In this document: one piece after another, positions 1-64,000 of the stretch | Numbering within the stretch: position 1 is the stretch's first letter | Layout of the letters: the number at the start of each line of letters is the position of its first letter | Assembly: GCF_001425945.1 (NCBI RefSeq) | Contig: NZ_LMEB01000007.1 | Location: 186,163 to 250,162, forward strand | Direction of reading: 5' to 3' | From: Brevundimonas sp. Root1279 | GTDB taxonomy: Bacteria; Pseudomonadota; Alphaproteobacteria; Caulobacterales; Caulobacteraceae | DNA length: 64,000 nt | Made by a program: the position numbers and the translations under genes | The notes under the pieces: generated by a model | What the model was told of the DNA's origin: nothing | Database searches by the model: none | Seen by the model: only the letters and a program-made list of their open reading frames with translations

Positions 1-493
1 CCTCCCACAGGGCCCAGACGCCGTCCCCGACAGGGATCACCGAGGTGTTTGCGGCGCTGGCGTCGTCGGGCGAGCCGATCGCGGCGCGCGGGTCCGGCAT
101 CGTCCCGAAGCCCGGCATGACCATGGCGTCCAGGCGCGTCTCCTGCCGCCGCTTGGGCGTGTCGGCGAAGCGCGCCGCCAGCTCGGCCTGGCCCTCCTCG
201 AGCCGGAAGCGGCGGATCAGGCCGTCGCCGTCGAACCAGTGCTCGGCGTTGCGGCCCGGGCGGCGGAATTTGGCAGGGCCGTTGCGGTACAGCGTCCCCG
301 CCAGCCCCGCCGGCGCGCGACCGTGGATCAGGCGCAGGGCCTGCGGCGCGATGTCGGCCTCGACGTCGGCGGTGACCAGGCCCCAGTCAGGCGCCGCGGC
401 CAGCGCTTCGGCGGCGCGGACGGCGTCGGGGGTGACGACCGCGGCCGAGACGGCGGCGGCGCCCATCAGAAAGGCTCGGCGCGAAGGGATCAT
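1..493 (-). CDS. Carotenoid oxygenase family protein (partial, N-terminal part only)
   Basis: This is the first 164 codons of a carotenoid cleavage oxygenase (RPE65/CCD family), which uses a His4-bound Fe(II) to split polyene chains. The protein opens with a Tat-like export signal (PSRRAFLMGAAA) and an Ala-rich segment ending near residue 28. It then shows LYRNGPAKF and HWFDGDG, which are typical of the first propeller blades of the family. The iron-binding histidines lie beyond the window edge and cannot be checked. The ATG at 493 follows the stop of the DUF2141 gene by 14 nt in the same direction, so the two are probably one operon. The Tat signal suggests a periplasmic enzyme. Confidence 0.85.
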   Translation of the reverse strand, partial: MIPSRRAFLMGAAAVSAAVVTPDAVRAAEALAAAPDWGLVTADVEADIAPQALRLIHGRAPAGLAGTLYRNGPAKFRRPGRNAEHWFDGDGLIRRFRLEEGQAELAARFADTPKRRQETRLDAMVMPGFGTMPDPRAAIGSPDDASAANTSVIPVGDGVWALWE

Positions 494-507
494 GACCCGT
501 CCCCCGC

Positions 508-936
508 TCAGCGGATGACGATGGTCTGGGCGACGTCGCCCTCGACCGCGAAATTCGCCCGGTCCCAGCGCGCCGGGCCCATGTTGCCGACGGCGTTGTT
601 GGAGAAGGCGTAGGGCTCGGTCGGCATGCCGAACGGGTTGGTCGCCATCTCGCCGTTCCCGTCGACGTCGTGGAAGGCCTTGGCCGCGTAGTCGCCGGCG
701 GGCAGGTCATTGAACGTCGCGGTGCGCTGGCCGGCGGCGACGTCGATCCGCGCCGAACCGACCGGGCGGCCGCTCTCATAAGAGGCTTCGGAATCGTACA
801 GGGCGACCATCACCGCGCCGGTCTGCGCGCCCGTGTCGAAGGTCAGGGAGACGGTGCTCGAACCCGGCGCGCTCTGGGCCAGGACAGGGGTCGCCAGCAG
901 GCTCAGGCCGAGGGCGACGAAGGACAGGCGATTCAT
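508..936 (-). CDS. DUF2141 domain-containing exported protein
   Basis: This 142-residue protein begins with a clear Sec signal peptide (residues 1-20, cleavage after VLAQ). The mature part is a small beta-rich DUF2141 domain with a typical DVDGNGEMATN loop followed by PTEPYAFSNNA. DUF2141 proteins are secreted and of unknown function. They are often found next to carotenoid or lipid genes. Here the gene lies directly upstream of the carotenoid oxygenase with a 14 nt gap, suggesting a shared transcript. No catalytic residues can be assigned. The 157 bp upstream probably hold its promoter, but I see no convincing boxes. Confidence 0.75.
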   Translation of the reverse strand: MNRLSFVALGLSLLATPVLAQSAPGSSTVSLTFDTGAQTGAVMVALYDSEASYESGRPVGSARIDVAAGQRTATFNDLPAGDYAAKAFHDVDGNGEMATNPFGMPTEPYAFSNNAVGNMGPARWDRANFAVEGDVAQTIVIR

Positions 937-1093
937 GACGGTCTCGCTCAGGAGGGAGACCCGCCAGCCGGGCCTCGACCTCCCGACCGTGCCGCCGGGG
1001 CCGACGGTCCGCCACGCCGCTTGCGGGGTCGCCCGCCGCGCCTTCGCGAACGACCTCGCGCGGCCGTTCGCGAAGCGCGAACGAACAGCCGCC

Positions 1094-2152
1094 TCAGGGC
1101 TTGGGATCGCCCTCGGCGGCAGCCGTTTCGAGCTCGGCCGTCGGCGCGGGCTCAGCGTCAGGCGCCGGCGCGTCGGCGGCTTCGGGCCAGGACGCGGCGG
1201 CTGCGCGGCGATCGCCGCCGAAGTCGCCGCCCTTGCGACCCTTGAAGATCGCGCCGAACCAGCGCCAGGCCGCGACCGCGCCCATGGCGATCACGATCCA
1301 GCCCTTCTTCAGGACCAGCAGGATGACGCCCAGGAACCCGACCTTCTTGGCCACCGCCAGGGCGGCGCCGCCGGCGACCAGGCCGCCGATGCCGTAGGCC
1401 GCCTTCTTGTCGACGCCTTCCTTGTAGTCCGTGTAGCGCGCGCCGGCGTCGAACGAGGCCGTGCTCATCAGCCGGGCGGCTTCGCTCCCGACCGTCTGCA
1501 GATCGGCCATGCCGGAGACGATGTTCATGCTCAGCACGCCGTAGCGGCCCAGCACCCGGACGTCGTAGTTCAGGGTGTGTCCCTCGGTGTTCCCGAAGGC
1601 CAGCTCCTTGGCCCAGATCAGGTTGTGCTTCTGGGCGTCATAGCTCGGCTGCTGCGCCCAGCCGACCAGATTGACCGTCTCGAAGCCTTCGGCCTGACGC
1701 GCCCGGTTGTCGGCGTCCTCCCCCTCCTTGAGCGAGTCCAGCAGGGCCCCGTAGTCGATGTCCTTGGCGTCGGCGTCCGAGACATAGCCGTCGCCCACAT
1801 AGGTCACCACCGCGCCCCAGGTCTCGTCGACCGGGCTCTTGCCGGCCGGGAAGACCATGCCGAGCACGCCCTCGACCGAACCGGGAGGGTTGCCCCAGGC
1901 GTCGACCAGCACCCGGCGGGAGTCTTCGGCGTTCAGGAAGTAGTAGTCCTCGCCCAGGTTCAGCGTGGCCTTCGCCGAAGCGATCTTCACCACGCCGGTC
2001 TGCGGATGCAGGCTGTCGAGCAGCGCCTGCAGTCGCTGGATTTCGGCCGCCTCCGCGGCGGACGGCGTCGCCGCGGGCGCCGCTGCGGCCGCCATGGACG
2101 TCGTGAACAGGCCGAGCGCCAGCAGCAGCGCGCCGAAGAATTTGCGAATCAT
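1094..2152 (-). CDS. DUF2167 domain-containing membrane protein
   Basis: This 352-residue protein belongs to the DUF2167 family of uncharacterised membrane-anchored proteins. Residues 1-24 form a signal peptide, followed by an Ala-rich linker. The central domain (about 40-245) contains YYFLNAEDSRRVLVDAWGNPP and WAKELAFGN-type stretches usual for the family. Two hydrophobic segments near 250-305 (GIGGLVAGGAALAVAKKVGF and ILLVLKKGWIVIAMGAV) place the C-terminus at the inner membrane, ending in a Pro/Ala/Glu-rich tail. It appears to be a single gene, separated from YihY by 69 bp in the same direction. Function is unknown. Confidence 0.78.
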   Translation of the reverse strand: MIRKFFGALLLALGLFTTSMAAAAAPAATPSAAEAAEIQRLQALLDSLHPQTGVVKIASAKATLNLGEDYYFLNAEDSRRVLVDAWGNPPGSVEGVLGMVFPAGKSPVDETWGAVVTYVGDGYVSDADAKDIDYGALLDSLKEGEDADNRARQAEGFETVNLVGWAQQPSYDAQKHNLIWAKELAFGNTEGHTLNYDVRVLGRYGVLSMNIVSGMADLQTVGSEAARLMSTASFDAGARYTDYKEGVDKKAAYGIGGLVAGGAALAVAKKVGFLGVILLVLKKGWIVIAMGAVAAWRWFGAIFKGRKGGDFGGDRRAAAASWPEAADAPAPDAEPAPTAELETAAAEGDPKP

Positions 2153-2221
2153 GTCGGTATCCCCCGACGCCTCCCTGCACCATGTGGCAGGATGTCGCCA
2201 GCACCGGCGGCCCGGATTAGG

Positions 2222-3472
2222 TCACTCGGGCGGCGGATCCGCCGGCGGGCGGATGCGCCGCCGCATCAGCCGGTCGGACAGGGCTTCGGCGTGCTTCAGG
2301 GTGAAGGCCAGGGCCGCCGGGTTGCCGCGCTTGGGCCCGACCGTGTCGGCCACCACCGCGCCACGCTCGCCGATCGGCAGGGGCGCGCCGGTGGTGGTGT
2401 CCATGGCCGTCTGGTGTTCGATCTCGGCGTTCAGCTCGGCCCCCATCAGGATGATCTGCACCGACAGCCAGGTCCACAGCAGGAAGCCCATCATCGCCGC
2501 CAGCGGCCCATAGGAGGCGGTGCGCACGAAGGTCTGCAGGTACCAGCTGAAGAACAGCGACAGCCCCAGGCTGAGCAAGGAGGCGGCGATCGCCCCCGGC
2601 GTCAGCCAGCGCCAGCGCGCCTTCTGCCGGCAGGGACCGATGCGGTAGACCAGGGTCAGAGCCGTGCCGTAGACCAGCAGCAGCAGCGGCCAGCGCAAGG
2701 GCGCCAGATGGGCGAACTCGGCGCCGACGCCCAGCACGTCCAGGAACAGCGGCACCCCAACCACCAGCGAGCCCGAGAGCCCCACCGCCACAAGCCCAGT
2801 GAGCGTGATGGCCAGGCACATCAGGTTGTACTTCACGATGTGGCGCTTCTCGACCTCGTGATAGGCGATGTTGAGCCCATAGAAGAGCACCTTCACCGCC
2901 CCGCTGGCGGTCCACAGCGACAGCAGCACGGTCCAGACCAGGGTGAAGGTCAGCTGCGAGTTCGAGTTCTCGGCCAGCCGCTGCATTTCGCCGGACAGGA
3001 ACTCAGCCACCCCGACGGGCATGACCGAATAGAGGAAGTACAGCCGCTCCACCGCCTGGTTCGGATCCGCGAACAGGCCATAGACGGTGACAAAGGCCGC
3101 CAGGGTCGGGAACAGGGACAGCAGGACGAAGAAGGTCACCCCGCCCGAGATGAAGCCGACGCGGTCCCCGAAATAGGAGCCGCCCCAGCGCCACATGATG
3201 TCCGTCCATCCCTTGTGCGGGATGTGCTCGGGCCGCAGGGCCGTGCGGCCGCGGCCGGGCTCCTTGGCCTCGAAATCCTCAGGCGTCGGCGGCTTCGGCG
3301 GCGGGGCGTGCGGCCGCGGCAGGCGCAGTTCGAAGCCGTATTTGTGCCCGTGGCGATAGACGAGATGCGCCGCGCCGGCTCCAGCGGCCAGCCCGGCCGC
3401 CAGCGCGGCGACCGAACCCCACAGGCCCAGACCACCCCTCGGCCCGGCCTTCTGTCCCCACTTGTCCGTCAT
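2222..3472 (-). CDS. YihY/virulence factor BrkB family membrane protein
   Basis: This 416-residue inner membrane protein belongs to the YihY/BrkB family. A first hydrophobic segment and a Pro-rich stretch (PPPKPPTPEDFEAKEPG) precede the conserved core: GGVTFFVLLSLFPTLAAFV, then SASGAVKV-like and YGPLAAMMGFLLWTWLSVQI segments typical of the fifth and sixth helices, and the GAELNAEIEHQT signature near the end. The family was once called RNase BN in error, and its true function is unsettled. I chose the ATG at 3472 (MTDKWG); a second ATG at 3511 would add 13 basic residues. The gene is divergent from prmC, with 82 bp between the chosen starts. Confidence 0.82.
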   Translation of the reverse strand: MTDKWGQKAGPRGGLGLWGSVAALAAGLAAGAGAAHLVYRHGHKYGFELRLPRPHAPPPKPPTPEDFEAKEPGRGRTALRPEHIPHKGWTDIMWRWGGSYFGDRVGFISGGVTFFVLLSLFPTLAAFVTVYGLFADPNQAVERLYFLYSVMPVGVAEFLSGEMQRLAENSNSQLTFTLVWTVLLSLWTASGAVKVLFYGLNIAYHEVEKRHIVKYNLMCLAITLTGLVAVGLSGSLVVGVPLFLDVLGVGAEFAHLAPLRWPLLLLVYGTALTLVYRIGPCRQKARWRWLTPGAIAASLLSLGLSLFFSWYLQTFVRTASYGPLAAMMGFLLWTWLSVQIILMGAELNAEIEHQTAMDTTTGAPLPIGERGAVVADTVGPKRGNPAALAFTLKHAEALSDRLMRRRIRPPADPPPE

Positions 3473-3554
3473 GGCGGGCAAACGGCGACGCTGCCGAGTG
3501 TGTTCCGCCATGGTGCGGCTTGAATTCCCGCGCCGCCCGCGCCAATCCGTCCCG

Positions 3555-4448
3555 ATGACCGACGCCGCCGCCGCCCCGACCCTCCTCACCGCCTGGAAGG
3601 CCGCCACCGCTCGTCTCAAGGAAGGCCGCATCGACAGCCCGTCGATCGACGCCCGCCTGCTGCTCGAGGTCGCCGCCGGCTGTTCTCGGACCGACATCCT
3701 GGCCGACCCCTATCGCGTCGTGCCGGAGGACCAGATGGCGCTGCTGGAATCCTACATCGAGCGCCGCCTGAAGCGTGAGCCGGTGTCGCGCATCCTCGGC
3801 AAGAAGGGCTTCTGGAAGATCATGCTGAACGTCACCCCCGACGTGCTCAGCCCGCGCCCCGACACCGAGGCCATCCTCGACGTAGTCATGCTGGCCTATC
3901 CGCCCCACAAGGCCTTCACCATGATCGACCTGGGCACCGGCTCGGGGGCCATCCTGCTGGGCATCCTGGCCGAGCGGGCCGGGGCCCGCGGCGTTGGCGC
4001 CGACGTCTCGACCGAGGCCCTGGCCGTGGCGCGCGAGAACGCCGCCAACCTCGACCTCGACAACCGCTGCGACTTCATCCGCACCGAATGGGCCGCCGGC
4101 TTCGGCGACCACAGCTTCGACCTGGTCGTCTCCAACCCGCCCTACATCCCCTCGGGCGACATCCCCGGCCTCGACCCGGAGGTGCGCGACCACGACCCGC
4201 ACCTGGCGCTGGACGGCGGCCCGGACGGCCTCGTCGCCTACCGCGAACTGGCCCCGGAGATCATGCGCATCCTCAAGCCGGACGGCATCTTCGCGGTCGA
4301 GATCGGCTGGGACCAGGGCCCCCAGGTCAAGGCCCTCTTCGAAGCCGCCGGCTTCAAGGACGTCATCGTGGTCAAGGACCTGTCCGACCGCGACCGCGTC
4401 GTCACCAACGGTCCGGACCCGCGCACCAACCCGATCCCGAAGATGTAG
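3555..4448 (+). CDS. prmC: Peptide chain release factor N5-glutamine methyltransferase PrmC/HemK
   Basis: PrmC methylates the glutamine of the GGQ motif in release factors RF1 and RF2 using S-adenosylmethionine. The 297-residue protein has the usual two parts: an N-terminal helical RF-binding domain (about 1-85) and a Rossmann methyltransferase domain with SAM motif DLGTGSGAILL near 125-135 and the diagnostic NPPY tetrad at about 194-197 (VVSNPPYIPSGD). The start at 3555 (MTDAAAAP) matches the usual family length; an in-frame ATG at 3510 would add 15 residues. In many alphaproteobacteria prmC follows prfA and precedes the DUF4167 gene; here only the DUF4167 neighbour is seen. Confidence 0.93.
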   Translation: MTDAAAAPTLLTAWKAATARLKEGRIDSPSIDARLLLEVAAGCSRTDILADPYRVVPEDQMALLESYIERRLKREPVSRILGKKGFWKIMLNVTPDVLSPRPDTEAILDVVMLAYPPHKAFTMIDLGTGSGAILLGILAERAGARGVGADVSTEALAVARENAANLDLDNRCDFIRTEWAAGFGDHSFDLVVSNPPYIPSGDIPGLDPEVRDHDPHLALDGGPDGLVAYRELAPEIMRILKPDGIFAVEIGWDQGPQVKALFEAAGFKDVIVVKDLSDRDRVVTNGPDPRTNPIPKM

Positions 4449-4743
4449 AAGCGGGGCCGGAGGGCGGCGAACAAAGCCCTTGGAAACGCCATGATCCCGC
4501 GCTAAGTCTTTCCTGTCTCCCACCCAAAACGCACGCCTTGGACCGCTTTTCAGGCCCATCCACGCGCGCTTCAGGGCAGTGACGGTCGGGCCAGGTCGCC
4601 CGGCGGACCACGGGGCGACAGGGAATTCCGATCACATCGTCGGCGGGGATAGGCCTCGCTGCGTACGCGGAACGACGAACCCGGACGGCGACAGGCTGCA
4701 TCTCGCAGGCCGCCCGTCCCCACCAAGAGCACGGTAGCGTCCG

Positions 4744-5706
4744 ATGAGAGATTTCAAGGGCATGAAGCGTCAACGCGGACGCAACAGGAAGCCCGGCGGC
4801 GGCGGCAACAACAACGCCAACGCGACCAACCCGAACCGCTCGTGGGACTCGCAGGGGCCCGAGAACATCAAGGTCCGCGGCAACGCCCAGACCGTCTACG
4901 AACGCTATATGCAGCTCGCCCGCGACGCCTCCGCCGCCGGCGACCGCGTCCTGGCTGAGAACTACACCCAGCACGCCGAACACTATTTCCGCGTTCTTCG
5001 CGCCCTGCAGCCGTCGCGCTCGGTGTCCGAGATCGCCCAGCGCGAACTGGCCGGCCAGGGCTTCGACATCGACTTCGAAGACGAGACCGGCGCCCAGGCC
5101 GCAGCCATCATCGCCGCCGAGAAGGCCGAAGCCGAGCGCGTCGCCGCCGCCGAAGCCCGCCAACGCGAACAGGACGAACGCCAGCAGAACGGCGACCAGC
5201 CGCGCCGTGAATGGCGCGACCGCCCCGAGCGTGACGACCGTGAACCGCGCGAACCCCGCGAACCGCGCGCCGAGGGCGCCGAGGGCGAGGGCGGCCGTCG
5301 CGAGAGCCGCCGCGAGCGCTGGGAGCGCCGCCAGGCCGAACGCAACCTCCGCTTCCAGAACGAGCGCGAAGGCGGGCAGGCCGAAGACGCCGCCCCGGTC
5401 GAGGCCTCCGACGCCGAACCGGCGTCCGCGGCCGAGAGCGAAGCCGCTCCGGCTCGTTCTGAGCGTCCCGAGCGTCCTGAGCGCGCCGAGCGTCCCGAGC
5501 GCCGTCCGCGCCGCGAAGCCCGTTCCGCCGACGACGGCGACGAGGCTCCGGCCGCCCTGCCGGGCTTCCTGACCCGCTCCGCCGCCCCTGCCGCCGCCCC
5601 CGCTGCGCCGATCGAGGCCGAGCCCGCCGAAGCCGCCGCCGAGGCGCCGGTGCCGAAGCGCCGCGCCCCGCGCCGCAAGGTCGAGGCCCCCGCCGACGAG
5701 GGCTGA
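4744..5706 (+). CDS. DUF4167 domain-containing protein
   Basis: This 320-residue protein is highly charged, with a DUF4167 domain at its N-terminus. The basic start (KRQRGRNRKPGG), the stretch IKVRGNAQTVYERYMQLARDA and the segment AENYTQHAEHYFRVLRA are the conserved core of about 90 residues. The rest is low-complexity: Arg/Glu-rich blocks (about 140-215), PERPERAERPERRPRR repeats near 240-255, and an Ala/Pro-rich end. Such proteins commonly follow prmC in alphaproteobacteria. The basic N-terminus suggests nucleic acid binding, which is inference. The preceding 295 bp spacer holds no gene that I can support. Confidence 0.85.
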   Translation: MRDFKGMKRQRGRNRKPGGGGNNNANATNPNRSWDSQGPENIKVRGNAQTVYERYMQLARDASAAGDRVLAENYTQHAEHYFRVLRALQPSRSVSEIAQRELAGQGFDIDFEDETGAQAAAIIAAEKAEAERVAAAEARQREQDERQQNGDQPRREWRDRPERDDREPREPREPRAEGAEGEGGRRESRRERWERRQAERNLRFQNEREGGQAEDAAPVEASDAEPASAAESEAAPARSERPERPERAERPERRPRREARSADDGDEAPAALPGFLTRSAAPAAAPAAPIEAEPAEAAAEAPVPKRRAPRRKVEAPADEG

Positions 5707-5861
5707 GCGACCCGGTCGGCGCCATTCGTCAGGCGAGAATGCTTGACGGCGGCGCTTCCGACCGGTCCAAAAGGAAAAACCAGCGTAACTGGTGCGAATG
5801 CCTTCGCCCCCGGCCCGCCAGGGTCCGACGCGGCGGCATAGTGTTGCTTACGGGAGCGCCC

Positions 5862-6542
5862 ATGCTTCAGCTGTTCCGGCTGTCGGTCCTGCTTGTCGTC
5901 AGCGCTGTGGCGCTCGCGGCGTGCGAGACCACGCCGCCGCCGCCGCCGTTGCCGCCGCCCACCGCCCAGCCGGGCGCGTCGCCGGTCCTGCGCGACTGGC
6001 GCGCCATCATCACCGCTAACGATCGTGACCGTCTCGACCGCATCGATGCGGCCTGGAGCCTGGCCCTGCAGCAGGCCGAGCGCCAGCGTGGGTCGGGCGA
6101 CCTGCGGTCCACCGGCGAAGTGATCGATCCCGACTCCCAGCGCCCCGGCGTCTCCCCGCCGGTGGGCAACTACCGCTGCCGCACCATCAAGCTCGGTTCC
6201 CAGGGCGGCGAGGAAGGCCTCGGCTACGTCGTCTACGGCTGGTTCACCTGCCGCATCGAGAAGACCGCCGCCGGTCTGAAGTTCACCAAGCTGACCGGCA
6301 GCCAGCGTCCCGCCGGCCTGCTCTTCCCCGAGAACGACCGCTCGATGATCATGCTCGGCTCGATGGCCCTGGCCGAGGAGCCGCCGGCCAATTCCTACGG
6401 CCAGCGCCCCGACCGCGACATCGCCGCCGTTCTCGAGCGCGTCGGCGAACGCCGCTGGCGCCTGGTCCTGCCCTGGCCGCAGAACGAGTCCAACCTCGAC
6501 CTGATCGAACTGATCCCGGCCCAGGCCGCGTCGGGTCGCTAA
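5862..6542 (+). CDS. DUF4893 domain lipoprotein (first of a tandem pair)
   Basis: This 226-residue protein starts at 5862 (MLQLFRLS) with a signal peptide ending in the lipobox LAAC, so it should be a lipoprotein anchored at Cys20. A Pro-rich tether (TPPPPPLPPP) follows. The DUF4893 domain shows WRAIITANDRDRLDRIDAAW, then GNYRCRTIKLGSQG and WRLVLPWPQNESNLDLIEL. An upstream in-frame start would add 41 residues that destroy the signal peptide, so it is rejected. The next gene is a diverged copy with the same motifs in the same order. Function is unknown. Confidence 0.8.
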   Translation: MLQLFRLSVLLVVSAVALAACETTPPPPPLPPPTAQPGASPVLRDWRAIITANDRDRLDRIDAAWSLALQQAERQRGSGDLRSTGEVIDPDSQRPGVSPPVGNYRCRTIKLGSQGGEEGLGYVVYGWFTCRIEKTAAGLKFTKLTGSQRPAGLLFPENDRSMIMLGSMALAEEPPANSYGQRPDRDIAAVLERVGERRWRLVLPWPQNESNLDLIELIPAQAASGR

Positions 6543-6652
6543 AGCGCCCCCCGCTCCGCTGCGCTGCGCTGCGTCGGGGATGACAGGGGCCGCTCGCTGA
6601 ACCGACTTCCAGCTCGACCGTTAGGTCCGTTCTGTTCGACCGGAGCTCCCGC

Positions 6653-7381
6653 ATGCGTAGCCTTCTCGCCGTCGCCTCCCTGACCGTCCTGCTCGCTGCC
6701 TGCGGCCAGGAGCCCGCGCCGAAATCGCCGGAGCCGGCCCCCGCGCCCGGCGGCGAAACCGGCCCCGGCGCGCAGGAGCCCGTGCCCGGCGGCGCGCCAG
6801 CAACGCCCGCGCCCGCCCCGGCGCCGGGAGAACAGGGGGGAACCGCGGACTGGCGCGAGGTCGCCACCGCCGCCGACGCCTCCAACCTCGGCCGCCTCGA
6901 TCAGGCCTGGCGCCTGGCCCGCGCAGAGGCGGAGGACAAGGGGTTCGCCAAACAGGTGGAGGCCCTCGGCCCGCTGGTCGACCCCAACGCCGGCCAGGCC
7001 GGACGCCTGCAGCCCGCGCCCGGAACCTACCGCTGCCGCACCATCAAACTGGGGACCAAGAACGAGTCGGGCCTGGCCTATGTCGCCTATCCCTTCTTCC
7101 GCTGCAGCGTCGAACTGACCCCCGGCGGCGACCTGGTGCTGACCAAGACCACCGGCTCGCAACGCACGCGCGGCCTGCTCTATCCGGACACGGAACGCCG
7201 CCTCATCTTCGTCGGCGCCCAGGCCTGGGGGATGGATGAAACCGGCTTCCCGACCTACGGCCAGCAGCCCGAGCGTGACCAGGTCGGCGTCTTCGAGCGC
7301 ATCGGCTCCGATCGCTGGCGCGTGGTCGTGCCGTGGCCGCGGGTGGAGTCCAAGCTCGAGATCCTCGAGCTGATCAAGTGA
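6653..7381 (+). CDS. DUF4893 domain lipoprotein (second of a tandem pair)
   Basis: This 242-residue lipoprotein (lipobox LLAAC, Cys17) has a Pro/Ala/Gly-rich tether of about 45 residues and then a DUF4893 domain. Shared landmarks with the upstream neighbour include DWREV, RLDQAWRLA, GTYRCRTIKLG, TTGSQRTRGLLYP, QQPERD and WRVVVPWPRVESKLEILEL. The order and spacing indicate an old tandem duplication. The gap between the two genes is 110 bp, containing short GCTGCGCTGCGC repeats. It converges on the DUF4240 gene with only 4 bp between the stops. Confidence 0.8.
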   Translation: MRSLLAVASLTVLLAACGQEPAPKSPEPAPAPGGETGPGAQEPVPGGAPATPAPAPAPGEQGGTADWREVATAADASNLGRLDQAWRLARAEAEDKGFAKQVEALGPLVDPNAGQAGRLQPAPGTYRCRTIKLGTKNESGLAYVAYPFFRCSVELTPGGDLVLTKTTGSQRTRGLLYPDTERRLIFVGAQAWGMDETGFPTYGQQPERDQVGVFERIGSDRWRVVVPWPRVESKLEILELIK

Positions 7382-7385
7382 CGCA

Positions 7386-8015
7386 CTAGCCCAGCGGGCG
7401 TTCGCCAAATCGGGCCCAGGTCTTGGGATAGCGCTGGGCGAGGGCGGCCGGATCCTCTTGGAACGGTCGTCCGCGCGGCTCCGTCCCAAGTCCATCGGCG
7501 GCCAGCCCGAACGGCGGGTCTTGATCGCCGGTCTTCTCGCTCCACAGGTCGACGGCGACGTAGGCGAACTCTTCGAACTCCAAGCCCTCGGCGTCTGTCG
7601 GCACGAGCAGGGGCAGGTCGTCGGGCGAGGCCAGCAGACGTTCGAAATCGGCCCGGCCGCGCGAGATCAGCCAACGCCGAAAGTAGACGAAGCCGTCGTC
7701 CGACATCCCGCCATAGGCGACATAGCCTGCGCCCCACAGCTCCCAGCTATAGGCCCGGTCCATCTGCCCCTCGAAAGCGCGGATGAACCCGGCCACGGAC
7801 TCGGCGTCCAACGCCTCCAGTTCAGTGCGCAGCGCCTCCAGTTGGGCGTCGGGGTCGTCCGCACGCGCGGCGCTCCGATCGACGATCGCCCAGAAGACGG
7901 CGTCGCTCATGACCTCCTGACGAACCGCGCTGGCCGGCGGCGCGGCCGAGGCTAGGCCAGGCGCAAGGACCGCCGCTGTGAGCGCCAGCCCGATCAACAG
8001 CGCCGGGGCCCTCAC
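7386..8015 (-). CDS. DUF4240 domain-containing exported protein
   Basis: This 209-residue protein uses a GTG start at 8015 that overlaps the stop of the upstream TPR gene by 4 bp (GTGA), so translation is probably coupled. Residues 1-24 form a signal peptide (ALLIGLALTAAVLAPGLASA). The mature part carries the DUF4240 signature: SDAVFWAIVDRS, IRAFEGQMDRAYSWELWGAGYVA, GGMSDDGFVYFRRWLISRG and EEFAYVAVDLW. DUF4240 is usually cytoplasmic and of unknown function, so the signal peptide is worth noting. The stop lies 4 bp from the converging DUF4893 gene. Confidence 0.78.
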   Translation of the reverse strand: MRAPALLIGLALTAAVLAPGLASAAPPASAVRQEVMSDAVFWAIVDRSAARADDPDAQLEALRTELEALDAESVAGFIRAFEGQMDRAYSWELWGAGYVAYGGMSDDGFVYFRRWLISRGRADFERLLASPDDLPLLVPTDAEGLEFEEFAYVAVDLWSEKTGDQDPPFGLAADGLGTEPRGRPFQEDPAALAQRYPKTWARFGERPLG

Positions 8016-8869
8016 CCCTTCGCCCGGCAGGCGATCGGCTCGCGATACAGGGCCGAGCTCGGGTCGATCCGGCGGGCCTCCGCCAGCTGCCGCTCGGAGT
8101 CGGCGCAGCGTCCCACCCCGGCCAGGGCGGCGGCGTAGGAGTGGCGCACGTGAGAGCTCTCCGGCAGGGCGGCGACGGCGCGCTCGCACCAGGGCAGGCC
8201 CTGCGCCGCCTGGCCGGCCTCGACCAGGGTGTAGCAGTGATTGTTCATCAGCATCGGATCGCCGGGCTGCAGCTCGACCGCCTTCTTGCTGTCGGCCACC
8301 GCCGCCGAATGCTCGCCGATCAGCGACAGGGCGTTGGCCCGTGTGGTCAGGCCCTGCCAATCATCGACCGGCAGGGCGAGGTAGACCTCACGCGCCGCCC
8401 GGAAGTCGGTTTCACCCTCGTCCTTCAGGATCGGGAGGATCAGCGACAGGACGATGAAGCGCAGATCGTCATCGACGGGGCGAAGGTCGCGCGGATCGGT
8501 TCCCGCGGGCGGCCGACCGTCGATGTACAGCCAGGCCGTCCGCGCATCCTCCGCCGCGTCTGCAACCCGCCCCGCATGGCGATAGGTGTCTGCGCGGAAG
8601 GTGTGGAAGAGCACGTCCGAAACGACCTCTTCGCCCGGCGCATCGGCCTTGTCGTAGAAGCGCAGCGCCGCCGAATAGTCGCTCCGCAGATAGGCTTCCG
8701 TGCCGAGATTGATCATCGCCACTCGATAGGCCGGCGAATCCTCCTCGGCCGCATCGGCGCAGGCCTCCCAGCCGGCGAATGTCGCACCCACGCATGCCGG
8801 CGGGACCGGGGCCTCCTTGGCCTGTTGCGGTGCGCCCGACAGGGCGAACAGAAGCGCCAGTTCGATCAT
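8012..8869 (-). CDS. Tetratricopeptide repeat protein, probably periplasmic
   Basis: This 285-residue protein has a short hydrophobic N-terminus (IELALLFALSGAPQQA) and at least three TPR-like helical pairs: AMINLGTEAYLRSDYSAALRFYDKA (about 50-75), ALSLIGEHSAAVADSKKAVELQPGD (about 178-203) and a last one around CADSERQLAEARRIDPSSA (about 255-273). TPRs mediate protein-protein contacts; no enzymatic domain is visible. The stop overlaps the GTG of the DUF4240 gene. The start lies 4 bp beyond the end of the serine hydrolase gene upstream, so a three-gene transcript is likely. Confidence 0.72.
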   Translation of the reverse strand: MIELALLFALSGAPQQAKEAPVPPACVGATFAGWEACADAAEEDSPAYRVAMINLGTEAYLRSDYSAALRFYDKADAPGEEVVSDVLFHTFRADTYRHAGRVADAAEDARTAWLYIDGRPPAGTDPRDLRPVDDDLRFIVLSLILPILKDEGETDFRAAREVYLALPVDDWQGLTTRANALSLIGEHSAAVADSKKAVELQPGDPMLMNNHCYTLVEAGQAAQGLPWCERAVAALPESSHVRHSYAAALAGVGRCADSERQLAEARRIDPSSALYREPIACRAKG

Positions 8870-8873
8870 CGCA

Positions 8874-10520
8874 TCAGGCCTTGGTCAGACGCAGGTCTTG
8901 GTAGTCGTACGAGAAGTCCGCATCCGGCGAGACCGCCTTCATGGTCGCCGAGACCGACGCGCCGTTCTCGACCTTGAAGGTGATGAACAGGTCTTCTTCG
9001 CGCTTGTCCGTGAAGCGGGTGCGCAGGGTGTCGCCGTCATAGGCCTCCAACGGTCCCTTCAGCGACGGGGTGCGGCTGAAGGCCAGGTGCAGGCCGGTCT
9101 TGCGGTTGCGGCCGCGGCCGGTGGTCGTCGGGGTGATCACGATGTCGCCGTACCAGGGGTCGCGCCAGGTCCCGGCATAGGCCTCCAGCGGCAGGGACGG
9201 GGCTGCGCCGGCCGCCTGTTTGGCGTCGATCTCGGCGGCGGCGGCGACCGATTTGGCGTCGTTGTCCGCCTTCTGCTTCAGGCTGTCGGCGATCCAGTCG
9301 AAGTCCGCCTTGCCCATGACGATGTCGGCGATGCCGCTGCGCAGGGTGCGGGTGACCGCGCTCTCCTCAGCATTGGTGAAGTAGCTGAAGCCGGCGTTGC
9401 GGCCGGGGATCAGCACCGTGCCCGAGACATAGCCGGGCGCCCCGCCGCCGTGGGTGATGAAGCGCTCGCCGCGATAGTCCTGCACCTGCCAGCCCATGGC
9501 GTAGGTCGAGGCGATGGCCCGGCCGGGCAGCTCGGCCGTCGGACCGGCCGAGTTCGACACCAGGATGTTCGGCCGCCACATCTCGTTCGAGCGGGCCTCC
9601 GAGAACAGGCGCGAGCCGTCCGGCAGCTGGCCCTTGTTGACCTGCACGGCGATCCATTTGGCCCAGTCCACCGGATTGGTCACGAAGCCGCCCGCGGCGC
9701 CCGAGGACGACCAGTCCCAGACCTCCTGGATCGAGCCGCCGATGGTCTGCATCTCGCCCTGATAGCGCAGCGGCGGTCCGACCCGCCCGTGCGGCAGGGC
9801 CGACTTGGCCGCATCCGCCGGGGTCATCAGCGGCAGGGTCTCGGTCATCCCCAGCTTGTCGAGGATGCGCGTCTGGACGAACTGCTCCCACGGCATGCCG
9901 GAGGCCGCCGCCACCACCTCGCCGGCGGCCACGAACATCAGGTTGCAGTAGTGATAATTCGTGCGGAAGCCGTCCTCGATCGGCACATGCGGAATGGCCG
10001 CCATGATCTCGGCGCGGGTCCGGTCGCTGTTCGGCCAGAACAGCAGGTCGCCGGCGCCCAGGCCGAAGCCGATGCGGTGGCTGATCAGGTCGCGCACCGT
10101 GACCATGTCGTTGAGTTCGGGCTTCGACAGGGCGAAGCCGGGCAGATAGGTCCGCACCGGCGCGTCCCACTTCACCTTGCCCTCGTCGACCAGGATGGCC
10201 AGGGCCGCCGCCGTCACCGCCTTGGTGTTCGAGGCGATGGCGAACAGGGTGTGCTCATCGATCGGGTGCGTGTCGCCCTTCTGGCGCACGCCATAGCCGC
10301 GGGTCAGCACCGGCCGGCCGTCCTTGACCACCGCGATCGACACCGCCGGCTGGTCCGGGAAGGCGGCCATCACCTTCTGCACGAAGGCGTCCACCGCCGC
10401 CGCCAGGGCTTCCCCGCCGGGCGCCGACCCGACCTGGGCATGCGACAGGGTCGGCAGGGCGACGCCCGCGCTCGCGACAGACGTAGCCAACGCGGCGCGG
10501 CGCGTGAGGCGGATGGACAT
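8874..10520 (-). CDS. Serine hydrolase, class C beta-lactamase family with C-terminal DUF3471
   Basis: This 548-residue exported enzyme belongs to the beta-lactamase/transpeptidase-like family (penicillin-binding protein, esterase or peptidase). A Tat-like signal (RLTRRAALATSVASAG) leads into the catalytic domain. The nucleophile motif is S97-N-T-K100, the second motif is Y191-C-N193, and the third is HGGG. A DUF3471 domain (LEAYAGTWRDPWYGD) lies at about 425-545. I chose ATG 10520 because the longer start adds 20 residues before the signal. Similar proteins in this group are often esterases or D-aminopeptidases rather than true beta-lactamases. A close paralogue lies at 11290-12888. Confidence 0.85.
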   Translation of the reverse strand: MSIRLTRRAALATSVASAGVALPTLSHAQVGSAPGGEALAAAVDAFVQKVMAAFPDQPAVSIAVVKDGRPVLTRGYGVRQKGDTHPIDEHTLFAIASNTKAVTAAALAILVDEGKVKWDAPVRTYLPGFALSKPELNDMVTVRDLISHRIGFGLGAGDLLFWPNSDRTRAEIMAAIPHVPIEDGFRTNYHYCNLMFVAAGEVVAAASGMPWEQFVQTRILDKLGMTETLPLMTPADAAKSALPHGRVGPPLRYQGEMQTIGGSIQEVWDWSSSGAAGGFVTNPVDWAKWIAVQVNKGQLPDGSRLFSEARSNEMWRPNILVSNSAGPTAELPGRAIASTYAMGWQVQDYRGERFITHGGGAPGYVSGTVLIPGRNAGFSYFTNAEESAVTRTLRSGIADIVMGKADFDWIADSLKQKADNDAKSVAAAAEIDAKQAAGAAPSLPLEAYAGTWRDPWYGDIVITPTTTGRGRNRKTGLHLAFSRTPSLKGPLEAYDGDTLRTRFTDKREEDLFITFKVENGASVSATMKAVSPDADFSYDYQDLRLTKA

Positions 10521-10586
10521 GGAGACGCTCCCGACAGAAATCGGAGCGGACGCTAGCGCGCGCCCGCGCGTCCTGTCCACGACCGA

Positions 10587-11234
10587 CTAGCGGCGGGTCT
10601 CCCACGCCATCCACAGGGCGACAGCGGCGATGCCCAGGGCCATCGCCCCCCGCAGGACCGGGCCTCCGGCGCGCCCGACGACTACTGCGCCCGCCCCCGC
10701 CGCGCCCAGCACGATCAAGCTGTGCACCACCACCGCCACCGCCAGGTGAAGGCTTCCCAGCACCAGGGCCTGGGTCAGGGGCGACCCGTGATCGGGCCGC
10801 ATGAAGGTCGGCAGCAGGGCGACATAAAACACCGCCGCCTTGGGGTTCAGCAGGTTGCCCGTCATGCCGCGCAGGAACAGGCCGCGCAGCGTCCCGGCCT
10901 CCGCCGGCCGCGCCGGATCCGCCGCCCCCGGCTGTCGCCACGCCTCCCAGGCCAGCCACAGCAGGAACAGCACCCCGGCCCAACGGATCGCCTGGTACAC
11001 GACCGGCGCCTCCAGCACGAGCTTGGTCAGGCCGACCGCCGCCGCCACCATCCACGCCGCCAACCCGAGCGTCACCCCGGCCACCGCCGCGAAGCCGGCC
11101 GCCCGCCCGCGCCCCACCGAGACCAGCGCCAGCCAGCCCATATTCGGTCCCGGTGTCAGCTCGATCAGGGCCACGGCCAGCAGGAAGGGCGCGAGCACGC
11201 CGGGATCGACCGGCCAGACGGAATTGGGAACCAC
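10587..11234 (-). CDS. LysE/RhtB family amino-acid exporter
   Basis: This 215-residue inner membrane protein has about six hydrophobic segments. It carries the LysE family signature near its N-terminus (ELTPGPNMGWLALVSVGRGRAAG) and GMTGNLLNPKAAVFYVALLPTFM in the middle. Members export amino acids or derivatives (lysine, homoserine, threonine); the substrate cannot be told from sequence. It lies between two paralogous exported serine hydrolases in the same orientation, with gaps of 66 and 55 bp. Export of a product linked to peptide hydrolysis is possible but is inference. Confidence 0.85.
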   Translation of the reverse strand: MVPNSVWPVDPGVLAPFLLAVALIELTPGPNMGWLALVSVGRGRAAGFAAVAGVTLGLAAWMVAAAVGLTKLVLEAPVVYQAIRWAGVLFLLWLAWEAWRQPGAADPARPAEAGTLRGLFLRGMTGNLLNPKAAVFYVALLPTFMRPDHGSPLTQALVLGSLHLAVAVVVHSLIVLGAAGAGAVVVGRAGGPVLRGAMALGIAAVALWMAWETRR

Positions 11235-11289
11235 GGGCGCCTCCTGGCCGCCACCTCACGCCAAGCGCTCCGCGACCCTGCCCAAGGGC

Positions 11290-12888
11290 CTACCGCTCCC
11301 GCGTCAGATGCAGGTCGTGGAAGTCGTAGCTGAAGTCGGCCGCCGGCGAGACCGCCTTGGCCGTCGCCGACACGACCCGCCCGCCCTCGACCTTGAAGAT
11401 CAGGAAGGCGTCCTCATTGCCCGGCTTGGTCCAGCGGGTGCGGAAGGTGTCGCCGTCGAAGCGCTCCAGCGGCCCGTCGAACGCCGCAGTCTTGTCGAAG
11501 CGCACATGCAGCCCCCCGGCGCGCTCGCTGACCGTCACCGTTCCGTACCAGGGATCGCGATAGACGCCGGCGTAGGCCGAGAGCGGCAGGCTCGGCGCAG
11601 CGGCGTTGGCCGGGGCCTCGACGACAGCGGCGGCCGCCCCGGCGGTCTGCTCGGCGATTACCGCCTCGACCCGCTTGGAATAGGCGATCCAGTCGTAGTC
11701 CCGGCGGCCGATCAGCCGGTCGACGCCGCCGTTGCGGAACGAGCGCAGCACCCCGCCCTCTTCGGCGTTGGTCAGCACGACCAGCCCCTTGTTCACGCCG
11801 GGCACGAGGATCGTCATGGTGGCGAAGCCGTCGATCCCGCCGGAGTGCCAGAGGATGCGGCGGTCGCGGAAATTCTCCACCATCCAGCCGAGCGCATAGG
11901 CGCTGATGAAGGAGCGGTCGGGGCGTTCGGCGGTCTGGTCGCCCGACGCGGCGCCCATGATCACCTCGGGCTTCCACATCTGCCGGGCGCTGTCTTCGGA
12001 CCACAGCCGCGTTCCGTCGGCGGCCACGCCCTTGCCCAGCTGGGCGGCCACCCATTTCGCATGGTCCCGGGCGCTGGCGTAGATGCCGCCCGCGGCCACG
12101 GAGACAGGCAGGTCGGCATGCTCTTGAAGCGCCACCATCGGGCCCATGCCGCGCACCGGCGGGCCGAGGCGCGCGTGCGGCCAGGCCGCCTCGGCGCCGG
12201 CCGGCAGGCGCGCATACGACGCGACGCTGTCGCCCATGCCCAGCGGCTGGAGCAACCGCGCCGTAATGAAGTCCTCCCAGACCTGGCCGGTCACCGCCAG
12301 GATCAGCTCGCCCGCGACGACGTAGAGGACGTTGTCGTAGGCGTAGCCGGCCCGGAATCCGTTGGCGATCGGCAGGTGCTTCAGCCCGGCGACCAGGTCG
12401 GCGCGGGTGTGGGTCGTCTGCGGGAACATCATCAGATCGCCCGCGCCGAGCGCCAGCCCCGAGCGGTGACACAGCAGGTCGCGCACGGTCAGCATGGCGG
12501 TGATCGCCGGGTCGCTCATGGCGAACTCCGGCATGTAGCGCACCACCGGCGCGTCCCACTCCAGCTTGCCTTCCTCGACCAGGATGGCCAGCGCCGCGGC
12601 GGTGTAGGCCTTGGAGTTGGAGGCGATGGCGAACAGGCTGCGCTCGGTGACCGGCGCCGCCTGGCCCAGACGCAGCACGCCATAGCCCTTGGCCAAGGTC
12701 GTCGCCCCGTCCTCGACAACGGCGACCGACATCCCCGGCTGGTCGGGGAAGGCCGCCATCACCGCCTGGGCCAGGTCATCGACCTCGGCGGCCACTGAGG
12801 CGGCCTGCCCCCACGACGGGCGCGCCATCAAGGCGGCGGATCCGGCGGCGAAGGCGCCGAGGACGGCGCGGCGGCTGGTGATGGGCAT
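11290..12888 (-). CDS. Serine hydrolase, class C beta-lactamase family with C-terminal DUF3471 (paralogue)
   Basis: This 532-residue exported protein is a clear paralogue of the one at 8874-10520. They share FAIASNxKAxTAAALAILV, WDAPV, LGAGDL, the Y-x-N motif (AYDN, about 182) and the closing AVSPAADFSYDFHDLHL. The signal is Tat-like (TSRRAVLGAFAAGSAAL). The catalytic serine motif is S90-N-S-K93 and the third motif is HSGG. DUF3471 lies at about 415-525. The substrate is unknown. The start at 12888 is the only one that keeps the twin-arginine signal. Confidence 0.85.
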   Translation of the reverse strand: MPITSRRAVLGAFAAGSAALMARPSWGQAASVAAEVDDLAQAVMAAFPDQPGMSVAVVEDGATTLAKGYGVLRLGQAAPVTERSLFAIASNSKAYTAAALAILVEEGKLEWDAPVVRYMPEFAMSDPAITAMLTVRDLLCHRSGLALGAGDLMMFPQTTHTRADLVAGLKHLPIANGFRAGYAYDNVLYVVAGELILAVTGQVWEDFITARLLQPLGMGDSVASYARLPAGAEAAWPHARLGPPVRGMGPMVALQEHADLPVSVAAGGIYASARDHAKWVAAQLGKGVAADGTRLWSEDSARQMWKPEVIMGAASGDQTAERPDRSFISAYALGWMVENFRDRRILWHSGGIDGFATMTILVPGVNKGLVVLTNAEEGGVLRSFRNGGVDRLIGRRDYDWIAYSKRVEAVIAEQTAGAAAAVVEAPANAAAPSLPLSAYAGVYRDPWYGTVTVSERAGGLHVRFDKTAAFDGPLERFDGDTFRTRWTKPGNEDAFLIFKVEGGRVVSATAKAVSPAADFSYDFHDLHLTRER

Positions 12889-13060
12889 GGGCGATCTCCC
12901 CCTTTGTCGCCGCAGACTAGCTCAGCCGCAGGATCGCGCCAGCCGCCCGACCCGCCCCTTGTCAGGCCGCGCGGCCGCGCCCACCTCCACCGCAACCGGA
13001 CGGCGCGTTGCTTGCTTGTGAGGACATGCCGCCGGGATCCGCTTCTCGAAGGGATACGCC

Positions 13061-15655
<2,595 letters not shown>

Positions 15656-15662
15656 TCGCCCC

Positions 15663-15823
15663 CTTCTTTCGTCATCCTCCGGCAAGGCGCTTCAGCGCCG
15701 CGACCGGGGGACCCAGCGGCGCCGAAGGCGATCTGTGCATCCGCACCCGCGGCAGGTTCGCGCTCACGCGCGCCGCTGGGTCCCCCGGTCTCGCTGCGCT
15801 CGCCGGAGGATGACGAAAGAAGG
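15663..15823. repeat. 161 bp intergenic inverted repeat downstream of clpB
   Basis: The outer arms are near-perfect inverted copies: CTTCTTTCGTCATCCTCCGG at 15663-15682 pairs with the sequence ending at 15823, and GACCGGGGGACCCAGCGGCG (about 15702-15721) pairs with a segment starting at 15772. The arms differ in their middles, where the left one holds an extra small hairpin (AGGCGCTTCAGCGCC). It fills nearly the whole gap between the converging clpB and YciI-like genes. It could act as a bidirectional terminator, but its length and internal structure are more like a dispersed palindromic element. Confidence 0.8.
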
Positions 15824-15828
15824 AAGCG

Positions 15829-16188
15829 CTACCCCCCCAACAGCGGCATCACCTCCACCCCGTCGCACACGAACACCGACATGTGCGGGTGCCCCTCGAA
15901 CAGCCGCACCGCCGCCTCGTGGCTCTCCGCCCGCACGACCATGAAGACGGTCAGCAGGTTGACGATGTCGGCGACCTCGCCCTCGGCGGAGATGCGCTTG
16001 GTCGGGCCCAGCGGGCCGCCCTGGTAGACGATGACGTCGCGGTGGGCCTCGTCCCAGGCGAGGACGGCGGGGATGCCGATCGCCTGCCGCTCGGCCTTCT
16101 CCGCCTCGCTCAGGGCGTACCAGGCCTGCCATTGCGGCCCGGTCTTGTCGCTGGTGAAGACCGCCAGATAGTGGCCCTGGGTGCTCAT
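15829..16188 (-). CDS. YciI-like domain protein
   Basis: This 119-residue cytoplasmic protein resembles the YciI/YCII dimeric alpha-beta fold. It has an N-terminal strand (GHYLAVFTSDKTG), an Asp/Glu-rich helix (YALSEAEKAERQAIG), and a C-terminal half (VVRAESHEAAVRLFEGHPHMSVF) that looks like the usual A-x2-hPH-f segment. Active YciI domains often keep a His/Asp pair; the His of GHPHM could play that role. The start at 16188 (MSTQGHYL) is preferred, since longer versions read into the repeat upstream. The assignment is moderate. Confidence 0.6.
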   Translation of the reverse strand: MSTQGHYLAVFTSDKTGPQWQAWYALSEAEKAERQAIGIPAVLAWDEAHRDVIVYQGGPLGPTKRISAEGEVADIVNLLTVFMVVRAESHEAAVRLFEGHPHMSVFVCDGVEVMPLLGG

Positions 16189-16344
16189 CGGTTGTCTCCC
16201 TTCATCGCTTGCAAGCCAGCCTGCCGGTCGGTCGGAGGGAGTCAAGGACGCGCCCTTCGGCGCGCCGCTGCGCGGTGGCCGCAGGCCATCCTTGACGCCC
16301 GCCGAACCGCCCGGCGACGCTCTCGGCAAGGGGATGGGGGGAAC

Positions 16345-16506
16345 CTCGTCTCCTCCCCGTTGCGCAGCAATGGGGAGGGGGACCGCTCGCGCGACTCAGC
16401 GCGAGGGGTGGAGGGGCGAAACTCCCGCGCAGGCGAGAGGCCGCTTCGCCCCTCCACCGCTTCGCGGTCCCCCTCCCCGTCGGCGACGCCGACGGGGAGG
16501 AGACGA
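16345..16506. repeat. Nested palindromic intergenic repeat upstream of the SRAP gene
   Basis: CGTCTCCTCCCCGT near 16347 is mirrored by ACGGGGAGGAGACG ending near 16505. Inside lie further inverted pairs: GGGGAGGGGGACCGC against GCGGTCCCCCTCCCC, and GGTGGAGGGGCGAA against TTCGCCCCTCCACC. The left and right halves each also hold their own small hairpins. The 346 bp between the YciI-like and SRAP genes is mostly this element plus, at 16235-16300, a short GC-rich stretch. It ends 28 bp before the SRAP start, so it would lie in or just before that 5' leader. Confidence 0.8.
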
Positions 16507-16534
16507 TGCCCGTCGCTCGCGCTACCCTCCCCCC

Positions 16535-17134
16535 ATGTGCGCCTCGTTCCAGAGCCGGTTCAACCTGACCCAGCTGGTCAAGCTGTTCGCCGAGGCGCGG
16601 GCGCCGCTGGCCTTCGAGGGCGGGCTGCCGAACATCGAGCCGGTCGAGGAGGTGCGCCCCACCGACCCGGCCCGCGCCGTCCGCGCCCTGAACGACGCCG
16701 AGGCCGAGCTGGCCCAGATGCGCTTCGGCTTCCCGCCGCCCGCGCCCAAACGCCCGCCGGTGATCAACTTCCGCTCCGAGGGCCGCCGCTTCGGCAACGG
16801 CCCGACCAGCGGCCGCGCCCTGGTGCCGGTCTCGGGCTTCTACGAGTTCACCGGCGACAAATACCCCAAGACCCGCTGGCTGCTGCGCGGCGCCGACGCC
16901 GAGCCCCTGGCCCTGGCCGCCCTGTGGCGCGCCGGCCCCGACGGAGACGCCTTCTCCCTGCTCACCGCCGAGCCCGGCCCCGACGTGGCGCCCTACCACT
17001 CCCGCGGCGTCCTGCCGTTGCCGCCCGACCGCTGGGCCGACTGGTTGTTCGACCGGGTCGAGGCCAGCGAGCTGCTCATCCCGCCGCCGGCCGGGACCCT
17101 GGTGGCGGAGGCGGCCCCGCGGCCCGGGAAGTGA
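16535..17134 (+). CDS. SOS response-associated peptidase (SRAP/YedK/HMCES-like)
   Basis: SRAP proteins form a covalent thiazolidine link to abasic sites in single-stranded DNA and later self-reverse. The 199-residue protein begins MCAS, so Cys2 becomes the N-terminal reactive cysteine after Met removal. The other active-site residues are visible: Asn78 (INFRSEG), Glu104 (SGFYEF) and His155 (PYHSRGVLPLP). The family is usually 200-230 residues, so this is slightly short but intact. The start is fixed by the need for Cys at position 2. It follows a large palindromic repeat. Confidence 0.88.
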   Translation: MCASFQSRFNLTQLVKLFAEARAPLAFEGGLPNIEPVEEVRPTDPARAVRALNDAEAELAQMRFGFPPPAPKRPPVINFRSEGRRFGNGPTSGRALVPVSGFYEFTGDKYPKTRWLLRGADAEPLALAALWRAGPDGDAFSLLTAEPGPDVAPYHSRGVLPLPPDRWADWLFDRVEASELLIPPPAGTLVAEAAPRPGK

Positions 17135-17142
17135 CTGCGATC

Positions 17143-17298
17143 CGCCCCTCTTAATATCCGTCACCCTCGGGCTCGACCCGAGGGCCAGACGTTCCGTCGC
17201 ACGGTGACGGAAGACCGCACACCAACCGCCCCGTCGCACCTTCATTCGACGCCGGGCCGCCCCGCCTCTGGCCCTCGGGTCAAGCCCGAGGGTGACGG
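17143..17298 (+). repeat. Palindrome-ended repeat element, copy 1
   Basis: A core of about 141 bp (17158-17298) is bounded by inverted ends: CCGTCACCCTCGGGCTCGAC at the left and a complementary GGGTCAAGCCCGAGGGTGACGG at the right. Each end is itself a hairpin (CCTCGGG/CCCGAGG). The middle reads TCCGTCGCACGG and ACCAACCGCCCCGTCGCAC, which recur in copy 2 (17763-17917). Homology extends left to about 17143 (CGCCCCTCTTAATATCCG). It lies between the SRAP gene and a GIY-YIG gene. Confidence 0.85.
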
Positions 17299-17319
17299 CG
17301 CATTAGGAGGAACAAGGGA

Positions 17320-17718
17320 TCAGGCCTCGCCGTCCTCCCCCCCATCCCGCAACCACTTCAGAAACGCCTCCACGCTCCCCTCCTGATCGCCCGCCACCGG
17401 CAGCCGCGGGTCCGGCGCCTGCCCGACCAGGAACGGATGGAGGTCTCGCCAGTCCGGGTTGCGCTGTTCGATCAGCTGCATCTTCCACGGCCGGTTCCAG
17501 CGCTTCAGCGCCTTCTCGCGACGAATCGCGTCTGGGACCGTCCAGAACTGCTGGTACCAGACCAGGATCGAGCAACCGTGTTTGCGGCTGAAGCCGTCGA
17601 CCACGCCCTCCCGATGCTGCTGGGCACGCGCGTAGAGATTGGCCGTCATGCCGATGTAAAGAACGCCGAACGGCCGGCTCGCCTGGATGTAGGTCGCAAT
17701 GAACGGCCGCTTCTCCAT
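17320..17718 (-). CDS. GIY-YIG nuclease family protein (UPF0213-like)
   Basis: This 132-residue protein is a single GIY-YIG domain with a 30-residue C-terminal extension. Visible landmarks are GVLYIGMTANLYARAQQHREG (18-38, with the Y-IG pair and the helical Arg), SILVWYQ, and IRREKALKRWNRPWKMQLIEQRNPDW (65-90) as in UPF0213 proteins. The family includes structure-specific nucleases, but the cellular role of these stand-alone forms is unclear. ATG 17718 (MEKRPF) is preferred over an upstream TTG. The gene is framed by two copies of the same palindrome-ended element (17143-17298 and 17763-17917). Confidence 0.82.
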   Translation of the reverse strand: MEKRPFIATYIQASRPFGVLYIGMTANLYARAQQHREGVVDGFSRKHGCSILVWYQQFWTVPDAIRREKALKRWNRPWKMQLIEQRNPDWRDLHPFLVGQAPDPRLPVAGDQEGSVEAFLKWLRDGGEDGEA

Positions 17719-17762
17719 GTTCGTGATTTGTTCACGCCGGCCGAAAGCGGTCAAGCTTGTCC

Positions 17763-17917
17763 CGCCCCTCTCAATTTCCGTCCCCCTCGGGCTTGACCCG
17801 AGGGCCAGACCATCCGTCGCACGGCGCCGGAAGAACGCTCACCAACCGCCCCGTCGCACATTCCCTGACGCAGGGCCGCCCAACCTCTGGCCCTCGGGTC
17901 AAGCCCGAGGGTGGCGG
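17763..17917 (+). repeat. Palindrome-ended repeat element, copy 2
   Basis: This copy matches copy 1 over about 155 bp in the same orientation. It starts CGCCCCTCTCAATTTCCG, with a left end CCCCCTCGGGCTTGACCCGA and right end TCGGGTCAAGCCCGAGGG. The middle shares CCGTCGCACGGCGCCGGAAG-like and ACCAACCGCCCCGTCGCAC segments, and CAGGGCCGCCC near the right end, which is also in copy 3. It lies just upstream of the GIY-YIG gene start. Confidence 0.85.
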
Positions 17918-18060
17918 TGATCTGGGGGCGAAACGGAGGGCGACTATCGAAAATCGCTAACCCATTGAAAACACAAACCACACCTGCGCCGTCAGCGTCA
18001 TGAACGCACGTCGCACCAGACGCCTCTATGGTGGGAGACTGCGCAGCTTCGATCGGAGGA

Positions 18061-18165
18061 TTTCAGACGATTCAGACGATTCAGACTCTGTTTTTTCGGC
18101 CCGCCGCGCGCCGTCCCGCGCTCGCCGATTTCAGACGATTCAGACGATTCAGACTCTGTTTTTCG
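18061..18165 (+). repeat. Two copies of a TCAGAC-type 9-bp array upstream of gyrB
   Basis: Copies occupy 18061-18097 and 18129-18165. Each reads TT, then TCAGACGAT twice, then TCAGACTCTG and a run of five or six T followed by CG. The two are nearly identical, separated by 31 bp of unrelated GC-rich sequence. Two more copies in the opposite orientation lie at 25026-25063 and 25227-25265. The 9 bp unit keeps reading frame, but no gene covers them. The 644 bp between the GIY-YIG start and gyrB holds element copy 2, these arrays, and the gyrB leader. Confidence 0.9.
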
Positions 18166-18254
18166 AAGGGCCGTCCGCGGGGAGCGGGTCCGGCCGCCGA
18201 ACGGCCCCCAAACGTCCCGGTTTCGCTCGCTTTTCAGGCCGGAAACCCTATATG

Positions 18255-18260
18255 TTGACA
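18255..18260 (+). promoter_or_regulatory. Possible -35 element of gyrB
   Basis: TTGACA stands 103 bp upstream of the gyrB start, in the only moderately AT-rich stretch of the leader (CCCTATATGTTGACAG). No good -10 partner is visible at 16-18 bp; the best caulobacterial-style match downstream (ACAGATTC) is weak. This is a guess at the gyrB promoter, not a firm call. Confidence 0.3.
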
Positions 18261-18362
18261 GCTCCGTCGCGGGACAGATTCGCGGCGGAAAGCCAGTCAA
18301 TTCCAGGCGGCGGACACGCCGCCTTTTCCGGGCCCGAAACGGGCGTTGAACCGACCGAATAG

Positions 18363-20822
<2,460 letters not shown>

Positions 20823-20852
20823 GTCATTGAAATCAGGCGGCTCTGGCCTTGG

Positions 20853-21290
20853 TCAGGGCCGCCCGGCGTCGACGAAGGCCTGAACGGTCGGATAGGGCTC
20901 GCCCGTCGACCGAGCCCCGCCGCAGGCGATGTCCTTGAGGAAGGCCGGCACGGTGTTGGCCCGCACGGCGGTCCACTCGGCGCCGTCCTCGGGGAACCGC
21001 CCCGCCTCCGACCCGTCCGGGCCATAGTCGACGATCCCCGCCGTCCGCCAGCCGCCGTCGCCGGCGCAGCGGAACTGGTAGGTCTCGACCGAGTAGGAGT
21101 AGTCCCCCGCCTCGCCCGCGCGCGGCACGGTGGCCATGCGCAGCGAGGTGACCTCCCCCTCGGCGAGGATGCTGTCGACCTCGATCAGGTAGACGGTGCT
21201 CGATGTCCGCGAGAACGACTGCCAGGTCTCGGCCGCGGCCGGCGTGGCGACGACGAGCGCGACCGCGCCCGCAAGGATGGCGAATTTCAT
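20853..21290 (-). CDS. Exported protein of unknown function
   Basis: This 145-residue protein has a signal peptide (AILAGAVALVVATPAAA, cleavage near residue 20). The mature domain, with SSTVYLIEVDSI, VTSLRMATVPRAG and YSVETYQFRCAGDGGWRTAG, resembles the small secreted proteins often called surface-adhesin-like or DUF4124-neighbour proteins. I do not recognise a defined family. Two Cys (in QFRCAGD and DIACGGA) could form a disulfide. It stands between gyrB (converging, 30 bp) and the restriction-modification pair. Confidence 0.6.
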   Translation of the reverse strand: MKFAILAGAVALVVATPAAAETWQSFSRTSSTVYLIEVDSILAEGEVTSLRMATVPRAGEAGDYSYSVETYQFRCAGDGGWRTAGIVDYGPDGSEAGRFPEDGAEWTAVRANTVPAFLKDIACGGARSTGEPYPTVQAFVDAGRP

Positions 21291-21352
21291 AGGCGACCTC
21301 CCCAGATGCCCTCACGCCATGATGACCCGCTGGGCGAGCTTGGCAAGAGGTC

Positions 21353-22060
21353 TCAGAGCAGGTCCGGCTGCCCCTCGACCTCGACCGAGGCCGCGCCGCC
21401 CAGGGCCTCATAGCGACGCTCGGCCAGCCACTGCAGCCGCCGCGCCTGGGTCTGCAGCACCCGCCTGAGCCCGCCCTGCACCTTCCGCTCGGAGATCACC
21501 TGCGCCAGCCGCGACAGGATCAGCGCCCGTCGGGCGAGGCGGAAGTCCGGGTGGGAGCGCAGCTCGAACACCCGGTCCGACACGATACAGCCCCTCAGCG
21601 ACGGCGGGGCCTCGACGACCAGGTCGCCGGGGGGCGGGTCCTTCTCGTTGAGGATGGCCTTGAAGGTCGAGCCGGCCACGGCCTGTTCGGTGATCACCCG
21701 CTCCAGGGCGTCGAGCCGTTGCCGCGCCTCCCGATCCCGACTGCCCACGCCCTGCAGGTCCGGCATTGGCCAGACCTCGATCTCATAGACCTCGAATGGG
21801 TCGAGCACCGACATGGCCACGGCGTCGGTGCGCTGGTTGGTCAGGTGCCGGCGGATGCGGGTGCGCAGGGCCTCGTTGGTCTGGCCGACGTAGATCGGCT
21901 CGCCGTCGTAGTCGAAGAAGGCGTAGATGCCCCAGCGCCAGTGGCCGACCTTCTGGCCGTTGAAGGGGGTGTCGAGGAAGGCGGACAGCCGGGCCCGAAG
22001 GTCCTCGGTCTCGAAGGGCGGGAGGTGAGAGCCGTCCTGCAGGCGGGCGGGAACGGGCAT
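21353..22060 (-). CDS. GIY-YIG nuclease, probable restriction endonuclease of a type II system
   Basis: This 235-residue protein carries a GIY-YIG nuclease core: WRWGIYAFFDYDGEPIYVGQT (41-61, GIY at 44-46 and YVG at 57-59), Arg residues in LRTRIRRHL (65-73), and the metal-binding Glu in LDALERVITEQ (about Glu120). An extra N-terminal segment and a 90-residue C-terminal helical region set it apart from the small UPF0213 type. It starts 5 bp after the cytosine methyltransferase in the same direction. GIY-YIG restriction enzymes (for example Eco29kI) are known, so the pair probably forms a type II system. The recognition site is unknown. Confidence 0.72.
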   Translation of the reverse strand: MPVPARLQDGSHLPPFETEDLRARLSAFLDTPFNGQKVGHWRWGIYAFFDYDGEPIYVGQTNEALRTRIRRHLTNQRTDAVAMSVLDPFEVYEIEVWPMPDLQGVGSRDREARQRLDALERVITEQAVAGSTFKAILNEKDPPPGDLVVEAPPSLRGCIVSDRVFELRSHPDFRLARRALILSRLAQVISERKVQGGLRRVLQTQARRLQWLAERRYEALGGAASVEVEGQPDLL

Positions 22061-22065
22061 CGCCC

Positions 22066-23214
22066 TCAGGCCGCGCGGCGCGCCGCGGCCTCGGCCTGGG
22101 CGATGACCGGCTCGAACACGTGCTGCGCCAGGTGGCGCACGACCGGAGCGGCCACGCCGTCGCCGGTCAGGTGGTAGGCGTCGTTGTACTTGCCCGGCAG
22201 GATGTAGTCGTCCGCCAGCCCCATCAGCCGGGCGGTCTCGCGGGCCGAGATCAGCCGTGAGCGGATGCGGTGGCCGTCGACCACCAGGATGATCTGCCGG
22301 CTGGAGCCGCCAGCCGGGGTGCGCAGGCAGCCGGCGACGTCGTCGAAGCGGACCTCGGCGCGCTGCACCTTGGCGCCGGTCTCGTCGACGCGGGTGCGGC
22401 GGTAGACGCCGCCGACCATGCGGCGGCCGGCGCGGCGGGCGGCCTCGACCTTGGCCAGGTTGACCGGCGACATCATGTCGAGCAGCCGCTTGGTCTCGGC
22501 CTGATTGTGCCAGGAGACGCTGTCGGGGGCCTCCTCAATCAGGTCGGCGAAGGTCTCGGCGCGGCGCTCAGGGGTCGGCACGTTCCACCACACAAGCGGC
22601 TCGCGCACCTCGTCCGGCAGGGCGGCGACGGCGCGAGTGAGGGCGCGGGTGTGGAAGGGGCCGATCGGCTCGGGCGACAGCAGCTCGGGCGCGATCTCGA
22701 CGTCGGCGCGGACCCCGACCACGAACAGGCGCGGCCGCGACTGGGGCACGAACAGGTCGGCGTTGATGACCAGGGCTCCGTAGCGGTAGCCGGCCTTGGC
22801 GTAGGTCCGGCAGATGGCCTTGAAGTCCTCGCCGCGGTGCGAGGTCAGGGTCCCGCAGACGTTCTCGACCGCCACCACGGCCGGGCCGCGGCCCTCGGCG
22901 GCGAGGCCGCGGACGATGTCCCAGAAGGGATAGAAGGTGCCCGACCGCTCGCCGGCCAAGCCGCGGCCGGCCCCAGCCAGCGACAGGTCCTGGCAGGGGA
23001 AGCTGCCCCAGACCAGATCCGGGCGACCCGGCATGGTCGAGGCTTCAAGGGCGCGGATGTCGCCGACGGTCAGCTCGCCGCCCGTGCCCCAGTTGGCCTG
23101 GTAGGCGAAGCCCTTCTTGGCGTCGAAGTCGTTGGCGAAAAGGCAGGTCCAGTCGCTTCCGAGGCCGGCGCGCGCCATGCCTCCGCCGGCGAAGAACTCG
23201 TAGAAGCTAGCCAT
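22066..23214 (-). CDS. DNA (cytosine-5-)-methyltransferase
   Basis: This 382-residue enzyme transfers a methyl group from SAM to C5 of cytosine. The ordered motifs are visible: motif [14 protein letters not shown] (7-19), motif [13 protein letters not shown] with catalytic Cys74, motif [11 protein letters not shown] (115-123), motif VIII QSRPR (158-162), a target-recognition region at about 200-300, and motifs IX-X near [11 protein letters not shown] and [11 protein letters not shown]. Its 3' end is 5 bp from the GIY-YIG gene, and tRNA-Arg lies 154 bp upstream. The position and pairing suggest a horizontally acquired restriction-modification module, although base composition is not obviously different. 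Confidence 0.92.
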
Positions 23215-23368
23215 TCGGGCCCCGGATTCGCGCTCCGGGACAGGCCCCGGACCATCGACTCAGATCGATCGCCGCCCACTCTGGCGCAGGGGTCCGGCGA
23301 CGTCCAGTTGCTATTTTGTTCGCCCACAGGCGATCCGCAAGGGCGGACAGGTCACGACGGGAAGGAGA

Positions 23369-23445
23369 TGGCGCACCCGAGAGGATTCGAACCTCTGACC
23401 CCTGCCTTCGGAGGGCAGTACTCTATCCAGCTGAGCTACGGGTGC
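23369..23445 (-). tRNA. tRNA-Arg (anticodon CCG)
   Basis: On the minus strand the acceptor stem GCACCCG pairs with CGGGTGC, followed by discriminator G and an encoded CCA. The D-arm (TAGCTCAGCTGGATAGAG), the anticodon stem-loop CTGCC-CTCCGAA-GGCAG with anticodon CCG at loop positions 34-36, and the T-arm AGAGG-TTCGAAT-CCTCT are all present. The gene reads CGG arginine codons. Its 3' end points to the methyltransferase gene 154 bp away. Confidence 0.96.
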
Positions 23446-23612
23446 GTCTGGCGGCGGAAACGCCGGACGAAGGGCCTTACAGCAGGACCGGCCCGCCCTC
23501 AATCCCGAATGCGCCTTCGCGCCCCCCGCGGCCATTCTGGACGATTTGTAAGGTTCCTGCCCGGGGCCTCCTGTTCTAGCGTGCGCCCGCTTCGACGATG
23601 GGAGGTCTCCGA

Positions 23613-24923
23613 ATGCGCACGTTACTGATCGGCCTGACGCTGTGCCTTATGGGCGCCTGCGCCGCCGCCCCGCCGCCGCCGGTCATGGCCCTGCGCCCAC
23701 CGGTCGTCGTGGAGGACTCCCTGGACACCATCGCCCGGGACTATGTCGCCCTGATCCTGGAGATCGGCGAGCGCGAGCCGGGGTATGTCGACGCCTACTA
23801 CGGCCCGACCGAGTGGGCTGATGCGGCCAAGGCCAATCCGCGCACCTTGGAGCAGCTGAAGGAGGGCGCCGCCTCGCTGACCCGTCGCCTGAACGCCGTC
23901 TCGATCACCGGCGCCGACCCGATGACCGCCCAGCGCAAGGCCTATCTACTGGCCCACGTCTCGGCCGCCGACGCCCGCCTGCGCATGCTGTCCGGCGAGA
24001 AGATGAGCTTCGCCGACGAAGCCTACGCCCTGTTCGGCATCCGCCCCGAACTCAAGCCGCTGGCGTCCTACGACCCCATCCTCGCCGAGATCGACGCCGC
24101 CCTGCCGGGCCCCGGCTCGCTGAGCGATCGGATGACCGCGTTCAAGTCGCATTACGTCATCCCCAAGGACCGCCTGCAGCCGGTCATGGACGCCGCCATC
24201 GCCGAGTGCCGCACCCGCACCGCCCGGCATATCGCCTTGCCCGCCAACGAGAATTTCACCCTCGCCTTCGTCGGCGACAAGCCGTGGTCCGGGTATAATT
24301 ATTACCAAGGCAACGCCCAGTCGAAGATCGAGATCAACGCCGACTTCCCGATCTACACCGAGCGCGCGATCGACCTGGGCTGCCACGAGGGCTACCCGGG
24401 CCACCACGTCTACAACGCCCTGCTCGAGAAGACCTTCGTGCGCGACCGCGGCTGGGTCGAGATGAGCGTCTACCCGCTGTTCTCGCCCATGAGCTTCGTG
24501 GCCGAGGGCAGCGCCAACTACGGCATCGACCTGGCCTTCCCGGGCGACGAGGGCACCCGCTTCGAGCGCGACGTCCTGTTCCCCATGGCCGGCCTGGACC
24601 CCTCTACGGCCGACAAGAAGGCCCAGCTGGCCGCCCTGACCCGCAAGCTGGCCCGCGCCGAATACACCATCGCCGACGACTACCTGGCCGGCCGCACGAC
24701 CCGCGACCAGGCCATCGAGCAGCTGATGAAGTACACCCTCGCCCCGCGGGACAAGGCGACCCAGCGCCTGCGCTTCATCGACACCTACCGCAGCTACATC
24801 ATCAACTACGGCCTCGGCCGCGACGTGGTGCAGGCCTGGGTGGAACGCCAGGGCCCGGACCACTGGCAGGGCATGGAGACCCTGCTGTCGAGCCAGATCC
24901 TGCCGGCGGACCTGGTCGAGTAG
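23613..24923 (+). CDS. DUF885 family metallopeptidase-like lipoprotein
   Basis: This 436-residue protein has a signal peptide with lipobox LMGAC (Cys13-14 region) from the start at 23613 (MRTLLIG); a longer start adds 5 residues. It carries the zinc-peptidase-like motif HEGYPGHH at 258-265, with a downstream Glu in [10 protein letters not shown] (about 297). This fits the DUF885 group, whose members are predicted zinc hydrolases. It lacks much of the N-terminal half of the longer member at 60057-61916. Substrate unknown. Its TAG stop starts an array of 7-bp repeats. Confidence 0.75.
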
Positions 24924-25012
24924 GGACCGGGGGCCGGGGGCGAGGGGCCGGCGGCGGCTGAGTGGCTGGTGGCTGGTGGCTGGTGGCTGGTGGCTGGTGG
25001 CTGGTGGCTGGT
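24921..25012 (+). repeat. Heptamer repeat array after the DUF885 gene, with seven perfect GGCTGGT units
   Basis: From the TAG stop onward the sequence falls into 7-bp steps: GGGACCG, GGGGCCG, GGGGCGA, GGGGCCG, GCGGCGG, then a transition (CTGAGTG) and seven perfect GGCTGGT units at 24964-25012. The perfect block is a likely variable-number tandem repeat. The whole gap from 24924 to 25419 (496 bp) is repeats: this array, two TCAGAC arrays, one palindrome-ended element and a hairpin. Confidence 0.92.
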
Positions 25013-25025
25013 GTGATCCTTCGCG

Positions 25026-25063
25026 AAAAATAGAGTCTGAATAGTCTGAATAGTCTGAAATCC
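25026..25063 (-). repeat. TCAGAC-type 9-bp array, copy 3
   Basis: On the minus strand this reads GGATT, TCAGACTAT twice, TCAGACTCTA and TTTTTCG. It matches the two copies upstream of gyrB with GAT changed to TAT in the unit. It lies between the heptamer array and palindrome-ended element copy 3. Confidence 0.88.
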
Positions 25064-25083
25064 GGACGGCGCCGCCTTCTCGG

Positions 25084-25204
25084 CCGTCACCCTCGGGCTT
25101 GACCCGAGGGCTGGGGTCGGGCGGCCCTGCGTCGCCGACAGTGCGAGCGCTCAACCACCCTGCGACGGACAGTCTGGCCCTCGGGTCAAGCCCGAGGGTG
25201 ACGG
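25084..25204 (-). repeat. Palindrome-ended repeat element, copy 3
   Basis: The ends CCGTCACCCTCGGGCTTGAC and its complement at the right match copies 1 and 2. Read on the minus strand, the interior shows GGCCAGACTGTCCGTCGCA and GACGCAGGGCCGCCC, the same landmarks in the same order as copy 2, so this copy is inverted relative to the other two. It is about 20 bp shorter. It is framed by two TCAGAC arrays. Confidence 0.82.
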
Positions 25205-25226
25205 TTGGGAGCCGGCCGGCGGCGCC

Positions 25227-25265
25227 CGAAAAACAGAGTCTGAATCGTCTGAATAGTCTGAATCC
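25227..25265 (-). repeat. TCAGAC-type 9-bp array, copy 4
   Basis: On the minus strand this reads GATTCAGACTAT, TCAGACGAT, TCAGACTCTG and TTTTTCG. It mixes the two unit variants seen in the other copies. It lies immediately 3' of a strong hairpin when read in the direction of the PCu(A)C-like gene. Confidence 0.88.
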
Positions 25266-25266
25266 T

Positions 25267-25290
25267 GCCCCCCGTAGCGCAACGGGGGGC
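25267..25290 (-). terminator. Hairpin, possible terminator of the PCu(A)C-like gene
   Basis: GCCCCCCGT at 25267-25275 pairs perfectly with ACGGGGGGC at 25282-25290 around a 6-nt loop. On the minus strand, about 130 nt after the PCu(A)C-like stop, the stem is followed by the TCAGAC array whose TTTTT lies 33-40 nt further on. The T-tract is too far for a classical terminator, so this is uncertain. Confidence 0.4.
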
Positions 25291-25419
25291 GGTGGGGCGG
25301 CGAGTCTCGCACGGCCTGCGAGGGTCGCGGGTTCAGGACGCTGGGCGGGTGGCCGGGGCGTTTGCGATCAAAGGGTTGGCGAGAAGGCATGCTCGCCTTG
25401 GACGGCGCCGGCGCCGGGG

Positions 25420-25872
25420 CTACATGCCCATCGAGGCGTGGGGCGGCGAGGCGGTCGGCGCCACGACATGGACCTCGACCCGGACGTCGCCGGCCTTCTC
25501 GAAGGTGAGTTCCAGCGGGAAGGTCTCGCCTGCGGTCAGCGGCCGTTCAACGCCCGCGAGCCAGACATGGAGGCCGCTGGGATCGAGGCTGACCGTCTGG
25601 TTGGCCGGGACGTCGATGCCGTCGACGTAGGACATCGACATCTGGCCGTCCTTGGTCTCCATCGTCATCAGGTCGGTGCGCTCGGCCACCGTGGTCGAGG
25701 CGCGGACGAGACGGTCCCCGGCCGGCGAGGTGAGGGTCATGAAGACGGCGGCCTGTTTGGCCTCGCCGATCGTCGCGCGGGTCCAGACGTCCTTCACCTC
25801 GACGGAGGCAGGCTGCGAACAGGCGGCGACGGAAACCAGGGTGAACAGGGCCAGGGCCAGGGTTCGCATCAT
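25420..25872 (-). CDS. Copper chaperone PCu(A)C-like lipoprotein with altered metal ligands
   Basis: This 150-residue protein starts at 25872 (MMRTLALAL) after a strong GGAGGAAGGA site. It has a lipobox-type signal (SVAACSQ, Cys18-19). The domain VKDVWTRATIGEAKQAAVFMTL, then GIDVPANQTVSLDPSGLHVWLAGVERPL, is PCu(A)C (DUF461). These periplasmic proteins deliver Cu(I) to cytochrome oxidase using an H-M...M...H-M set. Here the first His appears replaced by Asp (TDLMTME) and the last Met by Trp (LHVWLA), while one Met and one His remain. A His/Met-rich tail (PPHASMGM) may compensate. It is divergent from a cluster with SCO and cupredoxin genes, 175 bp away. Confidence 0.8.
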   Translation of the reverse strand: MMRTLALALFTLVSVAACSQPASVEVKDVWTRATIGEAKQAAVFMTLTSPAGDRLVRASTTVAERTDLMTMETKDGQMSMSYVDGIDVPANQTVSLDPSGLHVWLAGVERPLTAGETFPLELTFEKAGDVRVEVHVVAPTASPPHASMGM

Positions 25873-26047
25873 AATCCTTCCTCCAGCGAGCGGCGCGGCT
25901 TCGGCCATGGCGTAACAACACCTGATCCAAGCTGCGCCATTTCGCCTTCCTTTGAAGACTGAAACGGCGATAGCGTGCAAGGCGCCATTGGCTTGGCGCG
26001 CCGTACCCGTATTATGTTCGCAATCCCTCATATGACGAGCCGGAGAG

Positions 26048-27124
26048 ATGGAGAGCGGGGCTCCTTCTGAATCTGCGAGCGCCAAACGCCGGCGCAAAAA
26101 GCTCAACCGCCGCATGATGCTGGCGGGGGCCTTGGGCGTGGGGGCCCTGGCCATCGGATCGGGGGTGCAGCGGCGGATCGCGGCCTCGCGTGTCGAGGCT
26201 CCGCCGGTGACGGTCGGCGGGCTGGCGGTGACCTGCAACCTGACCCTGCCCGTCGCCTGCGCGGCCGCGGCCCAGAACGCGGTGAAGGGCGATGAGCCGC
26301 TGACCTTCGGCTACAGCCGCTACACGGGCTGGCCCGAGGTCAAGGAATCCCTGATGTCCGGGAGCATCCAGGCGGCCTATATGCTCGCGCCCCTGGTCAT
26401 GGACCTGGCCGACAAGGACGTGCCGGTGAAGATCGTCTCGATCGGCCACCGCTCGGGCGCGGTGATCATGGTCCGCACGGACTCGCCCTATCGCAGCTTC
26501 CGCGACCTGACCGGCAAGCGCGTCGCCATCCCGAGCCGCTTCGCGGTCGACTTCCTCTTCCTGCGCCGCATGCTGGCGAGCGAGGGCATGACCGTCGATC
26601 AGGTCGAGGTCGTCGAGATGGCCCCCGCCGACATGCCCGCGGCGCTGTATGTGAACGGCGTGGACGCCTACTGCACCGGCGAGCCCTTCGGGGCGGCGGC
26701 GCAGAGCGCGGGCTACGCCCGGCCGCTGAGCATGACGCGCGACGAGTGGCCCCGGTACATGTGCTGCGTCCTGACCGTGCGCGAGGAGCTGATCGCGTCG
26801 AACCGGCCGCTGGTGCAGACCCTGGTGGACCATGTGCTGGGGGCCGGGCTGTGGCTGGACCAGCGCCCGGAGCATCGGGAGCGGGCGATTCAGATCGCCG
26901 CGACGCCCGAGTACTTCAACCAGGACCCGAACATCCTGCGCTTCGTCATGACCAACCCGTCCGACCGGGTGACCTATGGCGACCTGCGCATGGTGCCGCA
27001 GGAGTTCGAGGACATGATGCAGATGTCCGTCGAGGCGGGCACCCTGCGCCGGCCGGTGGCGTACGAGAAGTACGTCGACAGCAGCTTCGCGCGCGTGGCG
27101 CGGCCGGCGCCGATTCTTCTCTGA
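26048..27124 (+). CDS. ABC transporter substrate-binding protein (NrtA/SsuA/NMT1 type)
   Basis: This 358-residue protein is the periplasmic binding component of an ABC importer. The N-terminus is basic with a Tat-like signal (RRRKKLNRRMMLAGALG, then a hydrophobic stretch to about 40). The fold follows NrtA/SsuA proteins: VTCNLTLPVACAAAA (61-75), AAYMLAPLVMDLADKDVPVKIV (109-130), FRDLTGKRVAIPSR and DAYCTGEPFGAAAQS (207-220). Five Cys (63, 71, 209, 239, 240) and several Met are notable for an exported protein. The substrate is unknown. It is the first gene of a run in which SCO and cupredoxin genes precede the permease and ATPase. Its stop overlaps the SCO start by one base (TGATG). Confidence 0.82.
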   Translation: MESGAPSESASAKRRRKKLNRRMMLAGALGVGALAIGSGVQRRIAASRVEAPPVTVGGLAVTCNLTLPVACAAAAQNAVKGDEPLTFGYSRYTGWPEVKESLMSGSIQAAYMLAPLVMDLADKDVPVKIVSIGHRSGAVIMVRTDSPYRSFRDLTGKRVAIPSRFAVDFLFLRRMLASEGMTVDQVEVVEMAPADMPAALYVNGVDAYCTGEPFGAAAQSAGYARPLSMTRDEWPRYMCCVLTVREELIASNRPLVQTLVDHVLGAGLWLDQRPEHRERAIQIAATPEYFNQDPNILRFVMTNPSDRVTYGDLRMVPQEFEDMMQMSVEAGTLRRPVAYEKYVDSSFARVARPAPILL

Positions 27125-27771
27125 TGACCTCTTCGCGCCCCCGTATCGTGATGATCGCAGCCGTCCTTTTGGCGGCGGTCGCCGTGGTCGTGGGAGGGAT
27201 GCTGCTGGGATCCGACCGGTCCGCGGCGCCGGCGCCGGGTCAGGCGAAGGCCGAGGCGGCGGGGACGCTGCGGGCGGGCGCCTTCGATCCGCCGAAGGCG
27301 GCCCCGGACTTCGTCCTGCGCGGCTCCAACGGCGGCGACCTGACGCTGTCGCGCTACCGCGGCAAGGTCGTCCTGATGACCTTCGGCTTCACCTATTGCG
27401 CCGCCGTCTGCCCGACGACGCTGGCCACCCTGAGCGAGGCGCGCGAGAGCCTGGGCGAGGACGCGGACTCCGTGCAGATCGTCTTCATCACGGTAGACCC
27501 GGCGCGAGACGATCCGGCCCATCTGCAGGGCTATCTTTCGACCTTCGGGACGGGGCTGGTGGGCGCGACCGGCTCGGAGGAAGAGCTGGCCAAGGTGCGC
27601 GAACTGTACGGCGTCAGCGCCGCCCGGCAGGGCGACGGTCCGGACTACGCCATGGCCCACACCTCCTCGATATTCCTCATCGACCCGGCCGGGCGGTTGA
27701 GGGGGATGATGCCCTTCGGTCATGACGCCGACGACTTCGCCCACGACATCAGACTTCTGTTGAAAGCCTAG
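27124..27771 (+). CDS. SCO1/SenC family copper protein
   Basis: SCO proteins are membrane-anchored thioredoxin-fold proteins that bind copper and help assemble the CuA site of cytochrome c oxidase or act as thiol reductases. The 215-residue protein has an N-terminal membrane segment (IVMIAAVLLAAVAVVVGGMLL), then the thioredoxin-like domain with FGFTYCAAVCPTTL. All three expected ligands are present: Cys92, Cys96 and His179 (YAMAHTSSIFLIDP). The start overlaps the preceding stop by one base, so it is translationally coupled to the substrate-binding protein. Confidence 0.9.
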   Translation: MTSSRPRIVMIAAVLLAAVAVVVGGMLLGSDRSAAPAPGQAKAEAAGTLRAGAFDPPKAAPDFVLRGSNGGDLTLSRYRGKVVLMTFGFTYCAAVCPTTLATLSEARESLGEDADSVQIVFITVDPARDDPAHLQGYLSTFGTGLVGATGSEEELAKVRELYGVSAARQGDGPDYAMAHTSSIFLIDPAGRLRGMMPFGHDADDFAHDIRLLLKA

Positions 27772-27774
27772 GCC

Positions 27775-28218
27775 ATGCTGACGCCGGGACAGATGAGCCG
27801 TGGATGGCGGGGCGCGGCGATCGCACTGGCGGTGCTGGTCGCAGGCGCGCTGGCCTGGGCGGCCTTCGCGCCCATCAAGGTGGCCTCGCGCGAGGCGGAA
27901 TTCGAAATTCCCGCCGGCGCCTTCGCGCGGCGCATGGCCGGGGAGGACCTGGCGATCCTGCCGCAGACGATCCGGCTCAAGCTCGACGTGAACGACATCC
28001 TGGTGCTCAGGAACGCCGACACGGCGCCGCACATCTTCGGGCCGGCGCTGATCATGCCGGGGCAGAAATTCAGCCTGCCTTTCTCGGTCGCTTCCACCTA
28101 TTCGTTCGAATGCACCGCCCATGCGAACGGTCAACTCAACGTCATCGTCAGTCCCGCGCCGGCGCCCGGATGGGAGCGGCTGCGCTGGCGATGGAGCCGA
28201 CTGACGCGGGCCGCATGA
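27775..28218 (+). CDS. Membrane-anchored cupredoxin-like protein
   Basis: This 147-residue protein has one N-terminal membrane helix (about 12-31) followed by a single cupredoxin domain. Type 1 copper ligands can be read as His86 (APHIFGP), Cys113 and His116 (FECTAHANGQL). The usual axial Met is absent; Gln120 or Leu121 would lie there. The motif order His...Cys-x2-His matches small blue copper proteins, so it may carry electrons or hold copper in the periplasm. It begins 3 bp after the SCO gene; an alternative ATG at 27793 has slightly better context. It sits between SCO and an ABC permease. Confidence 0.78.
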   Translation: MLTPGQMSRGWRGAAIALAVLVAGALAWAAFAPIKVASREAEFEIPAGAFARRMAGEDLAILPQTIRLKLDVNDILVLRNADTAPHIFGPALIMPGQKFSLPFSVASTYSFECTAHANGQLNVIVSPAPAPGWERLRWRWSRLTRAA

Positions 28219-28258
28219 GGTCGACCAGGTTCAGGCGGGGCGAAAGTTCGGGGGAGCG

Positions 28259-29029
28259 ATGAAAGAGATCGACAGCAAATTCGTGAGGTTCGTGGCGCCC
28301 GTGTGCGTCATCGCGCTGCTGGTCGCCGTCTGGTGGTTCGTCGTCGAGCAGAGCGGCACGCCGATCTTCCCGACTCCGCTCCAGGTGGCGACGGGGGCGT
28401 GGGGGCTGGCGCAGGACGGCAGCCTGTGGCGGCACATCGAAGCGTCGCTGTTCCGCGTCGCCATAGGCTTCGGGCTCGCCTTCCTCGTCGCGATCCCTCT
28501 GGGCCTGCTGATGGGCTGGGTGTCGGGCGCCTACTACACGCTCAACCCGCTGTTCCAGATGCTCCGGCCGATCTCGCCCATCGCCTGGATTCCCATCGCC
28601 ATCCTGTGGTTCGGCGTGGGCGACATCTCGCCGATCTTTCTGATTTTCATCTCGTCGGTCTTCCCGATGATCGTGCAGACGACGGTCGGGGTGCGCACGA
28701 TCGACCGCCGCTACCTGCGTGCGGCCGCGAATTTCGGCGTGTCGCGCGCGGTGCTGTTCCAGCAGGTGGTGATCCCGGCGGTGATGCCGGAGATCATCAT
28801 CGGCATGCGCATCGGCATCGGCGTCGCCTGGCTGGTCGTCGTCGCCGCGGAGATGGTCGCCCTGAGCTCCGGCCTGGGGTTCCTCATCATGGACTCCCGC
28901 AACGCCGGCAATCGCTATGACCTGGTGATCGCCAGCATGATCATCATCGGCCTGATGGGCCTGTTGCTCGACGGCGGCACACGGCTGCTGGAGCGTATGA
29001 AGACGGTGCAGTGGCGCTATGTCCGATAA
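28259..29029 (+). CDS. ABC transporter permease (SsuC/TauC/NrtB type)
   Basis: This 256-residue inner membrane permease has six hydrophobic segments and the BPD_transp_1 signature (EAA loop: AAANFGVSRAVLFQQVVIPAVMPEIIIGMRIGIG, about 157-190) that docks with the ATPase. The segment MLRPISPIAWIPIAILWFG is typical for nitrate, taurine or sulfonate permeases. A GGGGGAG ribosome site precedes the ATG. The gene overlaps the ATPase by 11 bp. Together with the binding protein at 26048 it forms a complete importer. Confidence 0.9.
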   Translation: MKEIDSKFVRFVAPVCVIALLVAVWWFVVEQSGTPIFPTPLQVATGAWGLAQDGSLWRHIEASLFRVAIGFGLAFLVAIPLGLLMGWVSGAYYTLNPLFQMLRPISPIAWIPIAILWFGVGDISPIFLIFISSVFPMIVQTTVGVRTIDRRYLRAAANFGVSRAVLFQQVVIPAVMPEIIIGMRIGIGVAWLVVVAAEMVALSSGLGFLIMDSRNAGNRYDLVIASMIIIGLMGLLLDGGTRLLERMKTVQWRYVR

Positions 29030-29762
29030 GAAGATCGCCGTCGAAGGCATCAGCAAGAAGTTCGGGACGCTCCCCGTCGTCGGCGGGGTGAGTTTCGACG
29101 TGAGCGACGGCGAGTTCGTCGCGATCGTCGGCCCCTCCGGATGCGGCAAGTCGACCCTGCTCAACATTATCGCGGGATTCGAGCGGCCGGACGCCGGCGC
29201 GATCAGGATCAACGGCGTCGAGCGCATCGGACCGAGCCCGAACGGGATCATGATCTCGCAGCAGGGCTCGGTGTTCCCGTGGCTGACGGTTCATGAGAAC
29301 CTGATGTTCGGCCTCAGCGGGACGCGCCACGCCGACAAGGAGGCGCTGGCGGACCGCTACATCGACATGGTCGGCCTGAAGGGGTTCGAGGATTCCTATC
29401 CGCACGAACTCTCGGGCGGGATGCTCAAGCGCGTCGAGATCGCCCGCGCGCTCGTGGTGAAGCCGGAAATTCTCTACATGGACGAGCCGTTCTCGGCGCT
29501 CGACGCGCTGATGAGCCTGAGAATGCAGACCGAGTTGCGCCGCATCCTCGATGAGGAGCGGCACACCGTGATCTTGATCACCCACGATGTGGAGGAGGCG
29601 ATCTACCTGGCCGACCGCATCATGGTGCTGTCCGCTCGACCGACCGTCATCCAGACGACGTTCGAGGTGGACCTGCCGCATCCCCGCAAGCTCTCCAGCC
29701 CGGAAGCCCAGCGCGTGCGCGTGGCGATCCTCAGGGAGCTGGGGCTCGAGGTGGCCGGCTAG
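29019..29762 (+). CDS. ABC transporter ATP-binding protein (SsuB/TauB/NrtD type)
   Basis: This 247-residue ATPase has Walker A GPSGCGKST (about 39-47), the Q-loop near ISQQGSVFPWL, the signature LSGGMLKRVEIARAL (about 130-144), Walker B ILYMDEPFSALD and the H-loop ITHDVEEA. The signature departs from the usual LSGGQ to LSGGM, as in NrtC/NrtD and TauB relatives. It is the last gene of the cluster and converges on the SDR gene with 21 bp between stops. Confidence 0.92.
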   Translation: MSDKKIAVEGISKKFGTLPVVGGVSFDVSDGEFVAIVGPSGCGKSTLLNIIAGFERPDAGAIRINGVERIGPSPNGIMISQQGSVFPWLTVHENLMFGLSGTRHADKEALADRYIDMVGLKGFEDSYPHELSGGMLKRVEIARALVVKPEILYMDEPFSALDALMSLRMQTELRRILDEERHTVILITHDVEEAIYLADRIMVLSARPTVIQTTFEVDLPHPRKLSSPEAQRVRVAILRELGLEVAG

Positions 29763-29783
29763 GCCGCCGAGCGCCCCGCCCCC

Positions 29784-30578
29784 TCACTGCGCCAGCATGC
29801 CCCCGTCGATCTTGAACTCGGCGCCGGTGACGAATTTGCTCTCGTCCGAGGCCAGGTACAGGACGCAGTAGGCCACGTCGTCCGGCTCGCCGATGCGCTT
29901 GAGCGGGATGCCGCGGGCGAGCTTTTCGTGGGCGACGTCCTCGTTTCCGCCGGCCATGGCGATGAAGGGGTCGAGGATCGGGGTCTTGATGAAGACCGGG
30001 TGGACCGAGTTGGAGCGGACGTTCCAGCCGGCCTTGGCGGCCTCCAGGGCGATGGTCTTGGAGTACATCCAGACGGCGGCCTTGGTGGCGTTGTAGGCGC
30101 CCATGCCCGGGGCGGCGGCGAGGCCGGCGACCGAGCTGATGTTGACGATCGAGGCGGCGCCCGAGGCGCGCAGGTGGGGCATGGCGTGCTTGCAGCCGAG
30201 CATGATCGACTCGAGGTTCACGGCCTGGACCTTGCGCCAGTTCTCCAGCGTGTCCTGCTCGGACCAGACCAGCTCGCCGCCGATGCCGGCGTTGTTGACC
30301 AGGATCGACAGCCCGCCCATGGCCGCCACGGCCTGGTCGATGACGGCGATCCACTCGGCCTCGTCGGTGACGTCGTGGGCCCAGGCGAAGGCCGCGCCGG
30401 GGATCTCGGCGTTGATGGCGTCGGCCAGGGCCTGGGCGCCGGCCCGGTTCATGTCGGTGACCGCGACCTTGGCCCCCTCGCGGGCCATCATCCAGGCCAT
30501 GGCCTGGCCCAGCCCGCCGGCGGCGCCGGTGATCAGGGCTTTCTTACCCGCGACGCGTCCCGAGGCCTTGGCGCTCAC
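29784..30578 (-). CDS. SDR family NAD(P)-dependent oxidoreductase
   Basis: This 264-residue classical short-chain dehydrogenase has the nucleotide-binding [12 protein letters not shown] (about 18-29), NNAG (about 97-100), the catalytic Ser in VNISSVAG, and Y-x3-K in [10 protein letters not shown]-terminal motifs ([25 protein letters not shown]) are intact. A GTG start at 30578 overlaps the phhB stop by 4 bp (GTGA), showing coupling. The substrate cannot be told. Confidence 0.9.
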
Positions 30579-30877
30579 GGCTTCACCCCCATGGCCGCGG
30601 CCGCCTCGTCGATGAAGCGGGCCATGCCGGCGTCGCGTTCGGTGACGCCGCCGGCGTCGTGGGTGGTCAGGACGATCTCGACCCGATTGTAGACGTTGAA
30701 CCACTCCGGATGGTGGTCGACCTTGTCGGCGTAGAGGGCCACGCGGGTCATGAAACCGAAGGCCGCGTTGAAGTCCTTGAACTTGACGGTGCGGGCGATC
30801 GCCGGCCGGTCGCCGGGATGTTCGCTCCAGGCCGGGAGGCCGCCCAGGACCTCCGCCACATCCAGCTTCTCCGCCAT
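30575..30877 (-). CDS. phhB: 4a-hydroxytetrahydrobiopterin dehydratase (pterin carbinolamine dehydratase)
   Basis: This 100-residue enzyme dehydrates 4a-hydroxytetrahydrobiopterin formed by aromatic amino acid hydroxylases. The family signature [20 protein letters not shown] (about 53-72) includes the catalytic His pair and the Trp-Asn. Length is normal. No phenylalanine hydroxylase gene is in the window. Its stop overlaps the GTG of the SDR gene, so the two are probably one operon. Confidence 0.9.
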
Positions 30878-31053
30878 GGTCGCGCTCCTCGTCTGCGCCG
30901 CGCTCTCGGGCGCGCGGCCTGCCCTCTGCCGTATCCCGCAGGCGGCCCGCTCACAAGACCGGGGATAGGGCCGGGATCGGACCTCAAGGCCGGAACAGGC
31001 TGAAAGCGTGAGCGTTACCGACCGTCGTCATTTCAAACGACCGGAGAAGGGTG

Positions 31054-31758
31054 ATGGACAATCTCTGGATCGCCGCGCTCGACCCTGCCGACCGACAGCG
31101 TATCGAACCCCATCTGACCGAGCGCCCGTTCGCCCAAGGTCAGATGCTCTACGACGCCGGCGAGGCCGTGTCGGAGGTGTGGTTCCCGATGAGCGGCGTG
31201 GTCTCGCTGATGACCATCGTCGACGACGACCGGATGATCGAGACGGCCGCCATCGGACGCGAGGGCCTGGTCGGGGTGACCTGCGGGCCGCTGAACGCCC
31301 GCGCCGCCAGCCGGGCCATCGCCCAGGTCGAGGGCGTCTCGGCCTGCTGCCCGTCCGATGTGTTCGCCGACGCCCTGGCCGATAGCGAGGGCATGCGCAC
31401 GGCCCTGGCCAAATTCACCGAGAGCCTGTTCGCCCAGGTGCAGCAGGCGGCCGCCTGCAACGCCCAGCATCGGCTCGACGAGCGGCTGGCGCGCTGGCTG
31501 CTGACCATTCACGACCGCGCCGATGACGACCGCTTCGTCCTGACCCAGGCCGACATCGCCGGCATGCTGGGCGTGCGCCGGGCCACCGTGTCGGAGGTCG
31601 GCTCGGAGCTTGAGGACCGCGGCCTGATCCGGCGCGGCCGCGGCTGGGTCGAGGTGCTGGACCGCAAGGCGCTCGAGGGCGCCTCGTGCCAGTGCTATGG
31701 CCTGATGCGCGGGGTTATGAAGGATCTCGGCGTGCCGCGGCCGAACAAGCCGCGATGA
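31054..31758 (+). CDS. Crp/Fnr family transcriptional regulator
   Basis: This 234-residue regulator has an N-terminal cyclic-nucleotide-binding-type effector domain (PFAQGQMLYDAGEAVSEVWFPMSGVVSLMT, about 25-55) and a C-terminal winged helix (LTQADIAGMLGVRRATVSEVGSEL, about 165-188). It lacks the N-terminal Cys cluster of FNR. The sole run of Cys (SACCP, about 105) is internal. This subgroup (FPMSG-type effector, GREGLVG loop) is common in alphaproteobacteria and its ligand is unknown. ATG 31054 has better spacing to GGAG than the GTG 3 bp upstream. Divergent from phhB. Confidence 0.86.
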   Translation: MDNLWIAALDPADRQRIEPHLTERPFAQGQMLYDAGEAVSEVWFPMSGVVSLMTIVDDDRMIETAAIGREGLVGVTCGPLNARAASRAIAQVEGVSACCPSDVFADALADSEGMRTALAKFTESLFAQVQQAAACNAQHRLDERLARWLLTIHDRADDDRFVLTQADIAGMLGVRRATVSEVGSELEDRGLIRRGRGWVEVLDRKALEGASCQCYGLMRGVMKDLGVPRPNKPR

Positions 31759-31821
31759 TCCGCCGAACCTGCGTCCACGCGGACGGATGACGGAAGGCCC
31801 GCGACCCGCTAGACCGCAGTC

Positions 31822-32598
31822 ATGACCGACGCCAGCGCCTCTTCCGGGAAGACCTCGCCCTTCGGCTTTCGCGATGTCGACGCGAAGGAGAAGGTCCGCA
31901 TGGTGCGCGGCGTGTTCGACAGCGTGGCGTCGAACTACGACCTGATGAACGACCTGATGAGCGCGGGCGTGCACCGGCTCTGGAAGGATGCGGCGGCGGC
32001 CAAGCTGAACCCGCGGCCGGGCGAGACCATCCTCGACGTGGCCGGCGGCACCGGCGACATGGCGCGACGCTATTCGAAGATGGCGCGAGCGGCGCAGCTG
32101 CGGCTCGGCGGGGCCGACGCCTCGGTGATCGTGCTCGACTACAACGCCGAGATGATCCTGGCGGGGGTGGCCAAGGGCGGCGAGCCGGAGATGAGCTGGA
32201 CCGTCGGCGACGCCATGGCCCTGCCCCTGCCCGACGCCTCGGTCGACGCCTATTCGATCAGCTTCGGCATCCGCAACGTGGCCGACGTGCCGGCCGCCCT
32301 GGCCGAGGCCCGCCGCGTGCTGAAGCCCGGCGGCCGCTTCCTGTGCCTGGAGTTCTCGCGCCCGACGGCCGGGGCGATCCGCGCCGCCTATGACGCCTGG
32401 TCCTTCCACGCCATCCCGCGCATCGGCGGCTGGGTGGCCGGCGACAAGGACAGCTATCAGTACCTGGTCGAGAGCATCCGCCGCTTCCCCGACCAGCAGA
32501 CCTTCAAGGCCATGATCGAGACGGCCGGGTTCAGCCGCGTCAGCGTCACCAACCTGTCCGGCGGCGTGGCGGCCATCCATCACGGGTGGGCGATCTGA
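31822..32598 (+). CDS. ubiE: Demethylmenaquinone/ubiquinone methyltransferase UbiE
   Basis: UbiE performs the C-methylation of 2-polyprenyl-6-methoxy-1,4-benzoquinol in ubiquinone synthesis. The 258-residue protein begins its conserved part with [34 protein letters not shown]. The SAM site is [12 protein letters not shown] (about 69-80), and [23 protein letters not shown] is the second family signature. It overlaps the GTG of ubiB by 13 bp. Confidence 0.95.
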
Positions 32599-34184
32599 CC
32601 ACGCGCATCAACCCCGCGACCCCGCCGCCGCCCCCGGCGACCGTGCCCGTCCGCCATCCGGTCAGCGCCTGGTGGCGGCTGATCGGCTGGGCCTGGGTGC
32701 TGGTCCGCCACGACGCCCTGGCGCCGCGGGAGGTGACCCCGCTCCTGCCCGTCTGGGTGCGCTGGATCGCGCATTTCCTGCACCTGTTCGCCGGCCGCGA
32801 GGGGCGAGAGGGTCGACCGGGCGAGCGGCTCGGCAAGGCCTTCGAGCACCTGGGACCCGTGGCCATCAAGCTGGGTCAGGTGCTGGCCACGCGGGCCGAC
32901 ATCTTCGGCGTCCAGTTCGCGCGCGACCTGGGCCGGCTGAAGGACGCCCTGCCGCCCTTCCCGATCGAACAGGCGCGCAAGGAGGTCGAGCGCTCGCTGG
33001 GCCGTCCGGTCGAGGTGCTGTTCCGCGACTTCGGCGAGCCGGTCGCCGCCGCCTCGCTGGCGCAGGCGCATCCGGCCTGGCTCGCCGACGGCCGCAAGGT
33101 GGCGGTCAAGGTGCTGCGCCCCGGCGTCGAGCGCCGCGTCGCCCAGGGCCTGGACGCCATGCGCCTGGCCGCCCGGATGGCGGTGCGCTTCGTGCCCCTG
33201 GCGCGGCGACTGGAGCCTTCGGCCTTCGTCGAGACCATCGCCCGCGCCCTGACCCTGGAGCTGGACATGCGGCTGGAGGCCGCCGCCGCCTCCGAGCTGG
33301 GCGAAATCATGGGCAAGCAGGCGGGCGAGCTGGGCGGCCACATGACCGCCCCGGCGGTGATCTGGGACGGCGTCGGCAAGCGGGTGCTGACCCTGGAGTG
33401 GGCCCCCGGCCTGCCGCTGACCGACCCGCGCGCGATCGAGCAGCCGGGCCTGGACGTCAACACCCTGGCCGACAACGTCGTGCGCTCCTTCCTGAGCCAG
33501 GCGCTGGACCACGGCGCCTTCCACGCCGACCTGCACGAGGGCAACCTGTTCTGCCACGCCCCGGCGGAGCTGACCGCGATCGACTTCGGCATCGTTGGGC
33601 GCCTGGGCCCGGCCGAGCGGCGCTACCTGGCCGAGATCCTGTGGGGCTTCATCAGCCGCGACTACGAGCGCATCGCCCGGGTGCATTTCGAGGCCGGCTA
33701 TGTGCCGCCTGAGCATTCGGTCGAGGCCTTCGCCCAGGCCCTGCGCGCGGTCGGCGAGCCGGTGATCGGCAAACAGGCGTCGCAGGTGTCGATGGGCCGG
33801 CTGCTGGGCCAGCTGTTCGAGATCACCGACCTGTTCGACATGCACCTGCGGCCCGAGCTGATCCTGCTGCAGAAGACCATGGTCTCGGTCGAGGGCGTGG
33901 CCCGGCGCCTGAATCCCGATCACGACCTGTGGGCCGCGGCCCAGCCGGTCGTCGAGCGCTGGATCCGGCGTGAGCTGGGGCCGCAGGCGCAGATCCGAGA
34001 CGCGATCGACGAGCTGCGCACCACCCTGCGCGCCCTGTCGAAATTGGCGCAGAACCCGCCGCAGGCCCAAACCGTTATCATCCGCGAGAGCCGGGCGCCG
34101 ACGTGGATGATCGTCTGTGTCACGGCCGCAACCGTCGCCGCGGCGGCCGCCCTTGTTATGTCGCTTTGGCCCGCCATCGTCTGA
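32586..34184 (+). CDS. ubiB: Ubiquinone biosynthesis protein UbiB (ABC1/ADCK atypical kinase)
   Basis: UbiB is an ATPase-like atypical kinase needed for ubiquinone synthesis at the inner membrane. The 532-residue protein has the KxGQ motif in [16 protein letters not shown] (about 98-113), the Ala-rich loop in [13 protein letters not shown], the invariant Lys in [10 protein letters not shown], and [10 protein letters not shown] plus [10 protein letters not shown] as catalytic and metal loops. A Pro-rich N-terminus and a C-terminal hydrophobic helix ([22 protein letters not shown]) are visible. The GTG start lies inside the end of ubiE, typical of the ubiE-ubiB operon. Confidence 0.95.
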
Positions 34185-34204
34185 CTCCCTCCCGGAGACG
34201 AACC

Positions 34205-34687
34205 ATGAAGCCGCTTCTGCTCGCCGCCGTCCTGCTGGCGATCCCTGTCGTCGCCAACGCCCAGGTCGCCGCCGGATCCGTCCCCAACACCTTCGACCGC
34301 CCGGCGACCCAGCCGGCTCGCCCGGCCGCCGCCCCGGCCGCCCGCGCCCCCGCGCGGCCCGCCGCCGGCGAGACCGAGGCGCTGTCCCCCAACCGTGTCA
34401 GCGTCAACTCCGAGGGCGCCCTGCGCGCCTTCATCCGCGGGGCCCAGGCGGGTCAGATCGACTATGCCGTGATGAGCGACGACCTGGCCGGCCAGGTGCG
34501 CCAGCAGGAGTCGTCGGTGACTCCGATCGTGCAGGGCTTCGGCGCCATCGAGGAGGTCCGCTTCATGGGCAGCCGCGGCACAGCCGACCAATACGCCGTC
34601 ACCTTCGCCAACGGGGCGACGGAATGGATGATCGGCTTCAACGAAGACGGCAAGATCGCCGCCCTGCTGTTCCGCCCGGCCCAATAG
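34205..34687 (+). CDS. Exported protein of unknown function
   Basis: This 160-residue protein starts at 34205 after a GGAGACG site and has a signal peptide (PLLLAAVLLAIPVVANAQ, cleavage near residue 19-20). A Pro/Ala/Arg-rich linker (about 30-55) follows. The folded part (about 62-160) contains AFIRGAQAGQIDYAVMSDDLAGQVRQQ and ADQYAVTFANGATEWMIGFNEDGKI, a pattern resembling small NTF2-like or DUF3887-like domains. I cannot name the family. It follows ubiB by 20 bp and could be read through from it. Confidence 0.6.
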   Translation: MKPLLLAAVLLAIPVVANAQVAAGSVPNTFDRPATQPARPAAAPAARAPARPAAGETEALSPNRVSVNSEGALRAFIRGAQAGQIDYAVMSDDLAGQVRQQESSVTPIVQGFGAIEEVRFMGSRGTADQYAVTFANGATEWMIGFNEDGKIAALLFRPAQ

Positions 34688-34707
34688 CCCGCGCGCCGGG
34701 AGGCCCC

Positions 34708-35334
34708 ATGCGCAGTCCCCGAGCCGGCCGGGCGCGGCCGTCGATCTCTCTCGCCGCCCTGGCCCTCGTCGCCGCCGGCCTAGCGGCTTGCGCCGGCGGC
34801 CCGTCGCACGGTCCGCCCGCCCCGCCCGCGCCGCCGCTGTTCGTCAGTCCCTTCGGCGAGCTGTTCGTGGGCAAGCCGGAAGATGCGTGGCCCGTCGCCG
34901 ACTGGTTCCTGGGCGCCGACGCCGACCTGGACGGCGCGATCACCTTCGAGGAGTTCAGCGCCGATGGCCGGCGCTGGTTCGACCGTTTGGACGCCGAGCG
35001 CGACGGGCGGCTGACGCAGAGCGAACTGACCGCCTATGAGGTCAGCCTGCACGGGTTCGGCGGCGGCCCCCGTCCGGGACCGCGCCAGCGTGCGCGGCCG
35101 GCGAAGGCGATCCCGGGCAACTACGGGGTCGTGGCCGAGGCGGGCTTCTTCGGCCTGCCCCAGCCGGTCAAGGCGGCCGACGTCAACGTCGACCAGCGCA
35201 TCTCCAGCGAGGAATGGGCCCAGGCCACCGAGCGCTGGTTCCGCGCCCTGGACACGGACCACGACGGCAAGCTGACCCTCGCCGCCCTGCCCAAGACCAC
35301 CCTGCAGCAACGCAGCCAGGGCGGCCGGCCCTAG
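34708..35334 (+). CDS. EF-hand domain lipoprotein
   Basis: This 208-residue lipoprotein starts at 34708 (GGGAGG upstream) with lipobox LAAC (about Cys27). It has four EF-hand-like loops: DADLDGAITFEEF (about 70-82), DAERDGRLTQSEL (about 92-104), DVNVDQRISSEEW (about 155-167) and DTDHDGKLTLAAL (about 177-189). The first two and the last keep most calcium-coordinating Asp residues; the third has Gln in place of Gly. Probably a periplasmic calcium-binding protein. Converges on arfB with a 14 bp gap. Confidence 0.78.
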   Translation: MRSPRAGRARPSISLAALALVAAGLAACAGGPSHGPPAPPAPPLFVSPFGELFVGKPEDAWPVADWFLGADADLDGAITFEEFSADGRRWFDRLDAERDGRLTQSELTAYEVSLHGFGGGPRPGPRQRARPAKAIPGNYGVVAEAGFFGLPQPVKAADVNVDQRISSEEWAQATERWFRALDTDHDGKLTLAALPKTTLQQRSQGGRP

Positions 35335-35348
35335 TCCCTCGAGGCCGG

Positions 35349-35750
35349 TCAGTCGATGCGGGGTTTGCCCCGGCCGCTCTTGACCGTACTGCGCTTGGCC
35401 TTGCCCTCCAGCCGCCGCTCCTTGGAGGCCCGGGTGGGCCGGGTCGGCACGCGGTAGACCGGCTTGATCGAGGCCTCCGCGACGAGCGCCTGCAGCCGCT
35501 CGACGGCGTCGGCGCGGTTGCGCTCCTGGGTGCGGAAGCGCACGGCGGTGATCAGGATCTCGCCCGCCAGGGTCGCCCGACTGCCGGCCAGTTTGAGCAG
35601 CCGCTCGCGCACCGGATCGGTCAGGGAGGGCGAGTTCAGGGCGTCGAAGCGCAGCTGGACGCTGGTCGAGACCTTGTTGACGTTCTGCCCGCCCGGCCCG
35701 CCGGAGCGGAAGAAGCGGAACTCGAGTTCGTCGTCGGGGATGACGGTCAT
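35349..35750 (-). CDS. arfB: Alternative ribosome-rescue factor ArfB (YaeJ)
   Basis: ArfB releases stalled ribosomes by hydrolysing peptidyl-tRNA in the absence of a stop codon. The 133-residue protein has the catalytic loop RSGGPGGQNVNKVSTSVQL, with GGQ at about 20-22. The basic C-terminal tail (RPTRASKERRLEGKAKRSTVK) enters the mRNA channel in this family. The ATG overlaps the stop of the UPF0178 gene by 4 bp (ATGA). Confidence 0.94.
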   Translation of the reverse strand: MTVIPDDELEFRFFRSGGPGGQNVNKVSTSVQLRFDALNSPSLTDPVRERLLKLAGSRATLAGEILITAVRFRTQERNRADAVERLQALVAEASIKPVYRVPTRPTRASKERRLEGKAKRSTVKSGRGKPRID

Positions 35751-36205
35751 TGGACCGCCCGCTTCGCCATCACCACCGCCCGGTCCAGGGCCTGCAGGAA
35801 GTTGGAGCGGTCCTTGGGGCCGAACGGCGGCGGGCCGGAGGTCGCCACGCCCATCGAGCGCAGGTGCTCGCCGACCATGCGGCCGGCCAGGGCCGAGCCG
35901 ATGGAGTCAGCGGTGAAGGGCGTGCCGTTCGACTTGAGCGCCTGGGCCCCGTTCTGCAGGCAGCGGTCGGCCAGGGGGATGTCCTGGGTGATGACGATGT
36001 CGCCCTTGCCCGCCCGCTCGGCGATCCAGTCGTCGGCGATGTCGGGGCCGGCGTCGACGACGATCTGCTCGATCCACGGGTCGCGGCGGGTGTTGATCCA
36101 GCCGTTGGAGACCACGAACACGTGCAGGCCGTAGCGCTCGGCCACGCGGTAGACCTCGTCCTTCACCGGGCAGGCGTCGGCGTCGATGAAGAGGCGAGGA
36201 AGCAT
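35747..36205 (-). CDS. UPF0178 (DUF188, YaiI/YqxD) family protein
   Basis: This 152-residue protein has the conserved start LFIDADACPVKDEVYRVAER, then DPWIEQIVVDAGPDIADDWI and GDIVITQDIPLADRCL, and the end SGPPPFGPKDRSNFLQALDR. The Asp pattern suggests a PIN-like nuclease fold, but function is not established. It overlaps arfB by 4 bp. Upstream is a heptamer hairpin repeat rather than an ordinary promoter region. Confidence 0.9.
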   Translation of the reverse strand: MLPRLFIDADACPVKDEVYRVAERYGLHVFVVSNGWINTRRDPWIEQIVVDAGPDIADDWIAERAGKGDIVITQDIPLADRCLQNGAQALKSNGTPFTADSIGSALAGRMVGEHLRSMGVATSGPPPFGPKDRSNFLQALDRAVVMAKRAVQ

Positions 36206-36208
36206 CGA

Positions 36209-36300
36209 AGGTTCTAGGGGTTAGGTTCTAGGGGCTAGGGAAGGAGAATGGACTGCCGAAGCATCCTTCCCTAGCACCTAGCCCCCAGAACCTAGAACCT
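36209..36300. repeat. Heptamer-repeat hairpin between UPF0178 and the amidohydrolase
   Basis: The left arm (36209-36245) runs in 7-bp steps of the type AGGTTCT and AGGGGYT and ends AGGGAAGGA. The right arm (36264-36300) is its imperfect reverse complement, starting TCCTTCCCTAGC. The loop is 18 nt. The structure takes up nearly the entire 97 bp gap between two genes in the same direction, so transcription from the amidohydrolase pair would have to pass it to reach the UPF0178 and arfB genes. Confidence 0.9.
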
Positions 36301-36302
36301 CC

Positions 36303-37652
36303 TTACCGGCTGTACGCGGGCGGCATCGCGCCTTCGCCGCCGTTGCGGTAGCGGTCGCGCAGCAGGAACTGGCGGCTGGTCGGGGCCTGTTCCTGGCCGC
36401 CGATGAAGATGGTCTCGGCGATCGACAGGGGCTCCAGCGGGTCGCCTGTCCAGACCACGACGTCGGCGGCGGCGCCGGGGCGCAGCTCCCCGAACTGGCC
36501 GGCCATGCCGAAGATCTTCGCCGGATTGACCGTGATCGCCTCGATCGCCGATGCGTAGGGCAGGCCGTGCGAGACGGCGTTGCCGGCGTTGTAGCGGGTC
36601 TCGCGGGCGCGGTGGATCGAGCCTTCGTTGCCCTTGATGGCGATGGTCACCCCGGCGGCGTCGAGCGCGGCGGCGTTCTCCATGCGGGCCGCGCGGGTCT
36701 CGAGATTGCCCGGCAGGTTGGAGATCGGGTTGAGCAGCACCGGCACGTCGGCGGCGGCGATCTGGTCGGCGACCAGCCAGCCTTCCTCGGCCCCGTCGAG
36801 GATGATCTTGACCCCTTCCTCGCGGGCCAGACGCAGCACCTGCTGGATGTCCGAGGCGCGGCGCACGGTGACGATCAGCGGCATGGTCCCGTTGGCGACG
36901 GGGATCAGGGCCTCGAGATCGGCGCGCGACAGGCTGAGATCGCGCAGGCCGGCGCGATCATAGGCGGCCTTGTTGCGGGCGTAGAGGCGGACCTCGGCCA
37001 GGGTTTCCTTGAACTGGGTGAACTGGGCCCCGCGCGAGCCGCCGGAGATGCTGGCCCCGGCCTCGCCGAAGGGCGCGACCATGGCCACGCGCGGCTTGAC
37101 CAGGATGTCGGTCCCCGCCGCCAGATGGATGATGGCGGCCTGGCCGGCGAACAGGCTGGGCGCCTGCAGGCCGTCCTCGATGCCCGCGAAATTGGAGTCG
37201 TCATGGGCGTGGCCGCCGCCCCCGCCGCCGGCGTGGCTGGGCACCACCACCGCGCGGGTGATGCCGCCCAGGCGGGCCACCGGCAGGGTGAAGGACCAGG
37301 GGTCCAGGCCGTAGGAGACGTCGAAGGAGGCGCTGATCGAGTTGGCGCCGTTCGACAGGTCGTCCGAGCCGTTGACCGACGAGATCTCCGAACCGCCGAG
37401 GCCGGAATCGACCGCCACGAAGCCGGGCGAGACGACCTTGCCGCGGGCGTCGATGACGCGGGCGCCCGAGGGGGCGGCGCCGGTCCCGACCGAGACGACC
37501 CGGCCGTTCTGGATGACGACCGTGCCGTTCTCGATCACCGACGTGCCGGTCAGGACGCGGCCGCCGGTGATGGCGGTCAGCTCCTGGGCGAGGGCGGGGC
37601 TGGCGAGGGCGGCCGCCGAGACGGCCGCGAGGATGAGGGTCCTGAGGCGCAT
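36303..37652 (-). CDS. Amidohydrolase family protein lacking the usual HxH metal motif
   Basis: This 449-residue exported protein has a signal peptide (TLILAAVSAAALASPALA). It shows the amidohydrolase frame: GGRVLTGTSVIENGTVVIQNGRVVSVG near the start and ITVNPAKIFGMAGQFGELRPGAAADVVVW near the end. Where active members carry PGxIDxHxH, this one reads SPGFVAVDSGLGGSEI, so the first two metal-binding His are missing. The His-rich stretch GGGGGGHAHDDSN (about 140-150) is unusual. Its start overlaps the stop of the next amidohydrolase (TGATG), suggesting a heteromeric pair with this as the non-catalytic partner; that is inference. Confidence 0.85.
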   Translation of the reverse strand: MRLRTLILAAVSAAALASPALAQELTAITGGRVLTGTSVIENGTVVIQNGRVVSVGTGAAPSGARVIDARGKVVSPGFVAVDSGLGGSEISSVNGSDDLSNGANSISASFDVSYGLDPWSFTLPVARLGGITRAVVVPSHAGGGGGGHAHDDSNFAGIEDGLQAPSLFAGQAAIIHLAAGTDILVKPRVAMVAPFGEAGASISGGSRGAQFTQFKETLAEVRLYARNKAAYDRAGLRDLSLSRADLEALIPVANGTMPLIVTVRRASDIQQVLRLAREEGVKIILDGAEEGWLVADQIAAADVPVLLNPISNLPGNLETRAARMENAAALDAAGVTIAIKGNEGSIHRARETRYNAGNAVSHGLPYASAIEAITVNPAKIFGMAGQFGELRPGAAADVVVWTGDPLEPLSIAETIFIGGQEQAPTSRQFLLRDRYRNGGEGAMPPAYSR

Positions 37653-39130
37653 CAGCGGGCTCCCTGCGGCACGGTGGCGGCCGACAGGCCGAAGCCCGGC
37701 TGGCCGAGTTCGAAGTCGGAGACCGGCTGGTAGGCCGGGTTCATGCGGTCGAAGGCGAGGCCGCCGTCGATGAACACCTGGTCGGCGCGGGCGTAGACCG
37801 AGAACGGATTGGCGCTCCAGATCACCACGTCGGCGCGCTTGCCGGCCTCCAGCGAGCCGGTCTGGTCGGCGATGCCGAGCGACCGGGCCGGATTGAGCGT
37901 GATCCAGCTCATGGCCCGCTCTTCCGGGATGTTCATGCCGATGCGGCGGCCGGCGGCGAGGCCGGCGGCGGCTTCCTGGTTGAGGCGCTGGGTCAGTTCG
38001 GCGTCATCGGAGTGGATGACGGCGCAGGAGTTGGGCTGGGCGTCGACGAGCGCGGCGTTGGCCTCGACCGCGTCCAGGGCCTCCATCTTGAAGCCCCACC
38101 AGCCGGTCCACATGTCGGCGCAGATGCCTTCGCGGGCCAGTTGCGGGGCCAGCTTGTAGGCCTCGATGGCGTGGTGGAAGGCGGTGATCTTGTAGCCGAA
38201 CTCCTTCGACAGATCGATCATCATGGCCATCTCGTCGGCCCGGTAGCAGTGGTTCTGGATCAGGACGGTGCCGTCCAGGACTCCGGCCAGGGTCTCGAGC
38301 TGGAGGTTGCGGGTCGGGGGCGAGCCCTCGCCGTCCTCGCGCCACTTGTCCCACTTCGCCTTGTACTCGCGCGCGGCGATGAAGGCGGCGCGATAGCCGG
38401 CCATGTTGCCCATGCCGGTGGCGGGGCTCTGATTGCGGCCGCCATAGACGCGCGACGGGTTCTCGCCGCAGGCCATCTTCAGGCCGTAGGGCGCGCCGGG
38501 CATCTTCATGCCCTGCATGGTCACCGAGGGCACGTTGCGGACGGTGACGCCGCGGCCGCCGAACAGATTGGCCGAGCCCGGCAGGATCTGGAGGGTGGTC
38601 ACGCCGCCGGCGCGGGCGGTGTTGAAGCCGGGGTCCTGCGGCCAGAGGCTGTGCTCGGCCCAGACCTGGGCGGTGTTCGGGCTGGTGGCCTCGTTGCCGT
38701 CGCTCATGCCCTGCACGCCCGGCGACGGATAGACGCCGAGATGGGAGTGGACGTCGATGATGCCCGGGGTGACGAAGCGGCCGCGCGCGTCGACGACCTG
38801 GTGGCCGGACGGGACCGCGGTGGAGGCGTCGCCAACCGCGGCGACGCGGCCGTCGGTGACGATCACCACGCCGTTCTCGAACTTGCGGCCGGCGCCGTCG
38901 AAGACCGTGCCGCCGACGATGGCCAGGTTCTGGCGCGGCAGGCCGCGGTAGGTCGAGGGGAAGGGGTCGGGATTGTTGGCGAAGTCGAGGCCCGGGGCCA
39001 GCGGCTTGCGGGCCTCTGCGCTGGACGAGCCGTCGGCGGCGGGGGTCTCGCTCCCCGTGGTGGCGCAGGCCCCGAGGGCGAGCACGGCGAGGGCGGCGAG
39101 GCTGACACCCCGCAGGCGGCTTAGTCTCAT
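37652..39130 (-). CDS. Amidohydrolase family lipoprotein
   Basis: This 492-residue protein is the upstream gene of the coupled pair. It has a lipoprotein signal (LAVLALGACATTG, about Cys22) and then the amidohydrolase frame with VTPGIIDVHSHLGVY (His-x-His of the binuclear metal site), VLIQNHCYRADEM, ITAFHHAIEAYKLAP and SCAVIHSDDAELTQR, which supply the further His and Asp ligands. The last part (ITLNPARSLGIADQTGSLEAGKRADVVIW) is the typical C-terminal beta-sandwich. Likely an active periplasmic imidazolonepropionase- or prolidase-like hydrolase; substrate unknown. Confidence 0.9.
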   Translation of the reverse strand: MRLSRLRGVSLAALAVLALGACATTGSETPAADGSSSAEARKPLAPGLDFANNPDPFPSTYRGLPRQNLAIVGGTVFDGAGRKFENGVVIVTDGRVAAVGDASTAVPSGHQVVDARGRFVTPGIIDVHSHLGVYPSPGVQGMSDGNEATSPNTAQVWAEHSLWPQDPGFNTARAGGVTTLQILPGSANLFGGRGVTVRNVPSVTMQGMKMPGAPYGLKMACGENPSRVYGGRNQSPATGMGNMAGYRAAFIAAREYKAKWDKWREDGEGSPPTRNLQLETLAGVLDGTVLIQNHCYRADEMAMMIDLSKEFGYKITAFHHAIEAYKLAPQLAREGICADMWTGWWGFKMEALDAVEANAALVDAQPNSCAVIHSDDAELTQRLNQEAAAGLAAGRRIGMNIPEERAMSWITLNPARSLGIADQTGSLEAGKRADVVIWSANPFSVYARADQVFIDGGLAFDRMNPAYQPVSDFELGQPGFGLSAATVPQGAR

Positions 39131-39212
39131 GGAAAGCTCCCCTAGCGCACGGTCGCGCGCAGTCGGGGCGGATTACAAAAGGCTCAGCTGCGCCGCGACA
39201 AGGCCGGAAACA

Positions 39213-39491
39213 TTACAAGTCCGTAAGGCGGGATTTCAGGTCGTCCTCGGACAGTCCGTCGACCTCCAGCATCTTGGTCCGCGACTGCCCGCCCCGCGCC
39301 AGCGACACGGCGGACTTCGGTACGCCGAGGGTCTTGGCCAGGAGCTTGATCAGCGCCGCATTGGCCTCGCCCTCGATGGGGCGGGCGCGGACGCGGACCT
39401 TGAGGACGGGCCGGCCGTCGGCGTCGACATCCCAGCCGTCGATGCGGTCGGCGGACGCGCCGGGGGTCAGACGGACGGGGAGCTGGACCAT
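39213..39491 (-). CDS. DUF167 (YggU/UPF0235) family protein
   Basis: This 92-residue protein shows the family pattern: VRLTPGASADRIDG at the start, LKVRVRARPIEGEANAALIKLLAKTLGVPKSAVSLARG in the middle, and a Lys/Leu end. It is found in all domains and its biochemical role is not known. Upstream at 39561-39725 is a small possible gene in the same direction. Confidence 0.88.
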   Translation of the reverse strand: MVQLPVRLTPGASADRIDGWDVDADGRPVLKVRVRARPIEGEANAALIKLLAKTLGVPKSAVSLARGGQSRTKMLEVDGLSEDDLKSRLTDL

Positions 39492-39560
39492 CGCCTGGAA
39501 GGATCAAATCCGCGGGCGGGATTCAAGGGCGGCGGCCCGCCTTTGCTTCAAACCGCTGGC

Positions 39561-39725
39561 CTAGACAGCCATCGCTCCGGATCGCCGAAGCGCCTCGAAA
39601 ACGCGGCGGGCCATCAGCGGGTGCGTGATGTTGTGGGGCAGGAGCGGGCCGCACCCCATGGCGGTCGCGATCGCGATGACGGTGGCCCGGTCAACCTCCG
39701 AAAGCCCATGATAGGGATCCTTCAC
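39561..39725 (-). CDS. Small open reading frame, possible 54-residue protein
   Basis: A GTG start at 39725 is preceded by GGAGGA at good spacing (GGAGGACGTGCCGTG) and opens a 54-codon frame ending TAG at 39561. The product starts KDPYHGLSEVDRATVIAIA and contains a helix-forming middle (MARRVFEALRRSG). It resembles no family I know. It lies 69 bp upstream of the DUF167 gene. Support is the strong ribosome site and the coding-like composition; it may be a real small gene or a chance frame. Confidence 0.45.
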   Translation of the reverse strand: MKDPYHGLSEVDRATVIAIATAMGCGPLLPHNITHPLMARRVFEALRRSGAMAV

Positions 39726-39770
39726 GGCACGTCCTCCAACTCAACTGCGTACGTCATGGACCTCCGCACG

Positions 39771-40067
39771 GTCCAAGTCTATCTAAATCCGTGTTGAGCA
39801 AATCCGGAATCAAATCCTCCGTAGTTCGGATGCCCGGATAGGCTTTATTTCAATCACTGTACAAATCATGCAGTATCGCTGAAAAGTTTGACGCAATCGG
39901 AAGCGCATGAAGGCTTCGCAGAATCATTGCGCACCGCCGATTTACGTCAAACAGCCAAGATTATAGCCCCCGCCAGCAGGCAGGAATCGCGTTATCGGCC
40001 CCTATTGCATCGATCAGTTTGGGGTGGCCGCTGAACGGATCGCACCGGACGCCCGCCCTTCGCCCAT
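39771..40067. other. AT-rich spacer without a recognisable gene
   Basis: This stretch of about 300 bp is markedly richer in A and T than the rest of the window (for example CTTTATTTCAATCACTGTAC and GAAAAGTTTGACGCAATCGG). I find no convincing coding frame or known RNA. It may hold the promoter of the small gene and DUF167 gene (minus strand) or be a remnant of foreign DNA. It ends at the etfBA terminator. Confidence 0.5.
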
Positions 40068-40103
40068 GAAAAAGGGCGCGGCCCCGTGCGGCGCCGCGCC
40101 CTT
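40068..40103 (-). terminator. Rho-independent terminator of etfBA
   Basis: On the minus strand AAGGGCGCGGC (40103-40093) and GCCGCGCCCTT (40082-40072) form a perfect 11-bp stem, followed directly by a T-run (CCCTTTTTC). It begins 28 bp after the etfA stop. The strand and T-tract fit termination of the etfB-etfA transcript. Confidence 0.9.
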
Positions 40104-40130
40104 CTCGATCCGTCTGGCGGAGGTTGGGCC

Positions 40131-41060
40131 CTAGCCCAGCGCCTTCATCAGCTCGGGCACGGCGGTCTTGTAGTCGGCGACCCAGCCGTAGTCGGCGACC
40201 TGGAAGATCGGGGCGTCGGCGTCCTTGTTGATGGCGACGATGACCTTGGAGTCCTTCATGCCGGCGAGGTGCTGGATGGCGCCCGAGATGCCGATGGCGA
40301 TGTAGAGGGCCGGGGCGACCACCTTGCCGGTCTGGCCCACCTGGTAGTCGTTCGGGGCGTAGCCGGCGTCGACCGCGGCGCGCGACGCGCCGACGGCGGC
40401 GCCCAGCTTGTCGGCCAGGGGGTCCATGACGGCGTGGAACTCTTCCGACGAGCCGAGGGCGCGGCCGCCCGAAACGACGATCTTGGCGGCGCCCAGTTCC
40501 GGGCGGTCCGACTTGACCATCTCGTCCGAGACGAAGGTCGTCTTGGTCGCTTCGGCGCCGGCGACGGTCTCGACCGAAGCCGAGCCGCCTTCAGCGGCGG
40601 CGGCGAAGGCGGTCGGGCGGACGGTGATGACCTTCTTGGCGTCCGAGGACTGGACGGTCTCCAGGGCGTTGCCGGCGTAGATCGGGCGCACGAAGGTATC
40701 GGCCGAGACGACCTCGACGATGTCCGAGATCGGGGCGACGTCGAGCTTGGCGGCGAGACGCGGAGCGAAATTCTTGCCATCGGTGTTGGCCGGGGTCAGC
40801 ACGGCGTCGTAGCCGGCCGCCAGCGGCAGGACGGTGGCCTCGACGGCCTCGGCCAGCATCTTGCCCAGGCCGGCGCTCTCGGCGAGCAGGACCTTGCGCA
40901 CGCCGGTGATCTTGGCGGCGGCGTCGGCCACGGCCTTGGCGCCCTGGCCGAGGACCAGCAGGTCCACGTCGCTCGAGATGGCCAGGGCGGCGGTGACGGT
41001 CTTGTGGGTGGTGTCGCGAACGTGGGCGCCGTCGTGATCGGCGATGACGAGAACGGCCAT
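40131..41060 (-). CDS. etfA: Electron transfer flavoprotein alpha subunit
   Basis: EtfA with EtfB forms the FAD-containing heterodimer that carries electrons from acyl-CoA dehydrogenases to ETF-ubiquinone oxidoreductase. The 309-residue protein has the N-terminal nucleotide-fold domain and the C-terminal FAD domain with [61 protein letters not shown] and [16 protein letters not shown]. Its start overlaps the etfB stop by one base (TAATG). A strong terminator follows. Confidence 0.96.
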
Positions 41061-41824
41061 TACAGGACCCCCGCGGACTTGAGCTTGGAAACCAGTTCGG
41101 CGGCGTCAGCCACCTTCACGCCGGCGGAACGCTTCGGCGGCTCGGACACCTTCTGCACCTTGAGGCGCGGGGCGACGTCGACGCCGTAGTCGGCGACCGC
41201 CTTGACCGTGATCTCCTTCTTCTTGGCCTTCATGATGTTCGGCAGGGAGGCGTAGCGCGGGGTGTTGAGGCGCAGATCGACCGAGACCACGGCCGGCAGG
41301 CTGGCGGCGACGGTCTGCAGGCCGCCGTCGACTTCGCGGGTGACAGTGGCCTTGCCGCCGCCGATTTCCACCTTCGAGGCGAAGGTCGCCTGGGGCCAGT
41401 CGAGCAGGGCCGCCAGCATCTGGCCGACGGCGTTGTTGTCGCCGTCGATCGACTGCTTGCCGAGCAGGACCAGGTCCGGCTTCTCCTCGTCGACCACGGC
41501 CTTGAGCAGCTTGGCGACGGCCAGCGGCTCGAGGTCGGCGTCCGACTGGATCAACAGGCCGCGATCCGCGCCCATGGCCAGGGCGGTGCGGATGGTCTCC
41601 TGCGCCTGGGTGACGCCGATGGAGACGACCACGATCTCTTCGACCGAGCCGGCGGCGTGGTGCTCCTTGCCTTCCTTCATGCGCACGGCCTCTTCGACGG
41701 CGATCTCGTCGAACGGATTCATGCTCATCTTGACGTTGGCGAGATCGACGCCGGACTGGTCCGCTTTCACGCGGGCCTTGACGTTGGAGTCGATCACCCG
41801 TTTGACGGGGACGAGAACCTTCAT
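41060..41824 (-). CDS. etfB: Electron transfer flavoprotein beta subunit
   Basis: This 254-residue EtfB starts [20 protein letters not shown]. It has the AMP-binding domain with [42 protein letters not shown] and [22 protein letters not shown], and the ETF beta signature [14 protein letters not shown]...[16 protein letters not shown]. The C-terminal arm that embraces EtfA is present. Start 41824 gives the usual length; an upstream start adds 22 residues with no family match. A one-base overlap with etfA couples the pair. Confidence 0.96.
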
Positions 41825-41928
41825 TTGAGTATCCACAAAGTCGCCGGAATGTTGGGTCAGGCAATAGGTACGCCGAACCCGGCCTGTCAACGTAACGTGG
41901 CGTCAACTCGCTCCAACGGATCTAACCG

Positions 41929-42264
41929 ATGCACCGTCTCCTGACCATGAAACGGCTGAGCGTCCTGTTCCTCTGCACATTCGCCGTGCTGATGGGCGGA
42001 GTGTTCGCCTATGAGGCCCTGGTGACCGCGCCGGGCGACCGCTGCGAAGCCGAGGGCAAGTGGTGGGACCCCAGCGGCCGGGTCTGCGCCCAGCCGATCG
42101 CCATCGCCGAGATCACCAAGCGCCCGCCCGGCGTGAGCCGCAAGGACGCCTCCGTGGCCAAGCTGCAGGAGCTGGTCGAGATCGAGCACGGCCTGGCCGC
42201 CGCCAAGGCCGCCCGCGACGCCGACGCCGAGCGGCAGCGCGTCCGCCTGGCGGCCGAGCGCTAA
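41929..42264 (+). CDS. Small membrane-anchored or secreted protein of unknown function
   Basis: This 111-residue protein has one hydrophobic N-terminal segment (SVLFLCTFAVLMGGVFAYEAL), then a short Cys-containing region (GDRCEAEGKWWDPSGRVCAQP) that could form a disulfide loop, and a charged helical tail (KLQELVEIEHGLAAAKAARDADAERQRVR). An alternative ATG at 41947 would shorten it by six residues. Neither start has a strong ribosome site. It is divergent from etfB and ends 4 bp before the converging adenosyltransferase gene. Confidence 0.6.
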   Translation: MHRLLTMKRLSVLFLCTFAVLMGGVFAYEALVTAPGDRCEAEGKWWDPSGRVCAQPIAIAEITKRPPGVSRKDASVAKLQELVEIEHGLAAAKAARDADAERQRVRLAAER

Positions 42265-42268
42265 GCCG

Positions 42269-42841
42269 TCAGCGGGTTCCGCCCGGAACCCACTTCACGT
42301 CGTCCGCCCCGTTGGCGTTGGCCCGGCGGGCGGCCACGAACAAGTGATCCGACAGCCGGTTGAGATAGCGCAGCGCGACCGGCGACAAATCGCGCCCGGC
42401 CTCGATGCCGCGGATCACGTCACGCTCGGCGCGGCGGCAGACGGTGCGGGCCAGGTGCAGGTGTGCGGACAGGGCCGAGCCGCCCGGCAGGATGAAGCTG
42501 TCCAGCGCCTTCAGGCTCTCGTTCATCCAGTCGATCTCGGCTTCCAGCCGCTCGACCTGACCGTCGAGGATGCGCAGCGCCTCCCACTTGGGGGCCGGCG
42601 TGTGCGGGGTGGCCAGGTCGGCGCCCAGATCGAAGAGCTCGTTCTGGATCCGGCCGAGCATGGCGTCGATGCGATCGTTCTGGCCGGAGTGGAGCCGGGC
42701 CAGGCCGAGGACGGCGTTCAGCTCGTCGACGGCGCCATAGGCCTCGACGCGCGGATCGGTCTTGGACACCGGCTCGCCCGAGGCCAGGCGGGTTTCGCCG
42801 CCGTCGCCGGTCTTCGTATAGATGCGGTTGAGCACGACCAT
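42269..42841 (-). CDS. Cob(I)yrinic acid a,c-diamide adenosyltransferase, PduO type
   Basis: This 190-residue enzyme adenosylates cob(I)alamin to make adenosylcobalamin. PduO-family signatures are clear: RIYTKTGDGGETRLASGE (ATP site, about 6-23), VEAYGAVDELNAVLGLAR, FDLGADLATP and, near the C-terminus, ARTVCRRAERDVIRG and LRYLNRLSDHLFVAARRANANG. It is followed upstream on the same strand by the HIG1-like gene with a 4 bp gap, an arrangement that commonly accompanies etfBA in alphaproteobacteria. Confidence 0.93.
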   Translation of the reverse strand: MVVLNRIYTKTGDGGETRLASGEPVSKTDPRVEAYGAVDELNAVLGLARLHSGQNDRIDAMLGRIQNELFDLGADLATPHTPAPKWEALRILDGQVERLEAEIDWMNESLKALDSFILPGGSALSAHLHLARTVCRRAERDVIRGIEAGRDLSPVALRYLNRLSDHLFVAARRANANGADDVKWVPGGTR

Positions 42842-42845
42842 CCGG

Positions 42846-43049
42846 TCAGGCCCCGTGCGTGGACTTCCACCACATGCCGAGGACGAGCAGGGCCACCGCC
42901 ACCGCCTGCAACACCACGCGCAGGCGCATGAGCTTGTTCGACCGCGAGCGGGCCTCCGGCCCGTCCTGGTAGAGCGAGCGGATGCCGAAGGCGAGGGTGA
43001 CGGCCACGGCGAGGATGGCGACGATGATCAGGATGTCGAGAATACCCAT
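42846..43049 (-). CDS. Twin transmembrane (HIG1-like) small membrane protein
   Basis: This 67-residue protein has two hydrophobic helices (ILDILIIVAILAVAVTLAFGI and LQAVAVALLVLGMWW) linked by a basic loop SRSNKLMRLRVV. The spacing and the SxKLMRxRV loop match bacterial HIG1-domain twin-TM proteins, which are linked to cytochrome oxidase supercomplexes in mitochondria. It starts 4 bp upstream of the adenosyltransferase gene. Confidence 0.8.
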   Translation of the reverse strand: MGILDILIIVAILAVAVTLAFGIRSLYQDGPEARSRSNKLMRLRVVLQAVAVALLVLGMWWKSTHGA

Positions 43050-43192
43050 GCGGCCGTTCTAGGCTTCGCCGTCCCGCCGCGCCAGCCTCCGTACAAACCC
43101 TGACAGGGGAGCAAGCGACGCACCTGGCACGTTATTCCGGGGTCGTGGATGCCCGGCCGATCGGAGCTGGGCGGCGACGGGAGGATCTGCCC

Positions 43193-44014
43193 GTGACTCG
43201 CTGGGTCTATATTCTGCAGGAGGTCGCCGGGATCACGACCACCCTGGCCGAAAGCCGCGCCCGCCTCGCCGACCTCGTCGGAGCCGCCAACATCGAAGCG
43301 GACCGGCACGTCGACAACGCCTTCCACTTCGCCCTCAACCAGACCGGCATCGAACGCTTCCGCAGTGGACCGGCCAAGGCGGAGGGCTGGGTCGAGCACG
43401 ATCGCGCCGATCCCTGGGCCAGCACCGCCGCACCGGCGGCCGCCGGCGGTCTGCCCAAGTGGCTGCCGTGGCTATTGCTGGCGGTTCTGGCGCTGCTGGC
43501 CATCCTGGCCTTCCGCAGCTGCGGCGGCCCGAAGGTCGACGCGCCCGAGGTCGAGACCGCCGCGGTCGAGCCGCTGCCCGCTCCGGACATGCCGGCCCTG
43601 CCGAAGATCGAGACTCCACAGCCCGCCAGCACCGGCCTCGCCAGCTATCTGGAAGGGACGGAGCCGACCCCGCGGCGGTTCATCTTCGACAATCTGAATT
43701 ATGAGACGGATTCGGCTCGGCTGGCGGCGGACGCCAGCAATGTGGTCGGCGCCATCGTGGTCATCCTGAAGCAGCACCCGACCGCGCGTGTCGGGGTGGT
43801 CGGCTACACCGACTCCGAGGGCGACGACGCCGCAAATCTGAAGCTGTCGCAAGACCGCGCGACCTCGGTGTCCCAGGCGCTGCAGGCCCAAGGCATTGCG
43901 GCCGACCGGATCGAGGCCCGCGGGCTCGGCGAGGCCGACCCGATCGCTTCGAACGAGACGGCCGACGGCAAGGCGCAGAACCGCCGGACCGAGCTGGTCG
44001 TGCTGGCGCGCTGA
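43193..44014 (+). CDS. OmpA-family protein with internal membrane helix
   Basis: This 273-residue protein has a C-terminal OmpA-like peptidoglycan-binding domain (about 155-273): FDNLNYETDSARLAADA, VVGYTDSEGDDAANLKLSQDRA and ARGLGEADPIASNETADGKAQNRRTEL. Before it lies a single membrane segment WLPWLLLAVLALLAILAFRSC (about 88-108), and before that a cytoplasmic-looking N-terminal domain of about 85 residues (ITTTLAESRARLADLVGAAN). I chose a GTG start at 43193 because it follows GGGAGGA at good spacing. The layout suggests inner-membrane anchoring with the OmpA domain in the periplasm. Confidence 0.82.
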   Translation: MTRWVYILQEVAGITTTLAESRARLADLVGAANIEADRHVDNAFHFALNQTGIERFRSGPAKAEGWVEHDRADPWASTAAPAAAGGLPKWLPWLLLAVLALLAILAFRSCGGPKVDAPEVETAAVEPLPAPDMPALPKIETPQPASTGLASYLEGTEPTPRRFIFDNLNYETDSARLAADASNVVGAIVVILKQHPTARVGVVGYTDSEGDDAANLKLSQDRATSVSQALQAQGIAADRIEARGLGEADPIASNETADGKAQNRRTELVVLAR

Positions 44015-44021
44015 TTGAGGA

Positions 44022-44050
44022 GCCCCGGGGCCGGTTCGCCGGCCCCGGGC
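44022..44050. terminator. Hairpin between the OmpA-like gene and ahcY
   Basis: GCCCCGGGGCCGG (44022-44034) pairs with CCGGCCCCGGGC (44039-44050) around a TTCG tetraloop. It lies 8 bp from each of two converging stops and probably ends both transcripts, although neither side has a long T-run. Confidence 0.7.
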
Positions 44051-44058
44051 GGTAGTCC

Positions 44059-45450
<1,392 letters not shown>

Positions 45451-45484
45451 GAGGGGCCTCTGGCGCGTCTTGCGGTTTGGCGCC

Positions 45485-45513
45485 GCTATAGCCCGCCCGC
45501 CGCCGGGGGGCAA
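45485..45513 (-). promoter_or_regulatory. Probable sigma-70-type promoter of ahcY
   Basis: On the minus strand TTGCCC (45513-45508) and TATAGC (45490-45485) are separated by exactly 17 bp. The -10 box lies 34 bp upstream of the ahcY ATG, giving a leader of about 25-30 nt. The match at -35 is moderate. Confidence 0.5.
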
Positions 45514-45520
45514 TGAACCC

Positions 45521-45536
45521 ATAAGGATATCCTTAT
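45521..45536. promoter_or_regulatory. Palindromic operator upstream of ahcY, probable SahR/ArsR-type site
   Basis: ATAAGGATATCCTTAT is a perfect 16-bp palindrome in an AT-rich island of an otherwise GC-rich region. It lies 7 bp upstream of the likely -35 box of ahcY and about 80 bp upstream of the divergent retropepsin gene. Its form (ATAARGATATCYTTAT) is like operators of SAH-responsive ArsR-family regulators that control methionine-cycle genes in proteobacteria. That link is from memory of the family and is not proven here. Confidence 0.65.
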
Positions 45537-45615
45537 ATGAAGCTTCGGACATAAAGGCCGGGGCCGCTCGCCGGACATTGTTTTCCGTGCCACCATCCTC
45601 CGTGGGAGGAGCGTC

Positions 45616-46548
45616 ATGACAGTCGAGGGACTGAACCGTCGCCTGCTGGGCGGCGCAATGCTGGTCGGTCTCGCCGCGCCGGGCCTGGTCCGGGCGCAGG
45701 AGGCGCCTGACAGCGATTTCCTCGCCGACCAGACCACCGACCGGGTCCGACGCTCGACTGTCCCCGTCTACATCAACGGCCAGGGCCCGCTTCGCTTCGC
45801 CGTCGACACCGCCGCCAGCGCCTCGGTGGTCGCCAGCGACCTGGTCGAGCGGCTGGCCATCGCCCCCGCGGGCGAGGTCGACATGCATACGGTGATCGGG
45901 CTGGAGCGGGTGCCGGCCGTCCGCGCCGAGACCCTGGCCAGCGGCGCCCTGCAGGTCGGCGGCGTGCGCCTGGCGGTCGGCTCGCGGGCCGGACTGATCG
46001 GCCTCGACGGCCTGCTGGGGCTGGACCTGCTGGCCGACCAGCGGCTGATCATGCGCTTTCGGGGGTCCGGCCGGTCGTCGATCAACCGGTCCCGTCCGGA
46101 CCCGGACAAATTCCTCGGCGTGGTGCGCCCGCGCGTTCGCTTCCAGCCGCCGCAGGGCGGGAACACCGAGCTGATGGTGGTCGATGCGACGGTTCGCGGC
46201 CACCACGTGCAGGCGATCGTCGACACCGGGGCCCAGGTGACGCTGATCAATCCGGCGTTGGCCGCGATCGCCGGGGCCCGCCCATTCCAGAGCCGGACGA
46301 TCGGCGGCGACCCGGTCGTCCAGTCGCCCACCGGCCGCGCCGCCCTGGCCGAGGCGATAATCCTGTCATCAGTGCGTTTCGACGATCTGGCCATCGACCG
46401 GCTGGCGGTGCTGATGGGCGACTTCCACATCTTCCGCCTGCTCGGCCTTCAGGACACGCCGGCCATGTTGATGGGGGTGGACGTGCTGGGCGTGTTCAAC
46501 CGCGTGGTGATCGATCTCAAGCGCGGCGAGATCATTATGGACGTCTGA
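45616..46548 (+). CDS. Retropepsin-like aspartic protease with two domains, exported
   Basis: This 310-residue protein has a signal segment ([21 protein letters not shown]) and two aspartyl protease-like halves. The first active-site motif is [12 protein letters not shown] (about 61-72), and the second is [12 protein letters not shown] (about 205-216). Only the second has the canonical DTG; the first is DTA. A single chain with two such halves resembles pepsin-type bilobal folding rather than a retroviral homodimer. It is divergent from ahcY and followed by bioB at 41 bp. Confidence 0.78.
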
Positions 46549-46589
46549 GGGGGCTTGTCCGTCGCCGCGGCGCGCGTCAGGGAAGCGGC

Positions 46590-47591
46590 ATGACCCGCGA
46601 CCTCTCGATCCCCCGCCACGACTGGACCCTGGAAGAGGTGGAGGCGCTGTTCGCCCGCCCGTTCATGGAGCTGGTGTTCGACGCCGCCACGGCGCACCGG
46701 AGGTGGTTCGACCCGTCCGAGGTGCAGAAGAGCCAGTTGCTGTCGATCAAGACCGGCGGCTGCGCCGAGAACTGCGGCTACTGCTCGCAGTCGGCCAGCT
46801 TCGACACGGGGCTGAAGGCCGAGAAGCTGATGGACGCCCAGGCGGTCATCGCCGAAGCGATGGCGGCCAAGGCGGGCGGGGCGAGCCGCTTCTGCATGGG
46901 CGCGGCCTGGCGCGAGCTGAAGGACCGCGACACGCCCAAGCTGGCGACGATGATCGCGGGGGTGAAGGCGCTGGGGCTGGAGACCTGCGCCACCCTGGGC
47001 ATGCTGACCGCCGACCAGGCGAGGCAGCTGAAGGACGCCGGGCTGGACTATTACAACCACAACCTCGACACCGGGCCGGACTACTACGCCGAGGTGGTGA
47101 CGACGCGGACCTATCAGGATCGGCTCGACACCCTGCAGCACGTCCGCGACGCGGGCATGAACACCTGCTGCGGCGGCATCGTCGGCATGGGCGAGGCGCG
47201 GCGGGACCGGGCCGGCCTGTTGCATGCCCTGGCCACCCTGCCCGAGCACCCCGACAGCCTGCCGGTCAACGCCCTGGTGCCGGTCACCGGCACGCCGCTG
47301 GGCGACCGGGTCAAGAAGGAGGGCGAGATCGACCCGATCGAGTTCGTCCGCACCGTCGCCGTCGCCCGCCTGGTCTGCCCCAAGGCCATGGTGCGGCTGT
47401 CGGCCGGGCGCGAGACGATGAGCCCGGAGATGCAGGCCCTGTGCTTCCTGGCCGGCGCCAACTCGATCTTTGTCGGCGGCAAGCTGCTGACCACGCCCAA
47501 TCCCGAACAGGACGAGGACGCCCGCCTGTTCGCCCTGCTCGACCTGAAGGCCATGGAGCCCAGGGGCGAGGGCGCCGCCTGCGCAGCCTGA
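46590..47591 (+). CDS. bioB: Biotin synthase
   Basis: BioB is a radical SAM enzyme that inserts sulfur into dethiobiotin. The 333-residue protein has the [4Fe-4S] cluster motif Cys58-x3-Cys62-x2-Cys65 ([14 protein letters not shown]), then [30 protein letters not shown] and [10 protein letters not shown]. These place the [2Fe-2S] ligands Cys (FCMG, CATLG, TCCGG) and Arg. The end ([20 protein letters not shown]) is typical. No other bio genes are in the window. Confidence 0.97.
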
Positions 47592-47595
47592 TCGG

Positions 47596-48267
47596 GTGAA
47601 GGTCTTTCAGCCCATCCTCGCCGGCGCGACGATCCGCGACCGGATCGTCGCCTGCCTCGGCGCCCTGATCGGCATCGCAGTGACCGGCCTGGTCAGTCGC
47701 GCCCTGCTGCCCGGGCAGGCCGCCGCCGGGCTGATCCTGACCGCCTCGATGGGCGCCTCGGCGGTGCTGCTGTTCGTGGTGCCTGCGAGTCCGCTCGCCC
47801 AGCCCTGGTCGATCATCGGCGGCAACGTCATCTCGGCGGCGGTGGGGGTCACCGCGGCCCTGCTGATCAAGGACCCGATCGTGGCCGGGGCAGTCGCGGT
47901 CGCCGCCTCGATAGCCGCCATGTCCCTGGCGCGCTGCCTGCATCCCCCCGGCGGCGGCGCGGCGCTGGTGGCGGTGCTCGGCGGTCCGGTGATCGCAGGG
48001 GCGGGCTATTCGTTTGTCGTGTCGCCGGTGCTGATTGACGCCGTGCTGCTGACCGCGACGGGCTATCTGTTCCACCGCTTCTCGGGCCACGCCTATCCGC
48101 ACCGCACGGCCGCCGTGGCCCAGCCGGCCGGCCTGGAGCTTACAGAGGCCGACGTCGACGCCGCTTTGGCCGAGTTCGGCGAGCCCCTCGACGTCAGCCG
48201 CGACGACCTGCGCCTGATCGCACAGACGGCGGCCTCGCGCGCCTTCGCCCGCGTAAGCCGCCCTTAA
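47596..48267 (+). CDS. HPP family membrane protein
   Basis: This 223-residue inner membrane protein has four or five hydrophobic segments and the signature SLARCLHPPGGGAALVAVLGG that names the family (His-Pro-Pro), preceded by ASMGASAVLLFVVPASPLAQPWSIIGGNVISA. Some members transport nitrite in chloroplasts and cyanobacteria; the bacterial role is uncertain. The C-terminal 50 residues are soluble and acidic. A GTG start 4 bp after the bioB stop indicates a shared transcript. Confidence 0.88.
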   Translation: MKVFQPILAGATIRDRIVACLGALIGIAVTGLVSRALLPGQAAAGLILTASMGASAVLLFVVPASPLAQPWSIIGGNVISAAVGVTAALLIKDPIVAGAVAVAASIAAMSLARCLHPPGGGAALVAVLGGPVIAGAGYSFVVSPVLIDAVLLTATGYLFHRFSGHAYPHRTAAVAQPAGLELTEADVDAALAEFGEPLDVSRDDLRLIAQTAASRAFARVSRP

Positions 48268-48290
48268 GCGACGCCCCGGACCCTGCCCTC

Positions 48291-48944
48291 ATGAACCGCA
48301 AAGCTCGCGCCGCCGCCCGAACCGCCCTTGTCGCCCTGGCGGCGGCCGTCCTGTCCGGCTGCACGCCCGATCCGTCGACGGATCCGATCGAGACCGGATC
48401 GGTCCTGCTCGAGATTTCGCCCGCCTCCATCCTCTCGCCGGACGGGACGATGACCTTGCTCTACGGCGGCGAGACCGACCCTGGCGTCCTCCTGAGCGGA
48501 GGCTTCCTGCAGCGCACGCCGATCGCCACGTTCGACCCGCCCGCCAGGGTCTCTTGGGCTCCCGATTCCCGCCACTTCTTCATCAACGACTCGGGCGGCG
48601 GCGAATGGAGCAACTTCCGGCTCTGGTCTGCGCGCGGCGGCAGCCCGGTCGAGTCGGAGACGCTGCGGCAGGCCGCGATCGATACGCTGGCGCGCCTCAA
48701 CGGCTGTGGAGACGCCAGGACGATCAATGTGCTCACTCACGGGATGGGCTGGGCCGAAGGCGGCAAGCGGGTCCTGGTGCTCGCGGAGGTGCGGCGGTCG
48801 AGCCGAGACTGCGTCCGCAGCGGGGTCGACTACATCCTGGTGGTCGCCGACCCGGACGCCGGGACGATCGTGGAGACCCACGTTGAGGGCGAGGCGCGCG
48901 AGGCTTATCCGACCCTTGAATGGACGCCCGTAACCGAGCCTTAA
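48291..48944 (+). CDS. Lipoprotein of unknown function
   Basis: This 217-residue protein has a lipoprotein signal (ALVALAAAVLSGCTPD, Cys24). The remaining part has beta-propeller-like strands (SPDGTMTLLYGG, VSWAPDSRHFFINDSGGGEWSNFRLW), as in WD40-like or TolB-like repeats, but too few to form a whole propeller. Cys pairs (GCGD, RDC) may form disulfides. No family recognised. It follows the HPP gene by 23 bp. Confidence 0.6.
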   Translation: MNRKARAAARTALVALAAAVLSGCTPDPSTDPIETGSVLLEISPASILSPDGTMTLLYGGETDPGVLLSGGFLQRTPIATFDPPARVSWAPDSRHFFINDSGGGEWSNFRLWSARGGSPVESETLRQAAIDTLARLNGCGDARTINVLTHGMGWAEGGKRVLVLAEVRRSSRDCVRSGVDYILVVADPDAGTIVETHVEGEAREAYPTLEWTPVTEP

Positions 48945-48967
48945 AGCCCGCGCTCTAGGGTGGCGCC

Positions 48968-49360
48968 ATGGATCGTCGCGCCCTCCTCGGATTGAAGTCC
49001 GCCACCCCCCAAACCGACGTCGTCAAGACGAGCGGCGGCGGCGGCGGGGCGCCGCAGCCCAGCTACACCCGCCTGCCGACGATCACGGCCAACATTCGGC
49101 GGCCTGGCGGGGCCATGGGCGTGATGACGGTCGAGACCGGGATCGACGTGCCGGACGCCGCCCTGCGCACCCGCGCCGCCCAGTCGACGCCGCGCCTGCG
49201 CGCCGCCTATGCCGTGGTGGTGCAGCAAACCGCCAACGCCCTGCTCCCGGGAGCTCCGCCGGACCTGGAGCGGCTGATCGGCCAGCTTCAGGCGGCGACG
49301 GACCGGACCCTCGGACGGGCCGGCGCGCGGCTGCTCATCGGCACGGTGATGGTGGCGTAG
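48968..49360 (+). CDS. Small protein with Tat-like N-terminus, unknown function
   Basis: This 130-residue protein begins DRRALLGLKS, a short twin-arginine-like start without a clear hydrophobic core. A Gly-rich linker (TSGGGGGAPQPSY) precedes a compact domain, TANIRRPGGAMGVMTVETGIDVPDAALR...LLIGTVMVA. The final 60 residues look like a periplasmic helix-strand domain similar in pattern to FliL C-termini, though no membrane helix is present. I do not recognise the family. Its TAG stop is the first base triplet of a hairpin of 7-bp repeats. Confidence 0.55.
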   Translation: MDRRALLGLKSATPQTDVVKTSGGGGGAPQPSYTRLPTITANIRRPGGAMGVMTVETGIDVPDAALRTRAAQSTPRLRAAYAVVVQQTANALLPGAPPDLERLIGQLQAATDRTLGRAGARLLIGTVMVA

Positions 49361-49428
49361 GGTCGAGGGTTGAGGGTCCGCGGCCCAAGCCCCCGATTTC
49401 CTCACTCGCCCCTCGACCCTCGACCCTA
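49358..49428. repeat. Heptamer-repeat hairpin between converging genes
   Basis: The left arm TAGGGTCGAGGGTTGAGGGT (49358-49377) pairs with the right arm ending at 49428 with one or two mismatches. The unit is GGTCGAG or GGTTGAG in 7-bp steps. Each arm begins with the TAG stop codon of one of the two converging genes (49358-49360 and 49428-49426), so both coding regions end inside the palindrome. Confidence 0.92.
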
Positions 49429-50400
49429 GTCCTTGGTCGGACTCACCCGGCTCGCATCGCCATAGGTCAGGGCCAGGAAGACGTCCTCGAGGTCCGGGTC
49501 CTCGGTGGTGATGTCGTGGATGGTCACGCCGGCGGCGCGCACCGCGGCCAGGACCTGCTCCACCGACGACTGACCCTTCTTGTAGGTGATCGCGAAGGCG
49601 CCGTTCGGTCGGGCGGCGACCTCGAAGCCCTTGACCGTCGGCAGGCCGGCCAGCTCGCCCTCGGGGGTGACCACGACGTTGCGGGTGTCGAGACGGCGCA
49701 GTAGCTGCGGCGTCGGCTCGCAGGCCACGACCTCGCCGCGGTTCATGATGGCGATGGTGTCGCAGAGCTCCTGCGCCTCTTCGAGGTAGTGGGTGGTCAG
49801 CAGGATGGTGACGCCCTCGGCGTTGATCCGGCGCACGTACTCCCACAGCTGGCGGCGCAGCTCGACGTCGACGCCGGCGGTGGGCTCGTCGAGGATCAGG
49901 ATGGGCGGATTGTGGACCAGGGCCTTGGCCACCATCAGCCGGCGCTTCATGCCGCCGGACAGGGCCCGGACATAGGCGTTGGCCTTGTCGGTCAGCCCCA
50001 GGGCGGCCAGCAGCTCGTCCGAGCGGCGCTCGTTCTTGGGCACGCCGTAGAAGCCGGCCTGGACCTCCAGCGCCTCGCGCGGGGTGAAGAAGACGTCGGC
50101 GACGATCTCCTGCGGCACCACGCCCAGGGCGGCGCGCGCGTCGCGCGGCTGTTTGTCGATGTCGCGGCCCCAGATCGAGGCCGTGCCGCCCGTCTTGTTG
50201 ACGATGCCGGCGAGGATGTTGATCAGCGTCGACTTGCCCGCGCCGTTGGGGCCCAGCAGGCCGAACATGGAGCCGCGCGGAATGACCAGGTCGACGCCGC
50301 GCAGGGCCGTCTTGGCCGGGGCCTTCTTGGTCCCAGCGTAGGTCTTCTCCAGCCCCCGCACCTCGATGGCGTTGTCGGGCAGGGCGTCGTGATCGGTCAT
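49426..50400 (-). CDS. ABC-2 type transporter ATP-binding protein
   Basis: This 324-residue ATPase has Walker A GPNGAGKSTLINILAG (about 54-69), Q-loop VVPQEIVADVFFTPRE, signature LSGGMKRRLMVAKALVHNPP, Walker B LILDEPTAGVD and H-loop TTHYLEEAQELCD. The C-terminal 80 residues form the accessory domain seen in drug- and polysaccharide-type exporters, ending with TTEDPDLEDVFLALTY. The partner permease is not in the window on this side; it may lie elsewhere. Confidence 0.92.
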   Translation of the reverse strand: MTDHDALPDNAIEVRGLEKTYAGTKKAPAKTALRGVDLVIPRGSMFGLLGPNGAGKSTLINILAGIVNKTGGTASIWGRDIDKQPRDARAALGVVPQEIVADVFFTPREALEVQAGFYGVPKNERRSDELLAALGLTDKANAYVRALSGGMKRRLMVAKALVHNPPILILDEPTAGVDVELRRQLWEYVRRINAEGVTILLTTHYLEEAQELCDTIAIMNRGEVVACEPTPQLLRRLDTRNVVVTPEGELAGLPTVKGFEVAARPNGAFAITYKKGQSSVEQVLAAVRAAGVTIHDITTEDPDLEDVFLALTYGDASRVSPTKD

Positions 50401-50482
50401 GGTCGGCTTTCGCGAAACAGTGCGCCTAGGTAGGCGCGCGGGGCCTCACCGCCAAGCCCGGCGTCGGTCATGTAAAACACGC

Positions 50483-50537
50483 TTGACAGCCCGCCAGATT
50501 ATGTCTAGCTTGCTTGTCATTATGAACAGCTTGCTTG
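50483..50537 (+). promoter_or_regulatory. Promoter with direct repeats AGCTTGCTTG upstream of a small membrane protein gene
   Basis: A TTGACA box at 50483-50488 and TAGCTT at 50506-50511 are spaced by 17 bp and could form a promoter. AGCTTGCTTG occurs at 50507-50516 and again at 50528-50537, a spacing of 21 bp or two helical turns. GCTTGAC also occurs at the -35 box. The layout suits an operator for a repressor that covers the -10 region. The AT content here is higher than around it. Confidence 0.5.
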
Positions 50538-50550
50538 ACGGAATATCGTG

Positions 50551-50805
50551 ATGAGCCGCACCCGACTGATCGGCTGGACCGCCTTCGCCTTCTGCATTCT
50601 GGGCTACGGCGCCTTCACCGCCATCTTCGTGCTGAACCGCATGGGCCACCTTGAAATGCGCGATGTCCTGATCTTCGGCGGCCCGGCCGCAGTGATCGGC
50701 GAGATCGGCCTGTGGGTCGCGGCCGGGTGCCTGGGCTGGACCCTGTTCAAGCGTCGCAAGGCCCTGTTCGACCGGATGTTCCGCCGCACGCCCCGCGAGG
50801 TTTGA
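50551..50805 (+). CDS. Small membrane protein, two helices
   Basis: This 84-residue protein has two hydrophobic segments (WTAFAFCILGYGAFTAIFVL and VIGEIGLWVAAGCLGWTLF) and a basic C-terminal tail (KRRKALFDRMFRRTPREV). No family recognised. ATG 50551 is used; the GTG at 50548 adds one residue. The direct repeats AGCTTGCTTG upstream suggest specific regulation. Confidence 0.6.
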   Translation: MSRTRLIGWTAFAFCILGYGAFTAIFVLNRMGHLEMRDVLIFGGPAAVIGEIGLWVAAGCLGWTLFKRRKALFDRMFRRTPREV

Positions 50806-50864
50806 CGCAGAGGGCCGGTCCTTCTAGGGGTTCAGCGACTGCCTCCCCTATCCAAGGTCGCCCC

Positions 50865-51104
50865 ATGCCGCCCCGCCACCTCGATGCGATCATCCCGCCG
50901 CCGGAAGAGATCGTGGTCTCGACCAAGCGCGTGGCCTGCGACGGCGGCGGCGGCGCGCTCGGCCATCCGCTCGTCTACATGGACATGGGTGAGGACAACC
51001 ACGTCGAGTGCGGCTACTGCGACCGCCGCTTCGTGCTGTCGGCCCATCCCAAGGCCGAGAACGAGTACAGCAGCCCCGCCGCCCGCCCGCCCGAGGCGCA
51101 CTGA
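50865..51104 (+). CDS. Zinc-finger domain-containing protein (zf-CHCC type)
   Basis: This 79-residue protein carries the zf-CHCC pattern: Cys in RVACDGGGGALGHPLVYM with the His of GHP, and Cys-x2-Cys in VECGYCDRRFVLSA. The family includes the NDUFS6 accessory subunit of complex I and many small bacterial zinc proteins. Start 50865 (MPPRHLDA) excludes an upstream stretch without similarity. It precedes cobT by 17 bp in the same direction. Confidence 0.88.
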   Translation: MPPRHLDAIIPPPEEIVVSTKRVACDGGGGALGHPLVYMDMGEDNHVECGYCDRRFVLSAHPKAENEYSSPAARPPEAH

Positions 51105-51121
51105 TCGGCTAACCGGACGCC

Positions 51122-52996
51122 ATGGCCTCCGCCGAAACCCCCGCTGAAATCTTCAAGCGCGCGCTGGCCCACGCCGCCCGCGCCCTGGCGGAACAGTCCG
51201 AGCTGGAGGTCCACTTCGGTTCGGACGGGCCGAAGCTCGCCGACGGCGTCCTGACCCTGCCCCATCCGCCGCGCGACCCGGGCGCCCCGGAGAGCGCAGC
51301 CCTGCGCGGCCAGGCCGACCGGCTGGCCCTGCGCCTGGCCAATCACGACGAGGGACTCCACAGCCGTCTGCGGCCCGCCGACCGCATGGCCGCCGAGGTC
51401 TTCGAGGCCGTCGAACAGGCCCGCGTCGAGGCCGTCGGGTCCCAGTCGCTGGCCGGGGTGCGGGCCAACCTCAACGCCGCCCTGCTGACGCGGCTGGAGA
51501 AGACCGGCGCCCTGCGCGTCACCGAGGCCGAGCGGGTTCCCGCCGCCGAGGCGGTGGCCCTGCTGGTGCGCGAACGGCTGACCGGCCAGCGCGCGCCCGA
51601 CGGGGCCGGGGCCCTTCTGGACCTGGTCCGCGCCGATCTGGAGGCCAAGGCGGGGACGAAGATCGACGCCTTGTCCGAGGTGGCCGACGACCAGGTCGCC
51701 TTCGCCGCCCGACTGAAGGATGTGCTGCGGGCGCTGGAGCTGGATCCGGGCGACGCCAACGCGGACGACCGCTCCGAGGACGAGGGCGACCAGGAGCCGG
51801 ACCCGCAGGACCAGGACGCGGCCGACGACCAGGACGACGAGGACGACGCCGGCGGCGGCGAGGGCCAGTCGATGGACGGCTCCAGCGACGACCAGACGGC
51901 CGGCGAGGAACGCGAGAGCCGCCCCGAGGGCGCGCCCGCCGACCCCGACGGCGAGGCCTCGGACGAGGGCCCGGAAGTCAATGAGGGCGCCCTGCCCAAC
52001 CGCCAGCAGACGGCGGACGACGGCCGCGCCATCGACGCCTACCGGGTCTTCACCACCGCCTATGACGAGGTCATCGACGCCGTCGACCTGTGCGACCCCA
52101 ACGAGCTGGAGCGGCTGCGCTCGCTGCTGGACCAGCAGCTGGCGGCCCTGTCCTCGGTGGTGGCGCGGCTGGCCAACAAGCTGCAGCGCCGCCTGATGGC
52201 GCAGCAGAACCGCAGCTGGGCCTTCGACCTCGAGGAGGGGGTGCTCGACACCGCCCGGCTGACCCGGATCATCACCGACCCGACCAGCCCGCTCAGCTTC
52301 AAGGCCGAGAGCGAAAGCCCGTTCCGCGACACCGTCGTGACCCTGCTGCTCGACAATTCGGGCTCGATGCGCGGTCGGCCGATCATGGTGGCGGCGGTCT
52401 GCGCCGACATCCTGGCGCGGACGCTGGAGCGCTGCGGGGTCAAGGTCGAGATCCTCGGCTTCACCACCCGCGCCTGGAAGGGCGGCCAGAGCCGGGAAGC
52501 CTGGATCAGCGCCGGCAAGCCGGGCAATCCGGGGCGGCTCAACGACCTGCGCCACATCATCTACAAGTCCGCCGACGCGCCCTGGCGCCGGGCCAAGAAG
52601 AACCTCGGCCTGATGATGCGCGAGGGGCTTCTGAAGGAGAACATCGACGGCGAGGCCCTGACCTGGGCGCACGACCGGCTGATGGCCCGCACCGAGGCGC
52701 GGCAGATCCTGATGGTCATCTCGGACGGCTCGCCGGTCGACGACTCGACCCAGTCGGCCAACGCCGCCCTGTATCTGGACAAGCACCTGCGCCAGGTCAT
52801 CGAGCATATCGAGACCAAGTCGCCGGTCGAGCTGATCGCGATCGGCATCGGCCACGACGTGACCCGCTGGTACCGCCGCGCCGTGACCATCGTCGACGTC
52901 GAGCAGCTGGGCGGGGTGATGATCGAGAAGCTGGCCGAGCTGTTCGACAGCGAGGCCAAGGCGGCGCCCAAGCAGCGGCGGCGGAAGGCGGCGTGA
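51122..52996 (+). CDS. cobT: Cobaltochelatase subunit CobT
   Basis: CobT with CobS is the AAA+/VWA partner of CobN in cobalt insertion in the aerobic cobalamin pathway. The 624-residue protein has the N-terminal CobT domain (1-210), an acidic stretch (about 212-300, rich in Asp and Glu as in the family), and the C-terminal VWA domain with the MIDAS motif DNSGSMRG (about 409-416), [17 protein letters not shown] and the [17 protein letters not shown] end. The start is a normal ATG. CobS and CobN are not visible in the window. A GTGA overlap couples it to the next gene. Confidence 0.94.
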
Positions 52997-53973
52997 AGCT
53001 GCTGGCGCGGCTGGCCGGGCTGGTCGCCCTGCTGCCGCTGGCGGCCTGCGCCACGGCGACGGCGGTTCCGCCCCTCCCCGACACCGCACAACCCGGCTGG
53101 ACCGCCGTAGCGGCCTCGACCCGGCCCGTCGGCCTGGGCCTGCCCGGCGGGGCGCGACTGGCGGACGGGGTGCGTTTCGCCGGCGGGGTGGAGCTGGTGC
53201 TGGACGAGGCCTCGCCGTTGCACAGCCTGTCGGACCTGAAGTTGGTCGGCGAGCACGGCTTCGTCAGCGTCACGGACGCCGGCGACCTGGTGCGCGGACG
53301 GCTGGTGCTGGACGGTCGTGGCGAACTGGCGGGAGTGGAAGGCCTGGCCTTCAGGCGGCTGACCCTGCTCGACGGCAGCCCCATCGTCGACAAGACGGAC
53401 GGCGACGCCGAGGGGCTAGCGATCACCGGGGGCGGCGACCTGCTGATCAGCTTCGAGCGGGACCACCGGATCTGGACCTACGGGCCGATCGATAGCCTGC
53501 GCTGGGAGCCTGAGGCCGTCGCTCGGCCGGACTTCGCCTTCACGCTGAACGACGGCATGGAGGGCATCGCCGCGGCCCCGGGCGGCTGGCGCGTCGCCGG
53601 CGAGAGCGGGGGCGTCTGGAGATGTACGCCGCGCGCCTGTTCGCAGGTCGTGGCGCCGCCGCAAGACCCTCTGCCCGACAGCGAATACCGGATCACCGGC
53701 ATGGACCGCGACCCGGCCGGCGACTGGTTCGTGGTGCAGCGCCTCTACCGCCCGCCAGTTGACGCCCGCGCCCAGGTGCGGCGCATGGCCGAGGACGGAG
53801 CGCTCGGCCCGGTGCTGATCGAGCTGAAGCTGCCCGGCACGACCGACAATTTCGAAGGAATCGCCGCCGCGCCCCGCGGCGACGGCGTACGGCTGTACAT
53901 GCTGTCGGACGACAACGGCGCAGACGTGCAGCGGACGCTGCTGCTGGCGTTCGACGTCAGACCCGCTCGCTGA
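52993..53973 (+). CDS. Esterase-like activity of phytase family lipoprotein
   Basis: This 326-residue lipoprotein uses a GTG start that overlaps the cobT stop by 4 bp (GTGA). The signal ends at lipobox LAACATA (Cys17-18). The body fits the phytase-like/esterase-like beta-propeller family: [64 protein letters not shown] and [23 protein letters not shown]. The repeated EGxA motifs are typical. It converges on coq7 with an overlap of 17 bp (53957-53973). Confidence 0.82.
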
Positions 53974-54556
53974 CCTTGATCGCCGCGCGGCAGCCGGCCT
54001 TGATCACCGCACTGAGCAGGCCGTAGCCGGGGGCCTCGCGGCTGCCGTGTTCAACGGCGTGGTCATGGTGGGCCATCTCCTCGTCGCGGAAGCGGCTCAG
54101 TTCAGCGGCCAGGGCCGGGTCGCGGTCCTGCAGCTCCGCGATCTGTTCGGCGTAGTGTTTCTCGATCACGTCCTCGACCGCCTCGGTGCAGGCGTGGGCG
54201 GCTTTCTCGCCCATCAGGGCGGTGCCGGCGCCGAGGGCCAGGGCGGCCAGGCGCCAGACCGGGGTCATGACCGTGGGGCGGACGCGCTCGGCGTTGAGCA
54301 GGGCGTCGAAGCGGGCGAGATGGACCGCCTCCTGGCCGCGCATCTCCTCGAGATCGGCGGCGATGGCGTCCTTGCCGGCGCGACCCTCGAAGACGGCGCG
54401 CTGGGCCCGATAGATGTGAACGGCGGCGTATTCGCCGGCGTGGTCGACCCGCAGGATCTCGGCGCGGCGACGCCGGCTGGCGCCGACGCCGGGACGCGGC
54501 AGCGGGGTCTTGTGGGCCGGTTCGGCCACGGGTTCAGGGGCGCGGGGCGCGGGCAT
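53957..54556 (-). CDS. coq7: Demethoxyubiquinone hydroxylase (Coq7/UbiF type)
   Basis: Coq7 is the diiron monooxygenase that hydroxylates demethoxyubiquinone at C5 in ubiquinone synthesis. The 199-residue protein starts at 54556 (MPAPRAPE). It has the duplicated four-helix diiron core: LRVDHAGEYAAVHIYRAQ, MRGQEAVHLARFDALL, GEKAAHACTEAVEDVIEKHY and RDEEMAHHDHAVEHG, whose Glu and ExxH residues bind two irons. It overlaps dsbB upstream by 23 bp and the converging lipoprotein gene downstream by 17 bp. Confidence 0.93.
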   Translation of the reverse strand: MPAPRAPEPVAEPAHKTPLPRPGVGASRRRRAEILRVDHAGEYAAVHIYRAQRAVFEGRAGKDAIAADLEEMRGQEAVHLARFDALLNAERVRPTVMTPVWRLAALALGAGTALMGEKAAHACTEAVEDVIEKHYAEQIAELQDRDPALAAELSRFRDEEMAHHDHAVEHGSREAPGYGLLSAVIKAGCRAAIKVSERV

Positions 54557-55064
54557 CCTTGGGCCTCTTGGCGGCGAGCAGGCTGAACACGGCAAGCGCG
54601 GCCGAGATCAGCACGTTCCATCCTGCCATTGACAGGCCGAGGAAGCGCCACGTCACCGCGTCGCAGAGGACCGCACGCTCGGTCGCGCCGCCGAAGGCCA
54701 GGGCCGCCATCGCCTCAAGATCGACCCCGCCGCCGCCGGCGCAGGCCGCGGGCAGCTCCCACCATTGGTTCTCGCCGCCCAGGTGGAACAGGGCGGTGAT
54801 CGTCCCGGTGGTGAAGACCACGGCCAGGAGGAAGGCGGCGATGCGCGGGGTGCCGCGGCTGCCGCGGCTGATCACGTGCCAGAGGGTGGCGGTCAGGGCG
54901 ATGGCCACGGCGCCCCAGTAGACCTCGCGCTGCTTGAGACAGAGGTTGCACGGCGCCAGGCCTGCAAAGCGCTCGAACGCATGGGCCGTGGCCAGCATCG
55001 CCAGGGAAATGGCGAGGGCGAAGGCGGTCCACCACCGCGTCAGGAGTCGATAAAGGCCTCTCAT
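54534..55064 (-). CDS. dsbB: Disulfide bond formation protein DsbB
   Basis: DsbB oxidises DsbA and passes the electrons to ubiquinone. The 176-residue inner membrane protein has four hydrophobic helices. The first Cys pair is APCNLCLKQR (about 38-47). The second periplasmic loop holds Cys in LPAACAGGG and AVLCDAVTWRFLGLSMAGWNVL. The end overlaps coq7 by 23 bp, a link of two quinone-related genes. Start 55064 gives a normal length. Confidence 0.92.
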   Translation of the reverse strand: MRGLYRLLTRWWTAFALAISLAMLATAHAFERFAGLAPCNLCLKQREVYWGAVAIALTATLWHVISRGSRGTPRIAAFLLAVVFTTGTITALFHLGGENQWWELPAACAGGGGVDLEAMAALAFGGATERAVLCDAVTWRFLGLSMAGWNVLISAALAVFSLLAAKRPKDARAPRP

Positions 55065-55090
55065 CGGACGATGTTCATAGCTGGGCCGGA

Positions 55091-55112
55091 GGCGAGGGTC
55101 GAGGGTCGAGGC
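55091..55112. repeat. Short heptamer repeat (GAGGGTC) upstream of dsbB
   Basis: GCGAGGGTCGAGGGTCGAGG contains two GAGGGTC units and part of a third in 7-bp steps. It lies in the 79 bp gap between the YqaA-like gene and dsbB. Unlike the other heptamer arrays it has no strong partner arm. Confidence 0.75.
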
Positions 55113-55143
55113 GCCGCCGACCGTTGACCTCGTCCGTCGCTGC

Positions 55144-55728
55144 TCAGAGCAGGTACTTCACCGCCACGAAGGCGCCGACGAGGACGACCAGGCCAATCAC
55201 GGTCCACATGGCCAACCGCTTCTCGACCATTTCGAGCATGGCGGGTCCCCAGCGCTTGAGCACGAAGGCCACCAGGAAGAACCGCGCGCCGCGCGTGACG
55301 ACGCACAGGGCGAAGAAGAGAGCCAGATTGAACTGGAAGATGCCCGAGGCGATGGTGATCAGCTTGAACGGGATCGGGGTCAGGCCCTTGATCAGGATCA
55401 CCCAGGCGCCGTGCTGCTGGAACAGGGCCTTGGACGCCTCGAAGGTGTCAGCCTTGCCGAGCAGCGACAGGATCCACATCCCGACCGGCTCCAGCCAGTA
55501 GCCGATGGCGTAGCCCAGCAACGCCCCCAGCACGGACGCGATGGTGCAGACCGTGGCGTAGAAGTAGGCGCGGTCCGGTCGGGCCAGCACCATGGGCGCC
55601 AACATGACGTCTGGCGGGATTGGGAAGAAGGAGCTCTCGGCGAACGAGACCACGGCCAGCGACCGGGTCGCGTGACGGTGGCGGGCCAGCGAGAAGACCC
55701 AGTCGTAAAGCTTGCGAAGCAAATCCAT
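55144..55728 (-). CDS. YqaA family (VTT/DedA-like) membrane protein
   Basis: This 194-residue inner membrane protein starts at 55728 (MDLLRKLYDWVF). The VTT/SNARE-associated domain is shown by VSFAESSFFPIPPDVMLAPMVLARP, GALLGYAIGYWLEP and ILIKGLTPIPFKLITIASGIFQFNL. The pair of Pro-rich reentrant loops (FFPIPPD, LTPIPFK) is diagnostic of the DedA superfamily. Members maintain membrane lipid distribution or proton motive force. A longer reading adds 150 residues from antisense gloA sequence and is rejected. Confidence 0.88.
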   Translation of the reverse strand: MDLLRKLYDWVFSLARHRHATRSLAVVSFAESSFFPIPPDVMLAPMVLARPDRAYFYATVCTIASVLGALLGYAIGYWLEPVGMWILSLLGKADTFEASKALFQQHGAWVILIKGLTPIPFKLITIASGIFQFNLALFFALCVVTRGARFFLVAFVLKRWGPAMLEMVEKRLAMWTVIGLVVLVGAFVAVKYLL

Positions 55729-55860
55729 TCCCCGACGGCGAGCTCTCGGCTCTAGCAGTCCCCGGGGCGGGGCGCACCTGTGGAAACATCGCGTGAGTCG
55801 CGGTCGCGGCGATGGGTCGCTATAGAAGAGGAACCGCCTCTCCCCGGGACCGGAACAGCC

Positions 55861-56301
55861 ATGCGCTACCTGCACACCATGGTCCGCGTGACGGACCTCG
55901 ACGCCTCGCTGCATTTCTACTGTGACCTGCTGGGTCTGCAGGAGATGCGGCGCATGGACAATGAGGCCGGGCGCTTCAGCCTGATCTTCCTGGCCGCCCC
56001 GAAGGACGGCGAACGGTCCAACGCGGAGCGGTCGCCCGAGGTCGAACTGACCTTCAACTGGGACCCGCAGCCCTACGACGGCGGGCGCAATTTCGGCCAC
56101 CTGGCCTACAAGGTCGACGACATCTACGCCGCCTGCGAGCGGCTGCAGGCCGGCGGGGTGACCATCAACCGGCCGCCCCGCGACGGTCACATGGCCTTCG
56201 TACGGTCGCCCGACGGCATCTCGATCGAGTTGCTGCAGGAGGGCGCGCCCCTGGCCCCCGCGGAACCCTGGGCCTCCATGCCCAACACCGGGAGCTGGTG
56301 A
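55861..56301 (+). CDS. gloA: Lactoylglutathione lyase (glyoxalase I)
   Basis: GloA converts the hemithioacetal of methylglyoxal and glutathione to S-lactoylglutathione. The 146-residue VOC-fold protein starts at 55861. Metal ligands are visible as His5 (YLHTMVRV), Glu in VELTFNWD (about 61), His in NFGHLAYKVDD (about 79) and Glu in GISIELLQEG (about 123). Length fits the small Ni(II)-type GloA of proteobacteria. Its stop overlaps the next gene by 4 bp (GTGA). Confidence 0.9.
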   Translation: MRYLHTMVRVTDLDASLHFYCDLLGLQEMRRMDNEAGRFSLIFLAAPKDGERSNAERSPEVELTFNWDPQPYDGGRNFGHLAYKVDDIYAACERLQAGGVTINRPPRDGHMAFVRSPDGISIELLQEGAPLAPAEPWASMPNTGSW

Positions 56302-56918
56302 GTAGATTGAGAGCTTACGCCGTTCTGTCGCTGGCCCTGCTGGGGCTGACCGCCTGCGCCTCCACCTCGGAAACCTATCCCTCGCGCACCGCCACCGAGC
56401 AGTTGCTTGTGGCGCGCGCCGCCGACCGGGCGGTGGAGGGCCTGACCCTGCCGATCCCGATGGGGTCGAAGGTGTTCGTCGACGACGCCTTCTTCCGCGC
56501 CGAGAACGCCCCCTATGCGGTCAGCGCCATCCGCTCGGCCCTGTCGGAATCGGGCTACGCGCTGGCGCCGTCCAAGGGCGACGCCGACGCCGTGCTGGAG
56601 CTGCGCGCCGGGGCCCTGTCGCTGGAGCAGATGCGCCGCGTCTTCGGCGTGCCCGAGATGCGCGTGCCGATCAACGACAGCTTCAACGTCGTCTCGATTC
56701 CCGAGCTGTCGGTCTACAGCCGTCGCGACCGGGTCGGCGTGGCCGAGTTCTCGGGCTTCCTCTACGAGCCCAAGACCGGCGCCCCCCTGGGCGCCGTCGT
56801 GCCCATGACCGGCGAATTCCGCATCCGCAGCCACAAGCTGCTGATGATCGTCGCCTGGGGCCAGCAGTCGATCGACCCCGGCGAACGCGATCCGGGCGAC
56901 AGCTGGCGGGAGTTCTAG
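56298..56918 (+). CDS. Lipoprotein, DUF6655-like
   Basis: This 206-residue protein starts with GTG at 56298, overlapping the gloA stop. It has a lipoprotein signal (LSLALLGLTACAST, about Cys20). The segment SRTATEQLLVARAADRAVEGL, the central GSKVFVDDAFF and the end FRIRSHKLLMIVAWGQQSIDPGERD resemble the family I know as DUF6655. The function is unknown. Converges on the membrane protein gene downstream. Confidence 0.65.
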   Translation: MSRLRAYAVLSLALLGLTACASTSETYPSRTATEQLLVARAADRAVEGLTLPIPMGSKVFVDDAFFRAENAPYAVSAIRSALSESGYALAPSKGDADAVLELRAGALSLEQMRRVFGVPEMRVPINDSFNVVSIPELSVYSRRDRVGVAEFSGFLYEPKTGAPLGAVVPMTGEFRIRSHKLLMIVAWGQQSIDPGERDPGDSWREF

Positions 56919-56972
56919 GGTTTTATCGCCTTGCCGTAGGCGATGCGATGTGGCGGTCCGGATGGTCGTCGC

Positions 56973-57413
56973 TCATGCGCGTTCGCCCTCATAGCCGAGC
57001 CGCCAGATCGCATAGCCGGCCATGGCGCCGCCGATCGCGGCGGGCGGGGCCAGCAGGAGGACGGCCGGATCGACCGGCGCCCCGCCCAGCCCCATCATCA
57101 CGATCAGGACGGCCGGCCCTCCGAACGCTCCGATGAGACCTCCGAAGATCAGGGCCGTGTTGCGATCACGACGCCCGTTCATGTGAAGCGCCAGCCACAG
57201 CGGCCCGCCGACCACGCAGACGCCGACGATCCAGAAGGGCAGCATGACCAGGCCCGCGATCAGGCCGAGGCTGACCCCGGCCGGGCCGGCGGCCAGACCC
57301 ATCAGGGCGGCGGTGACGCCGCCCGCGGCCCAGGCGGCGAGTCCGGCCGCCAGCAGGGTGAGAATGACGAGGACGGCGCGCTTGGCCGGGGCGAGGACGC
57401 TGACAAACTTCAC
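56973..57413 (-). CDS. Small integral membrane protein, four helices, beside an ArsR regulator
   Basis: This 146-residue protein has four hydrophobic segments: LVILTLLAAGLAAWAAGG, SLGLIAGLVMLPFWIVGVCVVGG, ALIFGGLIGAFGGPAVLIVMMGL and VLLLAPPAAIGGAMAGYAI. It resembles in size and layout the protein at 57820-58248 on the other side of the ArsR gene; the two may be distant paralogues. It is divergent from arsR with an inverted repeat at 57428-57498 between them, so it is probably under ArsR control. Function unknown. Confidence 0.65.
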   Translation of the reverse strand: MKFVSVLAPAKRAVLVILTLLAAGLAAWAAGGVTAALMGLAAGPAGVSLGLIAGLVMLPFWIVGVCVVGGPLWLALHMNGRRDRNTALIFGGLIGAFGGPAVLIVMMGLGGAPVDPAVLLLAPPAAIGGAMAGYAIWRLGYEGERA

Positions 57414-57427
57414 TGGACCAATTCCTT

Positions 57428-57498
57428 CGGTATTTAAGATATTCCTTAAACCCTAAACGGCGAGACTGGCAAGTGGTTCGCAAATCGCTTAAATACCG
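57428..57498. promoter_or_regulatory. Inverted-repeat operators between a membrane protein gene and the ArsR gene
   Basis: CGGTATTTAAG (57428-57438) and CTTAAATACCG (57488-57498) form a perfect 11-bp inverted pair 49 bp apart, the second ending 3 bp before the ArsR ATG. The first half also starts a tighter palindrome, TTTAAG-N6-CTTAAA at 57433-57450. Together they lie in an AT-rich stretch of the 88 bp divergent region and are likely binding sites for the ArsR protein. Confidence 0.8.
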
Positions 57499-57501
57499 AC
57501 G

Positions 57502-57813
57502 ATGCAGCGCGTATTCGAAGCCCTCTCCTCCCAGACCCGGCGCAAGATCCTGGCCTATCTGGCGCACGCCGACCTGACGGCGGGCGAGATCGCCGCGCGC
57601 TTCGAAATCTCCAAGCCGGCGGTGTCCCAGCATCTGACGGTGTTGGAGAACGCGGGCCTGGTGACCAGCGAGAAGAAGGGCCAGTTCGTCCACTACAGCC
57701 TGGTGCCCGACCATCTGGCCAACACCCTGCACGCCTACGCCCAGGAGGTCTGCCCGGTGTCCAAGCCGCTGAAGGCCGAAAGCGCCGCCATCGCCGAGAA
57801 GCGGAAGCCCTAA
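57502..57813 (+). CDS. ArsR family transcriptional regulator
   Basis: This 103-residue repressor has the winged helix-turn-helix: VFEALSSQTRRKILAYLAHADLTAGEIAARFEISKPAVSQHLTVLENAGLVTSEKKGQFVHYSLVP. The usual metal-binding ELCVCD motif of ArsR/SmtB is absent; the only Cys is in QEVCPVSK. It is therefore more like the metal-independent ArsR-type regulators (SdpR and similar). Inverted repeats upstream suggest autoregulation and control of the divergent membrane gene. Confidence 0.9.
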   Translation: MQRVFEALSSQTRRKILAYLAHADLTAGEIAARFEISKPAVSQHLTVLENAGLVTSEKKGQFVHYSLVPDHLANTLHAYAQEVCPVSKPLKAESAAIAEKRKP

Positions 57814-57819
57814 GCCGCG

Positions 57820-58248
57820 CTAGCGCAGCGGTCGGTAGGCCATGCGGTGCAGGACCCAGCCTGCGGCGCCGCCGGCGACGGCCAGGACGGCGACCGCGTA
57901 GACCAGGTTGCGGGCGGTGTCGTCGCCGCCATGGGCGAGGAAGGCGACCAGCACGCTGACGCCTCCGCCGACCAGGACGGCCAGGGCGCGGCCGCGGCGG
58001 CCCAGCCGGTGCAGCACAGCCCAGAGCGGGGCGACGAGCACGGTCAGGCCGACCAGATAGCCGATGAAGCCCGCCGCGATCCCCAGCACGATCAGCACCA
58101 CCACCATGTAGAGGCCGGTCCAGTGGGATACGCCCGGGGCGAGGTCGTTGACCAGATAGGCGAGGCTGAACAGGAAGCCGGCGATGGCCCCGCCGACGGC
58201 GGCGGAGACCAGAAACGCGACGATGATGGATCCAGGATCCCTCAGCAC
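57820..58248 (-). CDS. Small integral membrane protein, converging on ArsR
   Basis: This 142-residue protein has four hydrophobic segments (IIVAFLVSAAVGGAIAGFLF, LYMVVVLIVLGIAAGFIGYL, ALAVLVGGGVSVLVAFLAHG and LVYAVAVLAVAGGAAGWVLH). It ends 6 bp from the ArsR stop. Similar in size to the protein at 56973-57413. I cannot assign a family. Confidence 0.65.
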   Translation of the reverse strand: MLRDPGSIIVAFLVSAAVGGAIAGFLFSLAYLVNDLAPGVSHWTGLYMVVVLIVLGIAAGFIGYLVGLTVLVAPLWAVLHRLGRRGRALAVLVGGGVSVLVAFLAHGGDDTARNLVYAVAVLAVAGGAAGWVLHRMAYRPLR

Positions 58249-58340
58249 GACACATCCTCCCCAACCTCGCCATAGTGCCGTCTTTTCGGCCTTCGGGCAT
58301 CGCGGCCGAACGGACTATGTCGGATGGGAACGGTAGGGGC

Positions 58341-59891
58341 CTACCTATCGACGGCGCCTTCGGACAGGTTGACGGCGAGCCTGGGGCGCGGCGCTGGGCG
58401 AACGACCGCCGACGCCTCCTCCTCGTGGTCCTGCACAGCGCCGAAATGCTCGGCGACGGTGCGGCCGTCCTTGCTGCGGCGATCGCGGAACAGGAAGCCG
58501 AGAATCTCGTGGAACCAGACCCGGCGGCCCATCCGGTAGTACCAGCGGATGGCGTGGCGGATCTTGGGGTCGGGATGCCAGATCAGCCGCCCCAGCGCCC
58601 GCGGCCGGGTCTGACACAGGACCTCGATCGCCTTGACCCAGAGGAAGACCCGCCAGGCCGGCATCCGCTTCATGGCGAGGACCTGGTGCTTGTAGTCCCA
58701 GCGGGTGCGGTCCGGCTGGATCACCGCCCGATTTTCGGCCAGGCGGTAGTAGGGCGTCCAGCGGTGCGGGGTGACGTAGAGGGCCTGGATCTGGTCCGGG
58801 TCGTAGGCGACAAGCTGGCGGAAACCGCGCCAGAAATCGATGTCGGTCTGCTCGTCGAACCCCGCCACCCAGGTGGCCATCGACAGGATGCGGTGCTTGC
58901 GCAGCAGCTGGATCGCCTCGCGGTCGACGTTGGCGGTCGCGCCCTTCTTGATCAGCTTCAGGGTCGGTTCGTCGGTCGACTCCATGCCCATCAGGAAGCG
59001 CTCGAAGCCCGCCTGTTTGTAGAGGTGCAGTTCGTCCTTATCGCGGACGATGTCGCCGGCCCGGGTCGAGCCGACCAGGGTGATATCGAGCTTGCGGGCG
59101 ATCACGGCGCGCAGGAAGGCCAGCCACGGTTTCTTGCCGGCGCTGGGATTCTCGTCGGCGAAGTTGAACACCTCGACGCCATGCTCGCGATGGAGCCAGG
59201 CGATCTCGTCGGCCAGCTTCTCCGGGTCGCGGTGGCGCCAGCGGGTCCAGAAGCCGCGCTGGCCGCAGTAGTTGCACAGGTGCGGACAGCCCCGCGAGAA
59301 CTGGATCACCACCGCCCGCTTGCCGCCCCAGTAGGAGTAGCGGCGGTGGTCGATGAGCTCCCAGCCGACCCGATAGGCGTCCAGTTCGCGGATCACCGGG
59401 GCCGGCGGCGTGGCCATCGGCCGCCCATCGCGGCGGAAGGCGAGGCCCGGGATGTCGGTCAGGTCGGCTCCGGTCTCGAGGGCCGCCATCAGCCGGCGCG
59501 CCGTCTCCTCGCCCTCGCCGCGCACCACGGCGTCGACCCAGGGCTCGTCGCGCAGGATCTCGCGCCAATAGTAGGTCGGATGCACCCCGCCGTAGACGAT
59601 GCGGACAGCGGGCAGGGCGGCCCGGATGCGGGCGGCGGCCTCGGCGATGATCGGGTGGCCCGAGGACGAGCCGGAGTGGCCGAACAGAACGGCGTCGGGG
59701 GCGCGGCGCACCGCCTCGGCGACCACCTCGGCGACCGGCATGGGCCCGAACTCCCCGTCGAGCAGGGACACCTCATGGCCGTCGTCGATCAGCGGGCCTC
59801 CGACCGCAAGCAGGCCCAGCGGCGGCAGCTGCTCTTTCGGGATGCGGCTGCCGATGGCGGGGTGAGGGACATTGATCAGGAGGGTGCGCAT
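58341..59891 (-). CDS. B12-binding domain/radical SAM protein, BchE-like
   Basis: This 516-residue protein has an N-terminal cobalamin-binding domain (about 1-135, with IPKEQLPPLGLLAVGGPLID and VVRGEGEE) and a radical SAM domain with the cluster motif Cys202-x3-Cys206-x2-Cys209 (GCPHLCNYCGQ). Further stretches (DPEKLADEIAWLHREHGVEVFNFADENPS, GSTRAGDIVRDKDELHLYKQAGFERFLMGMES) follow BchE, the anaerobic Mg-protoporphyrin monomethyl ester cyclase. No photosynthesis gene is nearby, so a different substrate is possible. The DxHxxG motif of base-off B12 binding is not seen, as in BchE. Confidence 0.83.
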   Translation of the reverse strand: MRTLLINVPHPAIGSRIPKEQLPPLGLLAVGGPLIDDGHEVSLLDGEFGPMPVAEVVAEAVRRAPDAVLFGHSGSSSGHPIIAEAAARIRAALPAVRIVYGGVHPTYYWREILRDEPWVDAVVRGEGEETARRLMAALETGADLTDIPGLAFRRDGRPMATPPAPVIRELDAYRVGWELIDHRRYSYWGGKRAVVIQFSRGCPHLCNYCGQRGFWTRWRHRDPEKLADEIAWLHREHGVEVFNFADENPSAGKKPWLAFLRAVIARKLDITLVGSTRAGDIVRDKDELHLYKQAGFERFLMGMESTDEPTLKLIKKGATANVDREAIQLLRKHRILSMATWVAGFDEQTDIDFWRGFRQLVAYDPDQIQALYVTPHRWTPYYRLAENRAVIQPDRTRWDYKHQVLAMKRMPAWRVFLWVKAIEVLCQTRPRALGRLIWHPDPKIRHAIRWYYRMGRRVWFHEILGFLFRDRRSKDGRTVAEHFGAVQDHEEEASAVVRPAPRPRLAVNLSEGAVDR

Positions 59892-60056
59892 GCGGGGCTC
59901 CGGGATGTCCGACGAGCTTGGCCGTGGCGAGGGCAGGCGTCCTCAACGCGCGGAGGCGCTTCGATGCACGGTCTGTGGAGCTTTGGTGCAGGCCTCCCTT
60001 GCGCGGCGCACGGCTTGCGGTGAAGGTCGCGCCCTGAAGTTTCCGGGAGGGTTTCC

Positions 60057-61916
60057 ATGCGTCGTCTGCTCGTCTCCACCGTCTGCGCCGTCGCCGTGCT
60101 GGCGGGCGCTCCCGCCGCCGTCATGGCCCAGGACGCGACGCCCGCTGCAACCGCCCCGGCCCAAAGCCCGAGCGAGAGCGAAGACGCCCGGTTGGCGGCC
60201 TTCTTCGAAAAGGCCTTCCAGGAGCGGATCGCCCTGTCGCCGCAGACGATGACTTCGCTGGGCATCAAGACCGACTACGGCAAGCTGGACGACGGCACCG
60301 ACGCCGCCGCCGACCGCTCGCTGGCCCTGGCCGAGCGCCAGGCGGCCGAGTTGAACGACCAGTTCAATCCGAAGACCCTGAGCGACGAGAGCCGCATGTC
60401 CTGGCGGCTGTTCGAATACGGCGTCGAGCAGGCGCGCCTGCAGAACCAGTGGCGCGATTGGGGCTATCAGTTCGCCGCCAACGGCAATCCGACCACCGGC
60501 CTGCCGGTGTTCATGATCAACAATCACCGGGTCGATTCCGTCGCCGACGCCGAGGCTTATGTCTCGCGCCTGAAGGAGTCCGAGCGGGTCATGGGCGAGA
60601 TCGCCGCCGAACTGCGCGACCGGGCCGTCAAGGGCGTGATCTCGCCGAATTTCGTGTTCGAGCCCTCCATCGCAAACACCCGCAACATCATCACAGGCGC
60701 GCCGTTCGACGACGGCAAGGACAATCCGGTGTGGGCCGACTTCCAGAAGAAGGTGGGCGCGCTCGATACGGACGCCGCCACCAAGGAACGCCTGCTGGCC
60801 GAGGGTCGGGCGGCCCTGACCGGCGAGTGGAAGCGCGGCTATGAAGGCGTGCTGACGGCGCTGGACGAGGTGAAGGCCCAGGCGGCCGCCATGCCGAACC
60901 GCGACGCCGGCGTGTGGCGGCTGCCGCGCGGCGAAGAGTTCTACAACGCCCGCCTGCGGCTCTCGACCACCACCGACCTGACCGCCGACCAGATCCACCA
61001 GATCGGCCTGAACGAGGTCGAGCGGCTGCACGGCGAGATGCAGACCATCATGGACCAGGTCGGGTTCACGGGCACGCTGCAGGAGTTCTTCGCCTTCCTG
61101 AAGACCGATCCGCGCTTCCAGTATCCGAATACCACCGAGGGCAAGGAGCAGTACCTCACCGACAGCCGGGCCTTCATCGCCCAGGTGATGGCGGCGGCGC
61201 CGCAGTATTTCAGCGACCTGCCCGAGGCGGCGCTGGAGGTCCGCTCCGTGGAGCCGTGGCGCGAGGCGACCGCCTCGATCGCCTTCTACAACGCGCCGGC
61301 GCCGGACGGATCGCGCCCGGGCATCTACTACGTCAACCTGTCGGACATGACCCAGGTGCTGAAGCCCCAGATCGAGGGCATCAGCTATCACGAGGGCGCG
61401 CCGGGGCATCACTTCCAGATCGCCTACGCCCAGGAGATGCAGGGCCTGCCGTCGTTCCGCCGCTTCGGCGGCTACGGCGCCTACGCCGAGGGCTGGGGCC
61501 TGTACGCCGAGCGGCTGGGCAAGGAGATGGGCTTCTACCAGGACCCCTATTCCGACTTCGGCCGCCTCTCGACCGAGCTGTGGCGGGCCGTGCGCCTGGT
61601 CACCGACACCGGGCTGCACGCCAAGCAGTGGAGCCGCGAGGACGCGATCGAATACTTCCGCCAGAACTCGCTGCTGAGCGAGCGCGACATCGTCAAGGAG
61701 GTCGAGCGCTACCTGACCAACCCGGGCCAGGCGACCAGCTACAAGATCGGCGAACTGAAGATCACCGAGCTGCGCGAGAAGGCCCGGGCTGCGCTGGGCG
61801 ACAAGTTCGACATCCGCAACTTCCACGCCGTGGTCCTGGGTTCGGGCTCGGTGCCGCTGGACATCCTGGAGGATCAGGTCGACGCCTGGATCGCCGCGGG
61901 CGGCGGAGCTCTGTAG
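60057..61916 (+). CDS. DUF885 family metallopeptidase-like exported protein
   Basis: This 619-residue protein has a signal peptide (LLVSTVCAVAVLAGAPAAVMAQ). The metal-binding motif HEGAPGHH lies at 445-452, with a downstream Glu in AYAEGWGLYAERLGKEMG (about 478-495). The full-length DUF885 arrangement is kept, with N-terminal helical region (FEKAFQERIALSPQTMTSLG) and LRLSTTTDLTADQIHQIGLNEV. Predicted zinc-dependent hydrolase, probably peptidase; substrate unknown. It is longer than the relative at 23613-24923. Its TAG stop starts another heptamer array. Confidence 0.85.
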   Translation: MRRLLVSTVCAVAVLAGAPAAVMAQDATPAATAPAQSPSESEDARLAAFFEKAFQERIALSPQTMTSLGIKTDYGKLDDGTDAAADRSLALAERQAAELNDQFNPKTLSDESRMSWRLFEYGVEQARLQNQWRDWGYQFAANGNPTTGLPVFMINNHRVDSVADAEAYVSRLKESERVMGEIAAELRDRAVKGVISPNFVFEPSIANTRNIITGAPFDDGKDNPVWADFQKKVGALDTDAATKERLLAEGRAALTGEWKRGYEGVLTALDEVKAQAAAMPNRDAGVWRLPRGEEFYNARLRLSTTTDLTADQIHQIGLNEVERLHGEMQTIMDQVGFTGTLQEFFAFLKTDPRFQYPNTTEGKEQYLTDSRAFIAQVMAAAPQYFSDLPEAALEVRSVEPWREATASIAFYNAPAPDGSRPGIYYVNLSDMTQVLKPQIEGISYHEGAPGHHFQIAYAQEMQGLPSFRRFGGYGAYAEGWGLYAERLGKEMGFYQDPYSDFGRLSTELWRAVRLVTDTGLHAKQWSREDAIEYFRQNSLLSERDIVKEVERYLTNPGQATSYKIGELKITELREKARAALGDKFDIRNFHAVVLGSGSVPLDILEDQVDAWIAAGGGAL

Positions 61917-62007
61917 GGTCTAGGTTCTAGGGGCTGGGTTCTAGGGGAAGGAAGGGCAGAGGTCCGGCCTCGCTTCCCTAAAACCTAGTCCCTAGCCCCT
62001 CACCCCT
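61915..62007. repeat. Heptamer-repeat hairpin between DUF885 and trmD
   Basis: The left arm runs from the TAG stop in 7-bp steps (TAGGTTC, TAGGGGC, TGGGTTC, TAGGGGA) to GGAAG at 61953. The right arm 61973-62007 is its imperfect complement, starting CTTCCCTAAAACC and ending CCTCACCCCT. It resembles the hairpin at 36209-36300 in unit sequence. It lies 13 bp before the trmD start, so it would fall in the trmD leader. Confidence 0.9.
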
Positions 62008-62020
62008 GTATCAGGCGGCC

Positions 62021-62746
62021 ATGCCCTTCACCGCCACCGTCCTGACCATGTTCCCCGAGGCCTTTCCGGGCCCGCTCGGCGTGTCGCTGATCGGCACCGC
62101 GTGGCGCGAGAAGGGGCTCTGGACCCTTGATACGCTTGACATACGGGCCTTTTCCGAAGATAGGCGCGGCTTCCTGGACGACACCCCCGCGGGTGGCGGG
62201 CCTGGAGCCGTGCTCAAGGCGGACGTGGTGGCGAGGGCGCTCGATAGCGTAGCCCAGCCGCAGCGGCCCCTTCTGTACATGAGCGCCCGGGGTCGGCCCC
62301 TGACCCAGGCGCGCGTCAAGGAATGGGCCAAGGCGGACGGGATCACCGTTCTCTGCGGTCGGTTCGAGGGGGTGGACCAGCGGGTGCTCGACGCCCGGGG
62401 GTTCGAGGAGGTCTCCGTCGGGGACGCGGTGCTCGCCGGCGGCGAGGCGGCGGCCATGGTGGTCATCGAGGCGTGCGTACGACTGATCCCCGGAGTGCTG
62501 GGCCAGGCCGAAAGCCTGAGTTCGGAGAGCTTCGAGGACGGCCTTCTGGAACATCCGCAGTACACGCGACCGCGGACGTTCGAGGGGCTGGAGATACCCG
62601 AGGTGCTTCTGTCGGGCGACCACAAGAAGGTCGCACAATGGCGCGAAGAGCAGCGGGAACTAACCACGCGGGAGCGACGGCCGGACCTCTGGGCGGCGCA
62701 TCTCGCCAAATCACAGCTAAAGGGCGGCAAAGCCCGAGGAGAGTAG
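62021..62746 (+). CDS. trmD: tRNA (guanine37-N1)-methyltransferase TrmD
   Basis: TrmD methylates G37 beside the anticodon to prevent frameshifting. The 241-residue protein belongs to the SPOUT superfamily with a trefoil knot. Landmarks are [104 protein letters not shown]. The stop is one base from the rplS start. Confidence 0.96.
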
Positions 62747-62747
62747 A

Positions 62748-63176
62748 ATGAACATCCTGCAGACCATCGCGGCGGAAGAAAAAGCCCGCCTGATCGACAA
62801 GCGCGCCATTCCGGAATTCCAGCCGGGCGACACCCTGCGCGTCAACGTGAAGATCAAGGAAGGCGAGCGCGAGCGCGTTCAGGCCTTCGAGGGCGTGTGC
62901 ATCGCCCGCGCCGGCGGCGGCGTGAACGAGAACTTCACCGTCCGCAAAATCTCCTTCGGCGAAGGCGTGGAGCGGGTCTTCCCGATCCTGTCGCCGAACA
63001 TCGAATCCATCGAGGTGAAGCGTCGCGGCGTCGTCCGTCGCGCCAAGCTGTACTACCTGCGCGACCGTCGCGGTAAGTCGGCCCGTATCGCCGAGAAGCA
63101 GACCGCCCGTGCGCCGAAGGGCGCCGCGGTGCCGGTCACCGGCTCGGCCGAAGGCCCGGCCGACACCGAAGCCTGA
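62748..63176 (+). CDS. rplS: 50S ribosomal protein L19
   Basis: L19 sits at the 30S-50S interface. The 142-residue protein has the L19 core: [91 protein letters not shown]. An alanine-rich tail of about 30 residues extends it, as usual in alphaproteobacteria. The start follows GGAGAG and trmD by one base, and a strong terminator follows. Confidence 0.97.
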
Positions 63177-63199
63177 GCTTCGGATCGCTGACAAAGACG

Positions 63200-63230
63200 A
63201 AGGCCCCGGTCGCAGGACCGGGGCCTTTTT
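63200..63230 (+). terminator. Rho-independent terminator of trmD-rplS
   Basis: AAGGCCCCGGTC (63200-63211) pairs with GACCGGGGCCTT (63216-63227) around a 4-nt loop, followed by a run of T to 63230. It lies 23 bp after the rplS stop. Confidence 0.95.
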
Positions 63231-63254
63231 CGTGGCCGGAAGGCCGGGACGCCC

Positions 63255-63551
63255 CTAGGACGGCGGCCGCTCCGGCGGGCCGCGAGCGAGCTCGGCGACC
63301 TGGGCGCGGCGGTTGCGCCGACGAGCGCGGCCATAGCCGATGAAGGCGGCTACGGTCGACGCCACCAGGATCGGCACGACCACCGGCAGATGGTCGACCA
63401 TGCGCCAGCCATAGAACTCGCTGACCGCGAAGACGGCGACCAGGGCGACCACGCCCCCGCAGAGCGCCGCACGCCAGGCGCCGCCCGTGGGCCGGGGGGC
63501 GTAGACCTCGGCCCGATCGGCCGCTTCGCGCTGGAGTCTGGGTTGGTCCAT
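63255..63551 (-). CDS. Small membrane protein, two helices
   Basis: This 98-residue protein starts at 63551 (MDQPRLQREAADRA) after AGGAC. It has two hydrophobic segments (ALCGGVVALVAVFAVSEF and LPVVVPILVASTVAAFIGYG) and a basic tail (RARRRNRRAQVAEL). A longer frame from 63704 would begin on the same four bases as the divergent gene (CATG), leaving no room for a ribosome site, so the inner start is preferred. No family recognised. Confidence 0.55.
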   Translation of the reverse strand: MDQPRLQREAADRAEVYAPRPTGGAWRAALCGGVVALVAVFAVSEFYGWRMVDHLPVVVPILVASTVAAFIGYGRARRRNRRAQVAELARGPPERPPS

Positions 63552-63702
63552 GGGCCCGTCCTGGGGGCCACGCGGATCGCCGGCCGCTCGGCCGGTCCGG
63601 GGATCGACCTCCGTCAGATGGGGATGCGGGCGGCGATACGCCAGCGAGACGGCGCCTCCGGGCGGCGATGAATCCTTTTCCCGGCAGGCGCGTTGCTGAG
63701 TC

Positions 63703-63948
63703 ATGACCGCTGTCAGACCCCTCGCCGCGCACCGCCGCTTCTTCGCCTGGGCCGAGCACGCCGGCCGCGCCCACGGCCATCTGGTCGAGGCGGCCAGCTA
63801 TGAGGCCGCCGCGGTCGGCTATGCGGAGCTGTATTCACCGGCCCCGATCGACGGCGGCGAGGTGCGCATCCACGTCGCGGGGGTGGATGACCACCGGCAG
63901 CATTGCTTCCTGGTCGACCTCGACGACGCCGCCGCGCGCGTCTGCTGA
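63703..63948 (+). CDS. Small protein of unknown function (possible DUF5961)
   Basis: This 81-residue protein starts FFAWAEHAGRAHGHLVEAASYEAAAVGYAELYSP after a short basic lead. It has VRIHVAGVDDHRQHCFLVDLDDAAARVC at the end. The pattern recalls small proteins annotated DUF5961 in Caulobacterales, but I am not certain. The His and Cys residues near the end could bind metal. Confidence 0.55.
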   Translation: MTAVRPLAAHRRFFAWAEHAGRAHGHLVEAASYEAAAVGYAELYSPAPIDGGEVRIHVAGVDDHRQHCFLVDLDDAAARVC

Positions 63949-63954
63949 TCGGGC

Positions 63955-64000
63955 CTACTGCGGAAACAGGCGGTTGTCGGCGTCGTGCTGGCCTTCCAGG
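63955..64000 (-). CDS. C-terminal end of a gene cut by the right edge
   Basis: On the minus strand a frame enters at the window edge and ends with LEGQHDADNRLFPQ and TAG at 63955-63957. Only about 15 codons are visible, too few to identify the protein. The stop lies 6 bp from the converging small gene, consistent with a real gene end. Confidence 0.45.
   Translation of the reverse strand, partial: LEGQHDADNRLFPQ

What the first reader, a model, noticed from the sequence alone, without database searches (positions are those of the whole stretch)
25420..29762. Copper-protein genes interleaved with a complete NrtABC/SsuABC-type ABC importer
Seen: binding protein, SCO (Cys92, Cys96, His179 intact), cupredoxin, permease and ATPase follow each other in one direction with one-base or short overlaps, and a PCu(A)C-like gene diverges from the same control region. 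Known: SCO and PCu(A)C serve copper delivery to cytochrome oxidase; NrtA/SsuA importers take up nitrate, sulfonates or thiamine precursors. The two kinds of gene are not normally in one operon, and no cytochrome oxidase gene is near. Inference: the importer may take up a copper complex or a chalkophore-like ligand, with SCO and cupredoxin receiving the metal, or the copper proteins may process the substrate before import. The binding protein has five Cys, unusual for this class.
Basis: partly seen in the sequence, partly recalled or inferred. Interest (0 to 1): 0.78.

Follow-up and report, generated by a model that had tools for sequence, protein, structure and literature searches.

The report
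Mobile copper-linked ABC importer cassette
A block of six genes, carried by scattered unrelated bacteria, combines three copper-handling proteins with a transporter whose binding pocket has gained cysteines, and may be an undescribed way for bacteria to bring copper (or a copper compound) into the cell.

The parts
25420..25872 (-). PCu(A)C-like lipoprotein, 150 aa, divergent; ligand positions altered against canonical PCu(A)C (LMTM where canonical ones have LHxx; HVW where most have HxM)
   Evidence: PF04314 E 4.9e-31; variant kept in 6 of 6 cassette copies aligned, HIW in one; 4 of 4 non-cassette copies aligned have the His, 3 of 4 the HxM
25873..26047 (.). 175-bp divergent control region between the PCu(A)C-like gene and the SBP gene
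   Evidence: no shared motif seen by eye in the upstream stretches of 10 loci
26048..27124 (+). Substrate-binding protein, 358 aa, NMT1_2/NitT-TauT type, RR (Tat-like) N-terminus, Cys63/Cys71/Cys209/Cys239/Cys240
27124..27771 (+). SCO1/SenC protein, 215 aa, N-terminal hydrophobic stretch, CxxxC (C92, C96) and H179
   Evidence: PF02630 E 3.1e-39; residues; 39.9% identical to the genome's other SCO, 49-70% to the SCOs of the nine loci
27775..28218 (+). Cupredoxin-like protein, 147 aa, N-terminal hydrophobic stretch; H86, C113, H116
   Evidence: C113 and H116 in 130 of 130, H86 in 125 of 130 aligned; found in the same 2 of 298 genomes as the SBP
28259..29029 (+). ABC permease, 256 aa, NitT/TauT type
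   Evidence: PF00528 E 1.5e-17; nearest NCBIfam SaoP, NtrB, TauC, each below its cut-off
29019..29762 (+). ABC ATPase, 247 aa, Walker A, LSGG signature and Walker B present
   Evidence: PF00005 E 1.1e-32; motifs
24924..29783 (.). Inserted interval: five same-genus genomes have the flanking genes next to each other without the cassette

Best explanation
A horizontally moved, self-contained copper-import cassette. Shown: a NitT/TauT-fold binding protein (Tat-like N-terminus) with a complete ABC importer is genetically locked to a SCO protein, a cupredoxin-like protein with an N-terminal anchor and, in the window and the sphingomonad loci, a PCu(A)C-like lipoprotein. Inferred: the PCu(A)C-like protein, SCO and cupredoxin keep periplasmic copper as Cu(I) and the thiols of the binding protein reduced; copper (or a soft copper-thiol or copper-chelate complex) sits in the cleft on Cys63, Cys240 and His134, perhaps with Cys239, Cys209 or Asp168; the permease and ATPase take it into the cytoplasm. 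The three copper proteins would thus serve the importer rather than a neighbouring cytochrome oxidase.
For: Order conserved in 9 of 9 orthologous loci from different orders and classes with no other shared neighbour, so the five genes plus PCu(A)C are the whole unit. Cupredoxin and SBP found in the same 2 of 298 genomes. Empty site in 5 same-genus genomes. Best fold match is a zinc-bound SBP, 3un6; its His46 aligns with Cys63. NrtA pocket residues Lys269 and His196 (PMC13204499, PMC8786288, passages) are Cys240 and Asp168 here, which places Cys240 in the cleft by homology. Invariance in the 120 listed relatives. A published guess makes 3un6-like NitT/TauT importers metal importers for Ni-CODH (PMC6344411, passages); such a relative beside cooS is. 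Metal in this cleft has precedent: CmpA uses Ca2+.
Against: No binding, transport or expression data. Cys-Cys and His168 occur in relatives beside acyl-CoA dehydrogenase with OsmC or carboxymuconolactone decarboxylase genes, and one of these (Corynebacterium) also has Cys at position 63; I read that context as organosulfur uptake, so these Cys alone do not mean metal. Zinc in 3un6 may come from crystallisation. The 3un6 match of Cys63 is alignment-dependent: one search pairs His46 with Cys71 instead. No coordinates were available, so no distances were measured. PCu(A)C was not found in the DNA held for 4 of 9 loci, and there the cupredoxin has Gln for His86. No copper-regulator site was recognised.
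Confidence: 0.47

Rival explanations
1. Importer of an organic, perhaps sulfur-containing, solute; the SCO, cupredoxin and PCu(A)C-like proteins process the solute with copper redox chemistry, or strip copper from it, before import.
For: Relatives with the same Cys-Cys pair lie beside acyl-CoA dehydrogenase with OsmC or carboxymuconolactone decarboxylase genes, one with Cys63 as well; three more SBPs found with the R. albus query have such neighbours, one with cysK (their residues not examined). The best NCBIfam hit of the SBP is SsuA_fam, though below its cut-off (104.5 of 163.5).
Against: None of those metabolic genes is shared by three or more cassette loci (one OsmC-like ORF by eye beside L007, opposite strand). 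Asp168 replaces the His of these relatives, and Cys63 replaces Asp in most.
Confidence: 0.24
2. Importer of another soft or borderline metal or organometal (nickel, zinc, mercury, arsenic species), with the cupredoxin and SCO as redox partners.
For: 3un6 holds zinc; a relative sits beside cooS and Ni import was proposed for such transporters; permease and ATPase are nearest to SaoP and SaoA of the selenocysteine-assisted organometal system.
Against: SaoX, SaoP and SaoA scores are below the curated cut-offs (48.7 of 300, 179 of 295, 208.5 of 360). Three copper-family proteins travel with the importer; no other gene family is shared by three or more loci.
Confidence: 0.12
3. A copper-enzyme maturation module: the chaperones serve a distant cuproenzyme such as a haem-copper oxidase, and the importer brings an unrelated solute; co-transfer on one mobile piece.
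For: SCO and PCu(A)C are known copper-delivery proteins for oxidases (recalled); 7 of 7 carrier genomes examined have COX1 genes elsewhere.
Against: COX1 is very common, so one search has little weight (it rings in 8 of 14 control genomes). Carriers examined keep a PCu(A)C outside the cassette (5 of 5) and the own genome a second SCO. Importer and chaperone genes are interleaved in the same order in 9 of 9 loci, not merely side by side.
Confidence: 0.1
4. Ordinary nitrate, bicarbonate or sulfonate importer that happens to have copper genes inserted.
For: Fold and domain family.
Against: Both charge-balancing residues of NrtA are replaced; the SsuA, TauA and nitrate models of NCBIfam score below cut-off; the same interleaving in distant taxa is not chance.
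Confidence: 0.04

Closest known systems
3un6 (S. aureus ABC importer binding protein, zinc-bound crystal) and 3un6-like NitT/TauT importers linked to Ni-CODH
   Different: His46 matches Cys63 (Cys71) and the His at position 168 is Asp here; partners are copper proteins, not CODH
NrtABC / CmpABC (nitrate, bicarbonate)
   Different: Lys269 and His196 of NrtA replaced by Cys240 and Asp168
SAO (selenocysteine-assisted organometal) ABC system
   Same: SaoP and SaoA are the best NCBIfam hits for permease and ATPase
   Different: All below cut-off; Sao accessory genes were not searched for, and none is among shared neighbours
PCu(A)C-SCO copper delivery to CuA (recalled)
   Same: Both chaperone families present, SCO ligands intact
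   Different: No oxidase on the same contig of the own genome; PCu(A)C ligands changed; chaperones locked to an importer
Known bacterial copper importers CcoA, YcnJ/CopCD, methanobactin MbnT/MbnE (recalled, not compared)
   Same: Copper entry from the periplasm
   Different: None, as I recall, is a NitT/TauT-type ABC importer with its own SCO and cupredoxin
FtrABCD (Fe2+ transporter with cupredoxin-like FtrB; start of abstract seen)
   Same: A cupredoxin-like protein serving a transporter
   Different: Ftr1p-like iron permease, not ABC

Membership tests
NitT/TauT-type ABC importer | Binding protein, permease and ATPase of the right families, with intact ATPase motifs | tested here: met
   PF13379 91.3/24.7, PF00528 64.4/26.4, PF00005 113.9/25 bits; GPSGCGKST, LSGG, YMDEP
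NrtA nitrate-binding protein | Lys269 and His196 of the nitrate pocket | tested here: not met
   Cys240 and Asp168 in their places; the 120 listed relatives alike
SsuA aliphatic sulfonate SBP | NCBIfam TIGR01728 over cut-off | tested here: not met
   104.5 against 163.5 bits
TauA taurine SBP | NCBIfam TIGR01729 over cut-off | tested here: not met
   32.6 against 304.25 bits
SAO organometal transporter | SaoX, SaoP, SaoA models over cut-off | tested here: not met
   48.7/300, 179/295, 208.5/360
SCO1/SenC | Domain plus CxxxC and distal His | tested here: met
   PF02630 134.4/22.8; C92, C96, H179
PCu(A)C | Pfam domain over cut-off | tested here: met
   PF04314 107.3/29.4
PCu(A)C | Canonical His/Met copper ligands (motif recalled) | tested here: not met
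   LMTM and H(V/I)W in 6 of 6 cassette copies; of 4 non-cassette copies aligned, 4 have the His and 3 the HxM (L090 was not extracted)
Cupredoxin (plastocyanin/azurin) | Pfam PF00127 over cut-off | tested here: not met
   14.5 against 21.2
Cupredoxin (plastocyanin/azurin) | His-Cys-His ligand set with axial Met | tested here: inconclusive
   C113, H116 130 of 130; H86 125 of 130 (Gln in the rest); position 121 Leu in 127, Met in 3; fold not predicted
Metal-binding 3un6-like SBP | Metal bound in the cleft | not testable with these tools
   No coordinates or binding assay; only fold and aligned residues
Ni-CODH-associated importer | CODH gene adjacent | tested here: inconclusive
   No shared neighbour among 9 loci and the window; flanking ORFs looked at by eye only, no domain search

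The most novel reading that the evidence does not exclude
The first ABC-type importer dedicated to copper: a NitT/TauT-fold binding protein whose anion or His-metal pocket has been rebuilt with cysteines for Cu(I) or a copper-thiol complex, bringing its own SCO, cupredoxin and PCu(A)C-like loaders, and spreading between bacterial orders as a six-gene mobile cassette.
Probability: 0.38. Interest if true: 0.85.

Novelty: new variant of a known kind. Interest (0 to 1): 0.66.

Why it matters
How copper enters bacterial cells is poorly known, and ABC importers for free copper are, as far as I recall, not established. A conserved cassette that ties a complete ABC importer to three copper-handling proteins gives a small set of purifiable proteins on which import of copper or a copper complex can be tested directly. 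It would also show that SCO and PCu(A)C proteins can serve a transporter rather than an oxidase, and it would warn annotators against calling such SBPs nitrate, sulfonate or taurine proteins.

Tried and rejected
Thiocyanate dehydrogenase clusters as a parallel: no useful paper among the 10 of 8,893 listed. SAO system: scores below cut-off; the primary paper PMC9879109 is not held; two reviews were read in passages. The first structure job, with 24 close relatives, failed (pLDDT 50.7); a 74-sequence alignment worked (89.9). PADLOC: nothing for SBP or cupredoxin. Regulatory motif upstream: none seen by eye. Haloarchaeal SCO-cupredoxin operon (passages): its listed genes hold no ABC importer. Orthologues on plasmids: 428 PLSDB records match, all under 60% identity; the 30 rows shown are at 24.8-28.0%. 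GC of the interval (66-70% in 1-kb bins) is a little below or within that of its surroundings (68-74%), so it says little. Searches for a description in print; none of the rows shown is one, but searches listed only 20 of 45 and 15 of 114 papers. On checking, I lowered the copper reading from 0.50 to 0.47 and the novel case from 0.40 to 0.38, and raised the organic-solute rival from 0.22 to 0.24, because one search shows Cys63 in the Corynebacterium SBP.
Full report
What is there. The window lies in a 3.43-Mb, 11-contig genome. Between 25420 and 29762 there are six genes: a PCu(A)C-like lipoprotein on the minus strand and, diverging from it, binding protein (SBP), SCO, cupredoxin-like protein, ABC permease and ABC ATPase on the plus strand. 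The SBP/SCO junction is TGATG, one shared base; permease and ATPase overlap by 11 bases. The weakest family call is the cupredoxin: PF00127 scores 14.5 bits, under its cut-off of 21.2.

It is a conserved unit. A scan of genome contigs with an SBP alignment gave 10 loci. Nine of the ten encode SBPs 66-78% identical to the window's (best segment); in all nine the order SBP-SCO-cupredoxin-permease-ATPase holds on one strand. They come from four Sphingomonas records, one Qipengyuania MAG, two gammaproteobacterial MAGs, Schlegelella koreensis and a Burkholderiales MAG. The tenth (L012, 23% identity) has permease and ATPase but no SCO or cupredoxin match and is not an orthologue. A further genome (G999, L069) has the same order as far as its 4,068-base locus reaches, into the permease. 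The PCu(A)C-like gene diverges in L003-L006, L011, L069 and the window; it was not found in L007-L010, for which about 5.5, 10, 10 and 1.2 kb upstream were held. Apart from these genes and their shadow frames, no ORF family of 90 aa or more is shared by three or more of the ten loci compared, up to 10 kb each side; the flanking ORFs listed, looked at by eye, differ from locus to locus.

It is mobile and rare. SBP matches at E <= 1e-20 occur in 1 of 61 genomes, the own one; 36 of the other 60 are of the same genus. Of 398 genomes of the phylum 27 have a match at that level, but apart from the own genome none of the matches listed is over 32% identical. At E <= 1e-60 the counts are 1 of 385 in the class (own) and 2 of 298 in the family of G795, where G795 itself is the genome of L003. 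In many genomes the tool scored only the best 5 or 6 candidates. The cupredoxin, at E <= 1e-5, is found in exactly those two of 298 genomes. Protein databases hold many relatives: 5,104 hits of 7,998 scored for the SBP, a capped and family-wide number, of which the 120 listed are 70-96% identical; and 1,261 of 1,437 for the cupredoxin. The gene before the cassette (23598-24923) was found in 22 of 31 same-genus genomes, own included. I took six of the other regions. In five (L062-L066) that gene is followed by homologues of the SDR and pterin dehydratase genes that follow the cassette in the window, then UbiE and UbiB, with the Crp-like gene between in four of the five; the matched stretches are 1,950, 12, 131, 152 and 147 bases apart, without the cassette. 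In the sixth (L067) the downstream genes are not in the 16-kb stretch, so it says nothing about the site. So the cassette sits in an interval that is empty in five relatives; L062 holds some 2 kb of other DNA there.

Results that speak against a simple copper reading. The Cys-Cys pair is not specific: SBPs on Agrobacterium, Roseomonas and Corynebacterium plasmids, beside acyl-CoA dehydrogenase with carboxymuconolactone decarboxylase or OsmC genes, have it, and the Corynebacterium one also has Cys at position 63, though with His at 168. Three more SBPs related to the R. albus protein have such neighbours, one with cysK and a gamma-glutamyltransferase (residues not examined). I take this context as organosulfur uptake. 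Cys209 has a counterpart in NrtA. The zinc of 3un6 may be adventitious; the one paper found that names 3un6 calls it metal-binding, with its homology data not shown, and guesses nickel import (PMC6344411, passages read). A Ruminococcus albus plasmid SBP of this type does lie beside cooS. I had no model coordinates and measured no distances.

The copper proteins differ from housekeeping ones. The cassette SCO is 39.9% identical to the genome's other SCO but 49-70% to the SCOs of the nine loci. The cassette PCu(A)C-like proteins have LMTM and H(V/I)W (6 of 6). Of four non-cassette copies aligned, all four have His where the cassette has Met and three have HxM where it has HxW (the canonical motif is recalled). 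The cupredoxin keeps C113 and H116 in 130 of 130; H86 is Gln in 5, among them the four loci without a PCu(A)C-like neighbour. These partners look adapted to this unit.

Mechanism, most likely. Shown: gene linkage, conservation, insertion into an otherwise empty site, fold, replaced pocket residues. Inferred: copper is held as Cu(I) by the PCu(A)C-like and SCO proteins, whose thiol chemistry also keeps SBP cysteines reduced, as SCO is thought to do for the CuA site (recalled); the cupredoxin, anchored by its N-terminal hydrophobic stretch, passes or oxidises copper at the transporter; the SBP closes on copper or a copper complex through Cys63, Cys240 and His134 and docks to the permease. I give 0.47 to copper or a copper complex being the cargo. 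The strongest rival is an organic solute processed with copper help (0.24).

Novelty. In the rows shown by the paper searches I found no description of this gene order; most subscription papers are not held. The parts are known families; the combination and the changed pocket were not seen described. I file it as a new variant of the NitT/TauT importers, not as a member of the nitrate, sulfonate, taurine or SAO families, whose tested features fail.

Noticed in passing
window 21353-23214 (-): A C5-cytosine DNA methylase (best PADLOC model DruM2, E 5.8e-160) lies 5 bases from a GIY-YIG domain protein: a candidate restriction-modification pair just upstream of the cassette.
   Followed up: partly
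L042 6534-7547 and 7544-9016; similar in L041, L043: In Magnetococcales MAGs an SBP about 32% identical, with a CCxL motif, is followed by a gene that reads by eye as a methyl-accepting chemotaxis protein; no permease or ATPase match in the 6-12 kb held: perhaps an SBP used for sensing.
   Followed up: partly
L007, L008, L009, L010 (cupredoxin genes): Cupredoxin His86 is Gln in the four loci where no PCu(A)C-like gene was found, and His in the loci that have one; possibly linked, but confounded by phylogeny.
   Followed up: no
L046 5806-10544 (Ruminococcus albus plasmid): A 3un6-like importer (His63, His134, His168, Cys209, Cys-Cys) sits directly before cooS, in line with the published Ni-CODH association.
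   Followed up: partly
window 23598-24923 (+): A 441-aa protein with a HEGYPGHH motif and no Pfam match at E 0.001, found in 22 of 31 same-genus genomes, own included.
   Followed up: no
L062, about 10060-12011: One relative has about 2 kb at the place where the cassette sits in the window: possibly another insertion at the same site.
   Followed up: no
L084 (Synechococcus plasmid pANL): An SBP operon (its residues not examined) near acyl-CoA dehydrogenase, gamma-glutamyltransferase and cysK genes; suggests organosulfur uptake for that branch.
   Followed up: no
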